Shown: piece after piece, positions 1-64,000 of the stretch
How the letters are laid out: every line of letters starts with the position of its first letter
How positions within the stretch are numbered: position 1 is the first letter of the stretch
Assembly: GCF_000746845.1 (NCBI RefSeq)
Contig: NZ_KN050846.1
Span: forward strand, 2,310,963 to 2,374,962
Reading direction: 5' to 3'
Length of the DNA: 64,000 nucleotides
DNA from: Altibacter lentus
GTDB taxonomy: Bacteria; Bacteroidota; Bacteroidia; Flavobacteriales; Flavobacteriaceae
Translations under genes and position numbers: made by a program
Notes under the pieces: model-generated
Told to the model about the DNA's origin: nothing
Databases searched by the model: none
What the model saw: the letters and a program-made list of their open reading frames with translations, nothing else

Positions 1-1
1 A

Positions 2-151
2 GACTTTCCCGAGGATGAATTACTTCCTTTAAAAGAAATTGAGAAACGTTATATTCAAAAAGTCCTCAACGCAACTAATAATAATAAAACGAAGGCAGCC
101 GAGATACTTGGAATCGATAGAAAGACTATCCGGCAAAAACTCCAGGGCTAA
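2..151 (+). CDS. C-terminal end of an NtrC-type sigma-54 response regulator (partial, 5' cut by window)
   Basis: Fifty codons are readable up to a TAA stop, with the start outside the window. The tail is a Fis-type DNA-binding helix-turn-helix: an acidic linker (LPLKEIEKRYI), then a helix with NNNKTKAAEILGI and a recognition helix DRKTIRQKL. This pattern is typical of the last 45 residues of NtrC-family activators that work with sigma-54 RNA polymerase. The receiver and AAA+ domains cannot be seen, so an orphan activator without a receiver is equally possible. Confidence 0.8.
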   Translation, partial: DFPEDELLPLKEIEKRYIQKVLNATNNNKTKAAEILGIDRKTIRQKLQG

Positions 152-220
152 TCGTAAGTATATAGGATTCGAATTATTAATATGACATTGTTATAGGCTC
201 TGAAATAAAACAATTATTAG

Positions 221-400
221 AAGTTAAATGATTCTTTAATTCCATCTGTAATATTTGCTACAGGAACGGCAGACAAAATTACCCTCGTTACTCTACTAAT
301 GATACCGGCACTAGCATCACCAACTATTCTTCAAACTTTGGCTGCTAATAACAAAAAAATAAAAGAGGCGGTAAGTTCATTCATATTTAGTCTTTTTTAG
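221..400 (+). pseudogene. Possible gene remnant: start-less hydrophobic C-terminal fragment
   Basis: Between an in-frame TAG (218-220) and a TAG stop (398-400) there are 59 open codons without an ATG. They read as a plausible protein tail: IPSVIFATGTADKITL, then LLMIPALASPTILQTL, a basic stretch NNKKIKEA, and a hydrophobic end SSFIFSLF. This resembles the end of a membrane transport protein more than random translation, but I do not recognise the family. It may be the relic of a permease cut by rearrangement, or chance. Confidence 0.3.
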
Positions 401-570
401 TTTTTCGAGACAAATCATAATTGACAGCGACAGTCGATCACAACGCATATTGCGTATTTCAATCACTGGGTTAATTAAATTTCCTGTATATCTATAACAC
501 TTGAATATCGGTTCATTTTCACTCAGTTGGGGAATTACGCCCCGGGTCATACAATGACCATTGCTCTCTA

Positions 571-613
571 ATAATCACTAAAACCCTTATTCAATAAGGG
601 TTTTAGTGATTAT
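571..613. repeat. Perfect 19-bp inverted repeat with 5-nt loop
   Basis: The arms (571-589 and 595-613) are exact reverse complements around the loop TTCAA, and the sequence is AT-rich with a CCCTTA/TAAGGG core. No T-run follows, so it is not a classic intrinsic terminator. A downstream stretch repeats CACTGGCA/CAGTTTGGCA-like words. It could be a recombination or attachment site, or a transcript end. Confidence 0.7.
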
Positions 614-679
614 GTACATTTCTGGCACAATCACTGGCATACAGTTTGGCATAAGATATATAAACAATAACAATGTCCT

Positions 680-859
680 ATGAAAACAAACACATTCAAT
701 ATTTGTCCTACTTGCATCCACAGGGAATATTGCGTAATCACCAATACAAAGAATCAAGTGTGGTCTTGTAGTGAGTACGACGAATTAGCACCCGAAACAC
801 GAGTTGAGATCGCACTTATAAATGATAAAAAAGACCGGCCCGAAATGGCAATGGCATAA
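680..859 (+). CDS. Small cysteine-rich protein (59 aa), putative zinc ribbon
   Basis: An ATG-started 59-residue ORF. The N-terminal half has CPTC (residues 9-12), a third Cys in REYC and a fourth in WSC, spaced like a small treble-clef or zinc-ribbon fold (CxxC-x5-C-x12-C). The C-terminal half is charged and ends EMAMA. It is the first of three tiny genes in line before the glutamate dehydrogenase. No function is recognised. The cysteine pattern and the consistent frame support a real gene. Confidence 0.55.
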   Translation: MKTNTFNICPTCIHREYCVITNTKNQVWSCSEYDELAPETRVEIALINDKKDRPEMAMA

Positions 860-877
860 CATTAGAAAACAAAAGAA

Positions 878-1024
878 ATGATTTTTTACGAATTAAAAAT
901 TTTCCTAGTTAGTAAGAACGAAGAACAAAAAAAACTAAAATTTAATACCCTTGGGACAAGCCCATATAGGTTTACAAGCAAGCGTCATTTAAGAAATAGA
1001 GACTTAATAATCAATCCATTTTAA
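878..1024 (+). CDS. Small hypothetical protein (48 aa)
   Basis: ATG to TAA, 19 bases after the preceding small gene. The product begins MIFYELKIFLV and then is strongly basic with a TSKRHLRNRD segment. No family is recognised. It is kept because it lies co-directionally between two other small ORFs with tight spacing. It could be a leader peptide or spurious. Confidence 0.35.
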   Translation: MIFYELKIFLVSKNEEQKKLKFNTLGTSPYRFTSKRHLRNRDLIINPF

Positions 1025-1035
1025 ATAATAATATT

Positions 1036-1158
1036 ATGAATGCACTATCAACAATAGCATGCAAGGCTTCTCAAAAGTTTAAAACCAAAAAACCAACGAA
1101 CAAGTATATCATAGAAAAGTATCGAGAGAGAAGTATTGTCAATCGTCTTTTTAAATAA
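1036..1158 (+). CDS. Small basic hypothetical protein (40 aa)
   Basis: ATG to TAA, 11 bases downstream of the previous small ORF and 39 bases before the glutamate dehydrogenase gene. The product is Lys/Arg-rich (KFKTKKPTNKYIIEKYRERS) and might bind nucleic acid or be a translated leader. No family is recognised. Confidence 0.35.
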   Translation: MNALSTIACKASQKFKTKKPTNKYIIEKYRERSIVNRLFK

Positions 1159-1197
1159 CCACAACTAAAAAAAATCAGCTTTAAACGATTTATAATT

Positions 1198-2508
1198 ATG
1201 ACAACTATAGCAGCAGAATTAAATAATAAGAAGAAGAAGAAGCAAGCGCCTGTCAGAGGTATGATGGATAATGTGATGGAGCAGTTTAACAGCGCCGCAG
1301 ATCACATTGAGCTTCATCCAAATATCAGAAAGATATTGAGTATTACCAATAATGAGATCGTTGTGCATTTTCCAGTCAAAATGGACAGTGGTGAGGTCGA
1401 AATTTTTACGGGCTACAGAGTACAGCATAACAACGCATTGGGCCCTTATAAAGGGGGGTTGCGTTACCATCCAACCGTAGATATCGAGGCAGCTAGGGCG
1501 CTTGCAATGTGGATGACCTGGAAAACATCCCTTGCTGGAGTACCTTATGGTGGTGGTAAAGGTGGAATCCAACTGGATCCTTCAAAATATTCACAAGGCG
1601 AATTAGAACGAATTACACGTCGATTCACTTTTGCGCTTGCGGATAACATAGGTCCGGAACACGACATTCCGGCTCCCGATGTTAATACTAACAGCCAAAC
1701 AATGGCTTGGATTGCAGATACCTATATGAGCACAAGACCGCCTGCTGAACGTACAGCAAATCAACACGTGGTTACAGGTAAACCCGAGGGTAGTGGTGGT
1801 CTTGAAGGTCGTGATCGTGCAACGGGCTACGGAGTTTTCTTAAATATCAAATTCTGGGCTGACCGTAATAATGAATCTCTTAAAAATAAGAAATTTATTG
1901 TACAAGGTTTCGGAAATGTAGGATATTGGGCATCGTATTTTCTTGAAAAAGAAGGCGCTAAGTTAGTAGCAGTTCAGGACGCTTACGGTAGCATAAGAAA
2001 TACAAATGGAATTAGCGTTGAGGATTTGTTCAATTATACAAAAGCGAATAAAGGAAGTATTGCTGGATTTCCAGAGGCTTTTGATCTCGACGGTGATAAA
2101 TTCTTTTCTTCTGAATGTGATATCTGTATTCCAGCCGCACTCGGGAATCAAATCACCAAGGAGAATGCTCCCAAAATAAAAGCCCGTCTTATTGCTGAAG
2201 GTGCCAATGGACCAACCAATGTCGAAGGTGAGAAAATCTTATTAAATCGTCGTATTTCTATATTACCGGACATCCTTTGTAATTCAGGTGGGGTGATTGG
2301 AAGTTACTTCGAGTGGTTACAGAACCGTAATGGAGAGCTATGGCAACTTGACGATGTAATGATTAAGCTGGATAAGAAGATGAAAGAATCTTTTGATAAG
2401 GTTTATGAATACTCACAAAAGGAAGGAATTGATTTACGGACAGCAGCGTATTGTATCGCTATAAAGCGTATAGAAAAAGCCTATATCCAACGTGGGATTT
2501 TCCCTTAA
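1198..2508 (+). CDS. gdhA: Glu/Leu/Phe/Val family dehydrogenase (glutamate dehydrogenase)
   Basis: The 436-residue product matches the cytosolic hexameric glutamate dehydrogenase family, which interconverts glutamate and 2-oxoglutarate plus ammonia with NAD(P)H. The substrate-binding motif GPYKGGLRYHP (about 82-92, Lys85), the catalytic Lys121 in PYGGGKGG, Asp161 in the PAPDVNT segment and the Rossmann motif GFGNVG (237-242) are all present and in order. Length is close to the usual 420-450. The N-terminus has an unusual run of five lysines. It heads a run with an Rnk-like factor and two coiled-coil genes (gaps 15, 3 and 6 bases). The adjacent NtrC-type regulator suggests, but does not prove, nitrogen or stress control. 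Leu/Phe/Val specificity cannot be excluded. Confidence 0.93.
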   Translation: MTTIAAELNNKKKKKQAPVRGMMDNVMEQFNSAADHIELHPNIRKILSITNNEIVVHFPVKMDSGEVEIFTGYRVQHNNALGPYKGGLRYHPTVDIEAARALAMWMTWKTSLAGVPYGGGKGGIQLDPSKYSQGELERITRRFTFALADNIGPEHDIPAPDVNTNSQTMAWIADTYMSTRPPAERTANQHVVTGKPEGSGGLEGRDRATGYGVFLNIKFWADRNNESLKNKKFIVQGFGNVGYWASYFLEKEGAKLVAVQDAYGSIRNTNGISVEDLFNYTKANKGSIAGFPEAFDLDGDKFFSSECDICIPAALGNQITKENAPKIKARLIAEGANGPTNVEGEKILLNRRISILPDILCNSGGVIGSYFEWLQNRNGELWQLDDVMIKLDKKMKESFDKVYEYSQKEGIDLRTAAYCIAIKRIEKAYIQRGIFP

Positions 2509-2523
2509 TAATAAAATTTAAAA

Positions 2524-2961
2524 ATGAACATCATGAAATATGGAAGCTTAATATTAGAAAAAAAAGAATATGTGTACTTAAAACGCATACTCAATGTATC
2601 TGGCTATGCAGAAGATTTTGAAACTCAGAAATCACTCCAACGGTTGAGCGAGGAACTTAGGAATGCCCAAATTGTAGATGAGCAGGAAATGCCAGAGGAT
2701 GTAATTCGGTTCAATAGTAAAATTATGGTGTATTCGGAAAATGGTTGGGAAAGAACACTTCAGTTGGTCATCCCTTCCGAAAAAGATACCAAGCAGGATA
2801 AAATTTCCATCCTTACCCCTATGGGGGCAGCACTATTTGGTTATTCACAAGGAGATACCATAGAATGGGATTTTCCTTCTGGCAAACAGCAAATAAGGAT
2901 TGTAACAGTTACACAAAATGAAAAGAAAAAAAAAATTGAAACATCTTTTTATAAAAATTAG
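2524..2961 (+). CDS. GreA/GreB C-terminal-domain protein, Rnk-like
   Basis: The 145-aa product ends in the FKBP-like domain shared by GreA/GreB and Rnk: LVIPSEKD, then ISILTPMGAALFGYSQGDTI and a basic end. This domain binds RNA polymerase. The long GreA coiled-coil finger is missing and replaced by a short N-terminal helical region (QRLSEELRNAQ), as in Rnk, so transcript cleavage is unlikely and modulation of polymerase more plausible. It follows gdhA by 15 bases and precedes a coiled-coil gene by 3, so it is co-transcribed. A second ATG at 2536 is an alternative start. Confidence 0.75.
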   Translation: MNIMKYGSLILEKKEYVYLKRILNVSGYAEDFETQKSLQRLSEELRNAQIVDEQEMPEDVIRFNSKIMVYSENGWERTLQLVIPSEKDTKQDKISILTPMGAALFGYSQGDTIEWDFPSGKQQIRIVTVTQNEKKKKIETSFYKN

Positions 2962-2964
2962 ACT

Positions 2965-3393
2965 ATGGAAACCTTTCAGAATGAAATATACAGTCACGAT
3001 TCTGATATTGACGTAACACATAAGATCAACTCGATTGAATTGGACAACTGGATCAATCATCTAAAATACATCAAGAAAGAGCTAAATAATTTAATTGGCC
3101 TTTGTAATACAAATCTGGACCAACGATTGGAGGATATAGAAGTACGACAAAAATTTCAGAAGAAAGAAAATGAAAATGATGCATTATTATCTGCGCTATA
3201 TAAATATATGAACGCAAGAAGCGAAATCATAGAGTGTGAAGATACCCAGTGTGACATGGCATATATTAATGAGCATGAAAGTTACAGAAGAAGCTATTTA
3301 TACCATTTGGATAAATATAGAAGATTAAAGGATGAATTTTTTAGTAAGGTGCAGGGCAGATTTACGTTACTGAATCTCACTACCCAAACATAG
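2965..3393 (+). CDS. Coiled-coil hypothetical protein (142 aa), paralogue A
   Basis: Begins three bases after the Rnk-like gene. The product is acidic, soluble and mostly helical, with heptad-like spacing across IELDNWINHLKYIKKELNN and a second helix near residues 100-130. Its closest visible relative is the next gene: both start with IEL-x-x-WI-x-x-L and end with a FxxLKxx-type helix. I do not recognise the family. The TAG stop is followed in the same frame by the next gene's TTG start after two codons. Confidence 0.65.
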   Translation: METFQNEIYSHDSDIDVTHKINSIELDNWINHLKYIKKELNNLIGLCNTNLDQRLEDIEVRQKFQKKENENDALLSALYKYMNARSEIIECEDTQCDMAYINEHESYRRSYLYHLDKYRRLKDEFFSKVQGRFTLLNLTTQT

Positions 3394-3399
3394 TGTCAT

Positions 3400-3789
3400 T
3401 TGGCAATCGAATTAACATTTCGAGCAAACGCTCATAGAAGACTTTGTATCAAAAAAGATCTTATTGAATTGAGCCAGTGGATTGATACACTATCCAGCAT
3501 TAATGTTGAGTTAGGTTATTTAATACTTATTGATAAGCAGCTCATTAAGGATAATTCTATCACCGTTGATCTTCAGGGTTTACGCCGAAAGAACACGTTA
3601 TTAATGGGAACTCTTTGCAGATATGAACAAGAACTGAATACGGAATATGAATTCGGAAAAAAAGAATACAATGTAACTCGGGCAAAAGAGCATGAAAAAA
3701 AACGAGATGTCAATTCTGCTTTCATTCAAGAATTTACGCAACTTAAAAAAAGGATGTACATTAAATTAAGCAAGTATCGATGGAGATAA
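3400..3789 (+). CDS. Coiled-coil hypothetical protein (129 aa), paralogue B, TTG start
   Basis: It uses a TTG start 6 bases after the upstream stop. The first internal Met is near residue 70, which would delete the conserved half. The architecture matches the upstream gene: LIELSQWIDTLSSINVEL, a central charged helix and a C-terminal helix rich in Lys/Arg. The pair is probably a tandem duplication that has diverged widely. It is likely the last gene of the gdhA operon, followed by 136 AT-rich bases. Confidence 0.6.
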   Translation: MAIELTFRANAHRRLCIKKDLIELSQWIDTLSSINVELGYLILIDKQLIKDNSITVDLQGLRRKNTLLMGTLCRYEQELNTEYEFGKKEYNVTRAKEHEKKRDVNSAFIQEFTQLKKRMYIKLSKYRWR

Positions 3790-3925
3790 AAAAATGGATT
3801 TGATGATAATTTTTATTTTACATAATATTATGAATTATAATAATTCAATTACTATAGCAAAGAAGTAAAGAAATAATTCCAAAATTGTAAATTTAGTCTT
3901 TGACAGATGAATCAATTATATATAA

Positions 3926-4753
3926 ATGGAGCAGCCGATAAAGATATTTAGGTTTAATACTGAAGATGCAGTAAAAGTTGCTTCATCAAGTAACGAGCCT
4001 CATACTCATGATTTTGAAGAAATTCTTATCGGCATGGATGGTTCTATAGAACATTTTATTGATTTTGAGACTACAATTGTTCACGCTCCATACGTTTGTT
4101 TTGTAAGTAAAGGTAAGGTTCATAGAGTAAAACCAATTTTAAAAGATGGCAAGTGCGATGTTTGGGTCATAAGATTCCACAGTGAATTTGTGGCTGAAAT
4201 TATTTTTCAACTCTACGCCGCCTTTCATAACAATTCCAATATTTTTTGGCCTGTTGAAAGACTTACGGGACGACTACCAGTTTTGACTGAAATGATGTAT
4301 AATGAATTAACAATAGCAAACCCTAGTTTTTCCATTATTCGTCACTTGCTTAATGCTGTTATATCGATTGTAATGTCAGAAAAACAGCAGCAACAGAGTG
4401 CAGTTATTTCTACAAATCAAAATGAAACGTTCACTAATTTTCTTTCTATTTTAGAAGAAAATTTTCGCCGTCCTTTAAGTGTTGGTTTCTATGCAGAAAA
4501 GCTATTTATGAGCGCTCGGAATCTTAATTTAATTTGCCAAAATATTCTTCAACAAAGTGTGTCTGAAATCATTGAAACCAGGAAGTTAATTGAAGCCAAG
4601 AACTTATTAACTTCCACCGACAAAACCATCGCCGAAATAGCATACGAATTGGGCTATAATGAAAACTCTTACTTCTCGAATGTCTTCAAAAAAAAATCTG
4701 GACAGACACCCGGTGAATTTAGGGAAGAGATGAGAAGTCTTTTAACTTCCTAA
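3926..4753 (+). CDS. AraC family transcriptional regulator with cupin-like sensor domain
   Basis: The 275-residue protein has an N-terminal cupin-type ligand domain (EPHTHDFEEILIG near residues 25-37, with the first metal/ligand His pair) and a C-terminal AraC double helix-turn-helix from about 170 on. The second motif is the family signature IAEIAYELGYNENSYFSNVFKKKSGQTPGEFR. It stands alone in front of a co-directional run of redox-related genes (4853-11233), which makes it a candidate local regulator. Effector unknown. Confidence 0.9.
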   Translation: MEQPIKIFRFNTEDAVKVASSSNEPHTHDFEEILIGMDGSIEHFIDFETTIVHAPYVCFVSKGKVHRVKPILKDGKCDVWVIRFHSEFVAEIIFQLYAAFHNNSNIFWPVERLTGRLPVLTEMMYNELTIANPSFSIIRHLLNAVISIVMSEKQQQQSAVISTNQNETFTNFLSILEENFRRPLSVGFYAEKLFMSARNLNLICQNILQQSVSEIIETRKLIEAKNLLTSTDKTIAEIAYELGYNENSYFSNVFKKKSGQTPGEFREEMRSLLTS

Positions 4754-4804
4754 AGTTACACTTCTACTACCGAAAAGTGTAATACAAAGCATAATCATTC
4801 TAAA

Positions 4805-4812
4805 TAAATTTG
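4805..4812 (+). promoter_or_regulatory. Candidate Bacteroidetes -7 element TAAATTTG
   Basis: An exact match to the TAnnTTTG -7 consensus 41 bases before the DUF2892-like gene. No TTTG stands at the proper -33 distance, so the assignment is tentative. Confidence 0.4.
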
Positions 4813-4852
4813 TAAACAAATAAAAGTTTAATAGAATTTAAATTTAGAAATT

Positions 4853-5056
4853 ATGAAAAATTTTAGAATCCAAAAGATAAGTAAAGAAGACGTGTATGTA
4901 AGATATTTCATTTCAGCTCTCTTAATATTAATAGTTTTAACAGGGCAATTGACAGGATTTTCATTCTACTTTCTACTAATATTAGCAGGCATATTATTAT
5001 TCACCGGCATAGTAGAAAAGAGTATGCTAAAATCAAGGTTTTATCCAGATAAATAA
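4853..5056 (+). CDS. Small inner-membrane protein, DUF2892/YgaP-like
   Basis: The 67-residue product has two transmembrane helices (about 20-37 and 40-56: FISALLILIVLTGQL and FYFLLILAGILLFTGIV) separated by a short GF turn, with a basic cytosolic start. The layout, size and R-Y-F/A-L pattern match the DUF2892 transmembrane unit found alone or attached to rhodanese domains. It precedes a DsbA-like thiol protein by 61 bases, and DUF2892 proteins commonly travel with sulfur and redox genes. Confidence 0.65.
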   Translation: MKNFRIQKISKEDVYVRYFISALLILIVLTGQLTGFSFYFLLILAGILLFTGIVEKSMLKSRFYPDK

Positions 5057-5117
5057 ATAACCCGTTTTTGTAAATGAATACCAAAAGATTTAAATAATAA
5101 TTAGAAAATCGTAATCT

Positions 5118-6035
5118 ATGAAATCTGAAATAAAAAATACACTGATTTGTGACCCAGATACTGGTGTTTGTGAAGTTCCTGCTGTTCCGCCTAACTCTCA
5201 AAAAGTAGAAGCCACTAAGGCTGTATTGAAGCCCGTTCGTGTGATTTATTATACAGATCCCATCTGCTCAAGCTGTTGGGGCATAGAACCTCAATTGCGA
5301 AAGTTAAAACTAGAGTATGGACATTTACTTAACTTTGAGTATAGAATGGGTGGTTTATTACCCGACTGGAATTATAACAGCGGTGGTATTGGTAAACCGG
5401 AAGATGTTGCGCAGCATTGGGACGAAGTCAGCTATTATTTACAAATGCCTATAGATGGTGATGTATGGCTGGAAGACCCTTTGTATTCCTCTTATCCGCC
5501 TTCGACAGCTTTTAAAGCTGCACAGCTGCAGGACGACCAAAAGGCAATAGTATTTTTGCGACGACTGCGCGAACTGTTGTTTCTTGAGAAGAAGAACATT
5601 ACCAAATGGGAACATGTTAAACAAGCGGCACTTTACTCACAGTTGGACGTGAATCAATTGAAAAAAGATTATCAAAACGGAATTGCGGAAAGAGATTTTC
5701 TTGAGGATTTGGAACTTGGCCGTCAATTAGGCATTCGTGGATTTCCAACAATCATTTTTATAGATGAAGATGGCAATGAACAACTTATATACGGGTCAAA
5801 ACCTTACACGGATTATGAGATGGCTATTAAAAAGCTATTACCCACAAGTAAGAAAAACTTCTATGATGATTCGTTGAACAATTTGATGGCCCATTATCCA
5901 TCACTCACAGTGAAGGAATATGCGGAATTGTCAAATATCAACATTCTCGTAGCGAAGCAAACTCTTGAATCGTTGAGCAGTAAAAAACAACTAAAAAAAA
6001 CAGTAACCAAGAATGGCAATTTATATAGCCTGTGA
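5118..6035 (+). CDS. DsbA-family thioredoxin-fold protein (SpxH/FrnE-like)
   Basis: The 305-aa protein has a thioredoxin fold with an active-site pair C50-S-S-C53 (DPICSSCWG), the DsbA helical insertion, and a cis-Pro loop GFPTIIFID around 210-216. It resembles the cytosolic DsbA-like proteins related to SpxH/YjbH and FrnE rather than secreted DsbA: there is no signal peptide. An extra Cys pair sits at C11 and C18 in the N-terminal extension. The last 60 residues (HYPSLTVKEYAELSN) look like a winged-helix tail. Likely a thiol oxidoreductase or a protease adaptor. Confidence 0.8.
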   Translation: MKSEIKNTLICDPDTGVCEVPAVPPNSQKVEATKAVLKPVRVIYYTDPICSSCWGIEPQLRKLKLEYGHLLNFEYRMGGLLPDWNYNSGGIGKPEDVAQHWDEVSYYLQMPIDGDVWLEDPLYSSYPPSTAFKAAQLQDDQKAIVFLRRLRELLFLEKKNITKWEHVKQAALYSQLDVNQLKKDYQNGIAERDFLEDLELGRQLGIRGFPTIIFIDEDGNEQLIYGSKPYTDYEMAIKKLLPTSKKNFYDDSLNNLMAHYPSLTVKEYAELSNINILVAKQTLESLSSKKQLKKTVTKNGNLYSL

Positions 6036-6037
6036 TT

Positions 6038-6175
6038 ATGCTATATGTTATGAAACCTAGATATACTAAATACCCGGAGTACTGTAATGAATACACAGGA
6101 ATATGTATTATTCCTGTTCAATTTATAGAACCTATTGTAAGAACAGACATGCATTTACCTAATGAATGTTTTTAG
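6038..6175 (+). CDS. Possible small protein (45 aa)
   Basis: An ATG three bases after the stop of the DsbA-like gene opens 45 codons ending at TAG. The product has three cysteines (EYC, GIC, NEC) in a tyrosine- and proline-rich sequence. The tight spacing suggests translational coupling. No family is recognised and it may be spurious. Confidence 0.35.
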   Translation: MLYVMKPRYTKYPEYCNEYTGICIIPVQFIEPIVRTDMHLPNECF

Positions 6176-6203
6176 AGTAATTTAATTGTATAATATTAAT
6201 ACA

Positions 6204-6512
6204 ATGAAAGCATACGGAACCTTAACAGAAGCGATCAACGATTTAACTCAAAGAGGCTACACTATCAACTTCAATTTAAAAAGCGATAGTGTTGAGAGCA
6301 TGACAAACCATTTGAAAATTAAACCTGATGAATTTGAAATTGATGAGGTACATCGTTTTCAAGAAATGTCTGATGTTGACAATGAGAGCATTTTATATGC
6401 TATTTCCTCCACCTTATACGATGCGAGAGGTTTATTGGTAAATGCTTATGGGATTTATGCGGATACAACATCAGCCGAACTGGTTTCGAAACTTGATAAG
6501 CATATCAAATAG
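6204..6512 (+). CDS. Conserved small protein of unknown function (102 aa)
   Basis: The ATG at 6204 gives MKAYGTLTEAINDLTQRGY, which is the better start. An upstream TTG at 6186 adds only six residues. The acidic, alpha/beta product resembles a small Bacteroidetes family that databases often label phosphoribosylpyrophosphate synthetase, although at about 100 residues it has no PRPP-synthetase catalytic loop or PRPP-binding motif. I would not assign that activity. It lies between the DsbA-like and SDR genes. Confidence 0.65.
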   Translation: MKAYGTLTEAINDLTQRGYTINFNLKSDSVESMTNHLKIKPDEFEIDEVHRFQEMSDVDNESILYAISSTLYDARGLLVNAYGIYADTTSAELVSKLDKHIK

Positions 6513-6729
6513 TATAGTTTACTAAAGGAAACTTAAATAATTAAAATTACTCAACAATAGTCAATTTATACCACTACCTAAAATTCAAAGTGTTTTTAAC
6601 CGTGGGAATGACTTATTAGACCTTCTGTTTCCCAATATTACAATCTTCCTGCCTAAAAGTGTAAGTTATAACACTACCCTAATTACGAACTTTGTTTCAT
6701 TAAAAAGTAATAACATAAAAATATATATT

Positions 6730-7500
6730 ATGGGAAAAGATGTGAAACGATTAGAGAATAAAGTGGCCATTATAACTGGTGGCGCTGGCAGTATTGGAAA
6801 AACAACAGCCAAACTGTTTTTAGAACGGGGTGCAAAAGTTTTTTTGGTAGACCTCAATAAGGACTCACTAAAAAAGGTAGCAGATGATTTAGGAAGTAAA
6901 AACATTAAATATGCTGCAGCCGATGTTACCAAGTCAGAAGATGTAAAACGCTATGTAACTGAAGCCGTCAATGCATTTGGCAACATAGATATATTCTTTA
7001 ATAATGCCGGCATTGAAGGCGTAGTGAAACCAACCGTAGAGTATCCGGAGGATGTATTTGACAAAGTGATTGCCGTCAATGTGAAGGGTGTTTTTCTTGG
7101 AAATAAGTACGTTTTGCCAAAGATGAATGACGGTGGAAGTGTGATCCTTACAGCCTCGGTTGCAGGAATTGCAGGCAGTCCGAATGTCACAGCCTACATC
7201 GCAAGTAAGCACGCTGTCGTAGGAATGATGAAGAACCTTGCAATAGAGGTGGCTCCACGTAAAATTCGTGTAAATACCATCAACCCATCGCCTGTTGATA
7301 ATAGAATGATGCGCTCGTTGGAAGCTGGCTATAATCCTGATGATGCTACTGAAATGAAGAAGACTTTTGAAAATTCAATTCCATTAGGAAGATACGCAGA
7401 CCCGATTGAAATTGCACAACTCGTTCAATTTTTGGCAAGTGAAGAAAGTAAATTTATTACTGGCACCACGCAGGTAATTGATGGAGGAATGAACGCATAA
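6730..7500 (+). CDS. Classical short-chain dehydrogenase/reductase
   Basis: A 256-residue SDR with the full set of classical motifs: TGGAGSIG (16-23, TGxxxGxG), an acidic residue after beta-2 (VDLN) that favours NAD, an NNAG motif, and the catalytic triad S143-Y156-x3-K160 (YIASK). The C-terminus has the usual FITGTTQVIDGG. Substrate cannot be read from sequence. Length is standard. It sits alone between two ~200-base gaps. Confidence 0.92.
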   Translation: MGKDVKRLENKVAIITGGAGSIGKTTAKLFLERGAKVFLVDLNKDSLKKVADDLGSKNIKYAAADVTKSEDVKRYVTEAVNAFGNIDIFFNNAGIEGVVKPTVEYPEDVFDKVIAVNVKGVFLGNKYVLPKMNDGGSVILTASVAGIAGSPNVTAYIASKHAVVGMMKNLAIEVAPRKIRVNTINPSPVDNRMMRSLEAGYNPDDATEMKKTFENSIPLGRYADPIEIAQLVQFLASEESKFITGTTQVIDGGMNA

Positions 7501-7691
7501 TTATTAGGGTCGCTAACTAATTACAGTTAATAAGGGTGTATGGGTTTGATTAGTTTAATGTCAGCCTCGTAGTTAGTTTTAAATCTATCCGCAGCCTTTG
7601 TTTGATGACATGCGTTGGTTGATTTGCGGCCCTTTCATTCAAATAAAATAAACATTTAGGAAATTAATAACATGCAAGCCATTAATAATAA

Positions 7692-8582
7692 ATGATGAGA
7701 AAAATTTTAATAACTGGAGCATCGGGAAAATTAGGAAAAAGTGTTGTGAAATTTTTAGCGGAAAAAATATATGCTAAAAATATAGCGGTACTGTTAAGAG
7801 ACAAACATGAGGAATTGATAAAACAATATAAAAGCAAAAACTTTGATGTGAGAGTTGCTGACTATGATAATTTGGCTAGTCTAAAGCTTGCCTTTCATGA
7901 TATACAGGTGTTATATTTTGTTTCAGGAAATGATATCGAAAACCGTTTACCACAACACAAGCATGTTGTAGAAGCTGCAAAAAGTGCTGGTATTAAAAAT
8001 ATTATATACACAAGCACTGTCAGAAAGGATGACAGTAAAACAGCTCCTTTAGCCACAGTCGTTGGGTCACACAAACAAACTGAAGAATGGATCAAAGCAT
8101 CCGGAATTACGTACACCATATTAAAACATAATTTATATTCTGAAGTAATTAAAATGTTTATTGGGGATAAAGAACAATTGTTGAAATCTAAAACCATTTA
8201 TTTACCAACTGGGTTGGGTTCTGTTGCTTTTGCGCCAAGAAATGATTTTGCAGAAGCAGCAGTAAATATTCTATTGAATTTAACTAATTATGAAAATGAG
8301 ATTTTAGAGTTTAACGGTAGCGAAAAATTGAACTTTGTTGATATTGCAGCGACCATTTCTAAAATTGTTAAAGTCCCTATTGAGTATATATCCCTAACTA
8401 ATTCTCAATTTGTGACAAAAATGACAGAATTAGACATGCCAGTTTCAATAATTGGTATGTTAAGTGCATTTAGTTTAGGCATAGCAAATGAAGAGTTTGA
8501 TCAACAATCTAATGATTTGGAAACTGTACTAAAAAGAAAAACACAACCCATCTATGAATATTTAGAGGAAGTCTATAAATAA
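7692..8582 (+). CDS. NmrA-like NAD(P)-binding atypical SDR (QorB type)
   Basis: The 296-aa protein starts with the Rossmann motif TGASGKLG (8-15), followed by the NmrA/QorB-like HVVEAAKSAGIKNIIYTST core. The Tyr-x3-Lys of classical SDRs is absent, as in the NAD(P)H:quinone-reductase-type and NmrA redox-sensor subfamilies. Two adjacent ATGs (7692, 7695) are equivalent starts. Likely a quinone reductase or NAD(P)H sensor. It fits the redox theme of neighbours. Confidence 0.85.
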   Translation: MMRKILITGASGKLGKSVVKFLAEKIYAKNIAVLLRDKHEELIKQYKSKNFDVRVADYDNLASLKLAFHDIQVLYFVSGNDIENRLPQHKHVVEAAKSAGIKNIIYTSTVRKDDSKTAPLATVVGSHKQTEEWIKASGITYTILKHNLYSEVIKMFIGDKEQLLKSKTIYLPTGLGSVAFAPRNDFAEAAVNILLNLTNYENEILEFNGSEKLNFVDIAATISKIVKVPIEYISLTNSQFVTKMTELDMPVSIIGMLSAFSLGIANEEFDQQSNDLETVLKRKTQPIYEYLEEVYK

Positions 8583-8706
8583 TATAATATAGCGAAAAAG
8601 TGTGTGAGGGTAATAATGTCACTCTAAAGATGGGTCAAAATATTCTGGTTTCCTAATTCTATAATTCAATTACCTAAAACTATAATACTAGGACTCCTGC
8701 AGGAAC

Positions 8707-8714
8707 TATCTTTG
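8707..8714 (+). promoter_or_regulatory. Bacteroidetes -7 promoter element TATCTTTG
   Basis: An exact TAnnTTTG element 30 bases before the yceI-like ATG. It probably starts the YceI-dioxygenase-DoxX transcript. A good -33 TTTG was not found at the expected spacing. Confidence 0.55.
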
Positions 8715-8744
8715 TATCAGATTACTAACGTAAAAACAAATATT

Positions 8745-9275
8745 ATGAAAGCGACAAAATGGGTATTAGACCCGGCACACAGTGAAATAACTTTTAAGGT
8801 AAAACACCTTATGATTTCTCACGTAAAGGGGGAGTTTAAAACTTTTGATGCGTCCATTGACGGAGAAGATTTTAGGTCTTCCAATTTTAATGTAAATATT
8901 GATGCCACTTCTATCTCAACAAATAATGATGACAGAGATGCACATTTAAAAAGTCCCGACTTTTTTGAGGTTGAGCAATATCCAGAAATCACATTTGTGA
9001 GTACATCACTAAAAAAAATTGATGACAACGAATTCAAATTAATTGGTGACTTAACCATAAAAGGAACTACCAAAGAAATAGCATTAGACACCGAATTTGG
9101 AGGTTTTATGAAAGACCCTTATGGCAATGAAAAAACAGGCTTTTCCATTAATGGAAAACTTAACCGAAAAGATTTTGGATTAAACTGGAATGCGGCTTTA
9201 GAAGCCGGTGGTGTTATGGTTGGAAATGAAATTAAGGTTAATGCAGAAGTTCAATTTGTAAAACAAGTGTCATAA
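8745..9275 (+). CDS. YceI family protein
   Basis: From the ATG at 8745 (a TTG at 8712 would overlap the promoter element) the product is 176 aa. It opens with the YceI signature KWVLDPAHSEITFKVKHLMIS and contains DATSISTNNDDRDAHLKSPDFF and an FSINGKLNRKDFGL segment. YceI proteins form a lipocalin-like barrel that binds polyisoprenoids such as ubiquinone or menaquinone precursors. No signal peptide is visible, so it appears cytosolic. It is followed by the dioxygenase after 11 bases. Confidence 0.92.
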   Translation: MKATKWVLDPAHSEITFKVKHLMISHVKGEFKTFDASIDGEDFRSSNFNVNIDATSISTNNDDRDAHLKSPDFFEVEQYPEITFVSTSLKKIDDNEFKLIGDLTIKGTTKEIALDTEFGGFMKDPYGNEKTGFSINGKLNRKDFGLNWNAALEAGGVMVGNEIKVNAEVQFVKQVS

Positions 9276-9286
9276 TAATCCATGAA

Positions 9287-10168
9287 ATGGATAGAAAACA
9301 ATTTGTCAAATCCATGGCGCTATTACCATTATTAGGCTTCAGTATGACTTTGAAAGATTTAAATAAAATGACCTCTTCCATGAATAGTACAGGAAAAATG
9401 CCTGTACTATTCTTGGGTCATGGAAGCCCTATGAATGCTATTGAAGAAAACGAATTTGTGGCAAGTTTTAGACAATTAGGAAAAGAGCTGATACGACCAA
9501 ATGCGATACTCTGTATTTCGGCACATTGGGAAACCAACGGGACTTATGTTACCGCTATGCAAAACCCAAGAACTATTCACGATTTTGGAGGCTTCCCTCA
9601 AGCTCTGTTTGATGTCCAGTATCCCGCTCCTGGAAGTCCGGAATTGGCAAAAGAAACGAAACATATCATTAATAGCACACACGTAGGATTTGACGATAAA
9701 TGGGGACTTGACCATGGGGCTTGGAGCGTTATAAAACATTTATATCCTAATGCAGACATTCCTGTTATACAAATGAGTATTGATTATACGAAGCCCTCCA
9801 AATACCATTATGAGTTGGCAAAAGAAATTAACAGTCTACGTCATAAAGGTGTTTTAATTATTGGAAGTGGAAATATGGTTCATAACCTACGTAAAGTGGA
9901 ATGGAACAGGCTCAATGAAGAATTCGGATATAGCTGGACTATTGAAGCGAATGAAAAGATGAAACGTTTTATATTAAATGGAGATCATCAAAGTCTTATA
10001 GACTATAAATCACAAGGGAAGGCCTTTGATTTAGCTATCCCAACACCAGAACATTATATGCCTCTGTTATATACATTGGCATTAAAAGAAGAAAATGAAA
10101 CTATAGAATTATTTAACGATAAACCTGTTGGTGGAGCACTTACAATGACTTCTGTTAAAATAGGTTAG
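9287..10168 (+). CDS. ygiD: DODA-type extradiol aromatic ring-opening dioxygenase
   Basis: The 293-aa product matches the LigB/DODA class: metal-ligand His45 in GHGSPMNA, His80 in SAHWET, and a conserved GSGNMVHNLRKV segment near 200. The family opens catechol rings using Fe or Zn; the bacterial YgiD members act on L-DOPA in vitro. The first 25 residues (RKQFVKSMALLPLLGF) look like a weak twin-arginine or signal segment. It lies in a tight run with YceI and DoxX genes. Confidence 0.88.
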   Translation: MDRKQFVKSMALLPLLGFSMTLKDLNKMTSSMNSTGKMPVLFLGHGSPMNAIEENEFVASFRQLGKELIRPNAILCISAHWETNGTYVTAMQNPRTIHDFGGFPQALFDVQYPAPGSPELAKETKHIINSTHVGFDDKWGLDHGAWSVIKHLYPNADIPVIQMSIDYTKPSKYHYELAKEINSLRHKGVLIIGSGNMVHNLRKVEWNRLNEEFGYSWTIEANEKMKRFILNGDHQSLIDYKSQGKAFDLAIPTPEHYMPLLYTLALKEENETIELFNDKPVGGALTMTSVKIG

Positions 10169-10184
10169 AACAACAAAATTATAA

Positions 10185-10601
10185 ATGATGGATACTATTG
10201 ATTTTAAGTCACGTGCAGTAAATTTTACATTATTGGTTTTAAGAGTTGGAATTGGATTATTGATGCTGGGTCACGGCATTCCAAAACTAGAAATGTTGAT
10301 TATTGGTGATATTCAATTTCCAAGTGTTATGGGAATGAGTCCAACTATTTCATTGCTTTTAGCAGTCTTTGCAGAAGTTGTATGTTCAATTTTACTTCTT
10401 ATAGGCTTATTAACAAGGTTTGCGACGATTCCCTTGATAGTAACTATGTTAACAGCTGTGCTTGTAATTCACGGCAATGATCCTTTTGTAAAACAAGAAT
10501 TGGGAATTCTTTACTTAATTGTTTATTTAACTTTGTTTATGCTCGGTAGTGGAAAGTTCTCGTTTGACGGATTATTTAATAGTTATAAACTAGTTAGTTA
10601 A
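10185..10601 (+). CDS. DoxX family membrane protein
   Basis: The 138-residue protein has four transmembrane helices and the DoxX hallmark LLMLGHGIPKLE near residues 25-36, followed by FAEVVCSILLLIGLLTRFAT. DoxX proteins are quinone-linked or redox-associated inner-membrane proteins; specific substrates are mostly unknown. It begins 16 bases after the dioxygenase gene, so the two are co-transcribed. Confidence 0.88.
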   Translation: MMDTIDFKSRAVNFTLLVLRVGIGLLMLGHGIPKLEMLIIGDIQFPSVMGMSPTISLLLAVFAEVVCSILLLIGLLTRFATIPLIVTMLTAVLVIHGNDPFVKQELGILYLIVYLTLFMLGSGKFSFDGLFNSYKLVS

Positions 10602-10642
10602 TATCGCTTGATAAGCACAACCTATTCACGATTTTAAATCTT

Positions 10643-11233
10643 ATGAATCCTCAAAATAAAATAATTATTAAATCACTTGAATTATTTGAAGTTTATGGTA
10701 TAAAACAGGTTACAATGGATGATATCTCTGAAACAATGAGTATTTCAAAAAAAACATTGTACATACATTTTACTGGAAAAAAAGAATTAGTAAAGGAGGT
10801 CGTTCAATTTCTTTTTAAATTACACTTTACAGCTATAACCAAAATAATAGATGATAATATTTCCTCAATCCAAAAGATAAAAAAGATTTATGAATATGCA
10901 TTAAATTACCTAATGAAAGTGACTCCTACTTTTTACTTAGATTTAAAAAAATATTATGCTGATAGTTATAAAGTTTATGACCAAAATCGCAACAAAATAA
11001 TTTTTGGAATTATAAAAGATCTTTTGGACAAAGGACAGTTAGAAGGGACAATAGATAAATCATTAAATACAGAGCTGTTCTGTGAATTTCATCTTACTAA
11101 TTTCGATCGAATTAGTGCCTATGAATCCTTATCAATTGATAGTAATCCAAAAGATCTATTAAACAATTCCATAGGTGTTAGCTTAAAAGGAATAATTAAT
11201 CATTCTGAAAATAACACGATCGTGAAGCATTAA
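10643..11233 (+). CDS. TetR/AcrR family transcriptional regulator
   Basis: A 196-residue protein with an N-terminal TetR helix-turn-helix (about 8-55: VTMDDISETMSISKKTLYIHFTGKKELVKEVV) and a divergent C-terminal ligand domain. It is the last gene of the redox run, 41 bases after DoxX, and may control it. A strong palindrome (11246-11263) follows the stop. Confidence 0.88.
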   Translation: MNPQNKIIIKSLELFEVYGIKQVTMDDISETMSISKKTLYIHFTGKKELVKEVVQFLFKLHFTAITKIIDDNISSIQKIKKIYEYALNYLMKVTPTFYLDLKKYYADSYKVYDQNRNKIIFGIIKDLLDKGQLEGTIDKSLNTELFCEFHLTNFDRISAYESLSIDSNPKDLLNNSIGVSLKGIINHSENNTIVKH

Positions 11234-11245
11234 GATGTTGTGTTG

Positions 11246-11263
11246 TCCCGATAGCTATCGGGA
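11246..11263. repeat. Perfect 18-bp GC-rich palindrome
   Basis: TCCCGATAG followed directly by its reverse complement. It sits just after the TetR gene and before the convergent gene's stop. It could end transcription in either direction although there is only a weak T-run (CTTTT at 11271). It lies inside the 146-bp segment bounded by the direct repeat at 11237-11249 and 11383-11395. Confidence 0.5.
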
Positions 11264-11273
11264 TCTCAATCTT

Positions 11274-11627
11274 TTATAGCCTTGCCGTGACAGTGAATCT
11301 ATGATTCACGTAGTCGAAGGAATCCCGCTGCAAGCGGGATCTTTTATCCACAATAGCGTTGATAACGGCGGATAATAGTGAAGTTGTGTTGTCCCTATGG
11401 CTTATTCTAGAACCTAATCCGCTGCCACCATAACTTTTACCTATTTCTAACCCAACATAGGTCACTTCATTACCCAGTAAAAGAGCATAACAGCCTTTTC
11501 GTTCATTATGGGGCAATTCACCTTTAAAATACCATGGTGATGACCAAACAGGACGATTAACATCCAAACACCAAAAAGTATCAAAAAATTCATCTGTTTT
11601 AAGCTTAAGCGCATCAATAGTCACCAT
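11274..11627 (-). CDS. Putative GIY-YIG-like small protein, 3' end overwritten by a dispersed repeat
   Basis: The 117-aa product contains GCYALLLGNEVTYVGLEIGKS...GLGSRISHR (about 46-78), which fits the GIY-YIG beta-hairpin (GxY, then TYVGxE) and following Arg-containing helix. It may be a truncated homing-type or repair-type nuclease domain. From about residue 94 onward the reading frame runs into a repeat (11289-11340) also found at 12258, so the last 23 residues are not original. The catalytic Glu of the family would be in the lost part. Annotated as intact ORF but possibly non-functional. Confidence 0.45.
   Translation of the reverse strand: MVTIDALKLKTDEFFDTFWCLDVNRPVWSSPWYFKGELPHNERKGCYALLLGNEVTYVGLEIGKSYGGSGLGSRISHRDNTTSLLSAVINAIVDKRSRLQRDSFDYVNHRFTVTARL
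11289..11340. repeat. Dispersed repeat with two hairpins (copy 1)
   Basis: It contains GTGAATC-TAT-GATTCAC and ATCCCGCT-GCA-AGCGGGAT, two perfect hairpins, joined by CGTAGTCGAAGGA. A second copy lies at 12258-12300, and related TAGTCGAAG words occur at 58170-58200 and 63785-63800 on the other strand. Confidence 0.65.
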
Positions 11628-11737
11628 AAATCAAATATTATGAACAGATAGATACTATATTATACAAGTAAGAGAAGAACTGTTCCGGCAACTTTATTTA
11701 GATATAATTCGTATTTTGGTAGTATAAAGAAAATGAT

Positions 11738-11920
11738 ATGTTGACGAAATCAAAATTGAAAGAACAGATTGAAAATTTTCCCGAGGAATTTTCGATAGAT
11801 GAACTTGTTGAACGATTAATACTAGTTGAAAAAATTGAACGCGGTAATCTTCAATCTGAGAATGGAGAAACTATTTCAGAATCAGATTTGGATAATGAGA
11901 TTGAAAAATGGTTCGAATAA
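11738..11920 (+). CDS. Putative antitoxin of a ParE/RelE-type pair (60 aa)
   Basis: A small acidic protein: KSKLKEQIENFPEEFSIDELVERLILVEKIERG, then an acidic tail ending EIEKWFE. The size, charge and 13-bp overlap with the next gene fit the antitoxin of a type II module. No DNA-binding fold is certain, although the first 40 residues could form a short helical dimer. Confidence 0.7.
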   Translation: MLTKSKLKEQIENFPEEFSIDELVERLILVEKIERGNLQSENGETISESDLDNEIEKWFE

Positions 11921-12204
11921 ATTGGACTTTACAGGCTACCACTGATTTAAAAAATATTGCTGAGTATATTTCAAAAGACTCAAAGAAGTATGCAAGATTT
12001 CAAGTCATTAGAATTAAATCACGGACAAAAGTTTTGAAGTCTCGAAGCTACGCCGGAAAAATTGTTCCTGAGATTGAAAAACAGAATATTAGAGAGTTGA
12101 TTGAAGGTAATTATAGAATTATTTATAAAGTAGTTGATAATGATCGGATTGATATATTGACGATACATCATTCCGCAAGAGATTTATTACGAAGAAAAAT
12201 ATAA
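11908..12204 (+). CDS. RelE/ParE family toxin
   Basis: The 98-aa product matches the RelE/ParE fold: IKWTLQATTDL-like start (INWTLQATTDLKNIAEYISKDS), the central RIKSRTKVL helix, RELIEGNYRIIYKV and a terminal ILTIHHSARDLL. These toxins poison either gyrase (ParE) or ribosome-bound mRNA (RelE). The missing fully conserved catalytic RelE set makes ParE-like action more likely, but this is inference. It overlaps its antitoxin by 13 bp. Confidence 0.85.
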   Translation: MVRINWTLQATTDLKNIAEYISKDSKKYARFQVIRIKSRTKVLKSRSYAGKIVPEIEKQNIRELIEGNYRIIYKVVDNDRIDILTIHHSARDLLRRKI

Positions 12205-12257
12205 TAAACACATACTAAAAAAGACTTTTCCTATTAATGGTGAGGTTTTTATTTAGT

Positions 12258-12300
12258 GAGACAGCGAATCTTCGATTCACGTAGTCGAAGGAACCCCGCC
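12258..12300. repeat. Dispersed repeat (copy 2)
   Basis: GACAGCGAATCTTCGATTCACGTAGTCGAAGGAACCCCGC differs from the copy at 11289 at only a few positions. It lies between the toxin gene and the convergent TPR gene. The two copies flank the whole toxin-antitoxin locus. Confidence 0.65.
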
Positions 12301-12406
12301 GCCATACCAAAAAAAAGCTAGCCCTCTCAAACGTTAATTCAAGAAGGCTAACTTCCAATATAATCACTAATTTACCTAACAAAATTGTTAAGGAAATACG
12401 GTAATA

Positions 12407-13909
12407 TTAGTTGGCTGAAGCGATCAATTCTTTTGTTTCATTGCGAACAAGCGCATACGCCACACTGTTGAAATTATTATGAGCAACTTCATTAAATAAC
12501 TCCATAGCTTTTGCCTCGTCACCCATCATCTTATACGTTCTGGCCATCATGTATTGAACATAGACATTATCCTCATTCAATGTCGCTAGATGTTCGAGCG
12601 CTTTCTCGTAATTACCTTGTTCGTAATTAACCACGGCATGAACCCGATGATACAATCTGAACCTATTCGGATTATCTACATCCTTCAGGATCTCTTTGAT
12701 GGCATCGGCTTTCAGTAAAGCTTCTTTGTAGTCACCTTGTGTGGCAGACACAATAGCGTCCCAGTAATGCATAGATGCGGTTTGGTACTTGGTTGTAATA
12801 GGACTGTTTACTTCACGGCTAATTTGATCGGACATCGGTTTCATCATAGCCACCAATTCCTTGAGGTGTTCGCCATCACCATAGTGCATCGCGATCATTG
12901 CACAATCTGAAACACATCCCATTTTCACCCCATTTTTATTGCTCTCGGGAATATCCATAGAATCGAACATCTTTGCCCCTTCCTCAAGAAAGGCCAATGC
13001 TTTTTTATGATCCCCCTCATACAGGTACGTATAAGCTTCGAAGTTATAAGAACCGGTGCCAAACTCACTAACAGCCCGGGCATCTCTAAAATTTTGCCGT
13101 GCAAGATCATAGTGCCCCATAAAGGTATTGGCATGCCCCGCTTTTGAATGTGCAACTTCGTTCTTTGGGTCCAGTTTGGCAGCCATTTCATAATTTTCAA
13201 GGGCCATTTCAAGATTGTTTTGCGCACGATACGTATCACCCAATCCAATTCTGGCCTGCGAACTTTGCGGCAATTTATGCACCCACATTTGCATATAACG
13301 CTGTGCTTCCTCAAAATCTTTTGGGGAGATAAACAAATACGAATTGCCAAGAATGGAGACGGCCGGAGTATAACTGGAATCCAGTTCAATGGCCTGCTTC
13401 CATAAATCTCTGGCCTTTGGCTCATTATCCCGGCCCGAATAATAGCCCGCTAAATAATCCAGAGCCCTGGCCGACTTAGGATACTTTGTGACCATGGTAG
13501 TAACTATTTCTAGCTCTTTATCAGAATCATCGGCCATACCGGCTTCCAGCAGGTCCATGTTTAGAAGATCCGCCTCACTTCCTTTATTGCGCATCGCAAG
13601 GAACGCATCCCTGTTCTCTGCCCATTCCTTATTCGAACTACTGGTAAACGCTACATACATATGTCCGCTCACAAAATCCGGGTCCAGCGCTACGGCTTTT
13701 TTAAAATGAGGCCGGGCATTGACGATATCTCCCTCGTCGTATAGTTGTAAGCCTTTCATAAAGGCTTCTAAGGCTTCATCGGTGGTTGCCCCTACCGGAA
13801 TATCATTTTCCGGGAATACAACCTTCGGTTCTTCCGGTTGTTTGCACGATGACATAAGAACGAGTGTGATTACCATCACAAACGCTAAAGGTGTGTTGAA
13901 AAGTTTCAT
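12407..13909 (-). CDS. TPR-repeat lipoprotein
   Basis: A 500-residue protein with a lipoprotein signal (hydrophobic LAFVMVITLVLMSSC, lipid-anchored Cys22) and then tetratricopeptide repeats over most of its length, for example ARPHFKKAVALDPDFVSGHMY, KARDLWKQAIELDSSYTPAV, ALENYEMAAKLDPKNEVAHS and KALEHLATLNEDNVYVQYM. Probably at the periplasmic face of a membrane as a scaffold. No enzymatic domain. It is transcribed alone, convergent with the toxin-antitoxin genes. Confidence 0.9.
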   Translation of the reverse strand: MKLFNTPLAFVMVITLVLMSSCKQPEEPKVVFPENDIPVGATTDEALEAFMKGLQLYDEGDIVNARPHFKKAVALDPDFVSGHMYVAFTSSSNKEWAENRDAFLAMRNKGSEADLLNMDLLEAGMADDSDKELEIVTTMVTKYPKSARALDYLAGYYSGRDNEPKARDLWKQAIELDSSYTPAVSILGNSYLFISPKDFEEAQRYMQMWVHKLPQSSQARIGLGDTYRAQNNLEMALENYEMAAKLDPKNEVAHSKAGHANTFMGHYDLARQNFRDARAVSEFGTGSYNFEAYTYLYEGDHKKALAFLEEGAKMFDSMDIPESNKNGVKMGCVSDCAMIAMHYGDGEHLKELVAMMKPMSDQISREVNSPITTKYQTASMHYWDAIVSATQGDYKEALLKADAIKEILKDVDNPNRFRLYHRVHAVVNYEQGNYEKALEHLATLNEDNVYVQYMMARTYKMMGDEAKAMELFNEVAHNNFNSVAYALVRNETKELIASAN

Positions 13910-13928
13910 GATCTGTTGGTTTAGTTAG

Positions 13929-14378
13929 TTTTTTGTGTAGTATAGTTGTAAGGTAGTGTATTTCAAGCAGATAAGTGATAAATACTGAAGTTATTTCAAA
14001 TTAAGAATCGTACGGTTTTATAGGATGCTGCGTAAAAGCACACCGGAAGCTCATGAGATCGTTAGATATCTGCCGGGTGGTGAAGGCACACATAGGAGTG
14101 CCAATTCCCACAGTTGGTGTCAAAACCAATGACAATTTGGTGGGAGAAGACGGGACCTTTCATCCACCAAGGGCAAGTTTTTTGTAAACTACTTATTAAT
14201 GAGATATTTATCGTAACTTTTTCAACCGGAATCGCTTTCTGTTGAAATAGATTGCCATTCTAAGAGACCCTCGCACTTAAAAAAAAGGGAGCGGACATGA
14301 CGTTCTGTTTTCAGAATAGTAGATACCTTATGCCTCCGCGACGGATACAAGGGGAGAAGGCTCATAAATAAGACACCT
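13929..14378. other. Intergenic region between the divergent TPR and TIR genes
   Basis: About 450 bases with no gene-like frame. It must hold the promoters of both divergent genes, but no clear TTTG/TAnnTTTG pair was found. The segment 14040-14180 is more GC-rich than the rest and contains a few short inverted words (CCAATTCCCACAGTTGG). Confidence 0.4.
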
Positions 14379-15617
14379 ATGAACAAGCATCACGTATTTT
14401 TTAGCTACTCCAGAGAGAACTCCGACTTCGTACTCGAACTCGCAAAGAAACTCCGAAATGCCGGCGCCCTGGTCTGGCTGGACCAGTTAGACATTAAAAC
14501 AGGGGAGCGCTGGGACAAGTCCATTGAGCAGGCACTGTCTGCCTCAGATGTCCTCATGGTGGTACTATCCAAAGCTTCTGTGGAATCCAATAACGTGATG
14601 GATGAAGTTTCGTACGCCCTGGAAGAGGGTAAAAAAGTGCTGCCCATACTGCTGGAAGAGTGTGACGTCCCCTTTCGCTTGCGGCGCTTGCAGTTTGCCG
14701 ATTTCAGTCAGAATCCGGAAGACGGGATGAAAGTGTTGATCGCGGCTCTGGATCTGGATCGTGATAAAGTGGCCCCTGTAGCCGAAGGATCCACCCTGGC
14801 CAAAACGGTGGCCGAAACCCAAAAAACAACGGGCACTTCAAAAACAGCCGATCCCGGGGTCGCCACGCCCTCCCAAGTACAAAATGCACCCATACATAGG
14901 GAAGCGACGCCCTCCGCGGCCGCCTCCCGAAAGCCTTTTCTCTATATAGGGATCGCCCTCCTCGCCGTAGCAGCGATATGGGCGGTGTACCATTTCACTT
15001 CCGGACAAGGCACAGATAAAATGGCATTGTGTAAGTCAGATTGGACCGAACTGGAAACTGAAATGTCCGGTGGGGAAGATTTCAACGAATTGGCGGCCCT
15101 ACGCAGGCATATCGAATTATATGCACCCTGTCCGCATCAGGACGAAGCCATGGATCGCATCTCCTTCCTAAAGGCCATGGGCGGGGATGCCGGAACGACA
15201 ACTGCCATAGATACGGTCGATGGCACTACCCCGGCAGCCTCCACCACCTCCGGGGAGGGAACATCCAATGGAAGTACGACCAATGAGAAGAGCCAGACAA
15301 CAACTAAGAACAAACCGGCGGACGTGGTGGAGACGGTGGTAAAGGCACAGCCGCTTACCGGAAGGAACGTGACGCGCGTAGCGTATGACGGCGGCTATTT
15401 TAAAGAGCTGTCGGCCACGGAATGGGTGGAAATAAACAACGACAATGAGCGGACCTTTAAACTCTTAAAACGCGACGACACTACCATCTATCTGGGCGAA
15501 GGCCCCGATGTACGCCTCACCTTGGACCTTGGCAGGTCGATCATTTACTATGCAGATGCCAATACCGAACGCTTTCACCTCTATACCATCACCACGACCT
15601 CCGGGAAAGAGAATTGA
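14379..15617 (+). CDS. TIR domain protein with a single transmembrane segment
   Basis: Residues 1-125 form a TIR domain: box 1 VFFSYSRENSDF, the BB-loop region WLDQLDIKTGERW, then a helix with the likely NADase glutamate in DEVSYALEEGKKVLPILLEE. A linker rich in Thr/Ala/Pro (130-185) leads to one transmembrane helix (about 187-207, YIGIALLAVAAIWAVYHF), then a ~200-residue C-terminal part with a CPH/Cys pair and no recognised fold. So the TIR is predicted cytosolic and the tail periplasmic. The base composition is clearly GC-richer than the flanks. Bacterial TIRs cleave NAD as immune effectors or act as adaptors; which applies is unknown. Confidence 0.85.
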   Translation: MNKHHVFFSYSRENSDFVLELAKKLRNAGALVWLDQLDIKTGERWDKSIEQALSASDVLMVVLSKASVESNNVMDEVSYALEEGKKVLPILLEECDVPFRLRRLQFADFSQNPEDGMKVLIAALDLDRDKVAPVAEGSTLAKTVAETQKTTGTSKTADPGVATPSQVQNAPIHREATPSAAASRKPFLYIGIALLAVAAIWAVYHFTSGQGTDKMALCKSDWTELETEMSGGEDFNELAALRRHIELYAPCPHQDEAMDRISFLKAMGGDAGTTTAIDTVDGTTPAASTTSGEGTSNGSTTNEKSQTTTKNKPADVVETVVKAQPLTGRNVTRVAYDGGYFKELSATEWVEINNDNERTFKLLKRDDTTIYLGEGPDVRLTLDLGRSIIYYADANTERFHLYTITTTSGKEN

Positions 15618-15717
15618 GGAGATAATACATAGGGTGTAGCCTGCTTGGGAACGGAATTTTCTTGTGTCCCATATAGGCAGGATTTTAATAATTCTATTCA
15701 GGAAATAACAGAAAGGC

Positions 15718-15796
15718 ATGGATTGGCGTAGTCATAGGAATCCCGCAAGCAACCTTTACTAGACGGTTATTGAAGAACCGTAAAGGGTAGTGTATA
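15718..15796. repeat. Degenerate dispersed repeat plus hairpin
   Basis: GGCGTAGTCATAGGAATCCCGCAAGC is a decayed relative of the repeats at 11289 and 12258. It is followed by an imperfect hairpin, ACGGTT-ATTGAAG-AACCGT with CTTT/AAAG flanks. Confidence 0.35.
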
Positions 15797-15859
15797 CATT
15801 AAGGGCACAATTTTTAATAGCGTAGTGCATCAAAACTTAATAATTAGGGAGTTAGGTCT

Positions 15860-16216
15860 CTAAATGATATTTACCCTCACAGTTGCATTTAGAGAATTAC
15901 AATAGTTAAAAGCGTCATTAAAAAATACGCTGCCAAACGGTGCTACATTGGCAGACCCTATATAGACCCGTTCTCCGTTTAAATAAATTTCATACCTAAA
16001 AACAGTCTGATAATCCACATTGCTAACAATTTCAAAGTTGTTAACACAGGAATGAAATCCATTGACAACATCGTATGAAAATATAAAGTCATGTGGATTC
16101 TGCCCATTAGCGTTGAACACATCCACGGTTGTGTATGCAAACATATTAGTTTGTGCATTCATTTCTGCAGCCAATAAAAAAATTGACGACATGATAATTA
16201 GAAAAAATTTCCTCAT
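15860..16216 (-). CDS. Small secreted hypothetical protein (118 aa)
   Basis: It starts with a clear signal peptide (RKFFLIIMSSIFLLAAEMNAQ, cleavage near residue 22). The mature part is about 97 residues, beta-rich and Asn/Phe/Val-rich, with two Cys (CVNNFEI and YCNSLN) that may form a disulfide. No domain is recognised. It is a single gene, convergent with the TIR gene. Confidence 0.65.
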   Translation of the reverse strand: MRKFFLIIMSSIFLLAAEMNAQTNMFAYTTVDVFNANGQNPHDFIFSYDVVNGFHSCVNNFEIVSNVDYQTVFRYEIYLNGERVYIGSANVAPFGSVFFNDAFNYCNSLNATVRVNII

Positions 16217-16849
16217 AGTTTTGGTTTTAAAGATTAGTACAGATTAATTATTTAACTACTGTTTTTACCATCTTTAAAGGATATGTTGAAATACATCCTA
16301 CTATTATTAGGGAGTTTTAACTAATTGGGAGAGAGTAACTTTGTTACAAGATAGCAAAAAAATTTGTTTCACGTTTTTAGGCTTGAAGTTTATTTAGTCA
16401 TTGTAAAAGACAAATAAACCGTATAGCCTAAATCACATACACTTCCTTATTATGCCATAAAAATCTTTTAGTAGAGGAATAATGGTGCTTGGTAAATGCG
16501 AATTAGACGGGTTGATTCATGTTATCGTAGTATTCGCTACAAGAGGAAACTCAATACTTTTCTTTAGCATGTTTAGGGAAACGTATGCCCCAATTTTATA
16601 GTGTCATAAGTACATTTAAAATTCCAATGAGATAAAATATCGCCAGAAGTGAATAAATACATTACATTTTGTACATTTGAGTCGATATTAAGTGACTTGA
16701 TAGATTCTATTTACTCGATATAAATTTTATTTAAAAATGTTGTCTTGTGGAAGTGAAAAGAATTAGTAATGTCTTTATAAATTCCAACAAATTTTTACCT
16801 CAGATAACAAACTAATTCGCATTATAATAATCTTAAACTTAATATTTGC
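16217..16849. other. AT-rich intergenic region before the methyltransferase operon
   Basis: About 630 bases with no gene, no hairpin terminator and no repeat that I could identify. It separates the small secreted protein gene from the four-gene operon. Confidence 0.5.
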
Positions 16850-16857
16850 TAACTTTA
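16850..16857 (+). promoter_or_regulatory. Candidate -7 element TAACTTTA immediately before the methyltransferase ATG
   Basis: A near-consensus TAnnTTTG-like element ends four bases before the ATG at 16862. If used, transcription would start at or next to the ATG and give a leaderless mRNA, which flavobacteria use often. No convincing -33 TTTG was seen. Confidence 0.35.
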
Positions 16858-16861
16858 GTTG

Positions 16862-17968
16862 ATGACAAAAATTAAAAAAGGCATAAAAAACCAGTCCTCT
16901 TTAAAAGTAGTTGACTTCTTCTGTGGAGCAGGAGGGGTAACATGTGGGTTTAAGAATATTGGAATTGAAGTTCTAGGTGGGATAGACATAGACCCACAGT
17001 TTGAAAAAACATACGAGGAAAATAATCAAGCGAAATTTCTGAATAAGGATGTTTCTAATTTGGCTCCAGAGAGTTTGAAGGATTTATTACCTATTTTCAC
17101 CAATCAAGACGACTTGGTGTTTGTAGGTTGTAGCCCTTGTCAATATTACTCTAATCTTAAATCGGATAAGACAAAGTCTAAGAAAGGAAGGCTTCTGTTA
17201 GATGATTTTAAAGAATTTGTTCTCTATTACAAACCCGGTTTTGTTTTTATAGAAAATGTCCCTGGGCTTGAAACTAAGAAGGGCAGTCCCCTTCATAAGT
17301 TCAAGTCAGCATTAAGACGCGAAGGTTATTCCTTCGATCAGAAAATTTTAAATGCTAAGTATTTCGGTGTTCCTCAAAATAGAAGGCGATTTGTACTTAT
17401 CGCAAGCAGATTAACGAAGGTACAGTTGCCAAAACAAGTTAGGAGCAAGGATAATACCGTGAGCGTTTCTGATGCTATTGGAGACTACAAGATTTTCCCA
17501 GCTGTTAAAGCAGGAAATGAAGATAAATCAAAATTTATTCATTCTGTTTCCAAGTTATCTCCATTGAACTTAGAGCGTGTTCAAAGAACACCTAAAAACG
17601 GGGGTAGCCGGAAAGCTTGGGAGAATGATGAGAGACTTCAGCTAGAGTGTTACAAAAATCATGATGGTCATTATGATGTCTATGGTCGCTTGCATTGGAA
17701 CAGACCTGCTCCTACTCTGACAACAAGGTTTATTTACACCAGTACTGGAAGATATTCTCACCCTGAACAGGACAGAGCACTTTCTTTAAGAGAAGGTGCT
17801 ACGCTTCAGTCCTTCCCGTTGAATTACAACTTTTATTCACCAAACAAAGGCGCAATTGCTACAATGATTGGAAATGCTGTTCCTCCTAAATTGGCTGAGG
17901 CAATTGGAAATTCTTTATTACAACATTGGACTGAATGGCAAAATTTAGAGCAAAGGCAAGAGCAGTAG
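16862..17968 (+). CDS. C5-cytosine DNA methyltransferase
   Basis: The 368-aa protein has the ordered motifs of the Dcm family: I DFFCGAGGVTCGF, II GGIDID, IV GCSPCQYYS with the catalytic Cys, VI FIENVPGL, VIII QNRRRFVLIAS, a target-recognition region (about 200-290) and X GNAVPPKLAEAIG. Motif IV has YY where FS is usual. It transfers a methyl group from SAM to C5 of cytosine; the target is unknown. It overlaps the next gene by 34 bp. Start is the ATG; a TTG three bases upstream only adds one residue. In context it may protect the host DNA from the nuclease-like third component. Confidence 0.95.
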   Translation: MTKIKKGIKNQSSLKVVDFFCGAGGVTCGFKNIGIEVLGGIDIDPQFEKTYEENNQAKFLNKDVSNLAPESLKDLLPIFTNQDDLVFVGCSPCQYYSNLKSDKTKSKKGRLLLDDFKEFVLYYKPGFVFIENVPGLETKKGSPLHKFKSALRREGYSFDQKILNAKYFGVPQNRRRFVLIASRLTKVQLPKQVRSKDNTVSVSDAIGDYKIFPAVKAGNEDKSKFIHSVSKLSPLNLERVQRTPKNGGSRKAWENDERLQLECYKNHDGHYDVYGRLHWNRPAPTLTTRFIYTSTGRYSHPEQDRALSLREGATLQSFPLNYNFYSPNKGAIATMIGNAVPPKLAEAIGNSLLQHWTEWQNLEQRQEQ

Positions 17969-20838
17969 AACTTTTGGGGAAAGGCCAAATTGCCGACCTA
18001 CCGACCGCCATTACCGAACTTTGGAAGAATGGATACGACGCCTATGGCGATCATTTAAGTGCAAGTCTCTTTCTTTCTGGTTATAGAGACACACAATCAC
18101 CTTTTTTTGTCTTAAGCGATGATGGAGTAGGTATGTCGAATTCCGACATTCTTGAAAAATGGATTGTTTTAGGAACCGACTCCAAAACAAGAAAAACTAT
18201 TCCTGAAAAGCCTTCGTTAGCTACGCTAAACAAAACCCCACGGATGCCAACCGGCGAGAAAGGGATAGGGAGATTATCAGTGGCGTATTTGGGAAATCAA
18301 ATGCTAATGTTGACCAAGAAAATTAATGAACCGCTACAGGCATTGTTTTTTGATTGGCGCATACTGGAAAACTATCACCTCTACATTGATGACATCGAAA
18401 TACCCATACGGCCTATCAAAGATGCTTCCGAATTTGATTCTGCTTGGAAAGAATTACTAATGGACTACAAAAATAACTTCCCCTTAAAAGATGATGATCC
18501 AAGGCAGGAAAAGTGGGAAGAACAACCTGATCTAAAGACTGAAATACTGAAAGATTTGGGTAACATTAAGGTGCCAACGTACTTTCTATCTGAAGTAATC
18601 GAGCCGCTATGTTCCAATACCGCACATGGTACTAAATTTGTGGTTTTTGATCCCATCGATCAATTGCATTTTCTAAAGAATCATGCAAAGCCCGATGAAG
18701 AAAATGAGGACACTATCGAATTCATTCGCTCCGGGTTATCTGGTATGTCCAATGTGTTCAAGGAAGAAAAGCCTGTTTTTGACACCTCCTTTCTGATTTA
18801 TGATTCCGAAATACCAACGGATTTCATTCACCAACGGGAGTTTTTTGATCACGAGGATTTTAAATATGCCGATCACTTGATTGAAGGTTCTTTTGATGAT
18901 TACGGTGTATTTACCGGTAATCTGAAAATCTACAATGAGGAGGTGAAAAACCATTTGTTTAAACCAAACAAAAAAAAGGCAAAGACCTCTTTTGGACCTT
19001 TCCATATTAAAATTGCATCCATTCCCGGGGCGGGTCAGCCAACACTTTTGAACCCGGAGCTATACAAAAAGATGAATGACAAACTGGATCGTGTTGGCGG
19101 GTTATATCTATATAGAGATGGATTCAGGATTTTACCTTATGGCCGCAAAGATTGGGATTTTTTACAATTTGAGGAACGAAGAACCAGAGGAGCCGGTCAT
19201 TATTTCTTCAGTTATCGAAGAATGTGGGGGTACATTGAACTATCTCGGGAGGAAAATAGCCGATTGATTGACAAGGCAGGACGGGAAGGGCTTATCAATA
19301 ATAAGGCCTACAGAGAATTTAAAGCTACTTTGGTATTCTTCTTCATTGACCTTGCTAGAAAGTACTACGGTAAAAGAGCTGAGTTTGATATAAAAACAGA
19401 GCAACAAGAGAAAATTGAGCAACAAAAGCAGGAAGAAGAGAGGGAGAAAGAAGAACGTAAGCAGTTTGTCGCAAACCTTAAAGCGTATCCTAATAAACTT
19501 GAAGAGTTACAAAATGAACTCAATCGGTTAACAGAGGAGCTTGAGAAAAAAACTGGTGAATTATTCGAAGGATATGAGAAGATAGAAAATATTTTGGCTC
19601 GGATTGATGAAATCAAAATCAAAATAAACGAGCTTCAGCTTGAACCACCCAAGAAATTTATTCCTAATGATTCTCAGCGCAAACAACTTTACGATTACCG
19701 AAAGCAACGAGAGTCTATAGAGCGCAAAACAGTTAGCCATGCGAATGCCGTTATTGTGAAAGCGCAAGGTAAGCTTAAAGAAAAAGAGTTGTTAGCCGAA
19801 TTCCGACGCAAACTTGCAGCCTATGAAGAAGCATTGATATCCATCATTCAGGAATACGAAGAACAACTTCAGATCTCTTTCAATCGTCTGCAAGCCGAAT
19901 TTCATCAAGAAAAATCCGATGAACTGGAGGCTTTTAGAAAAGAATATGGAGTGATTCAACCTGCCACATCAAATAGAGAAATAATATATTCCAATCTAAA
20001 GGCAATAGAGGAAATCCATCAAAGCAGATCACAGCGCATAAAAGATCGAATACAGCCCTTTGTAGAACACCTTTCGCGCTTGTCCATAGGACTGGATGAA
20101 GATGCATTGGTAGGTTATTATAAGTTGGAATTTCTCAAACTGCGAGAGAAATGGCAGGAAACACAGGAATTGGCTCAGTTGGGGATTGCCGTAGAAATCA
20201 TTGACCATCAGTTTAACGCCCTTTATTCGAAATTAGCGAAGATCATAGACGCCATGAAGGGATTCGTTATTGATGGAGAAGATAGTGCAACTACATACGC
20301 ACTTCTTCGAACCACATTCGAACATCTGGAAAATAACTACAAGCTACTCACTCCACTCTACCGCACCACTAACCGAATACGAAAAGATATTTCCGGGCAG
20401 GATATATTTGATTATGTAGAAAAATTCTTTGGGAAAGAATTCCGTGAAAAAGAAATTCATGTGGTCGGTACTCCTGTGTTTTTAAAGGCGTCATTCTTTA
20501 CATATGAGTCAATTCTAAAACCTGTTTTTATTAATGTAATCAACAATGCAGTATATTGGCTCAATTCGGTTGAAGATCGTAAACTCCTTTTCGACTTCAT
20601 CGATAATAAAATTGTAATTGCCAATTCTGGAGAACCTATTGACGAGGTTTATATAAAAGAAGGAGATTTATTCAAGGCATTCTTCTCAAGGCGACCCAAA
20701 GGTCGAGGGATAGGTTTGTACTTGGCTAAAACGACTCTAAACAGTGTTGGCTATGAAATAACCGCGACACAGGATCCGAAATACAATCAATTGGACGGAG
20801 CCTGTTTCCTTATTTACGAAGAAAATCATGAATCCTAA
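17935..20838 (+). CDS. Double-GHKL protein: MORC/Hsp90-like ATPase domain plus histidine-kinase-like core
   Basis: A 967-residue soluble protein. The N-terminal GHKL ATPase has the Bergerat motifs E28-L-W-K-N32-x-x-D35-A (N box), DDGVGM (62-67) and GEKGIGRLS (107-115), as in MORC/MutL/Hsp90. A long charged coiled coil spans roughly 480-700. The C-terminus looks like a sensor kinase: an H-box-like helix with IIDH758QF, then a second GHKL fold with INNAVYW (869-875), NSGEP (897-901) and GRGIGLYLAK (923-932). So one chain may sense (MORC-like clamp) and signal (DHp-HATPase). It overlaps both neighbours, so the operon is translationally coupled. Autophosphorylation is inference. Confidence 0.85.
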   Translation: MAKFRAKARAVELLGKGQIADLPTAITELWKNGYDAYGDHLSASLFLSGYRDTQSPFFVLSDDGVGMSNSDILEKWIVLGTDSKTRKTIPEKPSLATLNKTPRMPTGEKGIGRLSVAYLGNQMLMLTKKINEPLQALFFDWRILENYHLYIDDIEIPIRPIKDASEFDSAWKELLMDYKNNFPLKDDDPRQEKWEEQPDLKTEILKDLGNIKVPTYFLSEVIEPLCSNTAHGTKFVVFDPIDQLHFLKNHAKPDEENEDTIEFIRSGLSGMSNVFKEEKPVFDTSFLIYDSEIPTDFIHQREFFDHEDFKYADHLIEGSFDDYGVFTGNLKIYNEEVKNHLFKPNKKKAKTSFGPFHIKIASIPGAGQPTLLNPELYKKMNDKLDRVGGLYLYRDGFRILPYGRKDWDFLQFEERRTRGAGHYFFSYRRMWGYIELSREENSRLIDKAGREGLINNKAYREFKATLVFFFIDLARKYYGKRAEFDIKTEQQEKIEQQKQEEEREKEERKQFVANLKAYPNKLEELQNELNRLTEELEKKTGELFEGYEKIENILARIDEIKIKINELQLEPPKKFIPNDSQRKQLYDYRKQRESIERKTVSHANAVIVKAQGKLKEKELLAEFRRKLAAYEEALISIIQEYEEQLQISFNRLQAEFHQEKSDELEAFRKEYGVIQPATSNREIIYSNLKAIEEIHQSRSQRIKDRIQPFVEHLSRLSIGLDEDALVGYYKLEFLKLREKWQETQELAQLGIAVEIIDHQFNALYSKLAKIIDAMKGFVIDGEDSATTYALLRTTFEHLENNYKLLTPLYRTTNRIRKDISGQDIFDYVEKFFGKEFREKEIHVVGTPVFLKASFFTYESILKPVFINVINNAVYWLNSVEDRKLLFDFIDNKIVIANSGEPIDEVYIKEGDLFKAFFSRRPKGRGIGLYLAKTTLNSVGYEITATQDPKYNQLDGACFLIYEENHES

Positions 20839-22480
20839 TTTTGACACAATTGCTTCGACTATTCTACAGAATTCGATAAAGTCGGCCATTTTTATTGATG
20901 ATCGAGTGCTCCTGCCATTTGAAGCTAAAACCGATCCCGATATTTTGGACTATAGCAACCTCATAGCCCCATTCGAAGAAAGGGGATGCACGTTGTCCTT
21001 TTACCGGTTTGGCAATGAATGGAGAACGAAAGCAAATTTTCTGTTTAACAATAGAGACCTCCTCATTTTGGACTGGCAACTGCGAAAAAATCAAGATACC
21101 TATTCGGATACCTTCGCCATACTTCAGGAAGCTGTACAAACCAACAGCCTGCATTTCTGCTGTATTTATACGGATACCAACCCAAATGCTTTTATTGACA
21201 AGATTATTTTTCCCGTACTGTACTACTTCGGGTACTGCATAAAATTAACCGGTGCCGAGCTTAGCGTCATAAGGAAGCAATTCATCGGTTTTTGTGATGG
21301 GGAAGGCTTGGATTCAGAAGAAGTAATTGCAGTCCTGAACCCATTGTTCAGGGAATATATTCTTTACTCAACCGACTCTACAAAAAAGCGTGAACTAACT
21401 AAACAGATACTGGATTATCTGAAAGAGTCATTTTCAGATTTCCAACAAATCAGAAATGGGGTTAGGGAAATTACAGGAGACTTAGGTCGTTCTTTCGCTG
21501 CCCTGGCTTATGCTTTTGAAGAACAATCCATTCCAATTTGCGAGATTACACACAGAATTCGCATTAGAAAGACCGAATCCGACAACTGGCGTTTGTATGT
21601 GAATAATACGATTATAGCTATTGCTAATAAAGACTCAATTCAAGAACAGCTTTTTTATGAAGAGTTTAAAAACTCCATTGTGGATGAGCACAATATCTTT
21701 CTAACCCTCCTAGGCTTGGAAATGCGAAATGCCTTTCGCAAAGGCTCCGGCTTCATTGGAAAGGAATTGGACGAAATAGACGAAACAGCATTCTTCTATC
21801 ACCACCAAAACATCCAACCCAAAGATGCTTTCTACGAATTTTTAAGGGAATTATGGGTAGATCAAGCTACACACTTTCTTAGTACCGATGAGCCTACATT
21901 GTACTCAACTTTGGAAGAATATAAGGCTAACAATAATATCGACAGTAAGGTAAATGATTTTGAACAGCAAATCCAATCCGAACTTATATTTCAAGAGGCT
22001 CTTGTTAAGCTCAATAATTTCTACAATCAATTACGATTTAACCCGCAGGGCGAAGAACTATTGAGTTTCGGTGATGTGTTGAAACTCAAAAAAGGGAATA
22101 ACACCATTGAATATGTAATGTGCATCACTCCGTTGTGTGATTGTGCCGATCCAGTTAAGATAAAAAGACAATACTTTTTTGTAAGATATGAAACAGTAAT
22201 TGAAAGTTATTTAAATTCCTTGAAAAAGGCTGAAGGAAAGTATATTTCCTATTTACGTTTGGAAGATGGAATATTATGTATAGATTGGGGCGAATGTAAA
22301 CCGTTTTCAATGTACGTTAGAACTCCTAAGCTTGGTAGTCTTTCAAAAGTGTGTTATCAAAACGAATGGTTCGAATTGGAACATTTGGGTCGTATTAAGG
22401 AAAATTTTGCTCAACGTATTGCCAATAAGGCATTAAGCTACCCTGCCAGGGTTGGTGTTTCATTGGCTCAAATTATCTAG
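20828..22480 (+). CDS. Receiver-domain protein partnered with the GHKL kinase-like protein
   Basis: A 550-aa protein. Residues 19-150 resemble a receiver domain: the acidic pair D24-D25 in AIFIDDR, and the putative phospho-acceptor Asp82 in LLILDWQL at the end of the next hydrophobic strand, with a later CCIYTDT strand taking the place of the conserved Thr/Ser strand. The remaining ~400 residues are unrecognised, with a CITPLCDCADP cysteine cluster near 435-445 and KRQYFFVRY. There is no DNA-binding domain, so it is not an ordinary response regulator. It starts 11 bp inside the upstream gene, which fits direct partnership. Confidence 0.75.
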   Translation: MNPNFDTIASTILQNSIKSAIFIDDRVLLPFEAKTDPDILDYSNLIAPFEERGCTLSFYRFGNEWRTKANFLFNNRDLLILDWQLRKNQDTYSDTFAILQEAVQTNSLHFCCIYTDTNPNAFIDKIIFPVLYYFGYCIKLTGAELSVIRKQFIGFCDGEGLDSEEVIAVLNPLFREYILYSTDSTKKRELTKQILDYLKESFSDFQQIRNGVREITGDLGRSFAALAYAFEEQSIPICEITHRIRIRKTESDNWRLYVNNTIIAIANKDSIQEQLFYEEFKNSIVDEHNIFLTLLGLEMRNAFRKGSGFIGKELDEIDETAFFYHHQNIQPKDAFYEFLRELWVDQATHFLSTDEPTLYSTLEEYKANNNIDSKVNDFEQQIQSELIFQEALVKLNNFYNQLRFNPQGEELLSFGDVLKLKKGNNTIEYVMCITPLCDCADPVKIKRQYFFVRYETVIESYLNSLKKAEGKYISYLRLEDGILCIDWGECKPFSMYVRTPKLGSLSKVCYQNEWFELEHLGRIKENFAQRIANKALSYPARVGVSLAQII

Positions 22481-22491
22481 TAACCAAAATT

Positions 22492-24294
22492 GTGAGCGAA
22501 TTATACACACTGATAGAGACAATAAAACACATCAAGTCAGGAAATCAATTTCAACGATACATTGATTTCATCCAATTCCCCTTTTACCGTAACATAGAAA
22601 TCGATACACGGATAACTTTTGATTTCCCGTTGACCGTGTTTATCGGTCAAAACGGTTGTGGCAAGAGTTCTTGTTTACATGCCCTCTATGGAGCACCTGA
22701 CAGATACACTCCATATAAATTTTGGTTCGATACCAAAGTCGATCCCGTAAATTATTATGATGAACAGCGTAAGCGACATTCCTTTTGGTACTCATTTCAG
22801 GAAGGCAAACAAACCAAAGAGGTAATTAAAGCGAGAATTAAGAGGCAAAACGATCCGAATTATTGGGAAACCAGCAGACCCTTGGCATGGGCAGGAATGG
22901 GGACGAGAAGTAATCGAAATGAGAGAGATAGTCCCATTGTCAAAAATGTAGTTTACCTTGATTTTCGTTCAGAGTTAAGCGCCTTTGATAAATATTTCTA
23001 TTTTGGTAATCTAAAATTTAGCCGAGCGAGAAATAAACAAGAATACCTAAGAGGGAGATCATCCTCTCTGAACAAAATATTTACAGGTGAGAAGCCCATA
23101 ATTAACTCCAAAACAAGAGCATTAAATGATCCCTTAGAGACACTATCAGCTAATGAGCTCAAATGGATTTCCTTTGTTTTAGGAAGACAATATGTAAGCG
23201 GACTTTCGGTCTTACATGAGCTGTTCAGAAACGAAGGTTATTCCGTGCTGTTTCAAACTAATTTTGCCAAATACTCGGAGGCTGTTGCGGGAAGCGGTGA
23301 AATTGCCGTGGTAAGGTTGGTTAGGGAAGTATTAGCTGCAGAAAGCTATTCATTAATATTATTGGACGAACCGGAAGTATCATTACACCCCGGAGCGCAG
23401 ACCAGACTTAAATTATTCCTACTCAACCAAATCAAGAGCAAAAAACACCAAGTGGTGTTAACCAGTCATTCACCATCCATTGTAAAAGGTCTTCCTAAGG
23501 AGGCGATAAAGGTGTTCTATCAGAACCCCGGAAATGGAAGGTTCTTGGTAAAAGAAAACCTTACCCCTGAAGAAGCGTTTTTTTACATCGAATTTCCGAT
23601 TGAAAACCGAAAGAACATTGTTGTGGAAGATGTACTGGCACAGGAAATTGTTTCCGGGGTATTGAGTAAAATGGGTGAGGAAACGGAAAATCTATTTAAT
23701 GTAAAGTTCAATCCCGGTGGAGAATCCGTGATCAAAAAAGATTTTATCACTGTCTTTTGTCGAGAACAAAATTCGCAGGACTTCGTGTTCTTTGACGGAG
23801 ATCAACAGCCAGAGAATTCACATCTCGACTGGAAAACTATTCCAATGGCTGACTTAACTGTTGAAAATCTCAAATCAAAGATTCGAGAACAAACCGGTGA
23901 AGAGATTAAGTTTTCTGTTGATGGCAGCCAAGGAGCAGGAAATCAACCCCAACAACTGGAATTACAGAAATTATTTTTGGACTATTATTTGTCCAACGTC
24001 TTCTATCTTCCAAAGCAAATTCCAGAGGATATTATTTGGAACGATGTATTCGCAGAAGCCCTGATCAAAGGAGTTATCCAGGATGACACAATAATAGAAC
24101 AGAAGCTGGTAGAACTCATGACCATTCAAGTAACAAAGCAAAAATTCGCTTTCGTTTCCGACCTGATTCAGGGAGGAAGCAATGCAGAGACTATTTTAAG
24201 TGTTCAAAGGCAGTTTTTACAACGATGGTTAAATGCTGAGAATAATGATTTTGTGACTATCAGAGATTATATTTTAGCAATTGTAAATTCTTAG
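22492..24294 (+). CDS. OLD-like AAA ATPase with TOPRIM-type nuclease segment
   Basis: A 600-residue protein with a GTG start 11 bases after the receiver gene. It has an ABC-type split ATPase: Walker A GQNGCGKSS (52-60), signature GSGE (267-270), Walker B ILLDEPE (D292-E293), and H-loop TSHSPS (H326). After that the pattern VVE379D and FFDGD (435-437) matches the Glu and DxD acids that bind metal in the TOPRIM fold of OLD-family nucleases. This arrangement, ATPase then TOPRIM, is the effector type of several anti-phage systems. Nuclease activity is inferred from the three acids only. Confidence 0.82.
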   Translation: MSELYTLIETIKHIKSGNQFQRYIDFIQFPFYRNIEIDTRITFDFPLTVFIGQNGCGKSSCLHALYGAPDRYTPYKFWFDTKVDPVNYYDEQRKRHSFWYSFQEGKQTKEVIKARIKRQNDPNYWETSRPLAWAGMGTRSNRNERDSPIVKNVVYLDFRSELSAFDKYFYFGNLKFSRARNKQEYLRGRSSSLNKIFTGEKPIINSKTRALNDPLETLSANELKWISFVLGRQYVSGLSVLHELFRNEGYSVLFQTNFAKYSEAVAGSGEIAVVRLVREVLAAESYSLILLDEPEVSLHPGAQTRLKLFLLNQIKSKKHQVVLTSHSPSIVKGLPKEAIKVFYQNPGNGRFLVKENLTPEEAFFYIEFPIENRKNIVVEDVLAQEIVSGVLSKMGEETENLFNVKFNPGGESVIKKDFITVFCREQNSQDFVFFDGDQQPENSHLDWKTIPMADLTVENLKSKIREQTGEEIKFSVDGSQGAGNQPQQLELQKLFLDYYLSNVFYLPKQIPEDIIWNDVFAEALIKGVIQDDTIIEQKLVELMTIQVTKQKFAFVSDLIQGGSNAETILSVQRQFLQRWLNAENNDFVTIRDYILAIVNS

Positions 24295-24363
24295 AATATA
24301 CTTTTAACATTAAGATATATCTTGTAATGAAGATTAGCTTCAGAAAAATTTATTAATTACAAA

Positions 24364-24389
24364 AAAAGAGGCGGTTTCCCGCCCCTTTT
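24364..24389. terminator. Bidirectional hairpin terminator
   Basis: AAAAGAGGCGG-TTTC-CCGCCCCTTTT forms a stem of five GC pairs extended by AAAAG/CTTTT, with A- and T-runs on both sides. It separates the four-gene operon from the convergent gene at 24400. Confidence 0.75.
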
Positions 24390-24399
24390 CGCATCATGA

Positions 24400-25203
24400 C
24401 TAAGCAATCGTAGCGATCGCTAGGGATTGTGCCCCCTGTAAGGGGTAATACTCGCCATCGGCGGTCTCTTGGAAGAAGAGCACGCCAATTACGCTCAGCG
24501 ACACCACCGTATCGGGCAGCGCCTCGGTCAGCCCCAGATCCGTGGTCAGGATTGCTTCCTCCGTGGTAGTCACATCCGCCGGGAGCAATTCCCCCAAGGT
24601 CACCTGTCGGCTACCGTTCAGTTCTGGTTCCACCGGAACATACGCCTGGAACGCATCATCATACACATGGTCACTCAACAAGGTGGTGGCCAATACAAAC
24701 TGATAGTGGGTGGTACCCTCCGGCAGTTTCAGCTCGGTCTCCATCTCAAAGGCCGGCACCGTCCAGGTCACTACAGAGCGGTTTGCGTCGATGGAAGGCG
24801 CATCATAGAGTGCCGAAAACACACTGTCAAACGCCCGTTCTTTATTGAACTCAAAGCCGTGGAACAACGGTTTGTTCGCCCCCATGATAAAGGAACGCCT
24901 GCCCCGTTTCCCGGGTCCCTTAGAACTCATCCGCCTAAAGAGCCCCGTCAGTCGGGCCGAAGTGGTCGTGCCACCCATCCTTTTGATCAACGAACCCAAC
25001 GATTTCCGCAAGGTCATCGACATCAAGGCTGCCCCTGTAAACTCGTTCATATTCTCACGAGTCCGTTGAAACTTCGGATCGTTCTCGATACGTTGCTTGT
25101 TCAAACTTCCTTTTTTCCGAACCAGTTGCTTTCCTTTTCGCTCATAGAACGTTAGATCATCAAAGGTTCCTTCTAACTTGATAAAACTTTTTTGTGTACC
25201 CAT
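24400..25203 (-). CDS. Conserved flavobacterial protein of unknown function (267 aa)
   Basis: The N-terminal 110 residues are very basic with the pattern KSFIKLEGTFDDLTFYERKG...RTRENMNEFTGAA, then LRKSLGSLIKRM and a GPGKRGRRSFIMGANKP segment. The rest is a beta-rich, sandwich-like domain (VTWTVPAFEMET, HYQFVLATTLLSD). I recall this N-terminal pattern as recurrent in Bacteroidetes genomes without a known function. There is no signal peptide. It is strikingly GC-richer than the defence operon that it faces. Possibly a nucleic-acid-binding or structural protein. Confidence 0.8.
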   Translation of the reverse strand: MGTQKSFIKLEGTFDDLTFYERKGKQLVRKKGSLNKQRIENDPKFQRTRENMNEFTGAALMSMTLRKSLGSLIKRMGGTTTSARLTGLFRRMSSKGPGKRGRRSFIMGANKPLFHGFEFNKERAFDSVFSALYDAPSIDANRSVVTWTVPAFEMETELKLPEGTTHYQFVLATTLLSDHVYDDAFQAYVPVEPELNGSRQVTLGELLPADVTTTEEAILTTDLGLTEALPDTVVSLSVIGVLFFQETADGEYYPLQGAQSLAIATIA

Positions 25204-25383
25204 AATTTCTAGGATTTAAAAGTTAAACATAAATGCCGGTGTGCGAATGCCATGTCAAAAGGAGTCTGCAGCACCCTCCCGAACAGGGCATTTTTTCGAA
25301 CACCAACAGGTCAAACATAGAACGGCATTTTCAAACATCCAAACACCCCTGTCCGATTTGGCCGCTTTTGGACACACTTTACC

Positions 25384-25450
25384 GGAATTGTCCACTATTG
25401 TCCGTTTTTGTCCGTTTTTGGTCACTTTGTCCGTTTTTGACCGCTTTTTC
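25384..25450. repeat. TGTCCGTTTTTG direct-repeat cluster
   Basis: TCCGTTTTTG occurs three times within 45 bases, with decayed copies (GTCACTTTGTCC, GACCGCTTTTTCC) around them. It lies upstream of the divergent unknown gene at 24400-25203 and could be an expression or protein-binding repeat. Confidence 0.55.
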
Positions 25451-25499
25451 CAAAATACCTATCCCCAGGCTATCCCCACCTTACCCCCGGGGAGTGAGT

Positions 25500-25578
25500 A
25501 GTGATTGGTGAATGGTGATTGGTGATTGGTGAATGGTTAGTGGTGAGTGATGAATGGTGAGTGGTGAAGAGTGAATGG
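25500..25578. repeat. GTGATTGGTGAATG low-complexity tandem repeat
   Basis: About eleven variants of G(T/A)GA(A/T)TGGT in direct order, degenerate in length. It has no coding sense and is probably a slipped-strand expansion. Confidence 0.55.
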
Positions 25579-25942
25579 AATGGTTTTTTCTGTACTTCGG
25601 ATTAAACAGCTAGCTTTAATTTTTATTGCTAAGTAAGAATATTTATCTAGTTTGAATATTACGATACGAAGGACAACCCTTTTACGCCAGAATATGCACA
25701 CAAAACTTCGAGATCCAGGAGGCCACCGCCGGTGGCTGACGCGGAGTTTTGGGGGCGGTTCCCGGCATCAAAGGCCGGGAAATTCCTCGTAAAAGGCCTC
25801 CTTTTTTTCGTTCTTTTTTTGGAGGAGCAAAAAAAGAAAATAAAAAATAAAAAAAAACAATACTTCTCGATACAATGCACCTCCGGCGCATCACTCGAAG
25901 TGACATCTAAATGATTAATTGAAGAACATCCTTTTTATCAGC

Positions 25943-26176
25943 CTTGCCTCCGACGAGGTGCCAAAGGCACTGAGAGGAAGGCATTTTAAAAAAGCTCGGA
26001 GATTCAGTGAGCATAGCGAACGCCGAGTTTTTGCATTGGTTTGGAATGCGTGAGCATTTCAAAATGCCTATGAAATCGAAGATTCACGAGCACCGAAATA
26101 TCAAATCAAAAAGTGCGAGTAAAAGGAAAAAAGGTACTTTTCGACTGCCTCCGACGAGCATAGCGAGAGGAAGGCA
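25943..26176. repeat. Short hairpin repeats of the CCTCCGACGAG...GAGAGGAAGGC type
   Basis: Two copies of TGCCTCCGACGAG-x-GAGAGGAAGGCA (25944-25984, 26140-26176) are separated by hairpins such as CTCGGAG...CGCCGAG. The reverse-complementary ends suggest small dispersed palindromic elements. Confidence 0.45.
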
Positions 26177-26671
26177 CTATTTCTTTTATACCAGCAAATG
26201 CGAAGCATTCATGAATTCCTTTAAAAAGCAATATAAACGCATGAATAAAAGAAAGTTGAATAATAGAAGAAAACTGGTTAAAAACAAAAACCTACTACTT
26301 CAGCTTTAATTCAGCTTTACTTCGGCTTTAATTCGGGTATACTTCGGCTATACCTTGGCTGTAAGCAAGGTGAACATCGGTCATAAGGCGGCTGCAATAG
26401 AAGGCAGTGTACGATCGAAAGCCGCGTCAGAAAAGGGCTTAACACGATGTGACATGTAGGTGATACACTAAAAAACCCCTCATACCTAACATGGCCTTCA
26501 GAGACCTTAAAACTGTACGAAAATTCTAGAATGTGTTAAAATTTATACGAAAGGGGTTCAGACAAACGTTTTTTGTTCTATGCGTGCATAGTATATGCGA
26601 CAAGCCCCATGAAGTTTCACCCGATGCAGATCCACCGCCCCAATGGATGGGCATCCTAAAAAAAGAAAGAC

Positions 26672-26899
26672 ATGAGACAACAACGCATTTGTATTTACCA
26701 CACCGACGTCTCCTTGCTTACCGGCAAGGGAGAGCGCTCCGCCCGAAGGATCATTCAATCCATCAAGCAACACTCCGGTAAAAATGAACATCAGGCCGTG
26801 ACGGTCTGTGAACTCTCCCAATACCTGGGCCTCGATCCCTTAGTGGTCTATAAGACCATCAACAACCTGCCACTGCTGGAGGAATGGGCGGGAGAGTAG
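26672..26899 (+). CDS. Small conserved-looking protein (75 aa)
   Basis: Starts MRQQRICIYHTDVSLLTGKGERSARRIIQSIK and ends with a likely helix-turn-helix-like part, VCELSQYLGLDPLVVYKTINN. The second half fits a small DNA-binding winged or HTH fold; the first a strand plus helix. I recognise it only as a recurrent small flavobacterial type, function unknown. GC-rich codons resemble the downstream core rather than the repeats. A longer frame in another phase overlaps but lacks any motif. Confidence 0.6.
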   Translation: MRQQRICIYHTDVSLLTGKGERSARRIIQSIKQHSGKNEHQAVTVCELSQYLGLDPLVVYKTINNLPLLEEWAGE

Positions 26900-27022
26900 C
26901 TTTCTAACGTTTTTTTGCTGCGCTTTGTGTAGCCTCACCTTCTATAACGAAAAAAATTTTAAAAAAGAGGGTAGGGTAAACGCAAGTTGAACTGTTGTAC
27001 GTATATAGGGATAAGCTCCGTA

Positions 27023-27054
27023 TTTGAAAGTGATCTTATTTTTATGTAACTTTA
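27023..27054 (+). promoter_or_regulatory. Bacteroidetes promoter TTTG-N20-TAACTTTA
   Basis: A -33 TTTG (27023-27026) and a near-consensus -7 TAACTTTA (27047-27054) with 20-base spacing, 15 bases before the first DGYY-repeat gene. Good spacing for a flavobacterial sigma-A-type promoter. It probably serves both repeat genes. Confidence 0.6.
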
Positions 27055-27069
27055 TAAAAAGGCCACAAC

Positions 27070-27357
27070 ATGAAAAGACGTAATTTTATTAAGAAATCGG
27101 GACAGGCGCTCCTAGCCGCCACCACCATTTCAATTACAGGAAGCCTTATCGCTTCTTGTAGTTCAGACGACGATACATTCTTTGACGACGGCTATTACGG
27201 AGATGGCTACTACGACGACGGGTATTATGACGATGGGTATTATGATGATGGCTACTACGATGACGGCTACTATGATGACGGTTATTACGATGACGGCTAC
27301 TACGACGACGGTTATTACGATGACGGCTATTATGATGATGGTTACTACGACGATTAA
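27070..27357 (+). CDS. Tat-type lipoprotein made of DGYY(D/G) pentapeptide repeats, short form
   Basis: The 95-aa product has a twin-arginine-like start (KRRNFIKKSG), a hydrophobic segment and lipobox SLIASC (Cys30), a short acidic linker, then eleven DGYY(D/G) repeats to the very last residue (40-94). There is no C-terminal domain, unlike the next gene, with which it shares the first 30 residues almost exactly. So it may be the product of a duplication that lost the 3' part or a natural repeat-only form. Repeat codons differ silently, which suggests selection on the peptide. Likely exported and lipid-anchored. Function unknown. Confidence 0.75.
   Translation: MKRRNFIKKSGQALLAATTISITGSLIASCSSDDDTFFDDGYYGDGYYDDGYYDDGYYDDGYYDDGYYDDGYYDDGYYDDGYYDDGYYDDGYYDD
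27187..27354 (+). repeat. 15-bp coding minisatellite, 11 units (DGYY repeat)
   Basis: Fifteen-base units read GAY-GGN-TAY-TAY-GAY, or GGA for the last codon of the first unit. Third positions vary freely while the peptide stays constant. Confidence 0.9.
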
Positions 27358-27389
27358 CCCGTTCAAAAAGGGACCCAACAACACACAAT

Positions 27390-28100
27390 ATGAAACGCAG
27401 AAAATTTATTAAGAAATCGGGGCAGGCCTTACTGGCAGTTTCTACAGTGTCAATAACAGGCCATCTCATTACCTCTTGTACGCCCGAAAGTTCCGAAGAC
27501 TTCTTCGGGGACGGCTACTATGGCGATGGCTATTATGGGGATGGGTATTATGATGATGGCTATTACGACGATGGTTACTACGATGACGGCTATTACGATG
27601 ACGGGTATTACGACGATGGGTATTACGATGACGGATACTACGACGATGGCTATTATGACGATGGCTATTATGACGACGGTTATTACGACGATGGATACTA
27701 CGATGACGGGTATTACGACGACGGCTATTATGATGATGGCTACTATGACGACGGCTATTACGGAGACGCTCAGGAATTGATCGATATTCTGTTGGACGGT
27801 ACCTGGTTTGTACAGATGTATATAGACAGCGGAAGCGACCAAACGGCCACCTATGCAGGCTACAACGTCGATTTCATGACCGCCAATAATGTGGTGGCTA
27901 CCAACGGGTCGAACACCAATAACGGTGTCTGGCTGGTAAGCAGCAACGGACAACAGTTGAACCTGGCCTTTAGCGGCTCACCGTTCGATGAGTTCAATGA
28001 CGAGTGGGATGTCTTTAGTGTAGAGCCCACCCGCGTGGAGGTCCGTGACGTAAGTGGCGGCGGCGGCGGAACCGATATCCTCGTCTTCGAAAAACTATAA
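27390..28100 (+). CDS. Tat-type lipoprotein with 17 DGYY repeats and a C-terminal globular domain
   Basis: The 236-residue protein has the same export start as its neighbour (KRRKFIKKSG, lipobox Cys30), 17 DGYY(D/G) repeats (41-125) and a 110-residue C-terminal domain (127-236). That domain starts AQELIDILLDGTWFVQMYIDSG and has strands NGVWLVSSNGQQLNLAF and VEPTRVEVRDVSGGGGGTDILVFEKL, in the style of small lipocalin-like Bacteroidetes domains. The Asp/Tyr repeats could bind Ca2+ or metals, or form a stalk. The gene follows 32 bases after the short copy. Unknown function; the architecture itself is well supported. Confidence 0.85.
   Translation: MKRRKFIKKSGQALLAVSTVSITGHLITSCTPESSEDFFGDGYYGDGYYGDGYYDDGYYDDGYYDDGYYDDGYYDDGYYDDGYYDDGYYDDGYYDDGYYDDGYYDDGYYDDGYYDDGYYDDGYYGDAQELIDILLDGTWFVQMYIDSGSDQTATYAGYNVDFMTANNVVATNGSNTNNGVWLVSSNGQQLNLAFSGSPFDEFNDEWDVFSVEPTRVEVRDVSGGGGGTDILVFEKL
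27510..27764 (+). repeat. 15-bp coding minisatellite, 17 units (DGYY repeat)
   Basis: Seventeen units of the same degenerate 15-mer as in the upstream gene. The first two and last units carry Gly instead of the second Asp. Confidence 0.9.
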
Positions 28101-28189
28101 TCGGAAGATATATTTCTAACGGGACAGTCCATTTTATCAGTACAGCATCCCTGTTCTTATGAGTGGAGTGTCCTTTTTATTGCGTTTGC

Positions 28190-30262
28190 ATGAGCACAGT
28201 TCTATTCTTACATGACACCGGCCTGGCCACCCCAAGAGGCGCCGAACTTACCATAAAACAATTGATCCGCCTGGGTGAGGAGCGGGGGCATACGGTCTTG
28301 CTGGACTACCTTAAGGATCTGGAAGATACCAAATCTCATATCCAAAAAGCCGATCTTGTTATTCTGAACAGTACCTCCCGCTGTACCTTCGAACTGGAAC
28401 TGGTACAACACCTGGTTGAAAACGAAACGCCCTACGTGAAGGTAGAATACGATTACAATTTCTGCATTCGGCGTAATATCCTCTGCACCGTCGACCGAAA
28501 CGTTCGCAGTTGCTGCCACCCCGATAAGTTCCACTGGTTCCGAAAGCTTTTCGCCAACGCTCGTCTCAATGTCTTTCAATCCCCCAAACACTTCCAGTCA
28601 CATTACGAATTCTATGGCGAAGCGGTAACCAGTAAATTGATCATGCCGCCTACGGTAGAAGTGTCGCTTTTAAACCCTTCGGAAGAAAAGCAGGACCATA
28701 CCATTCCTTTTTTCGGAGACCTTAATTATTTAAAGGGCGGACACGAATTTGTCACCTACGCCGAAGAACACCCCGAGACCCGTTTTACTGTCTACGGAAG
28801 GAACCGCCTGCGACGGGAGATGCCACAGAATATGAGCTTTCACGATCCTGTTTCCAATGAAGAAGTGCTCGACATCCTCGGAAAGACCAAACGCTTTTTC
28901 TGCAAACCGGTATGGCCCGAACCTTCCGGCAGACTCGCCGCGGAAGCCTTCCTCTCCGGTTGTGAGATGATCGCTAATGACAGGGTAGGGACCTTCTCTT
29001 TCGATTTTTATCCGAACGACAAGGAACAGGCCAAAAAAGAAATGGAACAGGCTCCCGAGGTCTTTTGGAAATCGGTGGAAGGGATATTGACCACTTCTGA
29101 AGCGTCCTCCAAAGCACCTTCTCTGGGGAATGTACTGGTCTATAAGAGTTACGGCGGACTGGGAGATATCTTCTTTGCCATTCCGGCGATCTATAAGATC
29201 AAGGAAGTATCCGGGAGTTTACACTTCGCGGTGGCACCCCGTCTGGTGGACTTCTTTGCCAAACACCTGCCCGGTATCAAGGTGGTGAACGAAAAGGAAG
29301 TACGGGAACAGGAGGATGGGTATGACCACATCTACGAATTTGGGAATTATCCGGCATTTCGCGGGTACCACCTGCCACACGCTTTAAAATATCCCACCCA
29401 TAAAAAGGTGAAGCAACACGCCATTCAGCATTATATCGATACGGCGGCCAAGCTGCACAAGGACATCGATAACCATCTGGAACGCTACCCCTACTTTAAA
29501 AGCAAGAAGGATTCCACGAACCCTTACTTTGTTGTGCATCATGGTGCCGGCTTCTTACTGAAGATCTGGCCTACCGATAAGTTCGCGGCACTCATAGAAC
29601 GTCTCGCAACCATTTATCCCCATCTGGATTGCAAGGTCATCATGGGCCCCGACGATCCCGATCTCGCTCAGTATTTCACCAAAGAGCTGCCGCATGTGTC
29701 CTTTGTGACCGGGGGTATGCTGGACGTGGGCGAGGCCATGGCAGGAGCACTGTTCCATATAGGGAACGACGCCGGGATCACACACGTAGCGGGGGCCTTT
29801 AATGTGCCTTCGGTAGGGATCTATGGTCCCACCGGACCGGGAAGCTGGGGAAGCTTTGCCGAACACAATGAGTTGATCTGGGGAAAGAAAGGGGTCTGTG
29901 CCATTCGATGCAACTACGATGTCATCCTCAATTGCGATCATAAGATCTGCCTCAACTCGGTCACGGTAGACCGGGTACTGGAAGCATTGTACAAAGTATT
30001 ACAACGTGCCTACCCCGAACAGGAAGAGCTGTTGCGGGTCAATCCGCAGGCCACCTTCGACTTCACAGAGAACGACTGCCTTGTGACCCTGGGGGAGAAC
30101 GAACTGCTGCTGGAATATCACAATGCAGACATGAAGCAGCACATCGAGTCCCTTTTCACCCAACCTGCTTCAGTAAACGCAATGGAAGGAGATTTTGCGC
30201 TGGTGGTGGACGTGCTCAAACAACAGCACATTCTTTTTGAAGTACCTACCTTTCAAAGATAG
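28190..30262 (+). CDS. Two-domain glycosyltransferase: GT4-like N-terminus fused to a GT9 heptosyltransferase-type domain
   Basis: The ATG at 28190 (690 aa) gives MSTVLFLHDTGLATPRGAE, a better start than a GTG 27 bases earlier. Residues 1-320 resemble a GT-B nucleotide-sugar transferase (LGKTKRFFCKPVWPEPSGRLAAEA, the E-x7-E type donor site). Residues about 325-620 resemble ADP-heptose:LPS transferases: SYGGLGDIFFAIPAIYKI, MGPDDPDL, and the GNDAGITHVAGAFNVPSVGIYGPTGPGSWG signature. Probably makes part of an LPS or surface glycan. Residues 620-690 are unassigned. Confidence 0.85.
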   Translation: MSTVLFLHDTGLATPRGAELTIKQLIRLGEERGHTVLLDYLKDLEDTKSHIQKADLVILNSTSRCTFELELVQHLVENETPYVKVEYDYNFCIRRNILCTVDRNVRSCCHPDKFHWFRKLFANARLNVFQSPKHFQSHYEFYGEAVTSKLIMPPTVEVSLLNPSEEKQDHTIPFFGDLNYLKGGHEFVTYAEEHPETRFTVYGRNRLRREMPQNMSFHDPVSNEEVLDILGKTKRFFCKPVWPEPSGRLAAEAFLSGCEMIANDRVGTFSFDFYPNDKEQAKKEMEQAPEVFWKSVEGILTTSEASSKAPSLGNVLVYKSYGGLGDIFFAIPAIYKIKEVSGSLHFAVAPRLVDFFAKHLPGIKVVNEKEVREQEDGYDHIYEFGNYPAFRGYHLPHALKYPTHKKVKQHAIQHYIDTAAKLHKDIDNHLERYPYFKSKKDSTNPYFVVHHGAGFLLKIWPTDKFAALIERLATIYPHLDCKVIMGPDDPDLAQYFTKELPHVSFVTGGMLDVGEAMAGALFHIGNDAGITHVAGAFNVPSVGIYGPTGPGSWGSFAEHNELIWGKKGVCAIRCNYDVILNCDHKICLNSVTVDRVLEALYKVLQRAYPEQEELLRVNPQATFDFTENDCLVTLGENELLLEYHNADMKQHIESLFTQPASVNAMEGDFALVVDVLKQQHILFEVPTFQR

Positions 30263-30305
30263 CCTGCTCACTTTTTAGTATCTTTCCGATTCAAAAAAGG
30301 CAACT

Positions 30306-30860
30306 ATGATTCACGATACCATCCGCAACCGACGTGCAGTTTTTCCTGTACAGTACAACACCGAAGCAATCACAAAGGAGGAGATACAACAAGTCTTAGA
30401 GGCAGCAAACTGGGCACCCACCCACAGACGCACCGAACCCTGGCGGTTTAAGGTCTTCTACGGACCTGCGAAAGAGAAGTTAAGTGCGTTTCTGGGAGAA
30501 AAGTATCGGGCGACCGCATCCCACTTTTCAGAATTTAAACACAACAAGACCCTGCAAAAACCCTTGCAGTCGGGTTGCGTCATTGCCATTTGCATGCAGC
30601 GCGACCCTGCCGCATCCGTTCCCGAATGGGAAGAGGTGGCCGCTACCGCTATGGCGGTACAGAACATGTGGCTCACAGCGCATGAACTTAATATTGGGGC
30701 GTACTGGAGTTCCCCTGCGGCTATTCATTCCTTGGAGGAGATCGTCCCGCTGTCAGAGGGAGAACGTTGTCTGGGTTTTTTCTTTATGGGAAAATACGAC
30801 GGTCCGCTTTCCGAAGGTTTCCGAAATTCGTCTATTGAAGAAAAGACGGAATGGGTCTAA
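30306..30860 (+). CDS. Nitroreductase family protein
   Basis: The 184-aa product has the FMN-binding motifs of the nitroreductase fold: RNRRAVFPVQ (Arg pair for the phosphate), EAANWAPTHRRTEPWRF, AVQNMWLTAHELNIGAYWSSP and LGFFFMGKYDG. It likely reduces quinones or nitro compounds with NAD(P)H. A TATCTTTC box at 30279-30286 may be its -7 element. It overlaps the convergent DUF456 gene by four bases. Confidence 0.9.
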   Translation: MIHDTIRNRRAVFPVQYNTEAITKEEIQQVLEAANWAPTHRRTEPWRFKVFYGPAKEKLSAFLGEKYRATASHFSEFKHNKTLQKPLQSGCVIAICMQRDPAASVPEWEEVAATAMAVQNMWLTAHELNIGAYWSSPAAIHSLEEIVPLSEGERCLGFFFMGKYDGPLSEGFRNSSIEEKTEWV

Positions 30861-31357
30861 AAGAACACGTCCCAATGTACCCAGACTTTGTAGAGGAATA
30901 ATCCTAAATACACCAGGGTGGCCATGAATTTTATAAAAGTGGAGGCCAGGAATCCTATAAAAGAACCAACCGCCGCCCGAAAGGCTTGCTTTCCTTGTGT
31001 CTTGTTAAATACCAACTCACCTATGAGAGCTCCGGCAAAAGGTCCTATGAGAATACCCATGGGAATAGGGGCAATGATACCAACAAGCAATCCAATGGTA
31101 GTTCCCCAGGCTCCGGCCTTACTGCCGCCAAACTTCCGGGTACCAACGGCAGGAATGATATAATCCAGAATATAGATACCTATGGCTACCACACCGGTTA
31201 GGATAATAAAGAGCCAGTCGAAGGTCATACCCGGCGCGAGATACAGCACCAGTAGTCCCAGCCAACTTACAGGAGTCCCGGGAATTACAGGCAACAGACT
31301 GCCCGCAATACCAACGAACATCAATAGAAAGCCAATAGCGAGAAGAAGAAGGTCCAT
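30857..31357 (-). CDS. DUF456 family membrane protein
   Basis: A 166-aa protein with about four transmembrane helices and the DUF456 pattern GSLLPVIPGTPVSWLG at the N-terminus, then GGSKAGAWGTTIGLLVG and GILIGPFAGALIGEL, two Gly-rich hairpins typical of the family. Function unknown. Convergent with the nitroreductase gene. Confidence 0.85.
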   Translation of the reverse strand: MDLLLLAIGFLLMFVGIAGSLLPVIPGTPVSWLGLLVLYLAPGMTFDWLFIILTGVVAIGIYILDYIIPAVGTRKFGGSKAGAWGTTIGLLVGIIAPIPMGILIGPFAGALIGELVFNKTQGKQAFRAAVGSFIGFLASTFIKFMATLVYLGLFLYKVWVHWDVFF

Positions 31358-31463
31358 GAAAACGGATTAGGTCCTGCAAAATACAAATTCATTGAAATAA
31401 AGCACACAGGTAGAAAGGCATAGTTTCGGTAAAATTCGTAATTTCGAAAGCAGTTGTATTGCG

Positions 31464-31952
31464 ATGATAAAAAACTATCCATACTTTCTTGTCCTTGTTA
31501 CGTTAATTTCTTCATGCCAGTTCTTCGAAACTGAAAAGATCTCTACGGAAACATTTTACGAAGAAGAAGTGCGTACGATCGATTGGAAAGAGGTGGATCA
31601 ATATCCCACCTTTACCGAATGCGAGCTCGAAACCGAAAAACTGCAGCAAAAGAGTTGTTTTGAACGTACCTTGTCTGCCAAGATCTACGAATACCTCTAC
31701 ACCAAACAAATGAAGGCATTACAGGACCTGAACGATACGCTGTTCCTGGATTTTGCGGTAAACAGGAATGCGACCTTAACCGTGGATACCGTAAAGATCG
31801 ATAGTGTCATCAAGGCAGAATTCCCCAAGCTGGAAGGCTGGATCCAGCAAAGTATCGATGCCATAAAATTAGAGGCCCCTGCCTACAAAAGGGGGATTCC
31901 GGTAAAAACTGAATTCACCTTGCCCATTATCGTTAAAACGCAGGAATTATAG
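31464..31952 (+). CDS. Lipoprotein with TonB-C-like tail, unknown function
   Basis: A 162-residue protein with lipobox TLISSC (Cys18) and a region resembling the C-terminal domain of TonB-like energy transducers of Bacteroidetes: YPTFTECE, QQKSCFERTL, then WIQQSIDAIKLEAPAYKRGIPVKTEFTLPI. Three cysteines. A role at the outer or inner membrane is likely. It overlaps the convergent gene by 6 bases. Confidence 0.75.
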   Translation: MIKNYPYFLVLVTLISSCQFFETEKISTETFYEEEVRTIDWKEVDQYPTFTECELETEKLQQKSCFERTLSAKIYEYLYTKQMKALQDLNDTLFLDFAVNRNATLTVDTVKIDSVIKAEFPKLEGWIQQSIDAIKLEAPAYKRGIPVKTEFTLPIIVKTQEL

Positions 31953-32819
31953 ATTCCACTTATATCCTAAAGTAAGTTCTAAGGGAAACTCTCCGTTGTC
32001 GTCAAGATTGATCGCCACTACATCATTGAACAGAAAGGTAAGATATCCGTTCCCCAAGGCGTGGTCAAATCCAATCCCAAAAGAACCGGGGAACTGGAAT
32101 TCACTTCCGCCGGAGAAGGTGGTCACTTCCTCTCCTTCCACCAATATCTGATTTCTGGAAATGCTCGTGAAGGCAGCCGGCTTGGCGTTGATAAAAGCAT
32201 CAAACCGATCTGTTTTTATGAATTTAAAGCGATAGTTAAAAGAAACCTGCGAGGAAGAGAAGTCATAATCTGAACTGCTTATAAGTTGCCGAAACTGAAA
32301 CACAATGGCATGCCGCCGCAATCGCACCTCGTCTATGATCTCGAATTCCACACCCAAAACAGGTAAGAAGCTATTGTCGGGATTGAAAAAATAGGCGTTG
32401 TTCGACAATCCGGCAAAACCTCCCAGTCGGGTTTTTAATTGAATGGAGACGGTTTCTACAGAATAGGTAGGGTCTATTTTTTTGTTATAAGCAATAAAGA
32501 AAGCACGTAAACTGGGAAGGGTGAGGTTTACATCCTCCACAGCTACCACAGCATCTGCGGTCTGCGATCTCAGTACTTCTTTATATTCTTCCTGATAGTC
32601 ACCGTCAGTCTTGGTATTCTTAAGTTCAACAATGTCGTTCCCCTTTTTTGAAAAGTAACGATATTCACCATCGATGGTGTTCCAAAGGAGTGTAAGGGTT
32701 CCTTCCACCTCGGTCTTCAAACTATAGGTAGTTCCCGAGACGGTATAGTTTTGTTGCGCCTGTAGTGCAGGATAGCTCAAAAGCATTAAGAACAGGCAGA
32801 GGAGCGGTAGGTGTTTCAT
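31947..32819 (-). CDS. Outer-membrane beta-barrel-type protein
   Basis: A 290-aa protein with a signal peptide (KHLPLLCLFLMLLSYPALQAQ). After an N-terminal beta domain (30-120), alternating strands such as AIVFQFRQLISS, VSFNYRFKFIK and FGIGFDHALGNGYLTFLF end in LELTLGYKWNL, the classical aromatic C-terminus recognised by the Bam system. Probably an outer-membrane protein of the OmpW/PorT-like type. Ligand unknown. Followed by the glycosyltransferase gene in the same direction, 40 bases away. Confidence 0.7.
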   Translation of the reverse strand: MKHLPLLCLFLMLLSYPALQAQQNYTVSGTTYSLKTEVEGTLTLLWNTIDGEYRYFSKKGNDIVELKNTKTDGDYQEEYKEVLRSQTADAVVAVEDVNLTLPSLRAFFIAYNKKIDPTYSVETVSIQLKTRLGGFAGLSNNAYFFNPDNSFLPVLGVEFEIIDEVRLRRHAIVFQFRQLISSSDYDFSSSQVSFNYRFKFIKTDRFDAFINAKPAAFTSISRNQILVEGEEVTTFSGGSEFQFPGSFGIGFDHALGNGYLTFLFNDVVAINLDDNGEFPLELTLGYKWNL

Positions 32820-32858
32820 AAGGGCTTGATTTAGTACTGCTAAAGGTAAAAAATTAAT

Positions 32859-34001
32859 TCAATTTACATGTTTTTTATGCAAACGCCCTTTCCAGGTATA
32901 CGAGCCGGTGATGCTGCCAAATACAACGGTAACAGTAACCATAGGATAAAGGAGCGCATTGAGTAAGAATCGTCCTGCTGAGGTCTGTTGCCCAAAGAAA
33001 CGCTCGGTTCGTATCAAAACAACGTAGTCTATGACCAATTTTGTGCTCAAAAGAAATATATATCCCGGCCACCATGCGCTGTTGAACAAGCAGAGAACAG
33101 GGCCTGCCAGCATAAGAAGATTTGTGAGAAACACAATAATTCCCAGTGCTTTGGACTCCATGCTCTTTTGATGGGCCGTTTTCGATGCCCAGCGAATGCG
33201 TTGGGCCATAACTGCGCTCCAGGTTGTTTCGGGTTGTGTCGTGACGATCGCTTCCGGGGACTTTAGAAAGTGGACTTCTTTTGGGAAGGCCTGTTGGATC
33301 TTTTCTAATAAGAACAGGTCATCTCCGCTGGCGATATGGTCATTCCCTTCAAATCCTCCAACGCTTTCAAAAGCTTTTCTGTGATAGGCGAGATTGGCTC
33401 CGTTGCACAAAAAAGGGTGTCCCAGCCCGAAACTCCCCATGGCAACTGCCTGAAGGCTTAGTGCGTCCAGATATTGGTAGTTTTGGACCATAGTTCCGTT
33501 CGTTTCATAACGTACAGGTCCTGCAACAAGCCGGGCTTCGTTCTGTTGTATAAAAGCATCGAAAGTGTCCAGCCACCCTTTTGGAACAGAGCAATCGGAA
33601 TCGGTGGTGATGATCCATTCGTGCTTGGCTTCGGAAATGGCCGTGGTAATGGCATCTTTCTTTGGAGATCTACTGTGACGCTCGTTGGAAAGAATCAAAG
33701 AAGGGGCCCGTTGTCTCGATCGATCCTGCAGCATCACTTCCAGCATTGATACTGAAGCATCTTCCGAAGCATCGTCCACAAAGATCAACTGATACAGGTC
33801 CGGCGGATAGGATAGCTGCTGAAAAGTACGTACAAGCTTCGGAAGTGTCTTTTCCTCATTCCTGAACGGAACTATGATCGAAAAGCGGGTCAACGGGGTA
33901 ACTGCTTCCGAAGAGAACACACCCAGCTGCAAATTGCCAATGAGCAAGAGTCCCAAACTAATGAGATAGATTAAGCCAATACATATAAAGACCAGTATCA
34001 T
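32859..34001 (-). CDS. Family 2 membrane glycosyltransferase
   Basis: The 380-aa product has an N-terminal transmembrane helix, a GT2 core (SIIVPFRNEEKTLPKLV, LIFVDDASEDAS, the DxD motif in TTDSDCSVP, and QRIRWASKTAHQ as the Q-x-x-R-W motif) and three C-terminal helices. This is the layout of processive polysaccharide synthases and lipid-linked transferases. It overlaps the next gene, which encodes a flippase-like membrane protein, by four bases, so the two are likely one operon. Confidence 0.92.
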   Translation of the reverse strand: MILVFICIGLIYLISLGLLLIGNLQLGVFSSEAVTPLTRFSIIVPFRNEEKTLPKLVRTFQQLSYPPDLYQLIFVDDASEDASVSMLEVMLQDRSRQRAPSLILSNERHSRSPKKDAITTAISEAKHEWIITTDSDCSVPKGWLDTFDAFIQQNEARLVAGPVRYETNGTMVQNYQYLDALSLQAVAMGSFGLGHPFLCNGANLAYHRKAFESVGGFEGNDHIASGDDLFLLEKIQQAFPKEVHFLKSPEAIVTTQPETTWSAVMAQRIRWASKTAHQKSMESKALGIIVFLTNLLMLAGPVLCLFNSAWWPGYIFLLSTKLVIDYVVLIRTERFFGQQTSAGRFLLNALLYPMVTVTVVFGSITGSYTWKGRLHKKHVN

Positions 34002-34942
34002 GTTCTATTCCTGTACGTGAATAAAAAATAGCTTCCCAGAATAGAAGGGAGTACAAAATTCAAGACCCACATGGCCAGAACCGTGCAAAGAACAGTGAGT
34101 TCGGGAACTCCCGCCATGGAAAAGAGCCACAAGGCGGCACCTCCGCGCACCACCACATCAAACAGAAAGATGGTGGGAATGACCGATACCAGAAGGTACA
34201 TGGCAAAGATAAGTGGATAGGCCTGGGATAGCGACAGGTCTGCCTCAAAGAAACGGAGCAATTTTAAGAACAGATATGAAAAACACAAATACCGCAGCAC
34301 AGAGAGAACAACTACCTTCCGCTTTATGGAATAGGGTATCTTTTTGATGTACTTCCACACCTTGAAAAGGGAGAACCCTTTAATAAGCAATTCCCGTTCT
34401 TTCAGATACCAGCCCACTAGGATAAGAACCAAGAAAACCATGGCGAAAACAAGAAGGTGAGGGGTAGAAAAGGAGAGATCGTAGGTAGTAGCTACCATAA
34501 GCATTCCAATGCTTCCAAAGAACACGGTGGCAGCCATTTGAGCGGTATTGCTCACAAAATTGAGCAGCAACACTTGTTTTCGCTTTTCTGGAGGAAAATA
34601 AAAAGCCTTCGCACCGTATTCTCCAATGCGGTTGGGGGTCACTAAAGATACGGCCAGGGCTGTAAGGCTTTGCTGCGCCGCTTCCCGAAAAGAAAGTGTT
34701 TGTACCGGTTGTATGACCGTCTTCCACTTAAGGATCTCCAGCGACCAGTTAAGGGCCGCCAGACCTAAGAACAAGGGTAGGACCCACAATGCTTTGCCTC
34801 GCATGCTGTTCGAAAAAGCTTCCAGTGTCTGTGAATCGGTGGCGGTTATTTTCGTGTAGATAAACCAAAAGATGGCCACAAGAATAAAAACTTTTAGGGC
34901 TGCAAGCAGATATTGTTTAGCTTTGTCTGAAATGCGGATCAT
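33998..34942 (-). CDS. Lysylphosphatidylglycerol synthase-like membrane protein (UPF0104/flippase-like)
   Basis: A 314-residue protein with about eight transmembrane helices and the conserved region EAAQQSLTALAVSLVTPNRIGEYGAKAFYF typical of the MprF-like, UPF0104 flippase domain (DUF2029-like). The soluble synthase domain of MprF is absent. Likely moves or handles a lipid-linked sugar in the outer leaflet. Upstream gene of the GT2 pair. Confidence 0.82.
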   Translation of the reverse strand: MIRISDKAKQYLLAALKVFILVAIFWFIYTKITATDSQTLEAFSNSMRGKALWVLPLFLGLAALNWSLEILKWKTVIQPVQTLSFREAAQQSLTALAVSLVTPNRIGEYGAKAFYFPPEKRKQVLLLNFVSNTAQMAATVFFGSIGMLMVATTYDLSFSTPHLLVFAMVFLVLILVGWYLKERELLIKGFSLFKVWKYIKKIPYSIKRKVVVLSVLRYLCFSYLFLKLLRFFEADLSLSQAYPLIFAMYLLVSVIPTIFLFDVVVRGGAALWLFSMAGVPELTVLCTVLAMWVLNFVLPSILGSYFLFTYRNRT

Positions 34943-34999
34943 TAAAAACGAAAGTACTACTTTTTACTTGGTTTCGTTTTACAAGCAAGCTGTTGGTGT

Positions 35000-35554
35000 A
35001 TGAATTCTGAAAAAATCATTTTAGGGATCGACCCCGGAACCACTATCATGGGATTCGGTCTTATAAAAGTGGTAAAAAAGCAAATGCATTTTATGCAATT
35101 GAACGAGTTGATCCTTACCAAGTACGACGATCATTACCTGAAGCTAAAGCTCATTTTTGAACGTACCATTGAGTTGATCGACACCCACAATCCCGATGAG
35201 ATCGCCATTGAGGCACCCTTCTTCGGAAAGAACGTACAATCCATGTTAAAACTGGGAAGAGCACAAGGGGTGGCCATGGCTGCGGGACTTTCCAGGCAGA
35301 TCCCCATCACCGAATATTCACCAAAAAAGATCAAAATGGCTATCACCGGGAACGGGAATGCCAGTAAAGAACAAGTAGCAAAGATGCTCCAGAGCCTGCT
35401 CCAATTAGAAAAACTACCTAAGAACCTGGACAGCACCGATGGTCTGGCGGCTGCGGTGTGTCATTTCTACAATTCGGGTAAGACCGAGATCGGGAAGAGC
35501 TATACCGGCTGGGCAGCCTTCGTGAAGCAGAACGAAGGCCGTATTGACAAATAG
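35000..35554 (+). CDS. ruvC: Crossover junction endodeoxyribonuclease RuvC
   Basis: The 184-aa protein has the four acidic residues of the RNase H-fold resolvase: Asp11 in LGIDPGTT, Glu near 70 in IAIEAPFFG, and two Asp in SLQLEKLPKNLDSTDGLAAAVCHF. The basic loop PKKIKMAITGNGNASKEQV is also family-like. It cuts Holliday junctions in recombinational repair with RuvAB. Single gene, upstream of hemW. Confidence 0.95.
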   Translation: MNSEKIILGIDPGTTIMGFGLIKVVKKQMHFMQLNELILTKYDDHYLKLKLIFERTIELIDTHNPDEIAIEAPFFGKNVQSMLKLGRAQGVAMAAGLSRQIPITEYSPKKIKMAITGNGNASKEQVAKMLQSLLQLEKLPKNLDSTDGLAAAVCHFYNSGKTEIGKSYTGWAAFVKQNEGRIDK

Positions 35555-35605
35555 AACCACAGTAATACAGTAAAAACACCTGAACCACATCCAATAATTC
35601 CTCTC

Positions 35606-36739
35606 ATGGCAGGCATTTACATACACATCCCTTTTTGCAAGCAAGCCTGTCATTATTGTGACTTCCATTTTTCAACGTCCCTAAAGAAAAAGGACGAGCT
35701 ACTAAAGGCGATTCATACAGAGCTGGTGCTTCGGAAAAGCGAATTGCCACAACCGGTTGAAACGATTTACTTTGGCGGCGGGACACCAAGTCTCTTATCT
35801 AAAACCGAACTGCAAACCATCCTTTCCGTCGTTTACGAGCATTATGTGGTAACTCCGGATCCCGAGATCACCCTTGAGGCCAATCCCGACGACCTTTCCG
35901 AAGCGACCCTGAAAGAACTTTCTGAAACGGCCATCAACCGCTTGAGCATCGGGGTTCAATCATTTTTTGAGGAAGACCTGAAGCTTATGAATCGCGCTCA
36001 CAACGCTTCCGAAGCATTAAAAAGTATCGAACTTGCAAAACGGTATTTCAACAATTGCAGCATCGATCTCATTTATGGCATTCCGGGGATGTCCCTTCAA
36101 CGCTGGGAGGAAAACCTGCAAACGGCACTTTCCCTTGAGGTACCCCACCTGTCCTGCTATGCCCTTACGGTGGAACCAAAAACAGCTTTGGAAGCTTTTA
36201 TAAAAAAAGGGGTTGTGGCTCCGGTAGATGATGCCGTGGCGCAGGCACATTACGAAGCGCTCGTAGAACGCACCGAAGCAGCCGGCTACGCGAATTATGA
36301 GTTCTCGAATTTTGGATTAAAGGGGTTTCATTCCAGGAACAATACTGCGTACTGGCATGGAAAACCGTATTTGGGGATAGGGCCTTCGGCACATAGTTAC
36401 AACGGGGATACCCGCAGTTGGAATGTGAGTAATAACGCTAAATATATTCAAAAGATCTTTGAGGGCGACCTGCCACTGGAGCGGGAACAGCTCTCCACGA
36501 GGGATAAATACAACGAATATGTGATGACCCGCTTGCGAACACAACAAGGGGCTTCTTTAGCGGAGATCGAGACACTTTTCGGTTTGAAATACCGTGAATA
36601 TGTTTTGCAACAAGCCAAAGAATATATGGATGAAGGATTGTTGCTGCTGTCGCCACCCTTCCTGAAAATTAGCAGAAAGGGAAAATTCTTGAGTGATGGA
36701 ATCGCATCCGGTTTATTCTTAGTAAATTTAGATTCCTAA
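35606..36739 (+). CDS. hemW: HemW radical SAM heme chaperone (coproporphyrinogen III oxidase-like)
   Basis: A 377-residue radical SAM protein. The motif PFC11KQAC15HYC18DF carries the three cluster cysteines with the extra Phe20 typical of HemW/HemN. It is followed by YFGGGTPSLL and LEANPDDLSEATL. It lacks the N-terminal extension of true HemN, so the heme chaperone role is preferred over oxidase activity. First gene of a compact run to 39764. Confidence 0.92.
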   Translation: MAGIYIHIPFCKQACHYCDFHFSTSLKKKDELLKAIHTELVLRKSELPQPVETIYFGGGTPSLLSKTELQTILSVVYEHYVVTPDPEITLEANPDDLSEATLKELSETAINRLSIGVQSFFEEDLKLMNRAHNASEALKSIELAKRYFNNCSIDLIYGIPGMSLQRWEENLQTALSLEVPHLSCYALTVEPKTALEAFIKKGVVAPVDDAVAQAHYEALVERTEAAGYANYEFSNFGLKGFHSRNNTAYWHGKPYLGIGPSAHSYNGDTRSWNVSNNAKYIQKIFEGDLPLEREQLSTRDKYNEYVMTRLRTQQGASLAEIETLFGLKYREYVLQQAKEYMDEGLLLLSPPFLKISRKGKFLSDGIASGLFLVNLDS

Positions 36740-36748
36740 AACAACAAC

Positions 36749-37495
36749 TTGAAAGCAACATTTAAGAAGGGCGAGCAGCTGGTTACGGTCGACCTGTCAA
36801 AACCATTGGATATCTCTATGGTGTTAAAGGGTTCTTCCGAAAATCCTTTGGCCTGGTATCTGGATGCTCCAAGCATCGAACCTGTTACTATGGATAAGTG
36901 GGTAGGGAAGGTGAGCGAAGGAGCTTCGGTGAATTTCAACAATATTTATTTCAATCCCCATGCCCATGGGACCCATACCGAGTGTGTGGGGCATATTTCA
37001 GAAACATTTCATTCGGTGAACGATGCGTTGACAAATTTCTTTTTTTTTGCCGAAGTAATTTCCGTAGCGCCGGAAACGGTGGGCGAAGACCAGATCATTC
37101 CCGCTAAGGAGCTAAGGACCCTGCTGGAAGGGAAACACCCTGAAGCACTTGTACTGCGCACCCTTCCGAATACTGCTTCAAAACGAACACGACATTACTC
37201 ACATACCAACTGGCCGTATTTGCACGAAGAAGCGGCTACCTATCTTAGAGAACTGGGGGTGAAACACCTGCTTATCGATCTTCCTTCGGTAGACAAAGAA
37301 AAGGACGAAGGAAAACTGCTGGCTCACAAAGCGTTTTGGAATTACCCGGAAGCCCCACGTTATGATGCAACCATTACCGAATTCATCTATGTTCCCAATG
37401 CTGTTGCCGATGGCGCCTACCTGTTGAATTTACAGATCGCTTCTTTTCACAACGACGCAGCACCAAGTAAACCGGTGTTGTTTAAACTACTTTAA
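36749..37495 (+). CDS. Cyclase family protein (kynurenine-formamidase-like), TTG start
   Basis: 248 aa from TTG (36749), needed to include the DLSKPLDIS start that the family shares; the next Met is residue 25. The metal-binding motif HAHGTHTE (PHAHGTHTECVGH, about 70-82) and FF-E-V-I strand match the cyclase/KynB fold, which hydrolyses amides with Zn/Mn. Substrate unknown. It follows hemW by 9 bases and the next gene starts on the base after its stop. Confidence 0.88.
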   Translation: MKATFKKGEQLVTVDLSKPLDISMVLKGSSENPLAWYLDAPSIEPVTMDKWVGKVSEGASVNFNNIYFNPHAHGTHTECVGHISETFHSVNDALTNFFFFAEVISVAPETVGEDQIIPAKELRTLLEGKHPEALVLRTLPNTASKRTRHYSHTNWPYLHEEAATYLRELGVKHLLIDLPSVDKEKDEGKLLAHKAFWNYPEAPRYDATITEFIYVPNAVADGAYLLNLQIASFHNDAAPSKPVLFKLL

Positions 37496-37849
37496 ATGAA
37501 AACAACCTTGAGAATTGAAGAAATAGCACAATTTGCATTGGGAGTCTTGTTCTTTTCATGGCTCGACTATGCATGGTATTGGTTTCCTTTGCTGTTGCTT
37601 CTTCCGGACATTGGCATGTTGGGCTATGTGTTTGGTCCGAAGACAGGAGCCCTCACGTATAACCTTCTGCACCATAAGGCTGTTGCGACTGCCTTTATAT
37701 TATTGGGGATGATGTTGTTAGGAGATTTTTATACATTAGTAGGCGTTATCATGTTTGCTCATGCCAGTATGGACCGGGTTTTTGGCTACGGATTAAAATA
37801 TCAAGATAGTTTTAAACACACCCATTTGGGAACAATAGGAAAGAAATAA
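37496..37849 (+). CDS. DUF4260 membrane protein
   Basis: The 117-aa protein has three to four helices and the conserved layout of DUF4260: FSWLDYAWYWFPLLLLLPDIGMLGYVFGPKTGALTYNLLHHKAVA, then FAHASMDRVFGYGLKYQDSFKHTHLG. Function unknown. It begins immediately after the cyclase stop (ATG abutting TAA), which indicates translational coupling. Confidence 0.88.
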   Translation: MKTTLRIEEIAQFALGVLFFSWLDYAWYWFPLLLLLPDIGMLGYVFGPKTGALTYNLLHHKAVATAFILLGMMLLGDFYTLVGVIMFAHASMDRVFGYGLKYQDSFKHTHLGTIGKK

Positions 37850-37850
37850 T

Positions 37851-38465
37851 ATGGAATTACTATTTATAGGATTGGCCGCCGGAGCGATTGTTGCCTATTT
37901 TCTTTTTTCCGGGTTTTCACGCAACAGGAAGAAAGAGAAGACAACGACCCAGTCTGTAATCCTCATGGAAAAGATTCGAAGTGTTTGTAAGTTCATTACC
38001 GTAGAAGGTGATTTTTCGGAGATCTATCATTATGAGAATGTAAAGGATAAATGGCTCAATATTGTATTGGGAAAAAAGAAAGCCTTGATCCTGATCGACG
38101 CCAAAGCTCATATTGGCTTCGACCTTACCAAGATCAAGATGTCGGCAGATACACAAACCCGAACCATCACATTGACCAACTTTCCCCAACCCGAAATGCT
38201 TACCATCGAAACCGATTTCAAATACTACGACAAGAAAGAAGGCTGGGCAAATCCGTTTACCGCATCTGATCTCACCGAGATCAATAGGGAAGCAAAACAA
38301 CACATTATCGATAAAGTTCCGGAAAGTGGCTTGTTTCAAGAAGCGTCCAATCAGGCACTTGAGACCATTAAACTGATGGAGACCTTGGTCGAGACCATTA
38401 ATTGGAAACTGGATTATTCGGCTCTGGAAACTTCAGAAAACACAAAACAGATCCCTTCAGCATAA
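37851..38465 (+). CDS. DUF4230 domain-containing protein
   Basis: A 204-residue protein with an N-terminal membrane helix (LLFIGLAAGAIVAYFLF) and a DUF4230 domain, seen in the pattern KKALILIDAKAHIGFDLTKI and the acidic FPQPEMLTIET strand. Probably membrane-anchored with the domain on one side. Function unknown. It starts two bases after the DUF4260 stop. Confidence 0.85.
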   Translation: MELLFIGLAAGAIVAYFLFSGFSRNRKKEKTTTQSVILMEKIRSVCKFITVEGDFSEIYHYENVKDKWLNIVLGKKKALILIDAKAHIGFDLTKIKMSADTQTRTITLTNFPQPEMLTIETDFKYYDKKEGWANPFTASDLTEINREAKQHIIDKVPESGLFQEASNQALETIKLMETLVETINWKLDYSALETSENTKQIPSA

Positions 38466-38466
38466 A

Positions 38467-39408
38467 ATGAACAGCGCTCGATACATAGTGTCTCTTTTTA
38501 TGTGTTGCCTTGCTTTTATGAGCATTGCACAGGATTACGAGCGTATCGATGCTACCATTTTATTGTACCCGCAACGTGTGGACACACCACAAGAACTTTC
38601 TCGTTTTATTACGCGTGATTTCACTACCGATGAGGAAAAGGTACGTGCCATTTACAGTTGGATCATTCAGAATATTGCTTATGAACCCGATGAATACAAA
38701 CAGTTCAACTTCACGTTCAAGAATTATAGGGAACGCAACGAGAAGGAGGAGAAGACCCGGGAGAAGATCATAGAGAGAACGCTTCAAAAAGGGATCGCCG
38801 TGTGCGAAGGCTATGCCATGTTGTTCGAAAAGCTTTGCGAATTGCAGGGGATACCTAATTATTTGGTGCGAGGGGACATTAAAACGAATTTTAATGATAT
38901 TGGAAGGCCTTTTGCTAAAGTCCATATGTGGAATGTAGTAACGCTCGACGGAACACCTTATCTGTTCGATCCAACCTGGGGTGCCGGTCGTTACAATGGC
39001 AAATTTATAAAAGAACCATCTTATTTTTTTTACAAGACACCTCCCGAACTTTTCTTTAAGACACATTACCCCGATATGTACGAAGATGCATTCATGGACC
39101 GGCTAATCTCGAAGGAAGTCTTTGCCCAGATGCCTATCATTATACTGGAAGAGCTCACAATGAATGACGTAGAACAACCACTTAGCGGACTTATTTATTC
39201 GGAAGAGTACTTCGATGTGGTCTCTTTCACCATTGCGAACGTGGATCCGGACACGGTGACCTATTCTTTTGGTGGCGAAAAAAAACCGGTCCGGGATATG
39301 GAGAAGTCCGGGACGCGACTTCAGTTTGATGTGCCGTTGGAGATTGGAGGAGAGAATCTGGTAATATATTTTGATGATGCACCTGCCTTAGGATATAAAA
39401 TCAAGTAA
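38467..39408 (+). CDS. Secreted transglutaminase-like protein
   Basis: The 313-aa product has a signal peptide (YIVSLFMCCLAFMSIAQ) and a transglutaminase-like core: AICSW-type start YSWIIQNIAYEP, catalytic Cys in GIAVCEGYAMLFEKLC, His in KVHMWNVV, and Asp in LFDPTWGAG. The C-terminal 100 residues form a beta domain. Likely a cysteine protease or peptidase acting in the periplasm. Two bases after DUF4230. Confidence 0.85.
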   Translation: MNSARYIVSLFMCCLAFMSIAQDYERIDATILLYPQRVDTPQELSRFITRDFTTDEEKVRAIYSWIIQNIAYEPDEYKQFNFTFKNYRERNEKEEKTREKIIERTLQKGIAVCEGYAMLFEKLCELQGIPNYLVRGDIKTNFNDIGRPFAKVHMWNVVTLDGTPYLFDPTWGAGRYNGKFIKEPSYFFYKTPPELFFKTHYPDMYEDAFMDRLISKEVFAQMPIIILEELTMNDVEQPLSGLIYSEEYFDVVSFTIANVDPDTVTYSFGGEKKPVRDMEKSGTRLQFDVPLEIGGENLVIYFDDAPALGYKIK

Positions 39409-39410
39409 CG

Positions 39411-39764
39411 ATGAATGTGGAAGAATTTCGCGAGTATTGTTTGTCGAAGAAAGGAGTAACAGAAAGTTTTCCTTTTGATGATGTGACCCTAGTCTTTAAG
39501 GTAATGGGCAAGATCTTTACCATTTGCGGACTGGAACGACTACCGCCTCAGGCCAATCTGAAATGCGACCCCGAACGTGCTGTGGCGCTTCGGGAGGAGT
39601 ACGACGGGCTCATCTTACCCGGATATCACATGAGCAAGATTCATTGGAATACGGTATTGATCGACAGTAACCTGCCCCACGATCTGCTCTTGGAACTGAT
39701 CGACCATTCCTACGATTTGATTGTGTCCAAACTTCCGAAGAAAGTGCAAGAGGAGTTAAAGTAA
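39411..39764 (+). CDS. MmcQ/YjbR family protein
   Basis: A 117-residue protein with the YjbR pattern: EEFREYCLSKKGVTESFPFDDVTLVFKV, then NLKCDPERAVALREEYDGLILPGYHMSKIHWNTVLID. This fold binds DNA in the founding members. It overlaps nothing and is two bases after the transglutaminase gene. Probably last in the hemW run. Confidence 0.88.
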   Translation: MNVEEFREYCLSKKGVTESFPFDDVTLVFKVMGKIFTICGLERLPPQANLKCDPERAVALREEYDGLILPGYHMSKIHWNTVLIDSNLPHDLLLELIDHSYDLIVSKLPKKVQEELK

Positions 39765-39806
39765 ACTTAATTGTTTTTTGCTATCTTTAATATAAACTCA
39801 CTCTGT

Positions 39807-40544
39807 ATGAAGAAACTATATCCTCTGTTGTTGGTAGTTCTTTACTACAACTGTACCCACGCGCAAATTGAACCATTATTGTATGATGTTCAATGGTATC
39901 TTTATGAAATGAAGGTAAACGAAACAATTTATCATCCTCCTACAAATGATGAATTAACATCGGTACCTCTGACTTTTTCAGAAGTAAGTGATCATTTTAC
40001 AACCAGTGTTTGTAATAGTCTTTTTGGAGATATCGAAGCTGTTGATCCGTTTACTTCTTTTCAGTTTTTAAATGGATTGAACCAAACATTGATAGAATGC
40101 AATAATCCTGTAAATAGCATTTTTGAAGGTGTTTACTTCAATTTCTTTCTAGATAATCTTTTAGAAACCTTTACTTACAGTATTATAATAGTGGATAATA
40201 ATGATGAAGGACTGTACTTAACATTAAACCTTCCCAATGGAGATTACGCAGAATATGCTGATAAAGTTTTAGGTGTTCAGGATTTTATCGGAAAACAAAA
40301 GATTGTTTATCCAAACCCCTTTCAGAATACCTTGTATGTAAAAAGTGAAAATGATCAAGAAGAGTTTTTGGATATTGAAATAATCAGCGCTCTGGGACAA
40401 ACCGTTTTTAAGGAGACTTATATAAACCATGCTATTACAAAGCTTGAATTAGAAAATCTTTCAGAAGGAATATACTATCTAATTTTATCAGAAGAAAGTG
40501 GCGTACAACAGATTATTCATCTTATAAAAAAGAACTATGAATAA
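39807..40544 (+). CDS. Secreted protein with type IX secretion sorting domain
   Basis: The ATG at 39807 (245 aa) gives a signal peptide (KKLYPLLLVVLYYNCTHAQ). The region 25-160 is an unrecognised beta-type domain with Cys pairs. Residues ~170-245 form a Por-secretion (type A) tail: VYPNPFQNTLYVKSEN, IEIISALGQTVFKETY, LENLSEGIYYLIL. So the protein is predicted to be exported through T9SS. A TATCTTTA box at 39782-39789 may be its -7 element. Confidence 0.85.
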   Translation: MKKLYPLLLVVLYYNCTHAQIEPLLYDVQWYLYEMKVNETIYHPPTNDELTSVPLTFSEVSDHFTTSVCNSLFGDIEAVDPFTSFQFLNGLNQTLIECNNPVNSIFEGVYFNFFLDNLLETFTYSIIIVDNNDEGLYLTLNLPNGDYAEYADKVLGVQDFIGKQKIVYPNPFQNTLYVKSENDQEEFLDIEIISALGQTVFKETYINHAITKLELENLSEGIYYLILSEESGVQQIIHLIKKNYE

Positions 40545-40560
40545 TTTTGTAATCTAGTAG

Positions 40561-41805
40561 ATGAAAAGCGTTGCCATCATAGGGGGCGGGGTTATAGGCC
40601 TGTGTACTGCTTATTTTCTTCAAAAAGAAGGGCATGAGGTCACATTGATCGATCAATCGGCGATGGATTTTGGTGCGTCCTATGTAAATGCAGGCTACGT
40701 GAGTCCCAGTCATATCATTCCGCTTGCTGCACCCGGCGTGGTGAAACAAGGACTGAGGTGGATGTTCAATACCAGCAGTCCGCTCTATATAAAACCTCGG
40801 TTAGAAAAGAGTTTTATGGATTGGGCCTGGGCCTTTAATAAGTCCTGTTCTCATAGTAATGTGGAGCGCTCGGTTAAGGCTATCAAGCAGATCACCTTGT
40901 TAAGCAGCCGGTTGTTTTCTGAAATTAGAGCTTCGGAAGGGTTCACATTTCAACTGGAAAATAAAGGACTGCTTATGCTTTGCAAGACGTATGCGATGCT
41001 CGAAAAGGAGCTGAAACTTGTTAAGACCGCTTCCGAAGAAGGACTGGAAGCGAGAAGCATTTCGTTGCAGGAGTTAAAAGCGATGGAACCCAATGTCAAC
41101 ATGGATATTGTGGGAGCTACCCACTACCAATGCGACTGGCACACCACGCCTCAAGAGTTCATGACCGAACTAAAGCACTATCTCACGCTCAATAATGTAC
41201 AATTCCTGAAGCAGGAACGAGTTTTGGATCTGCATACGCAAGGGAACTCGATCATCTCGCTTCGTACAGATCAACGTACGTTGGTGGCTGATGAGTTTGT
41301 TCTTGCAGCAGGCTCGTGGAGTCAGTTACTCAGTAAGAAGTTAGGAATAAAAATACCCTTGCAGGCCGGGAAAGGCTATCGTATCAACTCCTATCAGCCT
41401 ACGGGAATTACCATCCCGTCCATATTAGCCGAGGCCAAGGTAGCCATTACTCCTATGAATGGTTTTACACGGTATGCCGGAACGATGGAGATCGCGGGCA
41501 TTAATCATACCATTCGTCCCGAACGGGTGGCAGCCATTGCTTCGGCAGTAAGCACCTATTATCCTAATGTAAAAGTTCCTATAAGTGAACAGAAAGAAGC
41601 CGCTTGCGGATTGAGGCCCGTCTCCCCGGATGGCCGTCCGTATATTGGGAAATCTCATAAGTGCAGGAATCTCACCATAGCGACAGGTCATGCCATGATG
41701 GGGTGGAGTATGGCACCGGCAACGGGTAAGCTGGTTGCTGAAATGCTTTCAGAGAAACCCCTTTCCATCCCTCTAGATGCGTTTCATCCTGACCGAAAAT
41801 TCTGA
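40561..41805 (+). CDS. FAD-dependent amino-acid oxidoreductase (DadA-like)
   Basis: A 414-aa flavoprotein with the dinucleotide motif VAIIGGGVIGLCTAYFL at the start, AGYVSPSH near 48 and VLAAGSW before the substrate part, and a C-terminal IGKSHKCRNLTIATGHAMMGWSMAPATGKLVAE. The DAO superfamily includes D-amino acid dehydrogenases and glycine oxidases; substrate cannot be read. A TAATTTTG box just upstream (40542-40549) may be its promoter. Confidence 0.9.
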   Translation: MKSVAIIGGGVIGLCTAYFLQKEGHEVTLIDQSAMDFGASYVNAGYVSPSHIIPLAAPGVVKQGLRWMFNTSSPLYIKPRLEKSFMDWAWAFNKSCSHSNVERSVKAIKQITLLSSRLFSEIRASEGFTFQLENKGLLMLCKTYAMLEKELKLVKTASEEGLEARSISLQELKAMEPNVNMDIVGATHYQCDWHTTPQEFMTELKHYLTLNNVQFLKQERVLDLHTQGNSIISLRTDQRTLVADEFVLAAGSWSQLLSKKLGIKIPLQAGKGYRINSYQPTGITIPSILAEAKVAITPMNGFTRYAGTMEIAGINHTIRPERVAAIASAVSTYYPNVKVPISEQKEAACGLRPVSPDGRPYIGKSHKCRNLTIATGHAMMGWSMAPATGKLVAEMLSEKPLSIPLDAFHPDRKF

Positions 41806-41975
41806 CACAGTACTTTAAGCGAGCATAACTTACTGTAATTAAGTATATTATATGTACATTTAACATCAGTTATCCCAAACGCTACCTCCTCTTCATTTAT
41901 CGTTGCTTTAATCATGCCCCGAATTATTTTGTTTTGTAACAATTAATAATTCTATACTAACCAAAATTAAACAGC

Positions 41976-42803
41976 ATGAAAACAACCCAGCCTTTTTACA
42001 AGATTATTGCCAGCGTATTGCTAGTATTCAGTATGACGTGGGCCGCAGCCCAAAACAATAATGCCCGTCCCGAATTCCTTTCGGTGACCACCATGCATTG
42101 GAATATGGACAATGAATCCTTTGATATGGACGAATGGAAAAAAGTAGAAAAAGAGTATTTGGAGAAGGTCACCATGAAGAATGAATATGTAATGAGTGCC
42201 TCCTTTTACCTACACTTCTTTACCGAGGACAATTCTGAACTGATGTACGTTCAATCCTATCCCAACTGGGAAGCCATGGGAAAAGCAGCAGCTCGAAACG
42301 AGGAACTGGCAAAAGCGGCATGGCCCGATGACAAAGCCAGAATGGCTTTCTTAAAGAAAAGAGAGGCTTATTATTCGCATGAACATTCCGATGAGATCTA
42401 TGCGACACTTCCTAATGCAAAACCTTTGCCCGCCAACAATACAGAGGACCTCTTATTGTATGTAAGAAGAAGTCATTTTGCATTTCCGGAAGACGGCACT
42501 CAAGAAGAGTTCAACACTTTGCACGCCCAGGATGTTAAGAATGTGATCAACAAGAATGAATACATTAAAGGGTATTACCCGGCTGTGCATGCTTGGGGAT
42601 CAGATAGGACCGAAGTAGTAGAAGCTTTCTTTGTTACTTCATTGGCCGATCTTGACATGATGTTAAAAAAGTTACCGGAACTGTATGAAGCGGCTTGGCC
42701 CGATAAAGCCGAACGCGAAGCCTGGGGCAAGAAAATGGGAAAATACTTTACTCCCGTACACGGAGACTCCATTTATACCTTGGTAGCCGAATTGTCCAAA
42801 TAA
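41976..42803 (+). CDS. Secreted protein with two related alpha/beta repeats (unknown)
   Basis: The 275-residue protein has a signal peptide (cleavage near VFSMTWAAAQ). The mature part contains two halves with clear similarity: residues ~35-145 (WKKVEKEYLEKVTMKNEYVMSASF, ELAKAAWPDDKARMAFLKKREAYYSHEHSDEIYATL) and ~155-275 (TLHAQDVKNVINKNEYIKGYYPA, LYEAAWPDKAEREAWGKKMGKYFTPVHGDSIYTLV). Such repeats recall dimeric alpha-beta barrel (EthD/ABM-like) domains. No catalytic residues are assigned. Confidence 0.75.
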   Translation: MKTTQPFYKIIASVLLVFSMTWAAAQNNNARPEFLSVTTMHWNMDNESFDMDEWKKVEKEYLEKVTMKNEYVMSASFYLHFFTEDNSELMYVQSYPNWEAMGKAAARNEELAKAAWPDDKARMAFLKKREAYYSHEHSDEIYATLPNAKPLPANNTEDLLLYVRRSHFAFPEDGTQEEFNTLHAQDVKNVINKNEYIKGYYPAVHAWGSDRTEVVEAFFVTSLADLDMMLKKLPELYEAAWPDKAEREAWGKKMGKYFTPVHGDSIYTLVAELSK

Positions 42804-42822
42804 TAACCTGAACATAACCTTT

Positions 42823-42849
42823 AAAAAGTCGCCCTTGTGGCGACTTTTT
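42823..42849. terminator. Bidirectional intrinsic terminator
   Basis: AAAAAGTCGCC-CTTGT-GGCGACTTTTT: a perfect 11-bp stem with a T-run on each side. It lies between the gene ending at 42803 and the convergent gene ending at 42852. Confidence 0.88.
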
Positions 42850-42851
42850 TG

Positions 42852-43280
42852 TTAGCAGGACATATCGGCTACGATCTTCCACTCCCCGTCGATCTTCTTG
42901 AAAATGATAATGAAGACCCCATTGGCGTCACCCACAGTCCGCTTTAAATCGTAAGCCCCCATCACCCAGTAGCTTCCTTCATCAATCTTTGAAATGTCCT
43001 GAACTGTAAATGTCAATTCTCCCGAATGCTCTGGGGTAGGATATCCCTTTTGGTAGCGCTCAAGGGTTTGCTGCCAGCCCTGGGTGAGACCACTGCTGCC
43101 ATAGAATTTCAACGAATCACTCTTCCAGTAGCCTTGCATGAATCCTTCAAGATCGTAACTGTTCCAGGCCTTCTCCTGTGTCTTCAATACGGAAAGGATC
43201 GCTTTTTTATCATGGGCTTCGTTTTGTGAAACGACGTTCATCGTAGAAATTAAAACAAAAAGTAAGAGTAGTTTTTTCAT
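42852..43280 (-). CDS. Secreted NTF2/SnoaL-like protein (DUF4440 type)
   Basis: A 142-residue protein with signal peptide (KLLLLFVLISTMNVVSQN) and the SnoaL/NTF2 fold pattern: ILSVLKTQEKAWNSYDLEGFMQGYWKSDSLKF, EHSGELTFTVQDI, and IIFKKIDGEWKIVADM. Small ligand-binding or isomerase-like fold; function unknown. Single gene. Confidence 0.85.
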   Translation of the reverse strand: MKKLLLLFVLISTMNVVSQNEAHDKKAILSVLKTQEKAWNSYDLEGFMQGYWKSDSLKFYGSSGLTQGWQQTLERYQKGYPTPEHSGELTFTVQDISKIDEGSYWVMGAYDLKRTVGDANGVFIIIFKKIDGEWKIVADMSC

Positions 43281-43415
43281 AGAGGGAACTTTTGCGGTTA
43301 ATGGGTAATGCGTTTAAAATTAATATTTTCAGCGGAAGGAGAATAGGAAAAATTCAGCTAAATTTACGTAACGCCCAAGGGAAAAACACTAATTAGTTAA
43401 TCAAAAAACGCTGTA

Positions 43416-44447
43416 TTGAACGATTCCAAAATAAATATTTCCGGTAGCTACGTAATAAAAACACTATTGATTGTAGGGGGTCTTTTAACGCTTTGCTATA
43501 TAGGAGAAAGTCTTTTGATGCCGCTGTTGGTTGCGGCTATTGTTGCCGTTTTACTTGATAAGCCTACACAAAAATTTAAGCAATGGGGGCTGCCCAACTG
43601 GTTGTCCATAACCTTGTCCCTTGTCTTGATGATTATTATTTTTTTTCTACTCTCTTGGCTTATCGGTTCACAAATAAGCAATATTGCCGATGATTGGCCT
43701 ACCATCAAAGACAAAGCAAGCCTTAAGCTGAACAATCTCTCCGAATGGGCCAACCAACGGTTGAACTGGGACTATCAAAATTATATTGAGAACAACAAGC
43801 GTTTGGTACAAAAGGCAGAAGGTCTTGCCAGTTCTTTTTTGTCGAGCGTTATGAACCTACTGTCACAATCGCTTATTGTCTTCGTTTATGTAGTTCTGTT
43901 GTTGCTGCAGAAAAATATGTTTATTGATTTTTTTAAGAAACTGTCTTCAAACCCAGCTGCCATGACCTCAATTTTGAAGGGATCTTCAAAGATCATAAGT
44001 AGATATCTTCTGGGGAAAGGTAAGATTATGATCTTTCTTTTCGGAATATATTATTTGGGTTTTAGTTTGGGTTCGGTTCCGTACGCTCTGTTTTTAGCAG
44101 TTTTTGCAGCGCTCTTTTCTATCATTCCGTATGTTGGAAATATTATAGGCGGAGGTATGGCGGTGATCCTTTCATATCTCTACTCCGGGACAACGCCGGC
44201 GCTTATTGTTATCGGCGTGATCTCGGCAGCGCAGCTTATAGAGAATTACGTTCTTACACCCTGGATCATTGGTGATGAAACTAATCTGAACCCCTTTATC
44301 ACCGTATTCGGGATCATACTTTTTTCGATGCTCTGGGGGATGGTAGGCGCCATTATCGCACTTCCCGTAATTGGAGTCTTAAAGGTTATTTTTGAATATA
44401 CCAAAGGGATGGAAGCCTATGCATATCTGATAAAGAAAAAAGAATGA
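43416..44447 (+). CDS. AI-2E family transporter, TTG start
   Basis: A 343-aa protein with the AI-2E family layout: eight or so transmembrane helices and the conserved C-terminal pattern FAALFSIIPYVGNIIGGGMAVIL, then VLTPWIIGDETNLNPFITVFGIILF. The TTG at 43416 is used because no ATG occurs before the first helix. Substrate unknown; family members include proposed autoinducer exporters and Na+/H+ antiporters. Single gene. Confidence 0.9.
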   Translation: MNDSKINISGSYVIKTLLIVGGLLTLCYIGESLLMPLLVAAIVAVLLDKPTQKFKQWGLPNWLSITLSLVLMIIIFFLLSWLIGSQISNIADDWPTIKDKASLKLNNLSEWANQRLNWDYQNYIENNKRLVQKAEGLASSFLSSVMNLLSQSLIVFVYVVLLLLQKNMFIDFFKKLSSNPAAMTSILKGSSKIISRYLLGKGKIMIFLFGIYYLGFSLGSVPYALFLAVFAALFSIIPYVGNIIGGGMAVILSYLYSGTTPALIVIGVISAAQLIENYVLTPWIIGDETNLNPFITVFGIILFSMLWGMVGAIIALPVIGVLKVIFEYTKGMEAYAYLIKKKE

Positions 44448-44487
44448 ATTTTTGACCACTTAGAATTCAAAGTAAGGTACCTATTAT

Positions 44488-47472
44488 TTAAAACGCCAGC
44501 ATAAAGTCTTCTGCAAAAACAGTCTTTAGTCTGAAAATAAGCTCTTGAGCATTTTCTTTACTGAAAATCATTGGGGGCTTTATTTTCAGCACGTTATGGT
44601 CCGGGCCGTCGGTACTCATGAGAATACCCAATGCTTTCATTCTGTTCGTCAAATATGAAGCATGTTCCGGTAACGGTTCTTTTTTTGAATTGGTCAATTC
44701 AAAACCTAGAAAGAGCCCTTCGCCCCGTACATCGCCTATGATTGGAAAGTCCTTTTGAAGCGAGAGAAGTTCATTTTTTAAGAAACCGCCTGTTTCCAGA
44801 GCGTTTTCCTGTAGTTTTTCTTCTTCGATCACTTCCAGTACTGCGCGACCAATCGCACAGGACACAGGATTACCGCCAAATGTGTTGAAAAACTCCATCC
44901 CCGTATCAAACCTGTCTGCTACTTCACGTGTGCAGGCAACTACTGCCAAGGGATGTCCATTGCCGGCCGGTTTGCCCATGGTAACGATATCGGGAAGCAC
45001 ATCGTACAGTTCAAAAGCCCAAAAGGTCTTACCCATCCTTCCAAAACCGGTTTGTACTTCGTCGGCAATACAAATACCGCCTGCTTCCCTTACATACCTG
45101 TACACTTTCTGAAAATAATCGTTAGGAGGAACAATCTGGCCGCCGCAACTTATCATAGATTCTCCAATAAAACCTGCAATAAATTTTCCTTCATTCTTTA
45201 GCCGGTCGAGGACTGTCTTTGCATACTCGGCGTAACGGACGCCGCAATTAGCTTCGGTATGTTTTCCACGGAAGGGGTCCGGCAAGGGCAAGATGTGCGT
45301 GTTTTTGGGTGTTCCGCTTCCGCCTTTTCCATCAAATTTATAAGAACTCACGTCGATAACTGCATTGGTATTTCCGTGATAGCCCACTTCAATTGCGAGC
45401 AGGTCTTTCGCGCCTGTGCAGGCTTTGGCCATTCGAATTGCCAGTTCGTTTGCCTCGCTCCCCGAATTGACAAAATGCAATACCGAAAGCTCCTTTGGCA
45501 GCTTTTCTAAGAGGGCTTCAGCATATTGAACGATCGCTTCATGCAGATACCGGGTGTTGGTGTTAAGGACAGCCATTTGTCGTTGGCCGGCCGCTACTAC
45601 TTTCGGATGTTGATGCCCTACGTGATTCACATTGTTGGCCGTGTCCAAATACTTTCGTCCCCAAACATCGATGAGGTATGTACCCTGACCCCGAACAATA
45701 TGAAGCGGGGAATCGTACGACAGACTCAAACTTCTGCCCAAATGTTCCTTTCTGAAGTGGATAAGGTCTTCTTGAAGGGCAGGATAGCGTGTTACAAGCT
45801 CGGGGTCTTTGAACAACAGATTCGGATCCGGACACAACCCTTTCCAAACGGGCAGTTGCGTTTTATAGGTAACCCCCGGAAAGTCATCTGTATAATCCAA
45901 CACAGAAAGCATGATCTGAAAATGTAAATGGGGTGCCCAGGCTCCGTTCTCTTCGGGATTACCTAGCCAGCCAATACAGTCTCCTTTATTAATGCGATCG
46001 CCTTCCTTCCAAAGGGATAAACTGGACTGTGAAAGATGACCGTACAAGGTAAAGAAAGTAAGATCAGGCAGCTCGTGTTTTAATATAATAAGTCCGCCGT
46101 ATTCCTTGAACCCGGCATCGTTGGTGACCGTAAAGATCTCGCCGTCGAAAAGAGCGTTCACCTGTGTACCCGCCGGGAGCCAAAAATCAATTCCTAAATG
46201 TACGGTTCTGCTCTCCGGGCCGCTATTCCCTTCTTTGTCGTAAGAACTCGCCGTGTATAAAGGGCGCGGCTCACAATAACCACCGGCGATCAAAGCGTTG
46301 GGATGCTCTTTCTGAAGCTGATCAATGCGATACTGGAACAGGTCCAGATTATTAAATTCTTCTTGACTCCCCATCCAGTTGCTGGACACCTTTAGATCGA
46401 GAAGAAATGCTTTTTCTTTTGCTTCGGAAGGGAATAATTCTGAAAATGAAAAGGATTGGGAACTCACCCATGCTTCAAAGCGGGCCAACCCCGGATGCAC
46501 GGGAAGATCACAACTGCTTCTGAAGCAATAGTAGGTAAATTCTTCAGAGAGGGCATACCATTTTTCCAACAGGTCCCAGGCAGGTTTCTCACTAATTACA
46601 TGATACAGGTTGCTTGGATCTGCCTCCCCCCGAAGTGACGACTTTGTGACCGAGATCACCAGGCGCATTCCTACCAGGACGTAAAGACATTGCAACTCAG
46701 CTTCCGAAAGGGCATAGTATTGATGGTATCCCGCTACAACTTCCATTGCTCCCTGAAGCGGATCCGGAAGTTCCATAATAGCATAGGTGAGTACCACAGC
46801 CAGATCGTTCACGGTTTGTGTGTAAACCGCATCGCCAAAATCTATGATTCCCGTGACCTCCGGGTGCTGAAGGTCGTGTGAGACCAGAATGTTATAATCA
46901 TTGATATCATTATGGACCACACTTTTGGGAAGTGTTGCGTATTTTGATTGCATTGCCAAAAATCGATCCTGAAAATAAGTGACCCACGTCCTTCGATCTT
47001 CCGAAAAGCGGTCTACATGTTCTTTGGTCCACCGGGCATTGGCCAAGTTCCAGTCGAATTCTCGATGGGCGGTTGGGTGGTCGAACGTCGCCAAGGCTTG
47101 TGTGAGGGATCCGCTGTGAGCTCCCAAACACTTACGCAACATAGGTGTCTTAGGATGTACCGATGCCCACAATCGTCCGCTTACCCAAGTAAACAACCTC
47201 ACTGCGTGCTGCTCCCACTGTGCGTTTCCTGCCAAGGCGGGAAGCTGTATTTTCATTTCTGTTGCTGAAAGATGCTGCAACAATTGCTCCTGAAAGTCTA
47301 AGAATTCGGGTGTGGTTTCGGGCGCAACGATCTTTAAGAGATAGGAAACTCCGCCGGGTGTGACCAATTTAAAATTTTGATCCAGATCACCCGGAAGCGC
47401 GGTCGCTTCCGAAGTGATATTGAATAATTTTTCAGCTATTTCCGAAGCCTTTTCAGAAGAAATTGAAGCCAT
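44488..47472 (-). CDS. Trifunctional fusion: APH-type kinase, M23 peptidase-like, class III aminotransferase
   Basis: A 994-residue soluble protein. About 1-330: aminoglycoside-phosphotransferase-like kinase ([15 protein letters not shown] Brenner motif, IIDFGDAV). About 425-540: LytM/M23-like with [15 protein letters not shown] and HLHFQI; the canonical HxxxD...HxH set is there. About 570-994: PLP class III aminotransferase ([22 protein letters not shown] Lys in [12 protein letters not shown]). Similar fusions exist in other flavobacteria and proteobacteria. Kinase plus phospho-lyase-type aminotransferase suggests ethanolamine- or hydroxylysine-like substrates, but this is inference. Confidence 0.9.
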
Positions 47473-47527
47473 GATATCTACCTGCTTAGGCTCACAATAT
47501 TACTGAAAAAAGTTGGTCATGCGAAGC

Positions 47528-48628
47528 TTACAAAACGCCTTTTTGCTTTTTGTAGAACGCATCGGCCTGCAACTGCATGAGCTCGCGTGCTTTTTTGCGT
47601 TTGTAATCGTATAGCTCCTGTTCTTCGGCGATATCTGCATAGACGCGGTTGTTCACATCCCTGTCTGTGGTTACCAACACATCGCGTTGTCCTTTTTGCT
47701 GGGAAACCCAGGATGTCAAGGCACTTTCCTGTTCTTCCAGTTTAAGGTCGTACGCCCCTTTAGGAGATAATAATTTAGCAATAATGGGTGAGGTCTCTAT
47801 GGCAAGGAACAAGAGGAATATAAAGAACGATGGAAGCCAAGGAAGCTTGTTAAGAGCATTGACCCGCGCCATAAGGCCGTCAAATCCATCGATCACAGGT
47901 TGGGTGTCTGCCACTTTGGTTTGATACTCTGCCGCTAAGGCAGCAATCTGTGCTTCGGTGGCGGTGATCTTTTCGGTATTGGCAGTACGTAAGGCTTGTA
48001 AAGCAGCAAGTTCTGCGTCGTGTTTTTCGCGTTTTTCTTTATAAACGGGTCCTTTGCCCAGAATTTCTGTACCGGCGCGTCCTTCGGCTTCTGCGATATA
48101 GGTGTCGTACAAAGCGTTCACTTCAGCTTCTTTATCGGTGACCTCTTTCTTTAGTTGATTGATGTCGTTGTTCAGCACTTCAATAGAAGGGGTGTACTGC
48201 AGGGCGAGCTGATCTTTATTGGCAAGGGTAAGATCATTCTTCTCTTCCAATAACACCTGATTGATCTCTTTCTCGAAGATCTTAAGCTCTAAGGGTTTTG
48301 CAATAACGATGGCTATAATGATCGCCAATGCTATTCGCGGCGTAGCTTGCAAGAACTCATCAAAGAAATTGTCTCGTTTCTTGATGGTCGATACAATAAA
48401 ACGGTCCAAGTTAAAGATAAGCAAGCCCCATACAAAACCAAATACAATTGCTGTAAGATAGTTGTCGAATACGGTGTAGAGTGCATAGGCTGCCGCAATG
48501 GTTGCCATAACGGCTGTAAAAAAAACGGTGGCTCCTATCCCGGCATATTTTGTTTGTTCCCCGGCGGAGCAATCTGATAGGATGTCGGTATCTGCCCCGG
48601 AGCAGAAGATAAAAAAGCGTTGTAGCAT
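47528..48628 (-). CDS. DUF4407 domain-containing membrane protein
   Basis: 366 aa. Four hydrophobic helices: two near the start (GIGATVFFTAVMATIAAAYALYTV and LTAIVFGFVWGLLIFNLDRFIVSTI), one at about 95-115 and one at ~265-285 (WLPSFFIFLLFLAIETSPIIAKLLSP). Between them lies a long coiled coil (LTLANKDQ...EAQIAALAAEYQ). This matches DUF4407. Role unknown, possibly a mechanosensitive or transport accessory. Single gene. Confidence 0.88.
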   Translation of the reverse strand: MLQRFFIFCSGADTDILSDCSAGEQTKYAGIGATVFFTAVMATIAAAYALYTVFDNYLTAIVFGFVWGLLIFNLDRFIVSTIKKRDNFFDEFLQATPRIALAIIIAIVIAKPLELKIFEKEINQVLLEEKNDLTLANKDQLALQYTPSIEVLNNDINQLKKEVTDKEAEVNALYDTYIAEAEGRAGTEILGKGPVYKEKREKHDAELAALQALRTANTEKITATEAQIAALAAEYQTKVADTQPVIDGFDGLMARVNALNKLPWLPSFFIFLLFLAIETSPIIAKLLSPKGAYDLKLEEQESALTSWVSQQKGQRDVLVTTDRDVNNRVYADIAEEQELYDYKRKKARELMQLQADAFYKKQKGVL

Positions 48629-48764
48629 AGTTGAAAATTTTATTCCCGAATACGTTTCAGGTTGATTGATGAATCTATATAACGGAAATAGTGACAGATT
48701 GTTACAAAAAGAAACCCCGAATCTTCGAGGTCTTTATTTTAAGTGTCTTTATGTAGCGAAAATG

Positions 48765-50189
48765 TTAGCAACCTTCAAAATGTACGACGGGACGCAAGGG
48801 GTTGGTGTCATCTACCTTAATCTTATAAATGTTGCTTTTACGTACCAGATCGATCGCCTCGTCCGGGGTGATTTTATGTGGCCCCACGAAGAAATCGGCT
48901 CCTTTTTTCGCCATTTTTATAACGTACTCGGCCGGATCTGGTGCAGGCTGCGGTGTATCTGCAGCCGGTGGTGGCGGTGGCGGTGGCGGGATCATGGATT
49001 TCTCACCTATTTTTATTTGGGGGGCATCTGGTGCCGGTGGTGGCGGTGGTGGTACATTAGGTCCCATATCGTTGACGCCTGTTTTGATCGCCGGAGCATC
49101 CGGGGCGGGAGGCGGTGGCGGGAGATCTGGGAAGGAAACAGCTTTCTCCCGTTGTTTTACGGTCATTTTACCATAGAGGTATTTTAAACGATCGACCTCA
49201 CTTTTTTTAACATTCATCGACGCTTTGCTCATACTGTTATATTTTTTGGCCAGCGCGTTGTATTCTGAGATCTCTTTGGCCGAGGCCTTTTCTTGTTGTT
49301 TGGATGTTACTGCTGTATCTGTTGCTTTTTGAGCAATGACCTCTTGGGAACTAAAACCTAAGACAAGGCATGTTAACAGAGGCACTAGCACGAGACTTTT
49401 TAACAAGATCGCTTTTTTTGATGTGTGTGTTTTCATAACTGTGAATCGTTTTTTGATGGATGAATAATGAATGGAATTCGCCAATGAATTTTCTGCGGCA
49501 TTTGATGAGAATGCCAAAAGGGTATGCTGGTAGTGTGAGGTCTCGATCCCTTGCTGAAGTACGGCTCGGTCTGCAAGAAATTCGTGATTGAGTTTTATGG
49601 ACCTCTTTATGAGATAAAACAGCGGATTGAACCAGAAGATAATTTGAAGCAGTTCAATTATAAGAATGTCTGCACTGTGTTTCTGAAGAGCGTGCGTTTG
49701 TTCGTGCAGCAATACTTCGGAAGGGATCTCTTGTGCCTCAAAACGGGTTCTATTCAGGAAAATATAATTAAAGAAGGTGTGCGGGGTTACGGTCGTTGGT
49801 AATAGCACATGGATAAAGTGCTTGTATCGTTGTTTGGGATAGCGTTTAATCTTCAGCAGTAGGGCCCACATGTTTTTGGCGAACCGGAAGCCGAAGAAAA
49901 GCAAACCGCCCAAATAGAGTATTTTAAGCAGAAAAACCACATTGATGGAAGGAGTTGTGTCCACAACCAATGGGGTCTCAATTATACCTGTATTACTTAC
50001 CTGAGTGAGGATTGCCGGCGCTTCCACATATGTAGTGAATGTAATGCCGGGTATCAAAAACGCGATACCAACAGCCGTTAGCAAAAACCATCTTTTAAGC
50101 ACATGGAAGCTGGTATCTTCCAGAAAGATCTTATAGAAAACATATAAAATGGCAAGGCAGACTGTGGATTTTATAAGATAGAGTTCCAT
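48765..50189 (-). CDS. M56 family metallopeptidase (BlaR1-like) with proline-rich tail
   Basis: The 474-residue protein has three or four N-terminal helices and the M56 zinc motif HEQTH (LLHEQTHALQKHSAD), then an AILLKSLVLVPLLTCLVLGFSSQEVIAQK helix. The C-terminal part is not a penicillin-binding sensor: it has three proline-rich PPPPP-APDAP segments (about 355-430). So it resembles a BlaR1-type protease signalling to BlaI with another sensor region. It starts one base after blaI's stop, so the pair is coupled. Inducer unknown. Confidence 0.9.
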   Translation of the reverse strand: MELYLIKSTVCLAILYVFYKIFLEDTSFHVLKRWFLLTAVGIAFLIPGITFTTYVEAPAILTQVSNTGIIETPLVVDTTPSINVVFLLKILYLGGLLFFGFRFAKNMWALLLKIKRYPKQRYKHFIHVLLPTTVTPHTFFNYIFLNRTRFEAQEIPSEVLLHEQTHALQKHSADILIIELLQIIFWFNPLFYLIKRSIKLNHEFLADRAVLQQGIETSHYQHTLLAFSSNAAENSLANSIHYSSIKKRFTVMKTHTSKKAILLKSLVLVPLLTCLVLGFSSQEVIAQKATDTAVTSKQQEKASAKEISEYNALAKKYNSMSKASMNVKKSEVDRLKYLYGKMTVKQREKAVSFPDLPPPPPAPDAPAIKTGVNDMGPNVPPPPPPAPDAPQIKIGEKSMIPPPPPPPPAADTPQPAPDPAEYVIKMAKKGADFFVGPHKITPDEAIDLVRKSNIYKIKVDDTNPLRPVVHFEGC

Positions 50190-50190
50190 A

Positions 50191-50556
50191 TCATTTCTTT
50201 TTAATTTCTGAATCTATAATGGCTTTCAATTGTTCCAGTTCTTCTTTTGAAAGATCCGTCTCCTGGGTGAAGAAAGAGGCAAATTGTGATGCGCTGTCGT
50301 TAAAGAAATTCTTTATCAGAGCATTGACGTGTTTAGAGAAATAATCTTTTTTCTTGACCATTGGCACATATTCTCGTGAACGACCTATTTGTGTATAGGT
50401 CACAAATTTCTTGTCCTGCATTCGCTTGAGCAGCGTGGCGATGGTAGTGGCAGCGGGCTTGGGATGGTCGTAAGCCGCTATTAGATCCTTGGTACGCGCT
50501 TTTTTAAGCCGCCATAGATGGTTCATCACTTCTTCTTCGGCTTTGGATAATTTCAT
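50191..50556 (-). CDS. blaI: BlaI/MecI/CopY family transcriptional repressor
   Basis: A 121-residue winged-helix repressor with the family pattern LSKAEEEVMNHLWRLKKARTKDLIAAY, TIATLLKRMQDKKFVTYTQIGRSREYVPMV and a C-terminal dimer helix. It probably represses its own operon by binding two sites seen upstream. Cleavage by the M56 protease encoded next would relieve repression. Confidence 0.93.
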   Translation of the reverse strand: MKLSKAEEEVMNHLWRLKKARTKDLIAAYDHPKPAATTIATLLKRMQDKKFVTYTQIGRSREYVPMVKKKDYFSKHVNALIKNFFNDSASQFASFFTQETDLSKEELEQLKAIIDSEIKKK

Positions 50557-50572
50557 GTTTTATACAGTTTAC

Positions 50573-50616
50573 TCTACAAACATAGAACAAAATTTATTAT
50601 TCTACAAATGTAGAAT
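50573..50616 (-). promoter_or_regulatory. blaI promoter with two BlaI-type operators
   Basis: Reading the minus strand, TTTG (plus 50605-50608) and TATGTTTG (plus 50577-50584) form a TTTG-N20-TAnnTTTG promoter. A perfect palindrome ATTCTACA-AA-TGTAGAAT (50599-50616), with the BlaI half-sites TACA..TGTA, covers the -33 box. A weaker copy, TCTACAAACATAGA (50573-50586), covers the -7 box. Repressor binding would block polymerase at both elements. Confidence 0.8.
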
Positions 50617-50691
50617 TAAATTTGTTTCAATTCTTTAGAATTCGACTTCTTGATTTTTTTGAATGCGCTACCTTTACAAAAAAATAGTATT

Positions 50692-51276
50692 ATGAATATT
50701 GAGCGAGTGTTGCAAGAGCGGAGTGGCTCTAAATGTGAGTTATGTGGTGCTGAAGGATCTTTGTTGGTTTACGGAGTTCCGGCTTCCCCAACAGTTGGGG
50801 CAGAAGCGAGTATCTTCATTTGCAAGACCTGCCACGATCAGCTTGCAGATGACGCGCATCCCGATCCCAACCATTGGCGTTGTTTAAATGACAGCATGTG
50901 GAGCCCTGTCCCTGCCGTACAGGTACAATCCTGGAGGATATTGCATCGCTTAAAATCGGAAGGTTGGCCTCAAGACCTCTTGGATATGATGTATATGGAA
51001 GCAGCCGTAAAGGAGTGGGCGGAGGCCGGGAGCGATGGGTCGGACAGCAGCAATTCCGTTGTACATCGTGATAGTAACGGGGCTGTATTGGAAGCCGGTG
51101 ATAGCGTGGTACTCATAAAGGACCTAAAAGTAAAAGGAAGTAGTTTGGTGGCAAAGCAGGGTACTGCCGTACGCCGCATCTCTTTGGATCCTGATAACGA
51201 AAAATATATTGAAGGAAAGGTCGACGGACAACAGATCGTTATCATCACCGATTTTGTTAAAAAAGTCTCATCATGA
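50692..51276 (+). CDS. PhnA-domain protein
   Basis: From the ATG at 50692 (194 aa; an upstream ATG adds 14 residues) it has an N-terminal zinc-ribbon (CELC and CKTC) and a C-terminal PhnA beta-domain (SVVLIKDLKVKGSSLVAKQGTAVRRISLD...VDGQQIVIITDFVKK). PhnA-type proteins are of uncertain function despite the phosphonate-related name. It is divergent from blaI and uses the same intergenic region. Confidence 0.88.
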   Translation: MNIERVLQERSGSKCELCGAEGSLLVYGVPASPTVGAEASIFICKTCHDQLADDAHPDPNHWRCLNDSMWSPVPAVQVQSWRILHRLKSEGWPQDLLDMMYMEAAVKEWAEAGSDGSDSSNSVVHRDSNGAVLEAGDSVVLIKDLKVKGSSLVAKQGTAVRRISLDPDNEKYIEGKVDGQQIVIITDFVKKVSS

Positions 51277-51310
51277 GGCACTGCAATTGTCGTGTTAGCG
51301 ATTGAAGAGG

Positions 51311-51393
51311 CATCCCCTTACGGGTCGCCGGGCCGAAAGGGATATAACGGAAAGCGCGACCCGGCTTGCTACTAGCGAAGCCGGGGAACACCC
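51311..51393. ncRNA. Structured intergenic element, possible ncRNA or transcript-end motif
   Basis: Between the convergent 3' ends of the PhnA and dipeptidase genes. CGGGTCGC (51321-51328) pairs with GCGACCCG (51356-51363); a GAAA tetraloop hairpin lies inside (CC-GAAA-GG), and CGGCTT...AAGCCG (51362-51367/51378-51383) forms a second hairpin. The GC-rich, unstranded sequence stands out of the AT-rich neighbourhood. I believe similar elements recur in flavobacterial genomes, but I cannot verify this or a match to Flavo-1-type RNAs. Confidence 0.45.
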
Positions 51394-51399
51394 AAATCC

Positions 51400-52788
51400 T
51401 TATTGGGACATTTCGGTGAAATAATGATAAAATTGAGGAATGGTCTCAATGCCTTTTAGATAGTTCCAAATTCCAAAATGCTCGTTAGGGGAGTGGATGG
51501 CGTCACTATCCAAGCCAAATCCCATAAGTATCGTTTTGCTGTTTAGTTCTTTTTCGAACAGCGCTACAATAGGGATACTGCCGCCACTTCGCTGGGGGAT
51601 GGGTGTTTTTCCAAAGGTTTTTTCGTACGCTTTCTCTGCTGCGCGATAACCAATACTGTCTATGGGTGTCACGTAAGCTTGTCCGCCATGATGGGGTTTT
51701 ACCGTAACACGAACTCCTTTCGGGGCGATATTCTCGAAATGATCTTTAAAGAGGTTGGTGATCTTTTTCCAATCTTGATCCGGTACAAGCCGCATGCTAA
51801 TTTTTGCATATGCTTTACTGGCGATCACGGTCTTGGCCCCTTCGCCGGTATACCCGCCCCATATACCGTTTACATCCAGCGTAGGCCGAATGGAGTTGCG
51901 CTCGTTGGTGGAATATCCTACTTCTCCGTAAACATCATCAATATCCAGTGCCTTTTTATATTTTTCTATGCTGAATGGTGCTTCGGCCATCTTGGACCGT
52001 TCTTCTTCTGAAGCTTCCTGCACTTGGTCGTAGAAGCCCGGAATGGTAATATGGTTATTCTCGTCGTGTAAAGAAGCGATCATTTTGGCAAGTACATTTA
52101 CAGGATTGGCTACAGCACCTCCGTATAATCCACTATGCAGATCCCGGTTAGGTCCCGTTACCTCTACTTCTACATAACTCAAGCCGCGCAGCCCGGTGGT
52201 GATAGAGGGCACATCGTTTGCGATCATCCCGGTATCACTGATCAAGATAACATCATTCGCAAGTTTTTCCCGGTTTCGCTCAACGAACCAACCCAGACTT
52301 GCACTTCCCACTTCTTCTTCCCCTTCGATCATGAATTTTACATTGCAGGGAAGTTGCTCGGTGCGTGTCATGAACTCTAAGGCCTTCACGTGCATGTACA
52401 TTTGTCCTTTATCGTCACAAGCACCTCTTGCAAAGATCGCGCCTTCGGGATGTAGGTCGGTTTTTTTGATGACCGGGTCGAATGGCGGGCTGTGCCAAAG
52501 GTCCAGCGGATCGGGTGGTTGTACATCGTAATGACCGTATACGAGAACGGTTGGTAGTTCAGGGTCTATTATCTTCTCGCCGAATACAATAGGATAACCG
52601 GGGGTTTCGCAGATCTCGACAGTATCACACCCAGCATTTTGGAGCGCTTCCTTGATCGCTCGGGCTGTTTTGATCACGTCCTGTTTATAGGCAGAGTCGG
52701 CACTAATGGAGGGAATCTTAAGCAGTTCCAGCAGTTCGTCCAGAAATCGCTGCTTATGTTCTTCAATGTACGGTTTTGCACTTTTCAT
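51400..52788 (-). CDS. M20 family metallo-dipeptidase
   Basis: A 462-residue exopeptidase with the two-zinc motif: HxD (VYGHYDVQPPDP), the catalytic Asp-Glu pair in IEGEEEVGSASLGW, the bridging Asp in DTGM and the last His in DAIHSPNEHFGI. Dimerisation domain in the middle (GLRGLSYVEVEVTGPNRDLHSG). M20 dipeptidases cleave dipeptides with broad specificity. No signal peptide, so cytosolic. Single gene. Confidence 0.93.
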   Translation of the reverse strand: MKSAKPYIEEHKQRFLDELLELLKIPSISADSAYKQDVIKTARAIKEALQNAGCDTVEICETPGYPIVFGEKIIDPELPTVLVYGHYDVQPPDPLDLWHSPPFDPVIKKTDLHPEGAIFARGACDDKGQMYMHVKALEFMTRTEQLPCNVKFMIEGEEEVGSASLGWFVERNREKLANDVILISDTGMIANDVPSITTGLRGLSYVEVEVTGPNRDLHSGLYGGAVANPVNVLAKMIASLHDENNHITIPGFYDQVQEASEEERSKMAEAPFSIEKYKKALDIDDVYGEVGYSTNERNSIRPTLDVNGIWGGYTGEGAKTVIASKAYAKISMRLVPDQDWKKITNLFKDHFENIAPKGVRVTVKPHHGGQAYVTPIDSIGYRAAEKAYEKTFGKTPIPQRSGGSIPIVALFEKELNSKTILMGFGLDSDAIHSPNEHFGIWNYLKGIETIPQFYHYFTEMSQ

Positions 52789-52849
52789 AAATTTTTTTTT
52801 TGGAAGGATTACGAAGGTACAAAAAGATGTAATTTTGAGGGAAAGATTG

Positions 52850-52879
52850 TTTGATAATTATAATTCTTGATTATATTTG
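52850..52879 (+). promoter_or_regulatory. tRNA-Leu promoter TTTG-N18-TATATTTG
   Basis: A consensus -33 TTTG (52850-52853) and -7 TATATTTG (52872-52879) with 18-base spacing. The predicted start lies about 7 bases further, just before the truncated tRNA (52895) and 80-90 bases before the intact tRNA. Confidence 0.75.
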
Positions 52880-52894
52880 CACCCCAATACGTTC

Positions 52895-52934
52895 GCGGGC
52901 GTGGTGGAATTGGTAGACACGCCAGACTTAGGAT
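52895..52934 (+). pseudogene. 5' fragment of tRNA-Leu broken at the anticodon loop
   Basis: Forty bases from GCGGGCG match the first 40 bases of the intact tRNA at 52969 with two C/T differences (52900, 52922), and then diverge right after the anticodon-loop sequence CTTAGGA. No 3' half follows. It stands directly behind a consensus promoter. Site-specific integration into tRNA genes often cuts in this loop. Confidence 0.85.
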
Positions 52935-52968
52935 TAAACCAAATAAAAAGTGTTAAATTGCACTTTAT

Positions 52969-53050
52969 GCGGGTGTGGTGGAATTGGTAGACACGTCAGA
53001 CTTAGGATCTGATGCCGCAAGGTGTGGGGGTTCGAGTCCCTTCACCCGCA
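52969..53050 (+). tRNA. tRNA-Leu, anticodon UAG
   Basis: A complete 82-base tRNA. Acceptor arms GCGGGTG/CACCCGC with discriminator A; anticodon stem TCAGA/TCTGA around loop CTTAGGA (anticodon TAG); a long variable arm (TGCCGCAAGGTGT) as expected for a class II tRNA; and a T arm with GGTTCGAGTCC. CCA is not encoded. It decodes CUA (and perhaps other CUN). It follows the broken tRNA by 34 bases and has no separate promoter visible. Confidence 0.97.
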
Positions 53051-53053
53051 CAT

Positions 53054-53083
53054 AAGCCGAAGAGAAATCTTCGGCTTTTTTTT
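53054..53083 (+). terminator. Intrinsic terminator after tRNA-Leu
   Basis: AAGCCGAAGA-GAAA-TCTTCGGCTT, a perfect 10-bp stem with GAAA loop followed by an eight-T run. It ends the tRNA transcript four bases after the tRNA. Confidence 0.92.
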
Positions 53084-53549
53084 ATTAAAAAAAGTAAGCG
53101 AAAAAATGAACAGGTACAACATAGGTACAACATTTTGTCTTTTTTTGGATGCTAATAAGAAATGACATCATTTGTGATTTTTAGATATTAATTGCTATGA
53201 AAAAGTCTTTTCTTTAAAAAAGTCTAGTGATTTTTATCATTCCATTCAAGGATTTACAGCTTTAAATTATTTTGCTTTTATCCCAAAAAAAGTATGAATA
53301 GGGACAAACTCTTGACCTCAGACTTCTGCTTCCATTAGAGAAAAGTATTGAAATTAAAAGCATTGGTAAGAAGTTTTTTTATTATACAATAATTCCGAAA
53401 GTTAAACTCGTAAAATACTTCCATCAAAAGACTACGGCATAAAGCCATCGCTTTTTCCCTTGCATATTTATTCCGTTTCCTTTTGAGCCAAGATTTTACC
53501 TTCCGTTTGGTTTCTGCTCAAATATTGTTTAATCAAAAAATTGAGTATT
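53084..53549. other. Intergenic leader between tRNA-Leu and parB-like gene
   Basis: AT-rich, 460 bases. Position 53106 opens a short frame (MNRYNIGTTFCLFLDANKK) that stops after 19 codons; it could be the start of a ruined integrase but no further homology is visible. The last 130 bases recur at the right end of the window (see the repeat at 53399). Confidence 0.4.
53399..53511 (+). repeat. Leader repeat, copy A (upstream of parB-like gene)
   Basis: About 113 bases, beginning AAGTTAAACTCGTAAAATAC and including CATCAAAAGACTACGGCATAAAGCCAT and TTATTCCGTTTCCTTTTGAG, recur at 63881-63996 with a few substitutions and small length changes. It sits 40-150 bases ahead of the parB-like start. Confidence 0.85.
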
Positions 53550-55337
53550 ATGACAACAAAAGCGAGTACCACAAAGAAGCGCAGTAGAACGAAATCTACT
53601 GCCAAGAAAGAAGTAAACGGAAAGAAATCATCCGTACTTCAAATTCAGAACTTACCGTTGGGCAACATTAAGCCTGACCCAGAACAACCAAGAAAGACTT
53701 TTAACGAGGATGCATTACAGCAACTTTCTGCGAGTATCGAAAATCACGGTGTATTGCAGCCAATCACGGTAAGGCAACTAAATGGTCATTATGTCATCGT
53801 GATGGGCGAACGCAGATATCGGGCAAGCAAGCTGGCAGGAAAAAAGACCATACCCTGTATTGTGAGGACTTATGAGAACAATGATGTACTTGAAGTTCAA
53901 ATCATCGAAAATCTACAAAGACGGGATGTAGAACCTACCGAAGAAGCTGAGGCAATTGCTTATCTAAGTGAAAAGTATGTACCTGCCGAAATTGCAAAGC
54001 AATTGGGCAGAACGGACAACTTTGTAAGACAACGCCTAAAATTGGCAGGTTTGATAGAAGGTTTCAAACACTTTGTTCGCAATGGCGAAATGACCATTTC
54101 ATTGGGTGTAGGTGTCGCACTTTTTACACCAGAAGAACAACAAATGATGTTGGAAACGATGGGCGAGGATTTTAGTGCCCATCAAATCAACAGGATGATT
54201 AAAGACCAGACCTATGACTTGGAAAAAGCATCTTTTGATGTAATAGATAAGAAGTTGGTGCCGAAAGCAGGGTCTTGTGTAGAATGTCCGTTCAATGCGG
54301 CCAATCAAGGCAATCTGTTCGGCGAGGGTAAAATGGTCTGTACAAAATCAGCTTGTTTTGAAACGAAGAAAACGAAGTCATTCTTGAACCTGATTGAAAA
54401 ATCGAAAAAAGAGAATATTCTACTGATTCCTGAAATACGACAGTATTGGGTAGATGACGAAAATAATCAGCTCATTATTTCACATTTGGAAAAAAATGGA
54501 TTGAAGGTCTATCTTCTCGATGATGTTGAACTAATCGAAGAACCTACCAAGCCGACAATAGAGGCCATCAAAATAGAATATCAACATTACGATTATTCCG
54601 AAGATGAACTGAAGGCAGAATTGAAAGAAGCGATTCAGAATTACGAAGAAAAGTTGAAAAATTACAATTTAGCAGCGGACAATGGATTTGTAAATGGTAT
54701 CGTATTCCATCCTGAGACATACCAGAACAAGGAAGTGTTTGTCAAGATAATTGAGAAATCAATAGATGAATCCACGGAATATTCAGCACCATTGACCAAT
54801 AGGAAAATGGCCGATTGTACGCCCGAAGAACAAATCGTGAAAATTAACGAAAGGGAAATCCGTAAGAAGCACATCGAGAACAACAAGCATTTTGAAGAAG
54901 TTGTTCAGATGATTCGTGAGACCGAATACATCAATACAAAGAAAACACTTTCGACAGACGAAATGGTGGCATTCTCAATATCGCTTTTTGAAAATAATGT
55001 GGACTATATGAGCCAACAAAAGTACTTCTCAAAGTTCTTGGGCGACACGTCCAAGATGACCAAAATTGAAATGGTTGAGAATTTCAAGAAGAAATTCAAA
55101 AAGGAAGTCTTTCATAAGTTGATACGCTATATGATTACAAAACAAGTGCATTTTGGCGAAAGCAATCACGTTAATAACCTGACGAACATTTCATTCTACA
55201 ATGCAATGCAAGGATATTACAAATCAAAGATTGCCGACATCGAGAAGGAATATGCCCAAAAACAAGACAAGCGTGAAGCACGTTTGAAAGAGCGCATCAC
55301 AGTTCTTGAAAAGCAAATTCAGGAACTCAACGATTAG
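53550..55337 (+). CDS. ParB/RepB/Spo0J-like partition protein
   Basis: From the ATG at 53550 (a TTG nine bases earlier gives the same frame) a 595-aa protein. The ParB N domain has NIKPDPEQPRKTFNEDAL, the CTP-binding GERRYRASKL and IENLQRRDVEP; the HTH region is IAKQLGRTDNFVRQRLKLAGLIEGF. A C-rich segment (CVECPFNAANQ, CTKSACFETKK) and a coiled-coil end (EARLKERITVLEKQIQEL) follow. The length and Cys pairs fit the long ParB-like proteins of Bacteroidetes mobile elements rather than chromosomal Spo0J. No parA is nearby. Confidence 0.9.
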   Translation: MTTKASTTKKRSRTKSTAKKEVNGKKSSVLQIQNLPLGNIKPDPEQPRKTFNEDALQQLSASIENHGVLQPITVRQLNGHYVIVMGERRYRASKLAGKKTIPCIVRTYENNDVLEVQIIENLQRRDVEPTEEAEAIAYLSEKYVPAEIAKQLGRTDNFVRQRLKLAGLIEGFKHFVRNGEMTISLGVGVALFTPEEQQMMLETMGEDFSAHQINRMIKDQTYDLEKASFDVIDKKLVPKAGSCVECPFNAANQGNLFGEGKMVCTKSACFETKKTKSFLNLIEKSKKENILLIPEIRQYWVDDENNQLIISHLEKNGLKVYLLDDVELIEEPTKPTIEAIKIEYQHYDYSEDELKAELKEAIQNYEEKLKNYNLAADNGFVNGIVFHPETYQNKEVFVKIIEKSIDESTEYSAPLTNRKMADCTPEEQIVKINEREIRKKHIENNKHFEEVVQMIRETEYINTKKTLSTDEMVAFSISLFENNVDYMSQQKYFSKFLGDTSKMTKIEMVENFKKKFKKEVFHKLIRYMITKQVHFGESNHVNNLTNISFYNAMQGYYKSKIADIEKEYAQKQDKREARLKERITVLEKQIQELND

Positions 55338-55349
55338 CTTTTGTTGTTT

Positions 55350-55390
55350 GAAGAAGGGTCGGCATTCGTGCTGGCCCTTCTTCTTTTTTT
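55350..55390 (+). terminator. Intrinsic terminator after parB-like gene
   Basis: GAAGAAGGGTC...GGCCCTTCTTC forms an 11-bp stem (one G-T pair) followed by TTTTTTT. Confidence 0.85.
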
Positions 55391-55407
55391 ATGATAGTAC
55401 CTAAAAA

Positions 55408-56031
55408 ATGTATTTATCAAGAAGGGATTATCAATCAATAGTTTGGGCAAAAATTACTGCTAAATCTAAATTGAACGAAAAGTCAATGGGACTTGAAATT
55501 CAGAACCTATCCATTGGCAAAATCAAGCCAGACACGGGACAGCTTAGAAAACGTTCAATGAAAAGTTATTGAACCAGCTTTCTTAAAGCATTCAAAAGTA
55601 CGGTGTGCTGCAACCGATAATGGTACGGGAATCCGGAAAGGATTTTATCATCGTGATGGGTGAACGCAGATAAAGAGCAAGTAAGTTGGCTGGAAAAAAG
55701 ACCATAACCTTTATCGTGAGAACTTATAAGAACAATGATGTTTTGGAAGTTAAAATCATCAAAAACTTACAAAGATAGGATATTGAATCTACAGAAGAAG
55801 TCGAAGCAATCGCTTACCTGAGTGAGAAATACGCACTAGCTGATATCTCAAAATGTTTGGGAAGAACGGACAACTTTATCACACAACACTTGAAATTAGC
55901 AGATTTGATAGAAGGCTTCAAGGAATTTATTCTTAGTGGCAAAATGACCATTTCATTGGGTGTAGGTGTTGCGCTCTTTGCAGTAGAAGAACAACGAATG
56001 ACTTCGGCAACATCACGAAAATTAAGTTGAC
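55408..56031 (+). pseudogene. Degenerate second copy of the parB-like gene
   Basis: From ATG 55408 the frame matches the intact gene (IQNLSIGKIKPD), but stops at TGA after 54 codons. Similarity then continues in shifting frames: KYGVLQPIMV, IVMGERR then a stop in place of the Tyr (GERR*RA), KIIKNLQR then TAG, and the HTH region ISKCLGRTDNFITQHLKLADLIEGF up to about 55995. The rest of the gene is gone. So an old truncated duplicate with several lesions. Confidence 0.92.
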
Positions 56032-56035
56032 ACAA

Positions 56036-56416
56036 CCAGAAAGTACTGAAGAGAGATGTTGGATTATTCTGAAAATTATGGCTTTTTGAAGAAGCAAATT
56101 ATCACAAATGAGGGAAACTGCTCAAAGTTAAAAACTAAACTTTCGAGTGAATAAAAAAACCTTTATTCAAATAACGACAACATTAAATATTGAAATTTTA
56201 AATGCCAACATTTAAAAATTTCTGATTCAACACAGATCACTCAAAAAAAAGATTTAGAATTTTTTTATTAGGAAGAGTGTTAAGGATCAACTAAAATTAA
56301 TCCTTCAAAATGCTAAATTTTAGCAGATTTTCTCTACTTTTAAAAAAGTTTAAATACTCATTAGAGACTAAGTCCACAGTTTTAAAAATTTAAACAAGCA
56401 GATTATTACTTAAACT
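56036..56416. other. AT-rich gap upstream of the M28 peptidase
   Basis: About 380 very AT-rich bases with no gene or clear promoter pair. It joins the decayed parB copy to the M28 peptidase gene. Confidence 0.4.
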
Positions 56417-57883
56417 ATGAAATTATCAATACCAAACACTGTTTTTTGTACGCTATTTATAGGTATAGCAATTTCACTCTCAAGCTATGCGCAGCAGGAA
56501 TCGTTCTATGCGACACTTAGTTTGGATGATGCTAAAGCACTTCAAAAAGAGCTTCCAGAATCCATAGAATTTTTAAATACAACGGATTTAGAGGCGGCTG
56601 TCCTTATGACTGAAGAAGCTGGACACGCCTTGCACAAGCGTATATTAGTACACGGTCCAGGTTACATCCGAAAGCCTTCAGCAGAAAAAGCAATTGCTGA
56701 TATCACCACAAAACCAATTGGTGAAAGTCTTCAGAAAGATAACACCAACACCTATACAATTACCCAAGATGATTTGGTTACGCAAGCTTTAAATGAAGTG
56801 GATGCCCAAGAAATTGAAACGCACATTTTGGAATTACAGGCTTATGGTACACGCAACCATACGCAACCACAAGGCGTGCAAGCTGCCCAAGATTTAAAAA
56901 CAAAATGGGAATCATTGGCGGCAACCTACAATCGCAATGATGTGAGTGTACGTTTATTCAATCATTCGGCGACTTCAATGCCATCAGTTATTATGACGAT
57001 TGAAGGTACTGACTTTCCTAATGAGTATGTGATCACAGGAGGGCATTTAGACACCACGTCCAGCAACACGGCAAATGCGCCTGGCGCTGATGATGATGCT
57101 TCAGGAATTGCCACTATTACTGAAGCAGCACGTGTGCTTTTTGAATTAGATTTCAGACCAAAACGTACCATCGAGATTATGGCCTATGCTGCGGAAGAAA
57201 TCGGGTTGGTAGGTTCCGCAGAAATCGCGCAGACTTATAATACAAATAATAAGAATGTTGTAGGAGTCACCCAGTTTGATATGACCAACTTCAATGGTTC
57301 GACAAATGATGTTTACTTCATAAACGATAATACAGATGCTACGCTCAATAGTTTTATGATGAGTTTGTTGGATCATTACAACGGCTCTGGTACGCACGCC
57401 ATAACCTACAGTGTTTCAGCTTGTAATTATGGCTGTTCCGACCACGCCAGTTGGCACGCGGAAGGTTTTCCAGCTTCTTTTCCATTTGAGGCGTCCTTCT
57501 CTGATGCCAATCCCAATATCCATACGGCCAATGATATATTCGCGGTTTCAGGTTCAGCCAATCACGCCACTAAATTTGCAAAACTCTGCACGGAGTACTT
57601 AATTGAAGTGGCAAAGTCCGATAATGCGCTAAGTGTAGGTGAGAACTTAGAAAACGTAGTATCGATTAGTGTTGCTAATAAAAAGTTAAGTTATAGCCTA
57701 AATTCTGAAACAATTGTAAATAGCATTAAAATTTTTGATTTATCAGGACGCGAATTGATTGACAATTTAGACGTTGCACAACAAGGTGCCATATCCTTGA
57801 ACGGTCTTTCTTCTGGTGTTCACGTGGTCGTTTTTACGATTGATGGAAAAGGCGTGACGAGTCAGAAGTTTGTAGTGGAATAA
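56417..57883 (+). CDS. Secreted M28 family aminopeptidase with T9SS sorting tail
   Basis: The 488-residue protein has a signal peptide (TVFCTLFIGIAISLSSYAQ), a propeptide-like domain (25-130), an M28 zinc peptidase core with GGHLDTTS (His and Asp), ADDDASG, YAAEEIGLVGS (catalytic and zinc Glu) and NYGCSDHASWH. The last 85 residues have Por-sorting features: VSISVANKKLSYSL, SIKIFDLSGRELIDNL, GLSSGVHVVVFTIDGKG. So it is a leucine-aminopeptidase-like enzyme exported through T9SS. Confidence 0.92.
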   Translation: MKLSIPNTVFCTLFIGIAISLSSYAQQESFYATLSLDDAKALQKELPESIEFLNTTDLEAAVLMTEEAGHALHKRILVHGPGYIRKPSAEKAIADITTKPIGESLQKDNTNTYTITQDDLVTQALNEVDAQEIETHILELQAYGTRNHTQPQGVQAAQDLKTKWESLAATYNRNDVSVRLFNHSATSMPSVIMTIEGTDFPNEYVITGGHLDTTSSNTANAPGADDDASGIATITEAARVLFELDFRPKRTIEIMAYAAEEIGLVGSAEIAQTYNTNNKNVVGVTQFDMTNFNGSTNDVYFINDNTDATLNSFMMSLLDHYNGSGTHAITYSVSACNYGCSDHASWHAEGFPASFPFEASFSDANPNIHTANDIFAVSGSANHATKFAKLCTEYLIEVAKSDNALSVGENLENVVSISVANKKLSYSLNSETIVNSIKIFDLSGRELIDNLDVAQQGAISLNGLSSGVHVVVFTIDGKGVTSQKFVVE

Positions 57884-57939
57884 CCTACTACTTAAAAATA
57901 ACAAGTTTAAAATCCTATCGAATATGATGGGATTTTGCA

Positions 57940-58023
57940 GGCGGAAACTTCAATCATTGCTTGCTCTATGGTAAAAGTAAACCACCCAATGAAATGATTC
58001 CGAAGTATATTTTGAGGGCGTAG
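57940..58023 (+). pseudogene. C-terminal remnant of a serine-hydrolase gene
   Basis: The reading GGNFNHCLLYGKSKPPNEMIPKYILRA ends in TAG. It matches the last 27 residues of the serine hydrolase at 58371-60335 nearly exactly in protein and closely in DNA (CCACCCAATGAAATGAT). No 5' part is found. So a sister copy of the next gene once existed here and was deleted except for its last 80 bases. Confidence 0.9.
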
Positions 58024-58370
58024 TAGCTCAAGGTATCTTAGCCTCTACATCAATATTGAGTTTGTTGCATTATTTAATTATCATTACAAAATTCTTGGGC
58101 ACAATCCCAAATTTCAGCTTTCCCTTCCGTTAACCCTTTCCTCGTGGCTGGAAAGGTAAGCCTGTCCTGAGCACTTCGACTATGCTCAGCACAAGCTCTG
58201 TCGAAAGGCTGTATTCTAAGCCAAAGTTTGGGATTAGCCCACTTAAGACATCGAAGCCTTTTAAAGTGCTGTAAACCATATAAAACCTAAGGATGACAGC
58301 CAGATGACACCAAGATGTCGCCATAAAAACAAGTATATATCCATACTTTTGTGGAAGATATTTCGAGTAT
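58024..58370. other. Intergenic region with repeat elements
   Basis: Nearly 350 bases. It contains the repeat at 58089-58210 and the word CTTTTGTGGAAGATAT before the ATG of the fusion gene. No gene seen. Confidence 0.4.
58089..58210. repeat. Island repeat, copy A
   Basis: ATTCTTGGGCACAATCCCAAATTTCAGCTTT..TTCCGTTAA and a downstream CACTTCGACTATGCTCAGCACAAGC both recur at 63714-63815. The second word is the dispersed CTTCGACTA/TAGTCGAAG type also found at 11289 and 12258. Confidence 0.7.
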
Positions 58371-60335
58371 ATGGAAAGACAACCAATAGGTAAAAAATTA
58401 GTTTATCAAAGAAAATCAAAGGGTTTTACACAAGGTAGACTGGCAGACAAATCCAAAGTGACAAAAAGAACCATTCAGCGCATTGAAGGTGGCGAGGTCG
58501 AGCCACAATTACAGACCGTTACAATGCTGGCCGAAGCTATGCAAATAGAAGTGGATGACCTGCTTGTATTGGACAATTCCAATGAGGAATCCATACAGAA
58601 CAAGTGGCTTTTGTTTATGCACGGTTCACCCTTGTTGGGCTTTGTTTTTCCGTTTTCGGTACTGTTCCCTCTTTTTCTCTGGTTGCATAAACGGGAAGAC
58701 AATGGCATTTATAACGCACACGGTATGAAGGTTATCAACTTTCAACTGACAATGACGCTGGCCTATATTGCCGCCTTTATATCATTATTGACCATAGAGG
58801 GATGGGGCTTTTTGTTTTTTATTCTCATTGTGCCCATCAATATCCTTATAATCGTTTACAATATCTTTCGAGCGGTAACTTCGAGAATATGCTTTTATCC
58901 ATTGTCCATTCCCTTTTTAAGAAACAAGCAAAATAGAACCAAGTCTATTTTATCCCTTGTTTTTTTAATCAGTGTCTTAACAACGGGATGTTCAGAAAAG
59001 ACCGAAAAATCTCTGTATGACCGATTTACAGATTATGAAGGTCACTATGAATATATGAATGGTAAGGAAATTCAAATGGTCGCTTCGGAAATGGATACTA
59101 CGCTGTATGCCATTTTGGATAACGCCAAGTATCCTATGACCTATATTGAAACCGATGTTTTCAGGGATGTTCAGGACAGCTTGGTCGTTTTTACACGTTC
59201 CGACTCGGAAGTCGATGGATATCGTGTGGAAGGGCAGGATTTCAAACTCATTACGAAGGATTTTGATAGAATGGAAATGTTTCCAAGAAAGGAACTGTTT
59301 CACAATCCAGATGGTTATACCTATCATCCGCCACACAAAAAACAAGATGGTCTTGAAACAGGAAACTTAAGGAATGAATTCGGGAATCCCGATTTGATTG
59401 TTGATATGGTGAAGGAAACGATAAAGGGCAACTATCCTGATGTACACAGCATCTTGATTTACAAGAACGACAAATTGGTTCTGGAAGAATATTTCTATGG
59501 TTATGATGCTGATAAGCCTCACCAATTACGTTCTGCCACCAAAGCCTTCATTGGTGGTATTGTGGGCATTGCTGTGGACCAAGGATTTATAAAGAGTGAA
59601 CAAGACAAGCTGTTACCCTATTTCACGTCCAAATATCCTGAAATAGACAATTTGGATGACAGAAAGAAAGCGATTACTATTGAAAACTTTTTGACCTACC
59701 GACACGGTTTGGATTGTGAGAATAACAACCCTGAGAGTAAAGGCAATGAAACAATAATGATGCAAAGCAAGGATTGGGTAGAGCACACACTCGACTTGCC
59801 TATGGTTTCAGAACCGGGTCAATCGTCATCCTATTGTTCGGGCTGCCCGTTGACCTTGGCCAGTCTAGTCGAATTGGCAACCGATATGGAAATAGAAGCT
59901 TTTGCGAAAGCAAACTTGTTTGATCCAATGGGCATTTCAAATTACGAATGGACATTTGAACCGAATCAGAAAAGTATGACCACGTTCAGTCAAATGTATA
60001 TCATACCAAGGGATTTGGTAAGACTTGCCAAAACGTACAAGGACGGTGGCATATTTAACGGTAAGCAGATACTTCGTGAAAGTTGGGTCAACAAGACCTT
60101 TACTATGGAAAATGGTGATTACGGCTATTTGTGGGAACACAAATATATTGTGGTAGATGGCAAACAGTACAATTCCTATATGGCTTCCGGGAACGGCGGG
60201 CAAAAAATAAACATCTGGCCAGAACTTGATATGATTACGGTTTTTACCGGCGGAAACTACAATTCGTACCTGCTGTACGGTAAGAGTACGCCACCCAATG
60301 AAATGATACCAAAGTATATTTTAAATGCACTGTAA
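58371..60335 (+). CDS. Fusion of XRE-type HTH, DUF4870 membrane segment and serine hydrolase (beta-lactamase family)
   Basis: A 654-aa chain. Residues 8-65: XRE helix-turn-helix (GRLADKSKVTKRTIQRIEGGEVEPQLQTV). About 83-185: DUF4870-like helices (SPLLGFVFPFSVLFPLFLWL). From 195 a new export-like segment (SILSLVFLISVLTTGC207SE) with a lipobox, then a class C beta-lactamase/serine-hydrolase domain with S388-x-x-K391 (LRSATKAF) and a YCSGCPL that may take the YxN place. So a cytosolic DNA-binding head, membrane part and an extracellular hydrolase are joined. The fusion is unusual; a recent join of an HTH-DUF4870 gene with a lipoprotein gene is possible. Confidence 0.85.
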   Translation: MERQPIGKKLVYQRKSKGFTQGRLADKSKVTKRTIQRIEGGEVEPQLQTVTMLAEAMQIEVDDLLVLDNSNEESIQNKWLLFMHGSPLLGFVFPFSVLFPLFLWLHKREDNGIYNAHGMKVINFQLTMTLAYIAAFISLLTIEGWGFLFFILIVPINILIIVYNIFRAVTSRICFYPLSIPFLRNKQNRTKSILSLVFLISVLTTGCSEKTEKSLYDRFTDYEGHYEYMNGKEIQMVASEMDTTLYAILDNAKYPMTYIETDVFRDVQDSLVVFTRSDSEVDGYRVEGQDFKLITKDFDRMEMFPRKELFHNPDGYTYHPPHKKQDGLETGNLRNEFGNPDLIVDMVKETIKGNYPDVHSILIYKNDKLVLEEYFYGYDADKPHQLRSATKAFIGGIVGIAVDQGFIKSEQDKLLPYFTSKYPEIDNLDDRKKAITIENFLTYRHGLDCENNNPESKGNETIMMQSKDWVEHTLDLPMVSEPGQSSSYCSGCPLTLASLVELATDMEIEAFAKANLFDPMGISNYEWTFEPNQKSMTTFSQMYIIPRDLVRLAKTYKDGGIFNGKQILRESWVNKTFTMENGDYGYLWEHKYIVVDGKQYNSYMASGNGGQKINIWPELDMITVFTGGNYNSYLLYGKSTPPNEMIPKYILNAL

Positions 60336-60433
60336 ACCAGTTTTAATTTTTCTTGTAACATTTTTCAACTTCGTCTTGTCCAAATAATGTGAGCGCTCAA
60401 AAAAACAAATTATTCACATTAATTTTTTTCAAG

Positions 60434-61555
60434 ATGATTCAATCAAAACCAATAATAAAACAAGGATTTATCCTATCGCTACTGGTATTATTTTTTTCAA
60501 GCTGCTGTGCCCAGTCGAACCAAAAAACAATTAAAGCGGTTGACGGTACAACGGTTTCGGCGTCCAATTTGGATAAGAAAATAGACAGCATTGTTCAGGC
60601 AGTCGAAATGCCCGGGCTATCCATCGCAATCATCAACGATTCGCAACTGGTGTATCATAATACCTTTGGCGTTACCGACACCAAAACCAAAGAACCTGTT
60701 AATGGCCAGACCATTTTTGAAGGGGCTTCCCTGAGCAAGCCCATTTTTGCCTATTTCACAATGAGAATGGTCGAACAGGGAATACTCGACCTTGACAGGC
60801 CGCTCTATGAGTATCTGCCGCATCCAGGAATAGCGGAAAACTCAAAAGAAGCGTATAAAACGATAACGGCCAGAATGGTGCTGTCGCATCGCACGGGTTT
60901 TCCCAACCACTCAAATGGCGAACCCGTCGAACTTGCCTTCACACCAGGGACTAATTTTATGTATTCAGGTGAGGCTTTTCAGTACTTGGCAGCGGTCATT
61001 GGAAAACTGAATGGGATAGGCTTCAAAAGCGACCTGAACGACCTATTTCAAAAGGAAGTGACAGAGCCGCTCAATATGCCCAACAGCACTTTCGTATGGG
61101 ATGATTATTTGGCCGACCACAAGGCCTTCGGTCACGATGATAAAGGTAAGCCCACCCAAAACAACCCGTCCTATGGCGGATGGAACGGCAAAACCTTCAA
61201 TGCCTATTCCAGTTTGCACAGCGAAGCAAGGGAATATGCCCAGTTTTTGATAGCCCTACTTCAACAAAAAGGATTAAAAAGTGAAACCTTTGTACAAATG
61301 TTCAAAGAACATTCCCGCTTTAAGGACCACAATTCCTTAAAGCAACAAATAGGACAAACGGGTTGGGGCTTGGGAATGGCGCAAAAACCTACGGAATACG
61401 GAATGATGCATATGCACACGGGAAACAACCACGATTTTCAATCCTATATGATGGTGTTGCCCGAAAAAAAATTCGGAATCGTTTTCTTTACAAACAGCGA
61501 CAAGGCCATTCCATTTATCCAAGGACTCAATTCGATAATCGGCCCTGTATTTTAA
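60434..61555 (+). CDS. Serine hydrolase lipoprotein (beta-lactamase family)
   Basis: From the ATG at 60434 (373 aa; a GTG at 60389 would spoil the signal). Lipoprotein signal GFILSLLVLFFSSC, then a beta-lactamase/esterase domain: S99-L-S-K102 (GASLSKP), YSGEAFQYL in the YxN place and MHTGNNHDF near the end as the KTG-like motif. The family includes D-alanyl-D-alanine peptidases and esterases. It forms the head of a run to 62790, 17 bases before the next gene. Confidence 0.9.
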   Translation: MIQSKPIIKQGFILSLLVLFFSSCCAQSNQKTIKAVDGTTVSASNLDKKIDSIVQAVEMPGLSIAIINDSQLVYHNTFGVTDTKTKEPVNGQTIFEGASLSKPIFAYFTMRMVEQGILDLDRPLYEYLPHPGIAENSKEAYKTITARMVLSHRTGFPNHSNGEPVELAFTPGTNFMYSGEAFQYLAAVIGKLNGIGFKSDLNDLFQKEVTEPLNMPNSTFVWDDYLADHKAFGHDDKGKPTQNNPSYGGWNGKTFNAYSSLHSEAREYAQFLIALLQQKGLKSETFVQMFKEHSRFKDHNSLKQQIGQTGWGLGMAQKPTEYGMMHMHTGNNHDFQSYMMVLPEKKFGIVFFTNSDKAIPFIQGLNSIIGPVF

Positions 61556-61572
61556 ATCTAAAAAACAACACA

Positions 61573-61905
61573 ATGAATACAACAACACAAGAAGTGATTT
61601 TCGGGATAGCTTTTTTTGTCCTTATTGTCACAGTAATTTTTATCATTGCCCGCTATACCTATTTAATACGCAAGGCAATGGCCGAAAACGGACTGCAAGC
61701 ACCAAAAACCATCACAAAAAGCAGGCTAATGCATTTTGGCGGGATTTTAATAGGTCTCGGCTTAGGGCTTATGGTTTCTTCGGTTTTTACATTGATGGAA
61801 CTTAGTGAGGACACCGCGGACTTGCTAATTTGGGGTACCATCGTACTATTTGGTGGTTTCGGGCTTATTGTCGCACATCTTTTGGAAGAAAAGTTTGGGC
61901 GATAA
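61573..61905 (+). CDS. Small membrane protein (DUF6249-like)
   Basis: 110 aa from the ATG at 61573. The frame is open far upstream, but that part lies antiphase over the hydrolase gene. Helices at about 8-29 (VIFGIAFFVLIVTVIFIIA), 54-73 (HFGGILIGLGLGLMVSSVF) and 80-102 (LLIWGTIVLFGGFGLIVAHLL). Small three-helix proteins of this kind are often encoded next to ECF sigma factors. Overlaps the sigma gene by 11 bases. Confidence 0.7.
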   Translation: MNTTTQEVIFGIAFFVLIVTVIFIIARYTYLIRKAMAENGLQAPKTITKSRLMHFGGILIGLGLGLMVSSVFTLMELSEDTADLLIWGTIVLFGGFGLIVAHLLEEKFGR

Positions 61906-62473
61906 GGCAATAGATAAAGATATTGAACTTATTTACAGGGTGCGGGACGGCGATTCAGAAGCTTTCCGCACTTTGGTGGATTTATATAAGGACAAATCAT
62001 TATCACTGGCCGTTTCGATTGTGAAAAATGAAACCTTGGCTGAAGATATCCTTCAGGATGTGTTTATCAAGGTATATAAGAAAATAGCAACCTTTAAATT
62101 CAAATCAAAATTTTCAACGTGGCTGTACAGGATAGTCGTCAATACTTGTTACAATGAATTGAAAAAACAGAAGTATACCGTTGCTATAGAAGAAAGTGAA
62201 ACGGTATTGCCTGAAACTGTGAATTCAAGTCAAGAACAACCTTTAAGAATTAAAGACCAAAAAAAGTACATAAAAAAAGCGATGCAAAAATTAAAAACTG
62301 ATGAGGTCCTTTTATTGCGGCTTTTTTACCTGTGTGAGATGAGTCTTAAGGAAATTGAATCGATTTCTGGATTTAGCGCATCAAAAATCAGGGTTGATTT
62401 ACATCGAGGACGAAAAAATTTGGAACAGCAACTTAAACAACTATTGGGCAACGAAATACACAGTTTGTTATGA
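61895..62473 (+). CDS. ECF-type RNA polymerase sigma factor, TTG start
   Basis: 192 aa from the TTG at 61895, which places the first helix LGDKAIDKDIELIYRVRDGDSEAFR correctly. Region 2 (AEDILQDVFIKVYKKIATFKFKSKFSTWLYRIVVNTCYNELKK) and region 4 (LRLFYLCEMSLKEIESISGFSASKIRVDLHRGRKNL) are complete, with no region 3. It lies between a small membrane protein gene (11-bp overlap) and another small membrane protein gene (4-bp overlap) that is likely the anti-sigma partner. Confidence 0.92.
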   Translation: MGDKAIDKDIELIYRVRDGDSEAFRTLVDLYKDKSLSLAVSIVKNETLAEDILQDVFIKVYKKIATFKFKSKFSTWLYRIVVNTCYNELKKQKYTVAIEESETVLPETVNSSQEQPLRIKDQKKYIKKAMQKLKTDEVLLLRLFYLCEMSLKEIESISGFSASKIRVDLHRGRKNLEQQLKQLLGNEIHSLL

Positions 62474-62790
62474 AAGAGAAAAATATCAAGAAAACCATTC
62501 AAAAAAGCGAACTGAAAACCAAAACTGGTTTTACGGACGATTTAATGTCTGCAATTGAAAATGAACAAATAAAAGAAAAACCCATCAAGTTTTGGTCTGT
62601 TGGTCGAATAATAATTGGTTTTATATTGTTTACGGTCGTTTCAGGGTTTATAGTTTATAATATTTCTTTTTTGCTTTTGCCGAATGGTGGTGTTTCCGTT
62701 CCATTTGTATGGTCTTTAATTTTGCTTTTGGGATTGAGTTATATCTTATCTATGAATAAGTATAAATCATCATATAGCTCTGAATATTAA
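62470..62790 (+). CDS. Small membrane protein, possible anti-sigma factor
   Basis: The 106-residue product has a soluble N-terminal ~45 residues (KKTIQKSELKTKTGFTDDLMSAIE), two transmembrane helices (about 50-75 and 80-97) and a short tail. The ATGA overlap with the sigma gene shows coupling. The N-terminal helix followed by membrane anchor is typical for anti-sigma factors, but no zinc-binding HxxxCxxC is present. Confidence 0.6.
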   Translation: MKEKNIKKTIQKSELKTKTGFTDDLMSAIENEQIKEKPIKFWSVGRIIIGFILFTVVSGFIVYNISFLLLPNGGVSVPFVWSLILLLGLSYILSMNKYKSSYSSEY

Positions 62791-62866
62791 ACGCTTTAAA
62801 AAATGATTTTGTAATTCTAAGTAACAAACACCACCTTAAATCGTCGTAATTATAAATTTAAAAATT

Positions 62867-63586
62867 ATGACGCAAACCGAAGTCAAAGCCCCAAGCAGAA
62901 CAAAAATCTTAATAGTTTTCATCCTGACAATAATAATAGGATATGCGCTTTTCATAGTACCAGATATATTCTTTGGTGTCACAAAAATAAATGGTGGAAA
63001 GATTGGAATAAACCTATTCATTATGGCATTGTTTCAGTTTTTGGCTATCACACTTTTGCTTCATACCTCGTTAAAAATTCTTAAGAAAGATTGGAAGTAT
63101 ATTGGACTTAAATTTGAGGATTTAAAAAGAGATTCTTTATTTGGGTTATTATTCGGTGCATTGTGGACGTCGATTCAATTTGCATTGATTATACCGAATA
63201 CAGGTGGCGGGAATCGAGCAGATGTAAGCGGTATGCTAAATATGTATGATGGCACTGTTCTCGGAACAGTCTCATTCATAGCTTTAGGTGTAATCGGGGG
63301 TGGAATAACCGAGGAACTTTTCAACAGGGGTTATTTTATAAACATCTTAAAGAACATTTTTAAAAACCCTAAGATTGGACTCTGGGTATCCGCAATATTA
63401 TCGATTATTATTTTTTCTTTCGGTCATATGCCTACAAATAGTCTGGAATGGTTTGATATTTTAGTCCCAACCATTATTTACACCTTGTTATTCATTTCGA
63501 CTAAAAGATTGACAGCGTCCATTGTAGCACACGGATTTTACAATATGTCTGCCATTTTACTGACTTATTATATCTATTATCGATAA
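62867..63586 (+). CDS. CPBP family intramembrane metalloprotease
   Basis: A 239-residue integral protein with six or seven helices. Catalytic E149-E150-x3-R154 (TEELFNRGYF) and H187 (FSFGHMPTN) follow the CAAX/Abi pattern; a third motif lies at HGFYNMSA with His and Asn near the C-terminus. Family members process prenylated or signal proteins in bacteria, often as immunity or regulatory proteases. Single gene, 76 bases after the anti-sigma-like gene. Confidence 0.9.
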   Translation: MTQTEVKAPSRTKILIVFILTIIIGYALFIVPDIFFGVTKINGGKIGINLFIMALFQFLAITLLLHTSLKILKKDWKYIGLKFEDLKRDSLFGLLFGALWTSIQFALIIPNTGGGNRADVSGMLNMYDGTVLGTVSFIALGVIGGGITEELFNRGYFINILKNIFKNPKIGLWVSAILSIIIFSFGHMPTNSLEWFDILVPTIIYTLLFISTKRLTASIVAHGFYNMSAILLTYYIYYR

Positions 63587-63713
63587 TAAGGGAAATTACT
63601 TGCGCTAAAGACTAATATAGATTAATGTAAGCCGCTCACATTCCCCTACCTGCCCGTTTCGCAGGCGGGCATTTCGCGAAAAGCTACGCTTTAGAAAAAG
63701 AACTTTACTACAT

Positions 63714-63815
63714 ATTTCTTAGGCACAATCCCCAATTTCAGCTTTGCATTTCGTTAACTTTTCACGATTCTTTGGAAGGAACAGTTCACTTCGACTATGC
63801 TCGGCACAGGCATTC
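63714..63815. repeat. Island repeat, copy B
   Basis: ATTTCTTAGGCACAATCCCCAATTTCAGCTTT..TTCGTTAA and CACTTCGACTATGCTCGGCACAGGC, matching 58089-58210 with substitutions and a shorter middle. Confidence 0.7.
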
Positions 63816-63880
63816 CCGAGCTAAAATTATGAATTAAGTCCGCTTAAAAAAAGAGTTTAATTATCATACAATATGCACGC

Positions 63881-63996
63881 AAGGTAAACTCGTAAAATAC
63901 ACCCATCAAAAGACTACGGCATAAAGCCATTGCGCTCATCCCTCTTCTCATTTATTCCGTTTCCTTTTGAGCTGAGATTTTAACTTCCGTTTGGGT
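63881..63996 (+). repeat. Leader repeat, copy B (right edge)
   Basis: AAGGTAAACTCGTAAAATAC...TTCCGTTTCCTTTTGAG...CTTCCGTTTGGG corresponds to 53399-53511 over its whole length. Same orientation. Confidence 0.85.
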
Positions 63997-64000
63997 ACTG

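Follow-up and report, generated by a model that had tools for sequence, protein, structure and literature searches.

The Detocs system relies on signalling between a kinase and a receiver protein in defence, a combination also encoded in the window (the whole 64,000-nucleotide stretch of Altibacter lentus DNA analysed here). To our knowledge, Detocs works without a methyltransferase, unlike the operon of the window, and a PADLOC 2.0.0 scan gave no Detocs match, with a 2023 library that may hold no Detocs models.

Two-component-like systems made of HEF_HK and Response_reg_2 proteins have been tied to restriction-modification (R-M) genes by Bellieny-Rabelo et al. (2021, PMC8011034), who left their function open. 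The operon shares with this group the adjacency of both Pfam domains, the conserved His and Asp residues, the group 1 kinase architecture, and the C5 methyltransferase upstream. However, the neighbours described for the group are Vsr, HNH, and other nucleases, while the window carries an OLD-like ABC-TOPRIM gene instead; the words AAA, ABC, TOPRIM, and OLD are absent from the main text of that article. The MORC/paraMORC R-M systems (Iyer et al. 2008, PMC2292703) are also similar, as they place a GHKL protein beside cytosine methylases, with Vsr or other nucleases. Unlike the window, these systems are described with helicases and RE-fold/HNH nucleases in the available part of the article; the word "receiver" is absent from its main text. 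In addition, a figure legend of the DefensePredictor article (PMC13092281) lists a predicted system that includes HATPase and REC.

Because genes 1 to 3 of the operon are the published HEF_HK/Response_reg_2 group, a wholly new four-gene system was rejected. The earlier view that the set has no precedent is thus not supported: its first three genes are a published, predicted group, although the full four were not found in print.

The four-gene operon and its conserved residues

Open frames, called with a custom script, confirmed the four overlapping or near-abutting genes proposed in the first-pass annotation, all of them on the + strand (Table 1). The overlap is 34 bases between genes 1 and 2 and 11 bases between genes 2 and 3, and a gap of 11 bases lies ahead of gene 4. 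The four domain assignments were upheld by Pfam, with conserved acids and an OLD fold match accounting for the TOPRIM part of P0004, and all the residues named in that annotation (H758, D24, D82, K58, E379, D435, and D437) are present and conserved, so that gene set and residues can be taken as established at the level of sequence.

Table 1. Features of the operon and blocks shared with other genomes (positions in the window).
Feature	Position	Strand	Basis
P0001, C5 cytosine DNA methyltransferase	16862..17968	+	PF00145 DNA_methylase, E 1.6e-54
P0002, paraMORC/HEF_HK kinase-like protein, 967 aa	17935..20838	+	HATPase_c_3, HEF_HK, and weak HATPase_c
N-terminal MORC-type GHKL (HATPase_c_3), P0002 residues 24-148	18004..18378	+	E 1.4e-9
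HEF_HK (PF19191) with H758, P0002 residues 748-814	20176..20376	+	E 6.8e-21
P0003, Response_reg_2 receiver protein, 550 aa	20828..22480	+	PF19192, E 1.5e-18
C-terminal beta-rich domain with C437-D438, P0003 residues 416-523	22073..22396	+	Structure model
P0004, OLD-like ABC ATPase-TOPRIM protein, 600 aa, GTG start	22492..24294	+	AAA_15/AAA_21 (Pfam)
TOPRIM core with E379, D435, D437, P0004 residues 374-437	23611..23802	+	Conserved acids
Kinase-receiver block common to the window and Lunatimonas salinarum (L029)	17934..22473	+	85.7% DNA identity
ABC-TOPRIM block common to the window and genome G518 (L115)	22546..24276	+	89.0% DNA identity

The frame of P0001 spans 369 aa from a TTG at 16859, with an ATG at 16862 and the stop at 17968. 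The protein holds the motifs DFFCGAGG, PCQ, ENV, and QNRRR, and is the sole PF00145 match at E 0.001 in a profile search of the genome.

In P0002, the HEF_HK domain scores 75 bits against a cut-off of 24.1, while the HATPase_c match at residues 861-948 scores 23.2 bits, below its cut-off of 26.4 bits. Residues E28, N32, D62, G64, G66, H758, N867, N871, G923, G925, and G927 are invariant in all 84 kinases among the matches listed, including the His whose conservation had been proposed as a check. At the site that we take to be the G1 box, where an Asp would be expected, P0002 has an Asn (N897), and Asn is found in 69 of the 84 kinases listed, which calls for caution about the kinase. The HEF_HK domain and the adjacent Response_reg_2 gene support the reading of this protein as a paraMORC that has a kinase-like C-terminus and is partnered by a receiver.

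The Response_reg_2 domain of P0003 (residues 16-119) scores 68 bits against a cut-off of 27. Both D24 and D82, the latter also singled out earlier for a conservation check, are kept in the 75 receivers among the matches listed, where the D25 position is occupied by D (44), E (30), or N (1). The predicted structure (pLDDT 88.4, pTM 0.86) holds a receiver fold, and a structure comparison made mainly with residues 15-288 gave PorX with a Z of 9.6 across 116 residues at 3.0 Å; a viral-structure search with the model returned no match at E 0.001. In the C-terminal domain, C437 is kept in 75 and D438 in 74 of the 75 receivers listed. This domain is a tentative MazF candidate: its model shows a weak likeness to MazF in Foldseek (E 0.05), although MazF is absent among the solved chains matched by its sequence profile.

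ATPase and TOPRIM motifs are joined in a single protein in P0004. Among the matches listed, K58, D292, and E293 are kept in all 51 rows of the ABC alignment, and E379, D435, and D437 in the 49 rows that have a letter there (the other 2 of the 51 are gapped), in agreement with the annotation of an OLD-like protein with intact acids. P0004 is a putative metal-dependent nuclease, as are members of the OLD family.

Modular exchange among related loci

The 80 genome loci compared are the best 80 of at least 442 confirmed relatives, picked by likeness of their kinase to that of the window. The duplicates L046, L050, and L053 were dropped, as were nine matches under the family cut-off, in 8 of the 17 genomes that matched PF19192. 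The related loci come from records of several phyla and, among the matches listed, a methyltransferase gene lies just upstream of the kinase in 79 of 85 and a receiver gene follows it in 82 of 85. The gene set is therefore not due to chance, and the R-M-like setting suggested by the first-pass annotation is borne out.

A gene was counted in the slot after the receiver when its frame was on the same strand, had 110 aa or more, and lay less than 200 bases past the receiver, a definition that misses small, distant, or opposite-strand genes. After setting aside 14 loci in which this slot was not visible, 71 of the 85 were assessable, and among these matches the slot holds an ABC-TOPRIM gene in 6, is empty by these criteria in 31, and holds a different gene in 34. 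The other occupants are Vsr, HNH, NOV_C, McrBC-like, and further genes, and 20 of the 40 occupied slots listed start with a gene of the Vsr, HNH, or NOV_C type (names taken from one to four members per type). Since the ABC gene is present in only 6 of the 71 loci and no fourth gene in 31, genes 1 to 3 may be complete without it.

Loci with just three genes would suit two independent defences at one site, namely a self-sufficient methyltransferase-kinase-receiver system in which the receiver C-terminus kills, and an OLD-like gene that would use the methyltransferase only as an antitoxin. The beta-rich C-terminal domain modelled in the receiver, distinct and with its nearly invariant Cys-Asp pair and weak MazF likeness, also points in this direction, and kinase and receiver might themselves act as the effector. 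Nevertheless, this arrangement is considered unlikely, given that MazF is not matched by the sequence profile, that there is no catalytic assignment for this C-terminus, and that half of the occupied slots listed begin with one of the three gene types named above.

Natural swaps can be recognized between operons. The kinase start codon marks one edge of the block shared with L. salinarum, and the other edge falls just short of the receiver stop; its kinase and receiver are 88.8% and 88.4% identical to those of the window, versus 46.5% for the methyltransferase, and past the receiver lie McrBC-like genes (a weak AAA_5 match, DUF1016/YhcG, and DUF2357-PDDEXK_7). In G518, the ABC protein is 91%, the methyltransferase 74%, and the adjoining kinase 30% identical to those of the window. 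At locus L111, the methyltransferase and ABC genes flank a GHKL protein without HEF_HK, with no receiver-profile match within the 20 kb, while at L117 the ABC gene follows the methyltransferase directly, with no kinase or receiver in 12 kb and HEF_HK absent from the genome concerned.

The seven ABC loci identified initially have methyltransferases 67-94% identical to one another and at most 62% identical to those of any other locus listed; their kinases span 28-88%, and reach up to 89% with a locus without ABC. For the nine ABC loci, protein identities correlate between ABC and methyltransferase (0.83, p 0.001) and between kinase and receiver (0.98, p 0.0005), with lower values between ABC and kinase (0.25, p 0.09) and between ABC and receiver (0.31, p 0.09). 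Among 31 of the matches listed, from which L166 was omitted on account of its split ABC frame, the correlation between ABC and methyltransferase is 0.79 (p 0.0005). On quick trees, that of the kinase carrying a warning of long branches meeting, the ABC label changes 2 times for the methyltransferase versus 5 for the kinase over the 70 loci common to both, with shuffle means of 8.6; the kinase tree likewise shows clustering of this label, as 0 of 500 shuffles of this shared set were as low. In AU tests, a single clade of the nine ABC loci was rejected for the kinase (p 7.9e-66) and not rejected for the methyltransferase (p 0.114), which does not prove one clade, and the main ABC clade of the methyltransferase tree does not include L111, L116, and L117. 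As far as sequences can tell, gene 4 tracks the methyltransferase rather than the kinase, and kinase and receiver change together as a single unit that is exchanged between operons, which gives the operon a two-unit structure. For a type II R-M system, in which methyltransferase and endonuclease share a recognition site, the sequences show pairing and co-variation of methyltransferase and ABC genes.

The pairing of ABC-TOPRIM and C5 methyltransferase genes is also found outside these operons. Among the 40 close viral-contig relatives of P0004 listed, a C5 methyltransferase is present in 39 loci and is the immediate neighbour of the ABC gene in 36, the single miss being L151, whose contig ends 2 bases past that gene. 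In 38 of these 40 matches the retrieved locus has the methyltransferase but neither kinase nor receiver, and in 1 it has the kinase-receiver pair. Of the weaker viral relatives listed, 1 in 12 has a C5 methyltransferase nearby, and P0002, used as a single query against viral contigs, gave no confirmed kinase relative. P0004 matches PHROG 3940 over residues 23-585 (E 1.4e-47), had no match in phage records, and had just 8 partial and weak matches in plasmids, where P0003 had none. The L140 ABC protein gave three partial and weak matches in phage records; that of L153 gave 277 plasmid records, 0 of them covering 80% of the query, and three of its weak relatives had no methyltransferase listed within 4 kb in the PLSDB gene tables, which are incomplete.

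The annotation had cast the receiver as a switch that serves the OLD-like nuclease specifically. In such a linear, Detocs-like pathway, the MORC-kinase would phosphorylate the receiver, which would then specifically release the effector. This agrees with the gene order, the overlaps, the residue conservation, the behaviour of kinase and receiver as one evolving unit (r 0.98), and the clustering of the ABC label on the kinase tree beyond that of the shuffles. However, a kinase-receiver pair 86% identical in DNA sits with McrBC-like genes in L. salinarum, among the matches listed the fourth gene is missing from 31 of 71 assessable loci and different in 34, ABC identity hardly tracks receiver identity (r 0.31, p 0.09), and 38 of the 40 viral ABC loci listed have the methyltransferase without kinase or receiver. 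Swaps and viral pairs led to the rejection of the OLD-like protein as the default dedicated output of the receiver, and the linear pathway is judged quite improbable.

Proposed mechanism and significance

On balance, the operon is probably a modular, R-M-like anti-phage system, consisting of a methyltransferase-OLD pair under an exchangeable MORC-kinase/receiver control module. The C5 methyltransferase would mark host DNA, and the OLD-like ABC-TOPRIM protein, its functional partner and a putative ATP-gated nuclease, would attack DNA or kill the cell whenever this mark is lacking or the methyltransferase is inhibited. Together, the two proteins form one unit, which also occurs as a two-gene cassette in temperate phages. 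The MORC-type GHKL/kinase and the receiver form the second unit, swapped jointly among operons, in which the GHKL clamp may sense foreign or unmarked DNA, phosphate probably passes from H758 to D82, and the kinase-receiver unit would set when the effector fires.

A tight pairing with the methyltransferase suits a guarded protein as well, and the OLD-like protein could then be a PARIS-like abortive effector fired by phage inhibition of the methyltransferase, and not a cutter of unmethylated DNA. AriA is the best solved chain for P0004 by sequence profile, over only 67 residues of the ATPase, and TOPRIM/OLD nucleases are described as backup suicidal effectors in the available part of PMC12839542. 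According to the same part of that source, however, PARIS senses Ocr and cleaves tRNA via a separate TOPRIM protein. The present data do not separate guarding from restriction, and the guard role is regarded as doubtful.

A more far-reaching form of the modular reading can be put forward only tentatively. It would define a new OLD class, linked with C5 methyltransferases in a restriction pair carried by phages, that was captured by a two-component pathway; a portable MORC-kinase/receiver module would plug onto various methyltransferase-nuclease pairs and control restriction through phosphorylation. With a C5 methyltransferase-bound branch, one OLD group would have its own self mark built in, and its specificity could be tested simply. 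Moreover, the occurrence of nearly identical kinase-receiver pairs with differing methyltransferase-effector sets amounts to a natural experiment, through which the so far unexplained role of the HEF_HK/Response_reg_2 pair can be tested. This also bears on the reason for MORC ATPases in restriction systems.

Comparison with OLD-family systems

P0004 resembles the OLD family in its ABC and TOPRIM domains, with both the Walker residues and the C-terminal TOPRIM acids in place. Its mediocre predicted structure (pLDDT 73, pTM 0.53) is nearest to the Thermus scotoductus OLD nuclease 6p74 in Foldseek (E 1.2e-10), followed by GajA. The available part of the OLD review (PMC10568477) describes classes 1-3 and a proposed class 4, whose members occur singly, next to a helicase, as part of retrons, or as the separate proteins AriA/AriB, and the words "methyltransferase" and "methylase" are absent from what is available of its main text. 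A literature search, conducted mostly at listing level, found no published description of the ABC-methyltransferase pair.

Gabija (class 2) was rejected, as there is no adjacent UvrD/PcrA/Rep-like helicase gene: the receiver lies upstream, and the gene downstream (24400-25203) matches no Pfam family at E 0.001. Membership of PARIS (class 4) was also rejected, since P0004 is a single fused protein instead of separate AriA and AriB; nevertheless, it may still resemble PARIS, because a fused AriAB is reported to exist in the available part of the same review.

The best PADLOC model for P0004 (E 5e-32, best stretch at residues 213-517) and for the ten relatives scanned is HEC-04, with best stretches inside residues 187-537, which exclude the Walker A region. 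HEC-04/IbfA is, like P0004, an ABC ATPase fused to TOPRIM; the available part of PMC12111858 reports that it protects E. coli from T4 and T5, though not from T7 or lambda. It is described there as a one-protein defence, whereas the relatives of P0004 adjoin a C5 methyltransferase.

Operon architecture and conserved residues

ORF calls and Pfam confirmed that the four genes (Table) form a plus-strand operon with the domain types proposed in the first-pass annotation: a C5 methyltransferase, a paraMORC/HEF_HK kinase-like protein, a Response_reg_2 receiver and an OLD-like ABC-TOPRIM protein (ABC). The residues that it had singled out are also in place and conserved: H758 is kept in 84/84 kinases compared (a set drawn mostly from the best 80 of 442 relatives), D24 and D82 in 75/75 receivers, and the TOPRIM acids E379, D435 and D437 in 49/49 aligned rows with letters; K58 of the fourth protein is kept in 51/51 aligned ABC rows. 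The G1 position is Asn in 69/84 proteins of the alignment of kinase relatives, which places a reservation on the predicted kinase role.

Table. Features of the window, in window coordinates
Feature	Position	Strand	Matches and remarks
ParE-type toxin gene	11908-12204	+	E 8.9e-14; ~4.7 kb upstream of the operon
TIR-domain protein	14379-15617	+	TIR_2, E 6.3e-29; ~1.2 kb upstream of the operon
Methyltransferase	TTG 16859 / ATG 16862 to 17968	+	DNA_methylase (Pfam)
Kinase-like protein, 967 aa	17935-20838	+	HATPase_c_3, HEF_HK, sub-threshold HATPase_c (Pfam)
Receiver protein, 550 aa	20828-22480	+	Response_reg_2 (Pfam)
ABC-TOPRIM protein, 600 aa	22492-24294	+	AAA_15/AAA_21 (Pfam)
Terminator-like hairpin	24363-24390	-	12 pairs; in the gap separating the operon from convergent gene 24400-25203
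Recurring pieces	25480-26370		35 matches in own genome including itself, up to 98% identical; recur in congeners too; no Rfam match
Two adjoining genes	27070-28100	+	Long DGYYD repeats behind similar N-termini

The model of the receiver protein is good (pLDDT 88.4) and presents a receiver fold broken up by helices that matches PorX (Z 9.6 over 116 residues, 3.0 Å); its C-terminal beta-rich domain gave only a weak match to MazF in a structure search. The ABC-TOPRIM model is mediocre (pLDDT 73), its top solved match being the OLD nuclease 6p74, followed by GajA.

Distribution of the kinase-receiver family and the gene that follows it

The kinase family is rare among near relatives, being found in 1/99 of their genomes, the window's own. 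Across the phylum, Response_reg_2 appears above cut-off in 9/395 genomes (the window's included) and only below it in 8 further ones. From a pattern scan run across GTDB species, the best 80 of 442 confirmed relatives, which include Chloroflexota, Pseudomonadota and one Methanosarcina bin, were taken as loci; adding eight loci from phylum genomes and removing three duplicates gave 85. In this set, built on those best 80 of 442, a methyltransferase lies just upstream of the kinase in 79 loci and a receiver gene is present in 82, the kinase frames being cut in the three receiver-less loci (L074, L076 and L082).

The slot directly after the receiver gene was visible in 71 of these 85 loci (fourteen were left out). 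A slot gene was defined as a same-strand frame of at least 110 aa starting less than 200 bases past the receiver, and family names were taken from one to four members per type. By that criterion the slot is empty in 31/71 loci; elsewhere its first gene is Vsr (10), ABC-TOPRIM (6), HNH_2 (5), NOV_C (3), or McrB-like, another HNH or a second methyltransferase (2 each), two loci hold a gene without a family name and then a protein-kinase-domain protein, and eight are singletons. A fourth gene is therefore not obligatory, and its identity varies.

Pairing of the ABC gene with the methyltransferase

The ABC gene is paired with the methyltransferase, and the operon is modular. The methyltransferases of seven ABC loci, the window included, share 67-94% mutual identity and at most 62% with all others, a gap without a comparable counterpart in their kinases and receivers. 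With L115 and L116 added (nine ABC loci), the ABC label over 70 shared loci requires 2 changes when mapped on the tree of methyltransferases, against 5 on that of kinases. Shuffled labels average 8.6 on both, and 0/500 shuffles were as low on either; the label is therefore non-random on the kinase tree too. Tests of whether the nine form one clade do not reject this grouping for the methyltransferase (p 0.114; L111, L116 and L117 fall outside the main ABC clade of its tree) but do reject it for the kinase (p 7.9e-66). Pairwise identities of ABC correlate with those of the methyltransferase (0.83, p 0.001) and weakly with those of the kinase (0.25) and receiver (0.31; both p 0.09), while the kinase-receiver correlation is almost perfect (0.98).

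Natural swaps point in the same direction. The window and Lunatimonas salinarum (L029) have a single block in common, window 17934-22473, at 85.7% DNA identity, whose edges lie at the kinase start codon and just short of the receiver stop. The methyltransferases of the two loci are only 46.5% identical, and the genes past the L029 receiver, with matches to AAA_5 (below cut-off), DUF1016/YhcG and DUF2357-PDDEXK_7, are read as McrBC-like from these profiles. The ABC gene of L115 matches window 22546-24276 at 89% DNA identity, with a kinase 30% identical to the window's. In L111, a GHKL protein without HEF_HK lies between the methyltransferase and ABC genes, a Vsr-like gene precedes the set, a NOV_C-like gene (43%) follows it, and no receiver was found by profile in 20 kb. 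In L117, the methyltransferase begins 357 bases from the end of its contig with ABC directly next, followed by Vsr-like, second methyltransferase-like and MvaI/BcnI-type endonuclease genes, with no kinase or receiver in 12 kb; neither genome (G413, G572) has a HEF_HK match. The window operon is thus a mosaic, made up of two or more units that move independently of each other.

A second related-looking set (L022, 131-4052, plus strand) contains a methyltransferase-like frame, recognised by eye, and encodes a 738-aa protein matching window kinase residues 390-477 as well as a 393-aa protein that has a VLDDAFD motif but no Pfam match. It may represent a sister system built on a different methyltransferase class.

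Querying IMG/VR with the ABC alignment yielded at least 52 relatives. Among the closest 40 of these (E 4e-66 or better), 39 loci carry a C5 methyltransferase, which directly adjoins ABC in 36; the sole exception, L151, ends 2 bases past the ABC gene. Methyltransferase hits account for 41/588 other frames in these 40 loci, which represent 22 ABC lineages at 70% identity (21 with a methyltransferase), and kinase plus receiver occur only in L143. Among the weaker relatives listed, 1/12 has an adjoining methyltransferase-profile match, a weak one. Among ten flanking proteins from four viral loci, members of phage integrase, tail, repressor, replication, ParB-like and portal families occur, with at least one named phage family per locus, as expected of temperate phages. 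The ABC-TOPRIM family corresponds to PHROG 3940. One phage ABC-methyltransferase pair (L132, 6857-10823, plus strand) lies directly past an integrase gene.

Genomic setting, proposed mechanism and known systems

The operon has a GC content of 37-40%, against 45-51% at 27-30 kb; the stretch at 9-12 kb is still lower (29-36%), so composition alone says little. The same-genus genome G002 matches window 24361-25443 at 93%, the other flank being unmatched, and there (L182, 7019-9563, plus strand) a C5 methyltransferase and an MvaI/BcnI endonuclease adjoin the flank that follows the window operon, so the site may be a defence hotspot.

Most likely, the methyltransferase would mark self DNA, the ABC-TOPRIM protein would be the restriction or guard effector of that methyltransferase, and the MORC-kinase and receiver would constitute an exchangeable module controlling triggering; defence, cleavage, phosphorelay and gating by this operon are what we infer. 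Literature searching, with Krishnan et al. 2020 (ABC-ATPase conflict systems) outside its scope, found no description of an OLD-C5 methyltransferase pair, nor of its union with a HEF_HK module, and the words AAA, ABC, TOPRIM and OLD are absent from the main text of PMC8011034. As described in PMC8011034 (2021), which leaves the function open, 91.6% of 644 regions link Response_reg_2 with GHKL genes, C5 methyltransferase genes often lie upstream, and the commonest kinase architecture (174/222) is the same as the window's. A text query with the domain names led to this paper and one other. Three of the four operon genes therefore belong to a described, uncharacterised group, and the core of methyltransferase, kinase and receiver is already known.

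Follow-up and report, generated by a model that had tools for sequence, protein, structure and literature searches.

Why would a flavobacterium carry, in tandem, two lipoproteins built on arrays of a tyrosine-rich DGYY unit, and what might the large glycosyltransferase (GT) encoded directly behind them do? We addressed this question in a window of 64,000 nucleotides of the Altibacter lentus genome (contig NZ_KN050846.1), in which the genes for the lipoproteins, ORF A and ORF B, and for the GT lie on the same strand (Table 1). An earlier, sequence-only reading of this DNA had described two Tat-type lipoproteins with 11 and 17 units of DGYY[D/G], and both ORFs were indeed present where it had placed them. 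As it had also described, ORF A stops within its repeats (the protein ends in DGYYDD) and has no C-terminal domain. The two signal sequences, called almost identical in that reading, proved to be so as proteins, but not as DNA, in which many silent differences were visible by eye; the pair is therefore not the result of a recent DNA duplication.

The DGYY lipoproteins are an undescribed family. Pfam and NCBIfam searches with both proteins gave no match above threshold, in agreement with the earlier remark that they were not recognisable from known families, and literature searches returned no relevant paper on DGYY repeats and none on tyrosine-rich Tat lipoproteins in Flavobacteria.

Table 1. 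Features of the DGYY locus (positions in the window)
Feature	Position	Strand	Description	Basis
ORF A	27070..27357	+	Tat-type lipoprotein, 95 aa, 11 DGYY units, without C-terminal domain	
ORF A signal	27070..27159	+	Twin-arginine lipoprotein signal (MKRRNFIKKSG...IASC), lipobox Cys30, then SSDDD	
ORF A array	27187..27351	+	DGYY[D/G], 11 units	Codon comparison
ORF B	27390..28100	+	Tat-type lipoprotein, 236 aa, 17 DGYY units and a C-terminal domain of ~110 aa	
ORF B array	27510..27764	+	DGYY[D/G], 17 units	Codon comparison
ORF B C-terminal domain	27765..28097	+	Predicted lipocalin/META-like beta-barrel	AF2 (pLDDT 92.6), Foldseek
GT	28190..30262	+	Candidate dedicated glycosyltransferase, 690 aa: GT4-like half ~1-305, GT9 half ~310-605, C-terminal ~85 aa	
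GT four-Cys motif	29897..29950	+	Invariant C570-x3-C574-x7-C582-x4-C587, C-lobe of the GT9 half	

Two further features of the window lie outside this locus. Positions 17935-24294 hold a three-gene set, possibly an anti-phage defence system, that encodes a 967-aa protein resembling by eye a histidine-kinase-type ATPase, a Response_reg_2 protein (PF19192) and an AAA ATPase (best PADLOC match HEC-04, 4.9e-32). Tandem GTGAATG heptamers occupy 25494-25578, within a gene-poor stretch (~25230-27070).

The repeat peptide, rather than the DNA, is conserved

Tandem Repeats Finder (TRF) detected 15-bp arrays at 27183-27353 and 27513-27762 with only ~80% matches, because the third codon positions differ. 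Within each array, the first and second positions of the D, G, Y and Y codons were invariant, and the third positions varied, with GAT and GAC, TAT and TAC, and several GGN codons all in use. Pairwise comparison of units (Nei-Gojobori) gave a saturated pS of ~1.1 against a pN of 0.02-0.03 for ORF A and ORF B, and medians of 1.04 and 0.038, respectively, between units over 46 relatives, pS values above 0.75 being a consequence of site-counting at two-fold codons. The suggestion that the peptide is what is conserved was thus borne out, among units and across relatives. Saturation at synonymous sites combined with a fixed peptide indicates that the DGYY peptide is old and under selection, and that the frame is translated; purifying selection acts on Gly-Tyr-Tyr.

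Conservation within the unit was examined in 48 proteins. Of the 420 slots, 419 retained the first tyrosine and 417 the second, and a single change to phenylalanine was found in ~840 tyrosine positions. The near absence of Tyr-to-Phe, an exchange that takes one base change and is as mild as an aromatic residue usually allows, suggests that the phenol hydroxyl is selected; the hydroxyl of the repeat tyrosines seems to matter. The constancy of glycine is partly due to the way in which units were detected. The aspartate before the glycine was kept in ~95% of units (otherwise N, G or S), and the residue preceding it was the least constrained (D, G, N, V, E, M or C). Threonine was absent from every array and serine occurred at most once per array, leaving tyrosine as the sole regular hydroxyl acceptor within the arrays.

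A family of Flavobacteriaceae lipoproteins

A search of 301 Flavobacteriaceae genomes and a scan of 85k species genomes together yielded 46 further loci of the same layout; the sequence-only reading had proposed such a search for DGYY arrays in Bacteroidetes. The loci were all of them in Flavobacteriaceae or in Bacteroidia MAGs carrying the same operon. The named hosts include Altibacter, Aequorivita, Halomarinibacterium, Planktosalinus, Xanthomarina, Hanstruepera, Formosa, Psychroserpens, Meridianimaribacter and Flavobacterium. The common layout is an M-x-R-R-x-F-[I/L/V] signal, a lipobox cysteine, a short acidic stretch and then 3-18 DGYY units, and the recurrence of Tat-type signal and repeats together in dozens of genera is far from what chance would produce. 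That reading had held that absence from related genomes would speak against it, and had proposed comparing unit number; the relatives do carry arrays, and with differing numbers of units, so this objection does not arise. A sister genome (G001) lacks the DGYY lipoprotein and its GT, as well as the flanking nitroreductase.

The short form, represented by ORF A, was present in 32 of the 46 loci and the long form, represented by ORF B, in 14; among the loci that were read, the tandem pair was seen only in the window. The C-terminal domain of the long form is predicted to be a small lipocalin-like (calycin) beta-barrel. Foldseek searches with the AF2 model gave a DUF4822 protein as best match (4nw4, E = 7.8e-5), a DUF4847 protein (4zgf, 3.5e-4) and lipocalins. 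The modelled fold is that of Lipocalin_4, META and DUF4847-type domains, but the sequence match to these is marginal and the domain has no Pfam family match. It also occurs in a 595-aa lipoprotein (in three copies) and a 160-aa lipoprotein of the source genome. Since two thirds of the loci lack it, the domain is dispensable for the core system. The one- and three-copy lipoproteins adjoin sigma-factor, FecR-like and TonB-receptor-like genes (L008, 4598-6902), and related multi-copy proteins are found in many Flavobacteriaceae genomes.

Several divergent or unrelated proteins were noted during this survey. A divergent DGYY protein (L054, 10001-10291) has V, M and E spacers, begins with CGGYY, ends with GYPC, and has as neighbours a 559-aa GT, likewise divergent, and, on the other strand, a GT2 gene. 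In Xanthomarina spongicola (L100, 10001-10264) the spacer of two units contains a cysteine (YYCDGYY). Five matches of the scan were excluded as unrelated: a long protein with a TDDGYTDDGYY tail and no Tat signal seen, from a Clostridia MAG (L055, 3069-3266); a different lipoprotein of Ruminococcus with a single DGYYDD (L096); and matches in L104, a Phycisphaerae MAG (L092) and Qipengyuania (L083). The Phycisphaerae protein (13449-13862) has acidic-tyrosine repeats, YYYDDAYYYDDTYY, without a Tat motif. The acidic-tyrosine repeats of L055 and L092 are possibly convergent with the DGYY arrays.

Signals for export and surface display

The Tat-type lipoprotein signal described earlier was found throughout the family, with an RRxF[ILV] motif and a lipobox in 46 of 46 relatives, and TatC is encoded in the source genome. 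The mature N-termini mostly start with CSS or CST, and an acidic stretch resembling an export signal, in most cases CSSDDD, is present in nearly all relatives. Surface lipoprotein export signals (LES) have been proposed as SDDFE in Flavobacterium johnsoniae and SDDDD in Bacteroides fragilis (PMC5080379). The polar and then acidic residues that follow the cysteine in such Bacteroidetes lipoproteins are matched by the typical CSSDDD, and CTPESSED, the corresponding sequence of ORF B, fits less well than that of ORF A. From these signals, the DGYY lipoproteins are predicted to be exported by Tat and placed on the cell surface.

Tat tolerates folded or bulky cargo, and export by this route of a lipoprotein glycosylated in the cytoplasm would be reasonable. 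Known systems use Sec or accessory Sec to export cytoplasmically glycosylated proteins, so that Tat is not required as such.

A glycosyltransferase gene accompanies the lipoprotein gene

One GT family was encoded directly downstream, on the same strand, in 46 of 47 loci (the window and 45 of the 46 further loci), at a distance of 3-183 nt (median 80). Only 3 nt separate the lipoprotein stop codon from the TTG of the GT in several Flavobacterium-type loci. The one locus that departs from this pattern (L080) is a second DGYY copy in Hanstruepera ponticola and lies beside a 68-aa GT9 remnant that corresponds to the end of the enzyme; at the other copy of this genome (L069) both genes are complete. 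No other neighbour family was present in more than 18 of the 47 loci, and the wider flanking genes differ, with several sets by genus group.

Co-occurrence was evaluated in a smaller sample of 301 Flavobacteriaceae genomes, in which the lipoprotein was found in 24, the GT in 25, and both in 24 (hypergeometric 1.3e-34, computed without regard to phylogeny); the association partly reflects shared ancestry. The 25th GT, in a genome without a DGYY match (G108), is encoded by a gene that runs off the contig end. In this genome (L126/L131) the GT9 half is joined to another N-terminal piece which by eye resembles the end of a GT25-type protein. When the GT was searched for across the class under a strict cut-off, only its own genome was returned, and in that sample the subfamily did not appear outside the family.

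By a simple start rule, the GT start codon was TTG in 40 of 45 loci (GT genes of L056-L103); a GT with a TTG start is likewise present at L095. Such a start may hold translation of the enzyme below that of its proposed substrate.

The enzyme combines a GT4-like and a GT9 half

The GT9 half matched PF01075 (8.5e-17, 61.7 bits against a cut-off of 22), and the GT4-like half matched PF00534 at 2.4e-4, under the curated cut-off. In an AlphaFold2 model of the enzyme (pLDDT 84.7) the GT4-like domain is alpha/beta, and Foldseek matched the model to WaaC (1.6e-11) and TibC (4rap, 2e-9), with resemblance also to Escherichia coli WaaF and a Veillonella GT9 (3tov). The enzyme is thus of the GT4 plus GT9 fold class. 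A catalytic-type aspartate near the N-terminus of the GT9 domain, D326, which is invariant in the family, aligned with the GD motif of WaaC (SSMGDVLHTLPAL). The four cysteines follow a DxGxxH motif in the C-lobe and were invariant in 34 GT sequences; the motif was missing in two ordinary GT9 sequences from sister genomes, such paralogues occurring separately in the genus. The GT9 half has no strongly hydrophobic segment, and we propose that the enzyme is soluble and cytoplasmic.

The C-terminal ~85 residues (30008-30259) are modelled by AlphaFold2 as strands, two helices and a strand. This domain gave no sequence match in Pfam or the PDB, is kept in all aligned enzymes of the family, also as the remnant at L080, and could be a substrate-binding part. 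It was considered as a PqqD-type recognition element; sequence searches gave no domain of that type.

In Psychroserpens, Arcticiflavibacter and Aureisphaera the enzyme has no GT4 half, and a DUF5672-GT2 protein is encoded after its GT9; at L054 and L080 a GT2 gene stands in for the latter protein. That a second transferase is kept despite its changing identity suggests that the glycan has two or more sugars. TIGR02199 (rfaE_dom_II), the domain for ADP-heptose synthesis, was absent from 25 of 25 host genomes and was found in control genomes; judged by this one route to heptose, the donor is therefore probably not ADP-heptose.

A proposed function and its alternatives

These observations are most economically explained by a dedicated glycosylation operon whose acceptor is tyrosine. 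The near-universal, co-conserved GT neighbour, which lies outside the coordinates of the sequence-only reading and was not linked there to the arrays, points to attachment of sugar to the tyrosines, and the locus would then be a small protein-glycosylation operon, with the DGYY lipoproteins as substrate and the GT4-GT9 protein as their dedicated transferase. The GT9 half probably attaches the first sugar at the phenol oxygen of the repeat tyrosines, and the second transferase (the GT4 half, or the DUF5672-GT2 or GT2 protein elsewhere) probably extends it. The modified lipoprotein would leave through Tat, be lipidated at Cys30 and be flipped to the cell surface. There, the array may form an acidic, sugar-coated brush or stalk, carrying in ORF B a lipocalin-like domain at its end. 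We consider it rather probable that the GT glycosylates the repeat tyrosines in the cytoplasm, that Tat exports the product and that a surface lipoprotein displays it. The fuller picture, in which a Tat-exported surface lipoprotein with Tyr-Tyr pairs hyperglycosylated by the GT4-GT9 enzyme serves Flavobacteriaceae as a protein-based glycan brush, seems to us evenly poised between right and wrong. The repeat as substrate and the linkage to tyrosine, suggested by gene association and hydroxyl conservation, are the weakest links, and the order of the sugars and the biological role are put forward in the same conditional sense.

GT9 enzymes mostly build LPS, and the conserved neighbourhood could therefore reflect a shared surface-glycan pathway. 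The GT may build another surface glycan, an LPS or a polysaccharide, which the DGYY lipoprotein binds or anchors through its aromatic-acidic repeats, themselves left unglycosylated. The GT9 members WaaC and WaaF do make LPS core, and aromatic residues commonly stack on sugars, as those of the repeats could; we nevertheless think this unlikely, since the surroundings of the 47 loci hold no further conserved gene for LPS or polysaccharide, the tyrosines are not swapped for the Phe or Trp that pure stacking would permit, and ordinary GT9 paralogues, two of which were read and lack the four-Cys motif, lie separately in the genus. A lipoprotein glycosylated elsewhere, at the serines beside the lipidated cysteine, at aspartate carboxyls or in the C-terminal domain, is an improbable explanation. 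It would suit the CSS or CST with which most mature N-termini start and the modification of serine by known homologous enzymes (PMC4358343), but it leaves the strict conservation of Gly-Tyr-Tyr unexplained, and the 32 of 46 loci without a C-terminal domain still keep the GT.

The sequence-only reading had suggested that the arrays could bind metal, cross-link through dityrosine or form a stalk. This would give a metal-binding or cross-linked stalk for which sugar is unnecessary. Nothing found in our analysis points to metal binding or to dityrosine, and we hold this for slightly less probable again. Acid and tyrosine do alternate, a requirement for the phenol group here would likewise agree with the single Phe in ~840 positions, and a few variants (L100, L054) have cysteine in the spacer; yet the near-universal neighbouring GT is left unexplained, and among the neighbouring genes none for an oxidase, a peroxidase or a metal-related function is conspicuously conserved. 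The arrays are compatible with a stalk as such. Leader, identical short cores and a modifying enzyme are also the usual layout of a ribosomally made multi-core precursor peptide, whose cores the GT would modify before they are cut out and released, and the extra C-terminal domain of the GT could bind such a substrate. This is very improbable, as no conserved protease or exporter is found nearby, the leader is a lipoprotein signal, and searches with the C-terminal domain revealed nothing of PqqD type. A translated microsatellite expansion without function might account for unit numbers that range from 3 to 18; it is hardly credible, being already refuted by the codon pattern, with synonymous sites saturated and the peptide fixed in many genera beside an operon partner.

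Comparison with known systems

The proposed glycosylation operon resembles the systems of TibC/AAH, the bacterial autotransporter heptosyltransferases (BAHT), with TibA and AIDA-I as substrates, in pairing a dedicated GT9-fold enzyme with a repeat-containing surface protein, here the proposed substrate. Both TibC and the GT described here have a four-Cys motif in the C-lobe. In TibC these form an iron finger at residues 339, 342, 358 and 370 (PMC4358343), and the spacing is x2-x15-x11, compared with x3-x7-x4 here. The N-terminal beta-barrel of TibC is absent, a GT4-like domain standing in its place; the neighbour of BAHT is an autotransporter, whereas here it is a Tat-type lipoprotein of DGYY units; and the BAHT donor is ADP-heptose, whereas the host genomes lack an HldE-type ADP-heptose synthase domain. 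TibC hyperglycosylates repeat adhesins; it and its relatives modify serine (PMC4358343), and the proposed acceptor here is tyrosine.

Serine-rich repeat glycoproteins are glycosylated inside the cell by dedicated Gtf enzymes and then follow a non-standard export route (PMC5578698). They share with the proposed operon a low-complexity repeat and dedicated transferases. They differ in having serine repeats, a Gram-positive host and accessory Sec, in contrast to the tyrosine repeats, Gram-negative host, lipidation and Tat signal seen here. The DGYY operon belongs to neither the TibC/TibA group nor the serine-rich repeat group, since it does not match them in N-terminal barrel, heptose donor or substrate, be this an autotransporter or a serine-repeat protein. 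In the same phylum, Bacteroidetes, a general O-glycosylation system (Tannerella, Bacteroides) acts on Ser/Thr within a short motif and also yields surface glycoproteins, but DGYY arrays have no threonine and hardly any serine.

The locus offers a compact two-gene candidate whose putative acceptor, the repeated peptide DGYYD, is simple and can be synthesised and assayed. If the proposed reading is true, it would link the Tat pathway to the export of glycosylated proteins and would reveal, in a large environmental group of bacteria, a surface glycoprotein of a new type. In bacteria, tyrosine O-glycosylation has come to light in a few S-layers, and we know of no soluble transferase identified for it. 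In the S-layer proteins of Paenibacillus alvei (SpaA) and Thermoanaerobacter, tyrosine O-glycosylation has been described, with at least two tyrosines receiving a long glycan in a transfer thought to be co-secretional (PMC2943079). The sugar-tyrosine linkage proposed for the DGYY lipoproteins would be the same, but with many tandem tyrosines as acceptors and a soluble enzyme as the transferase.
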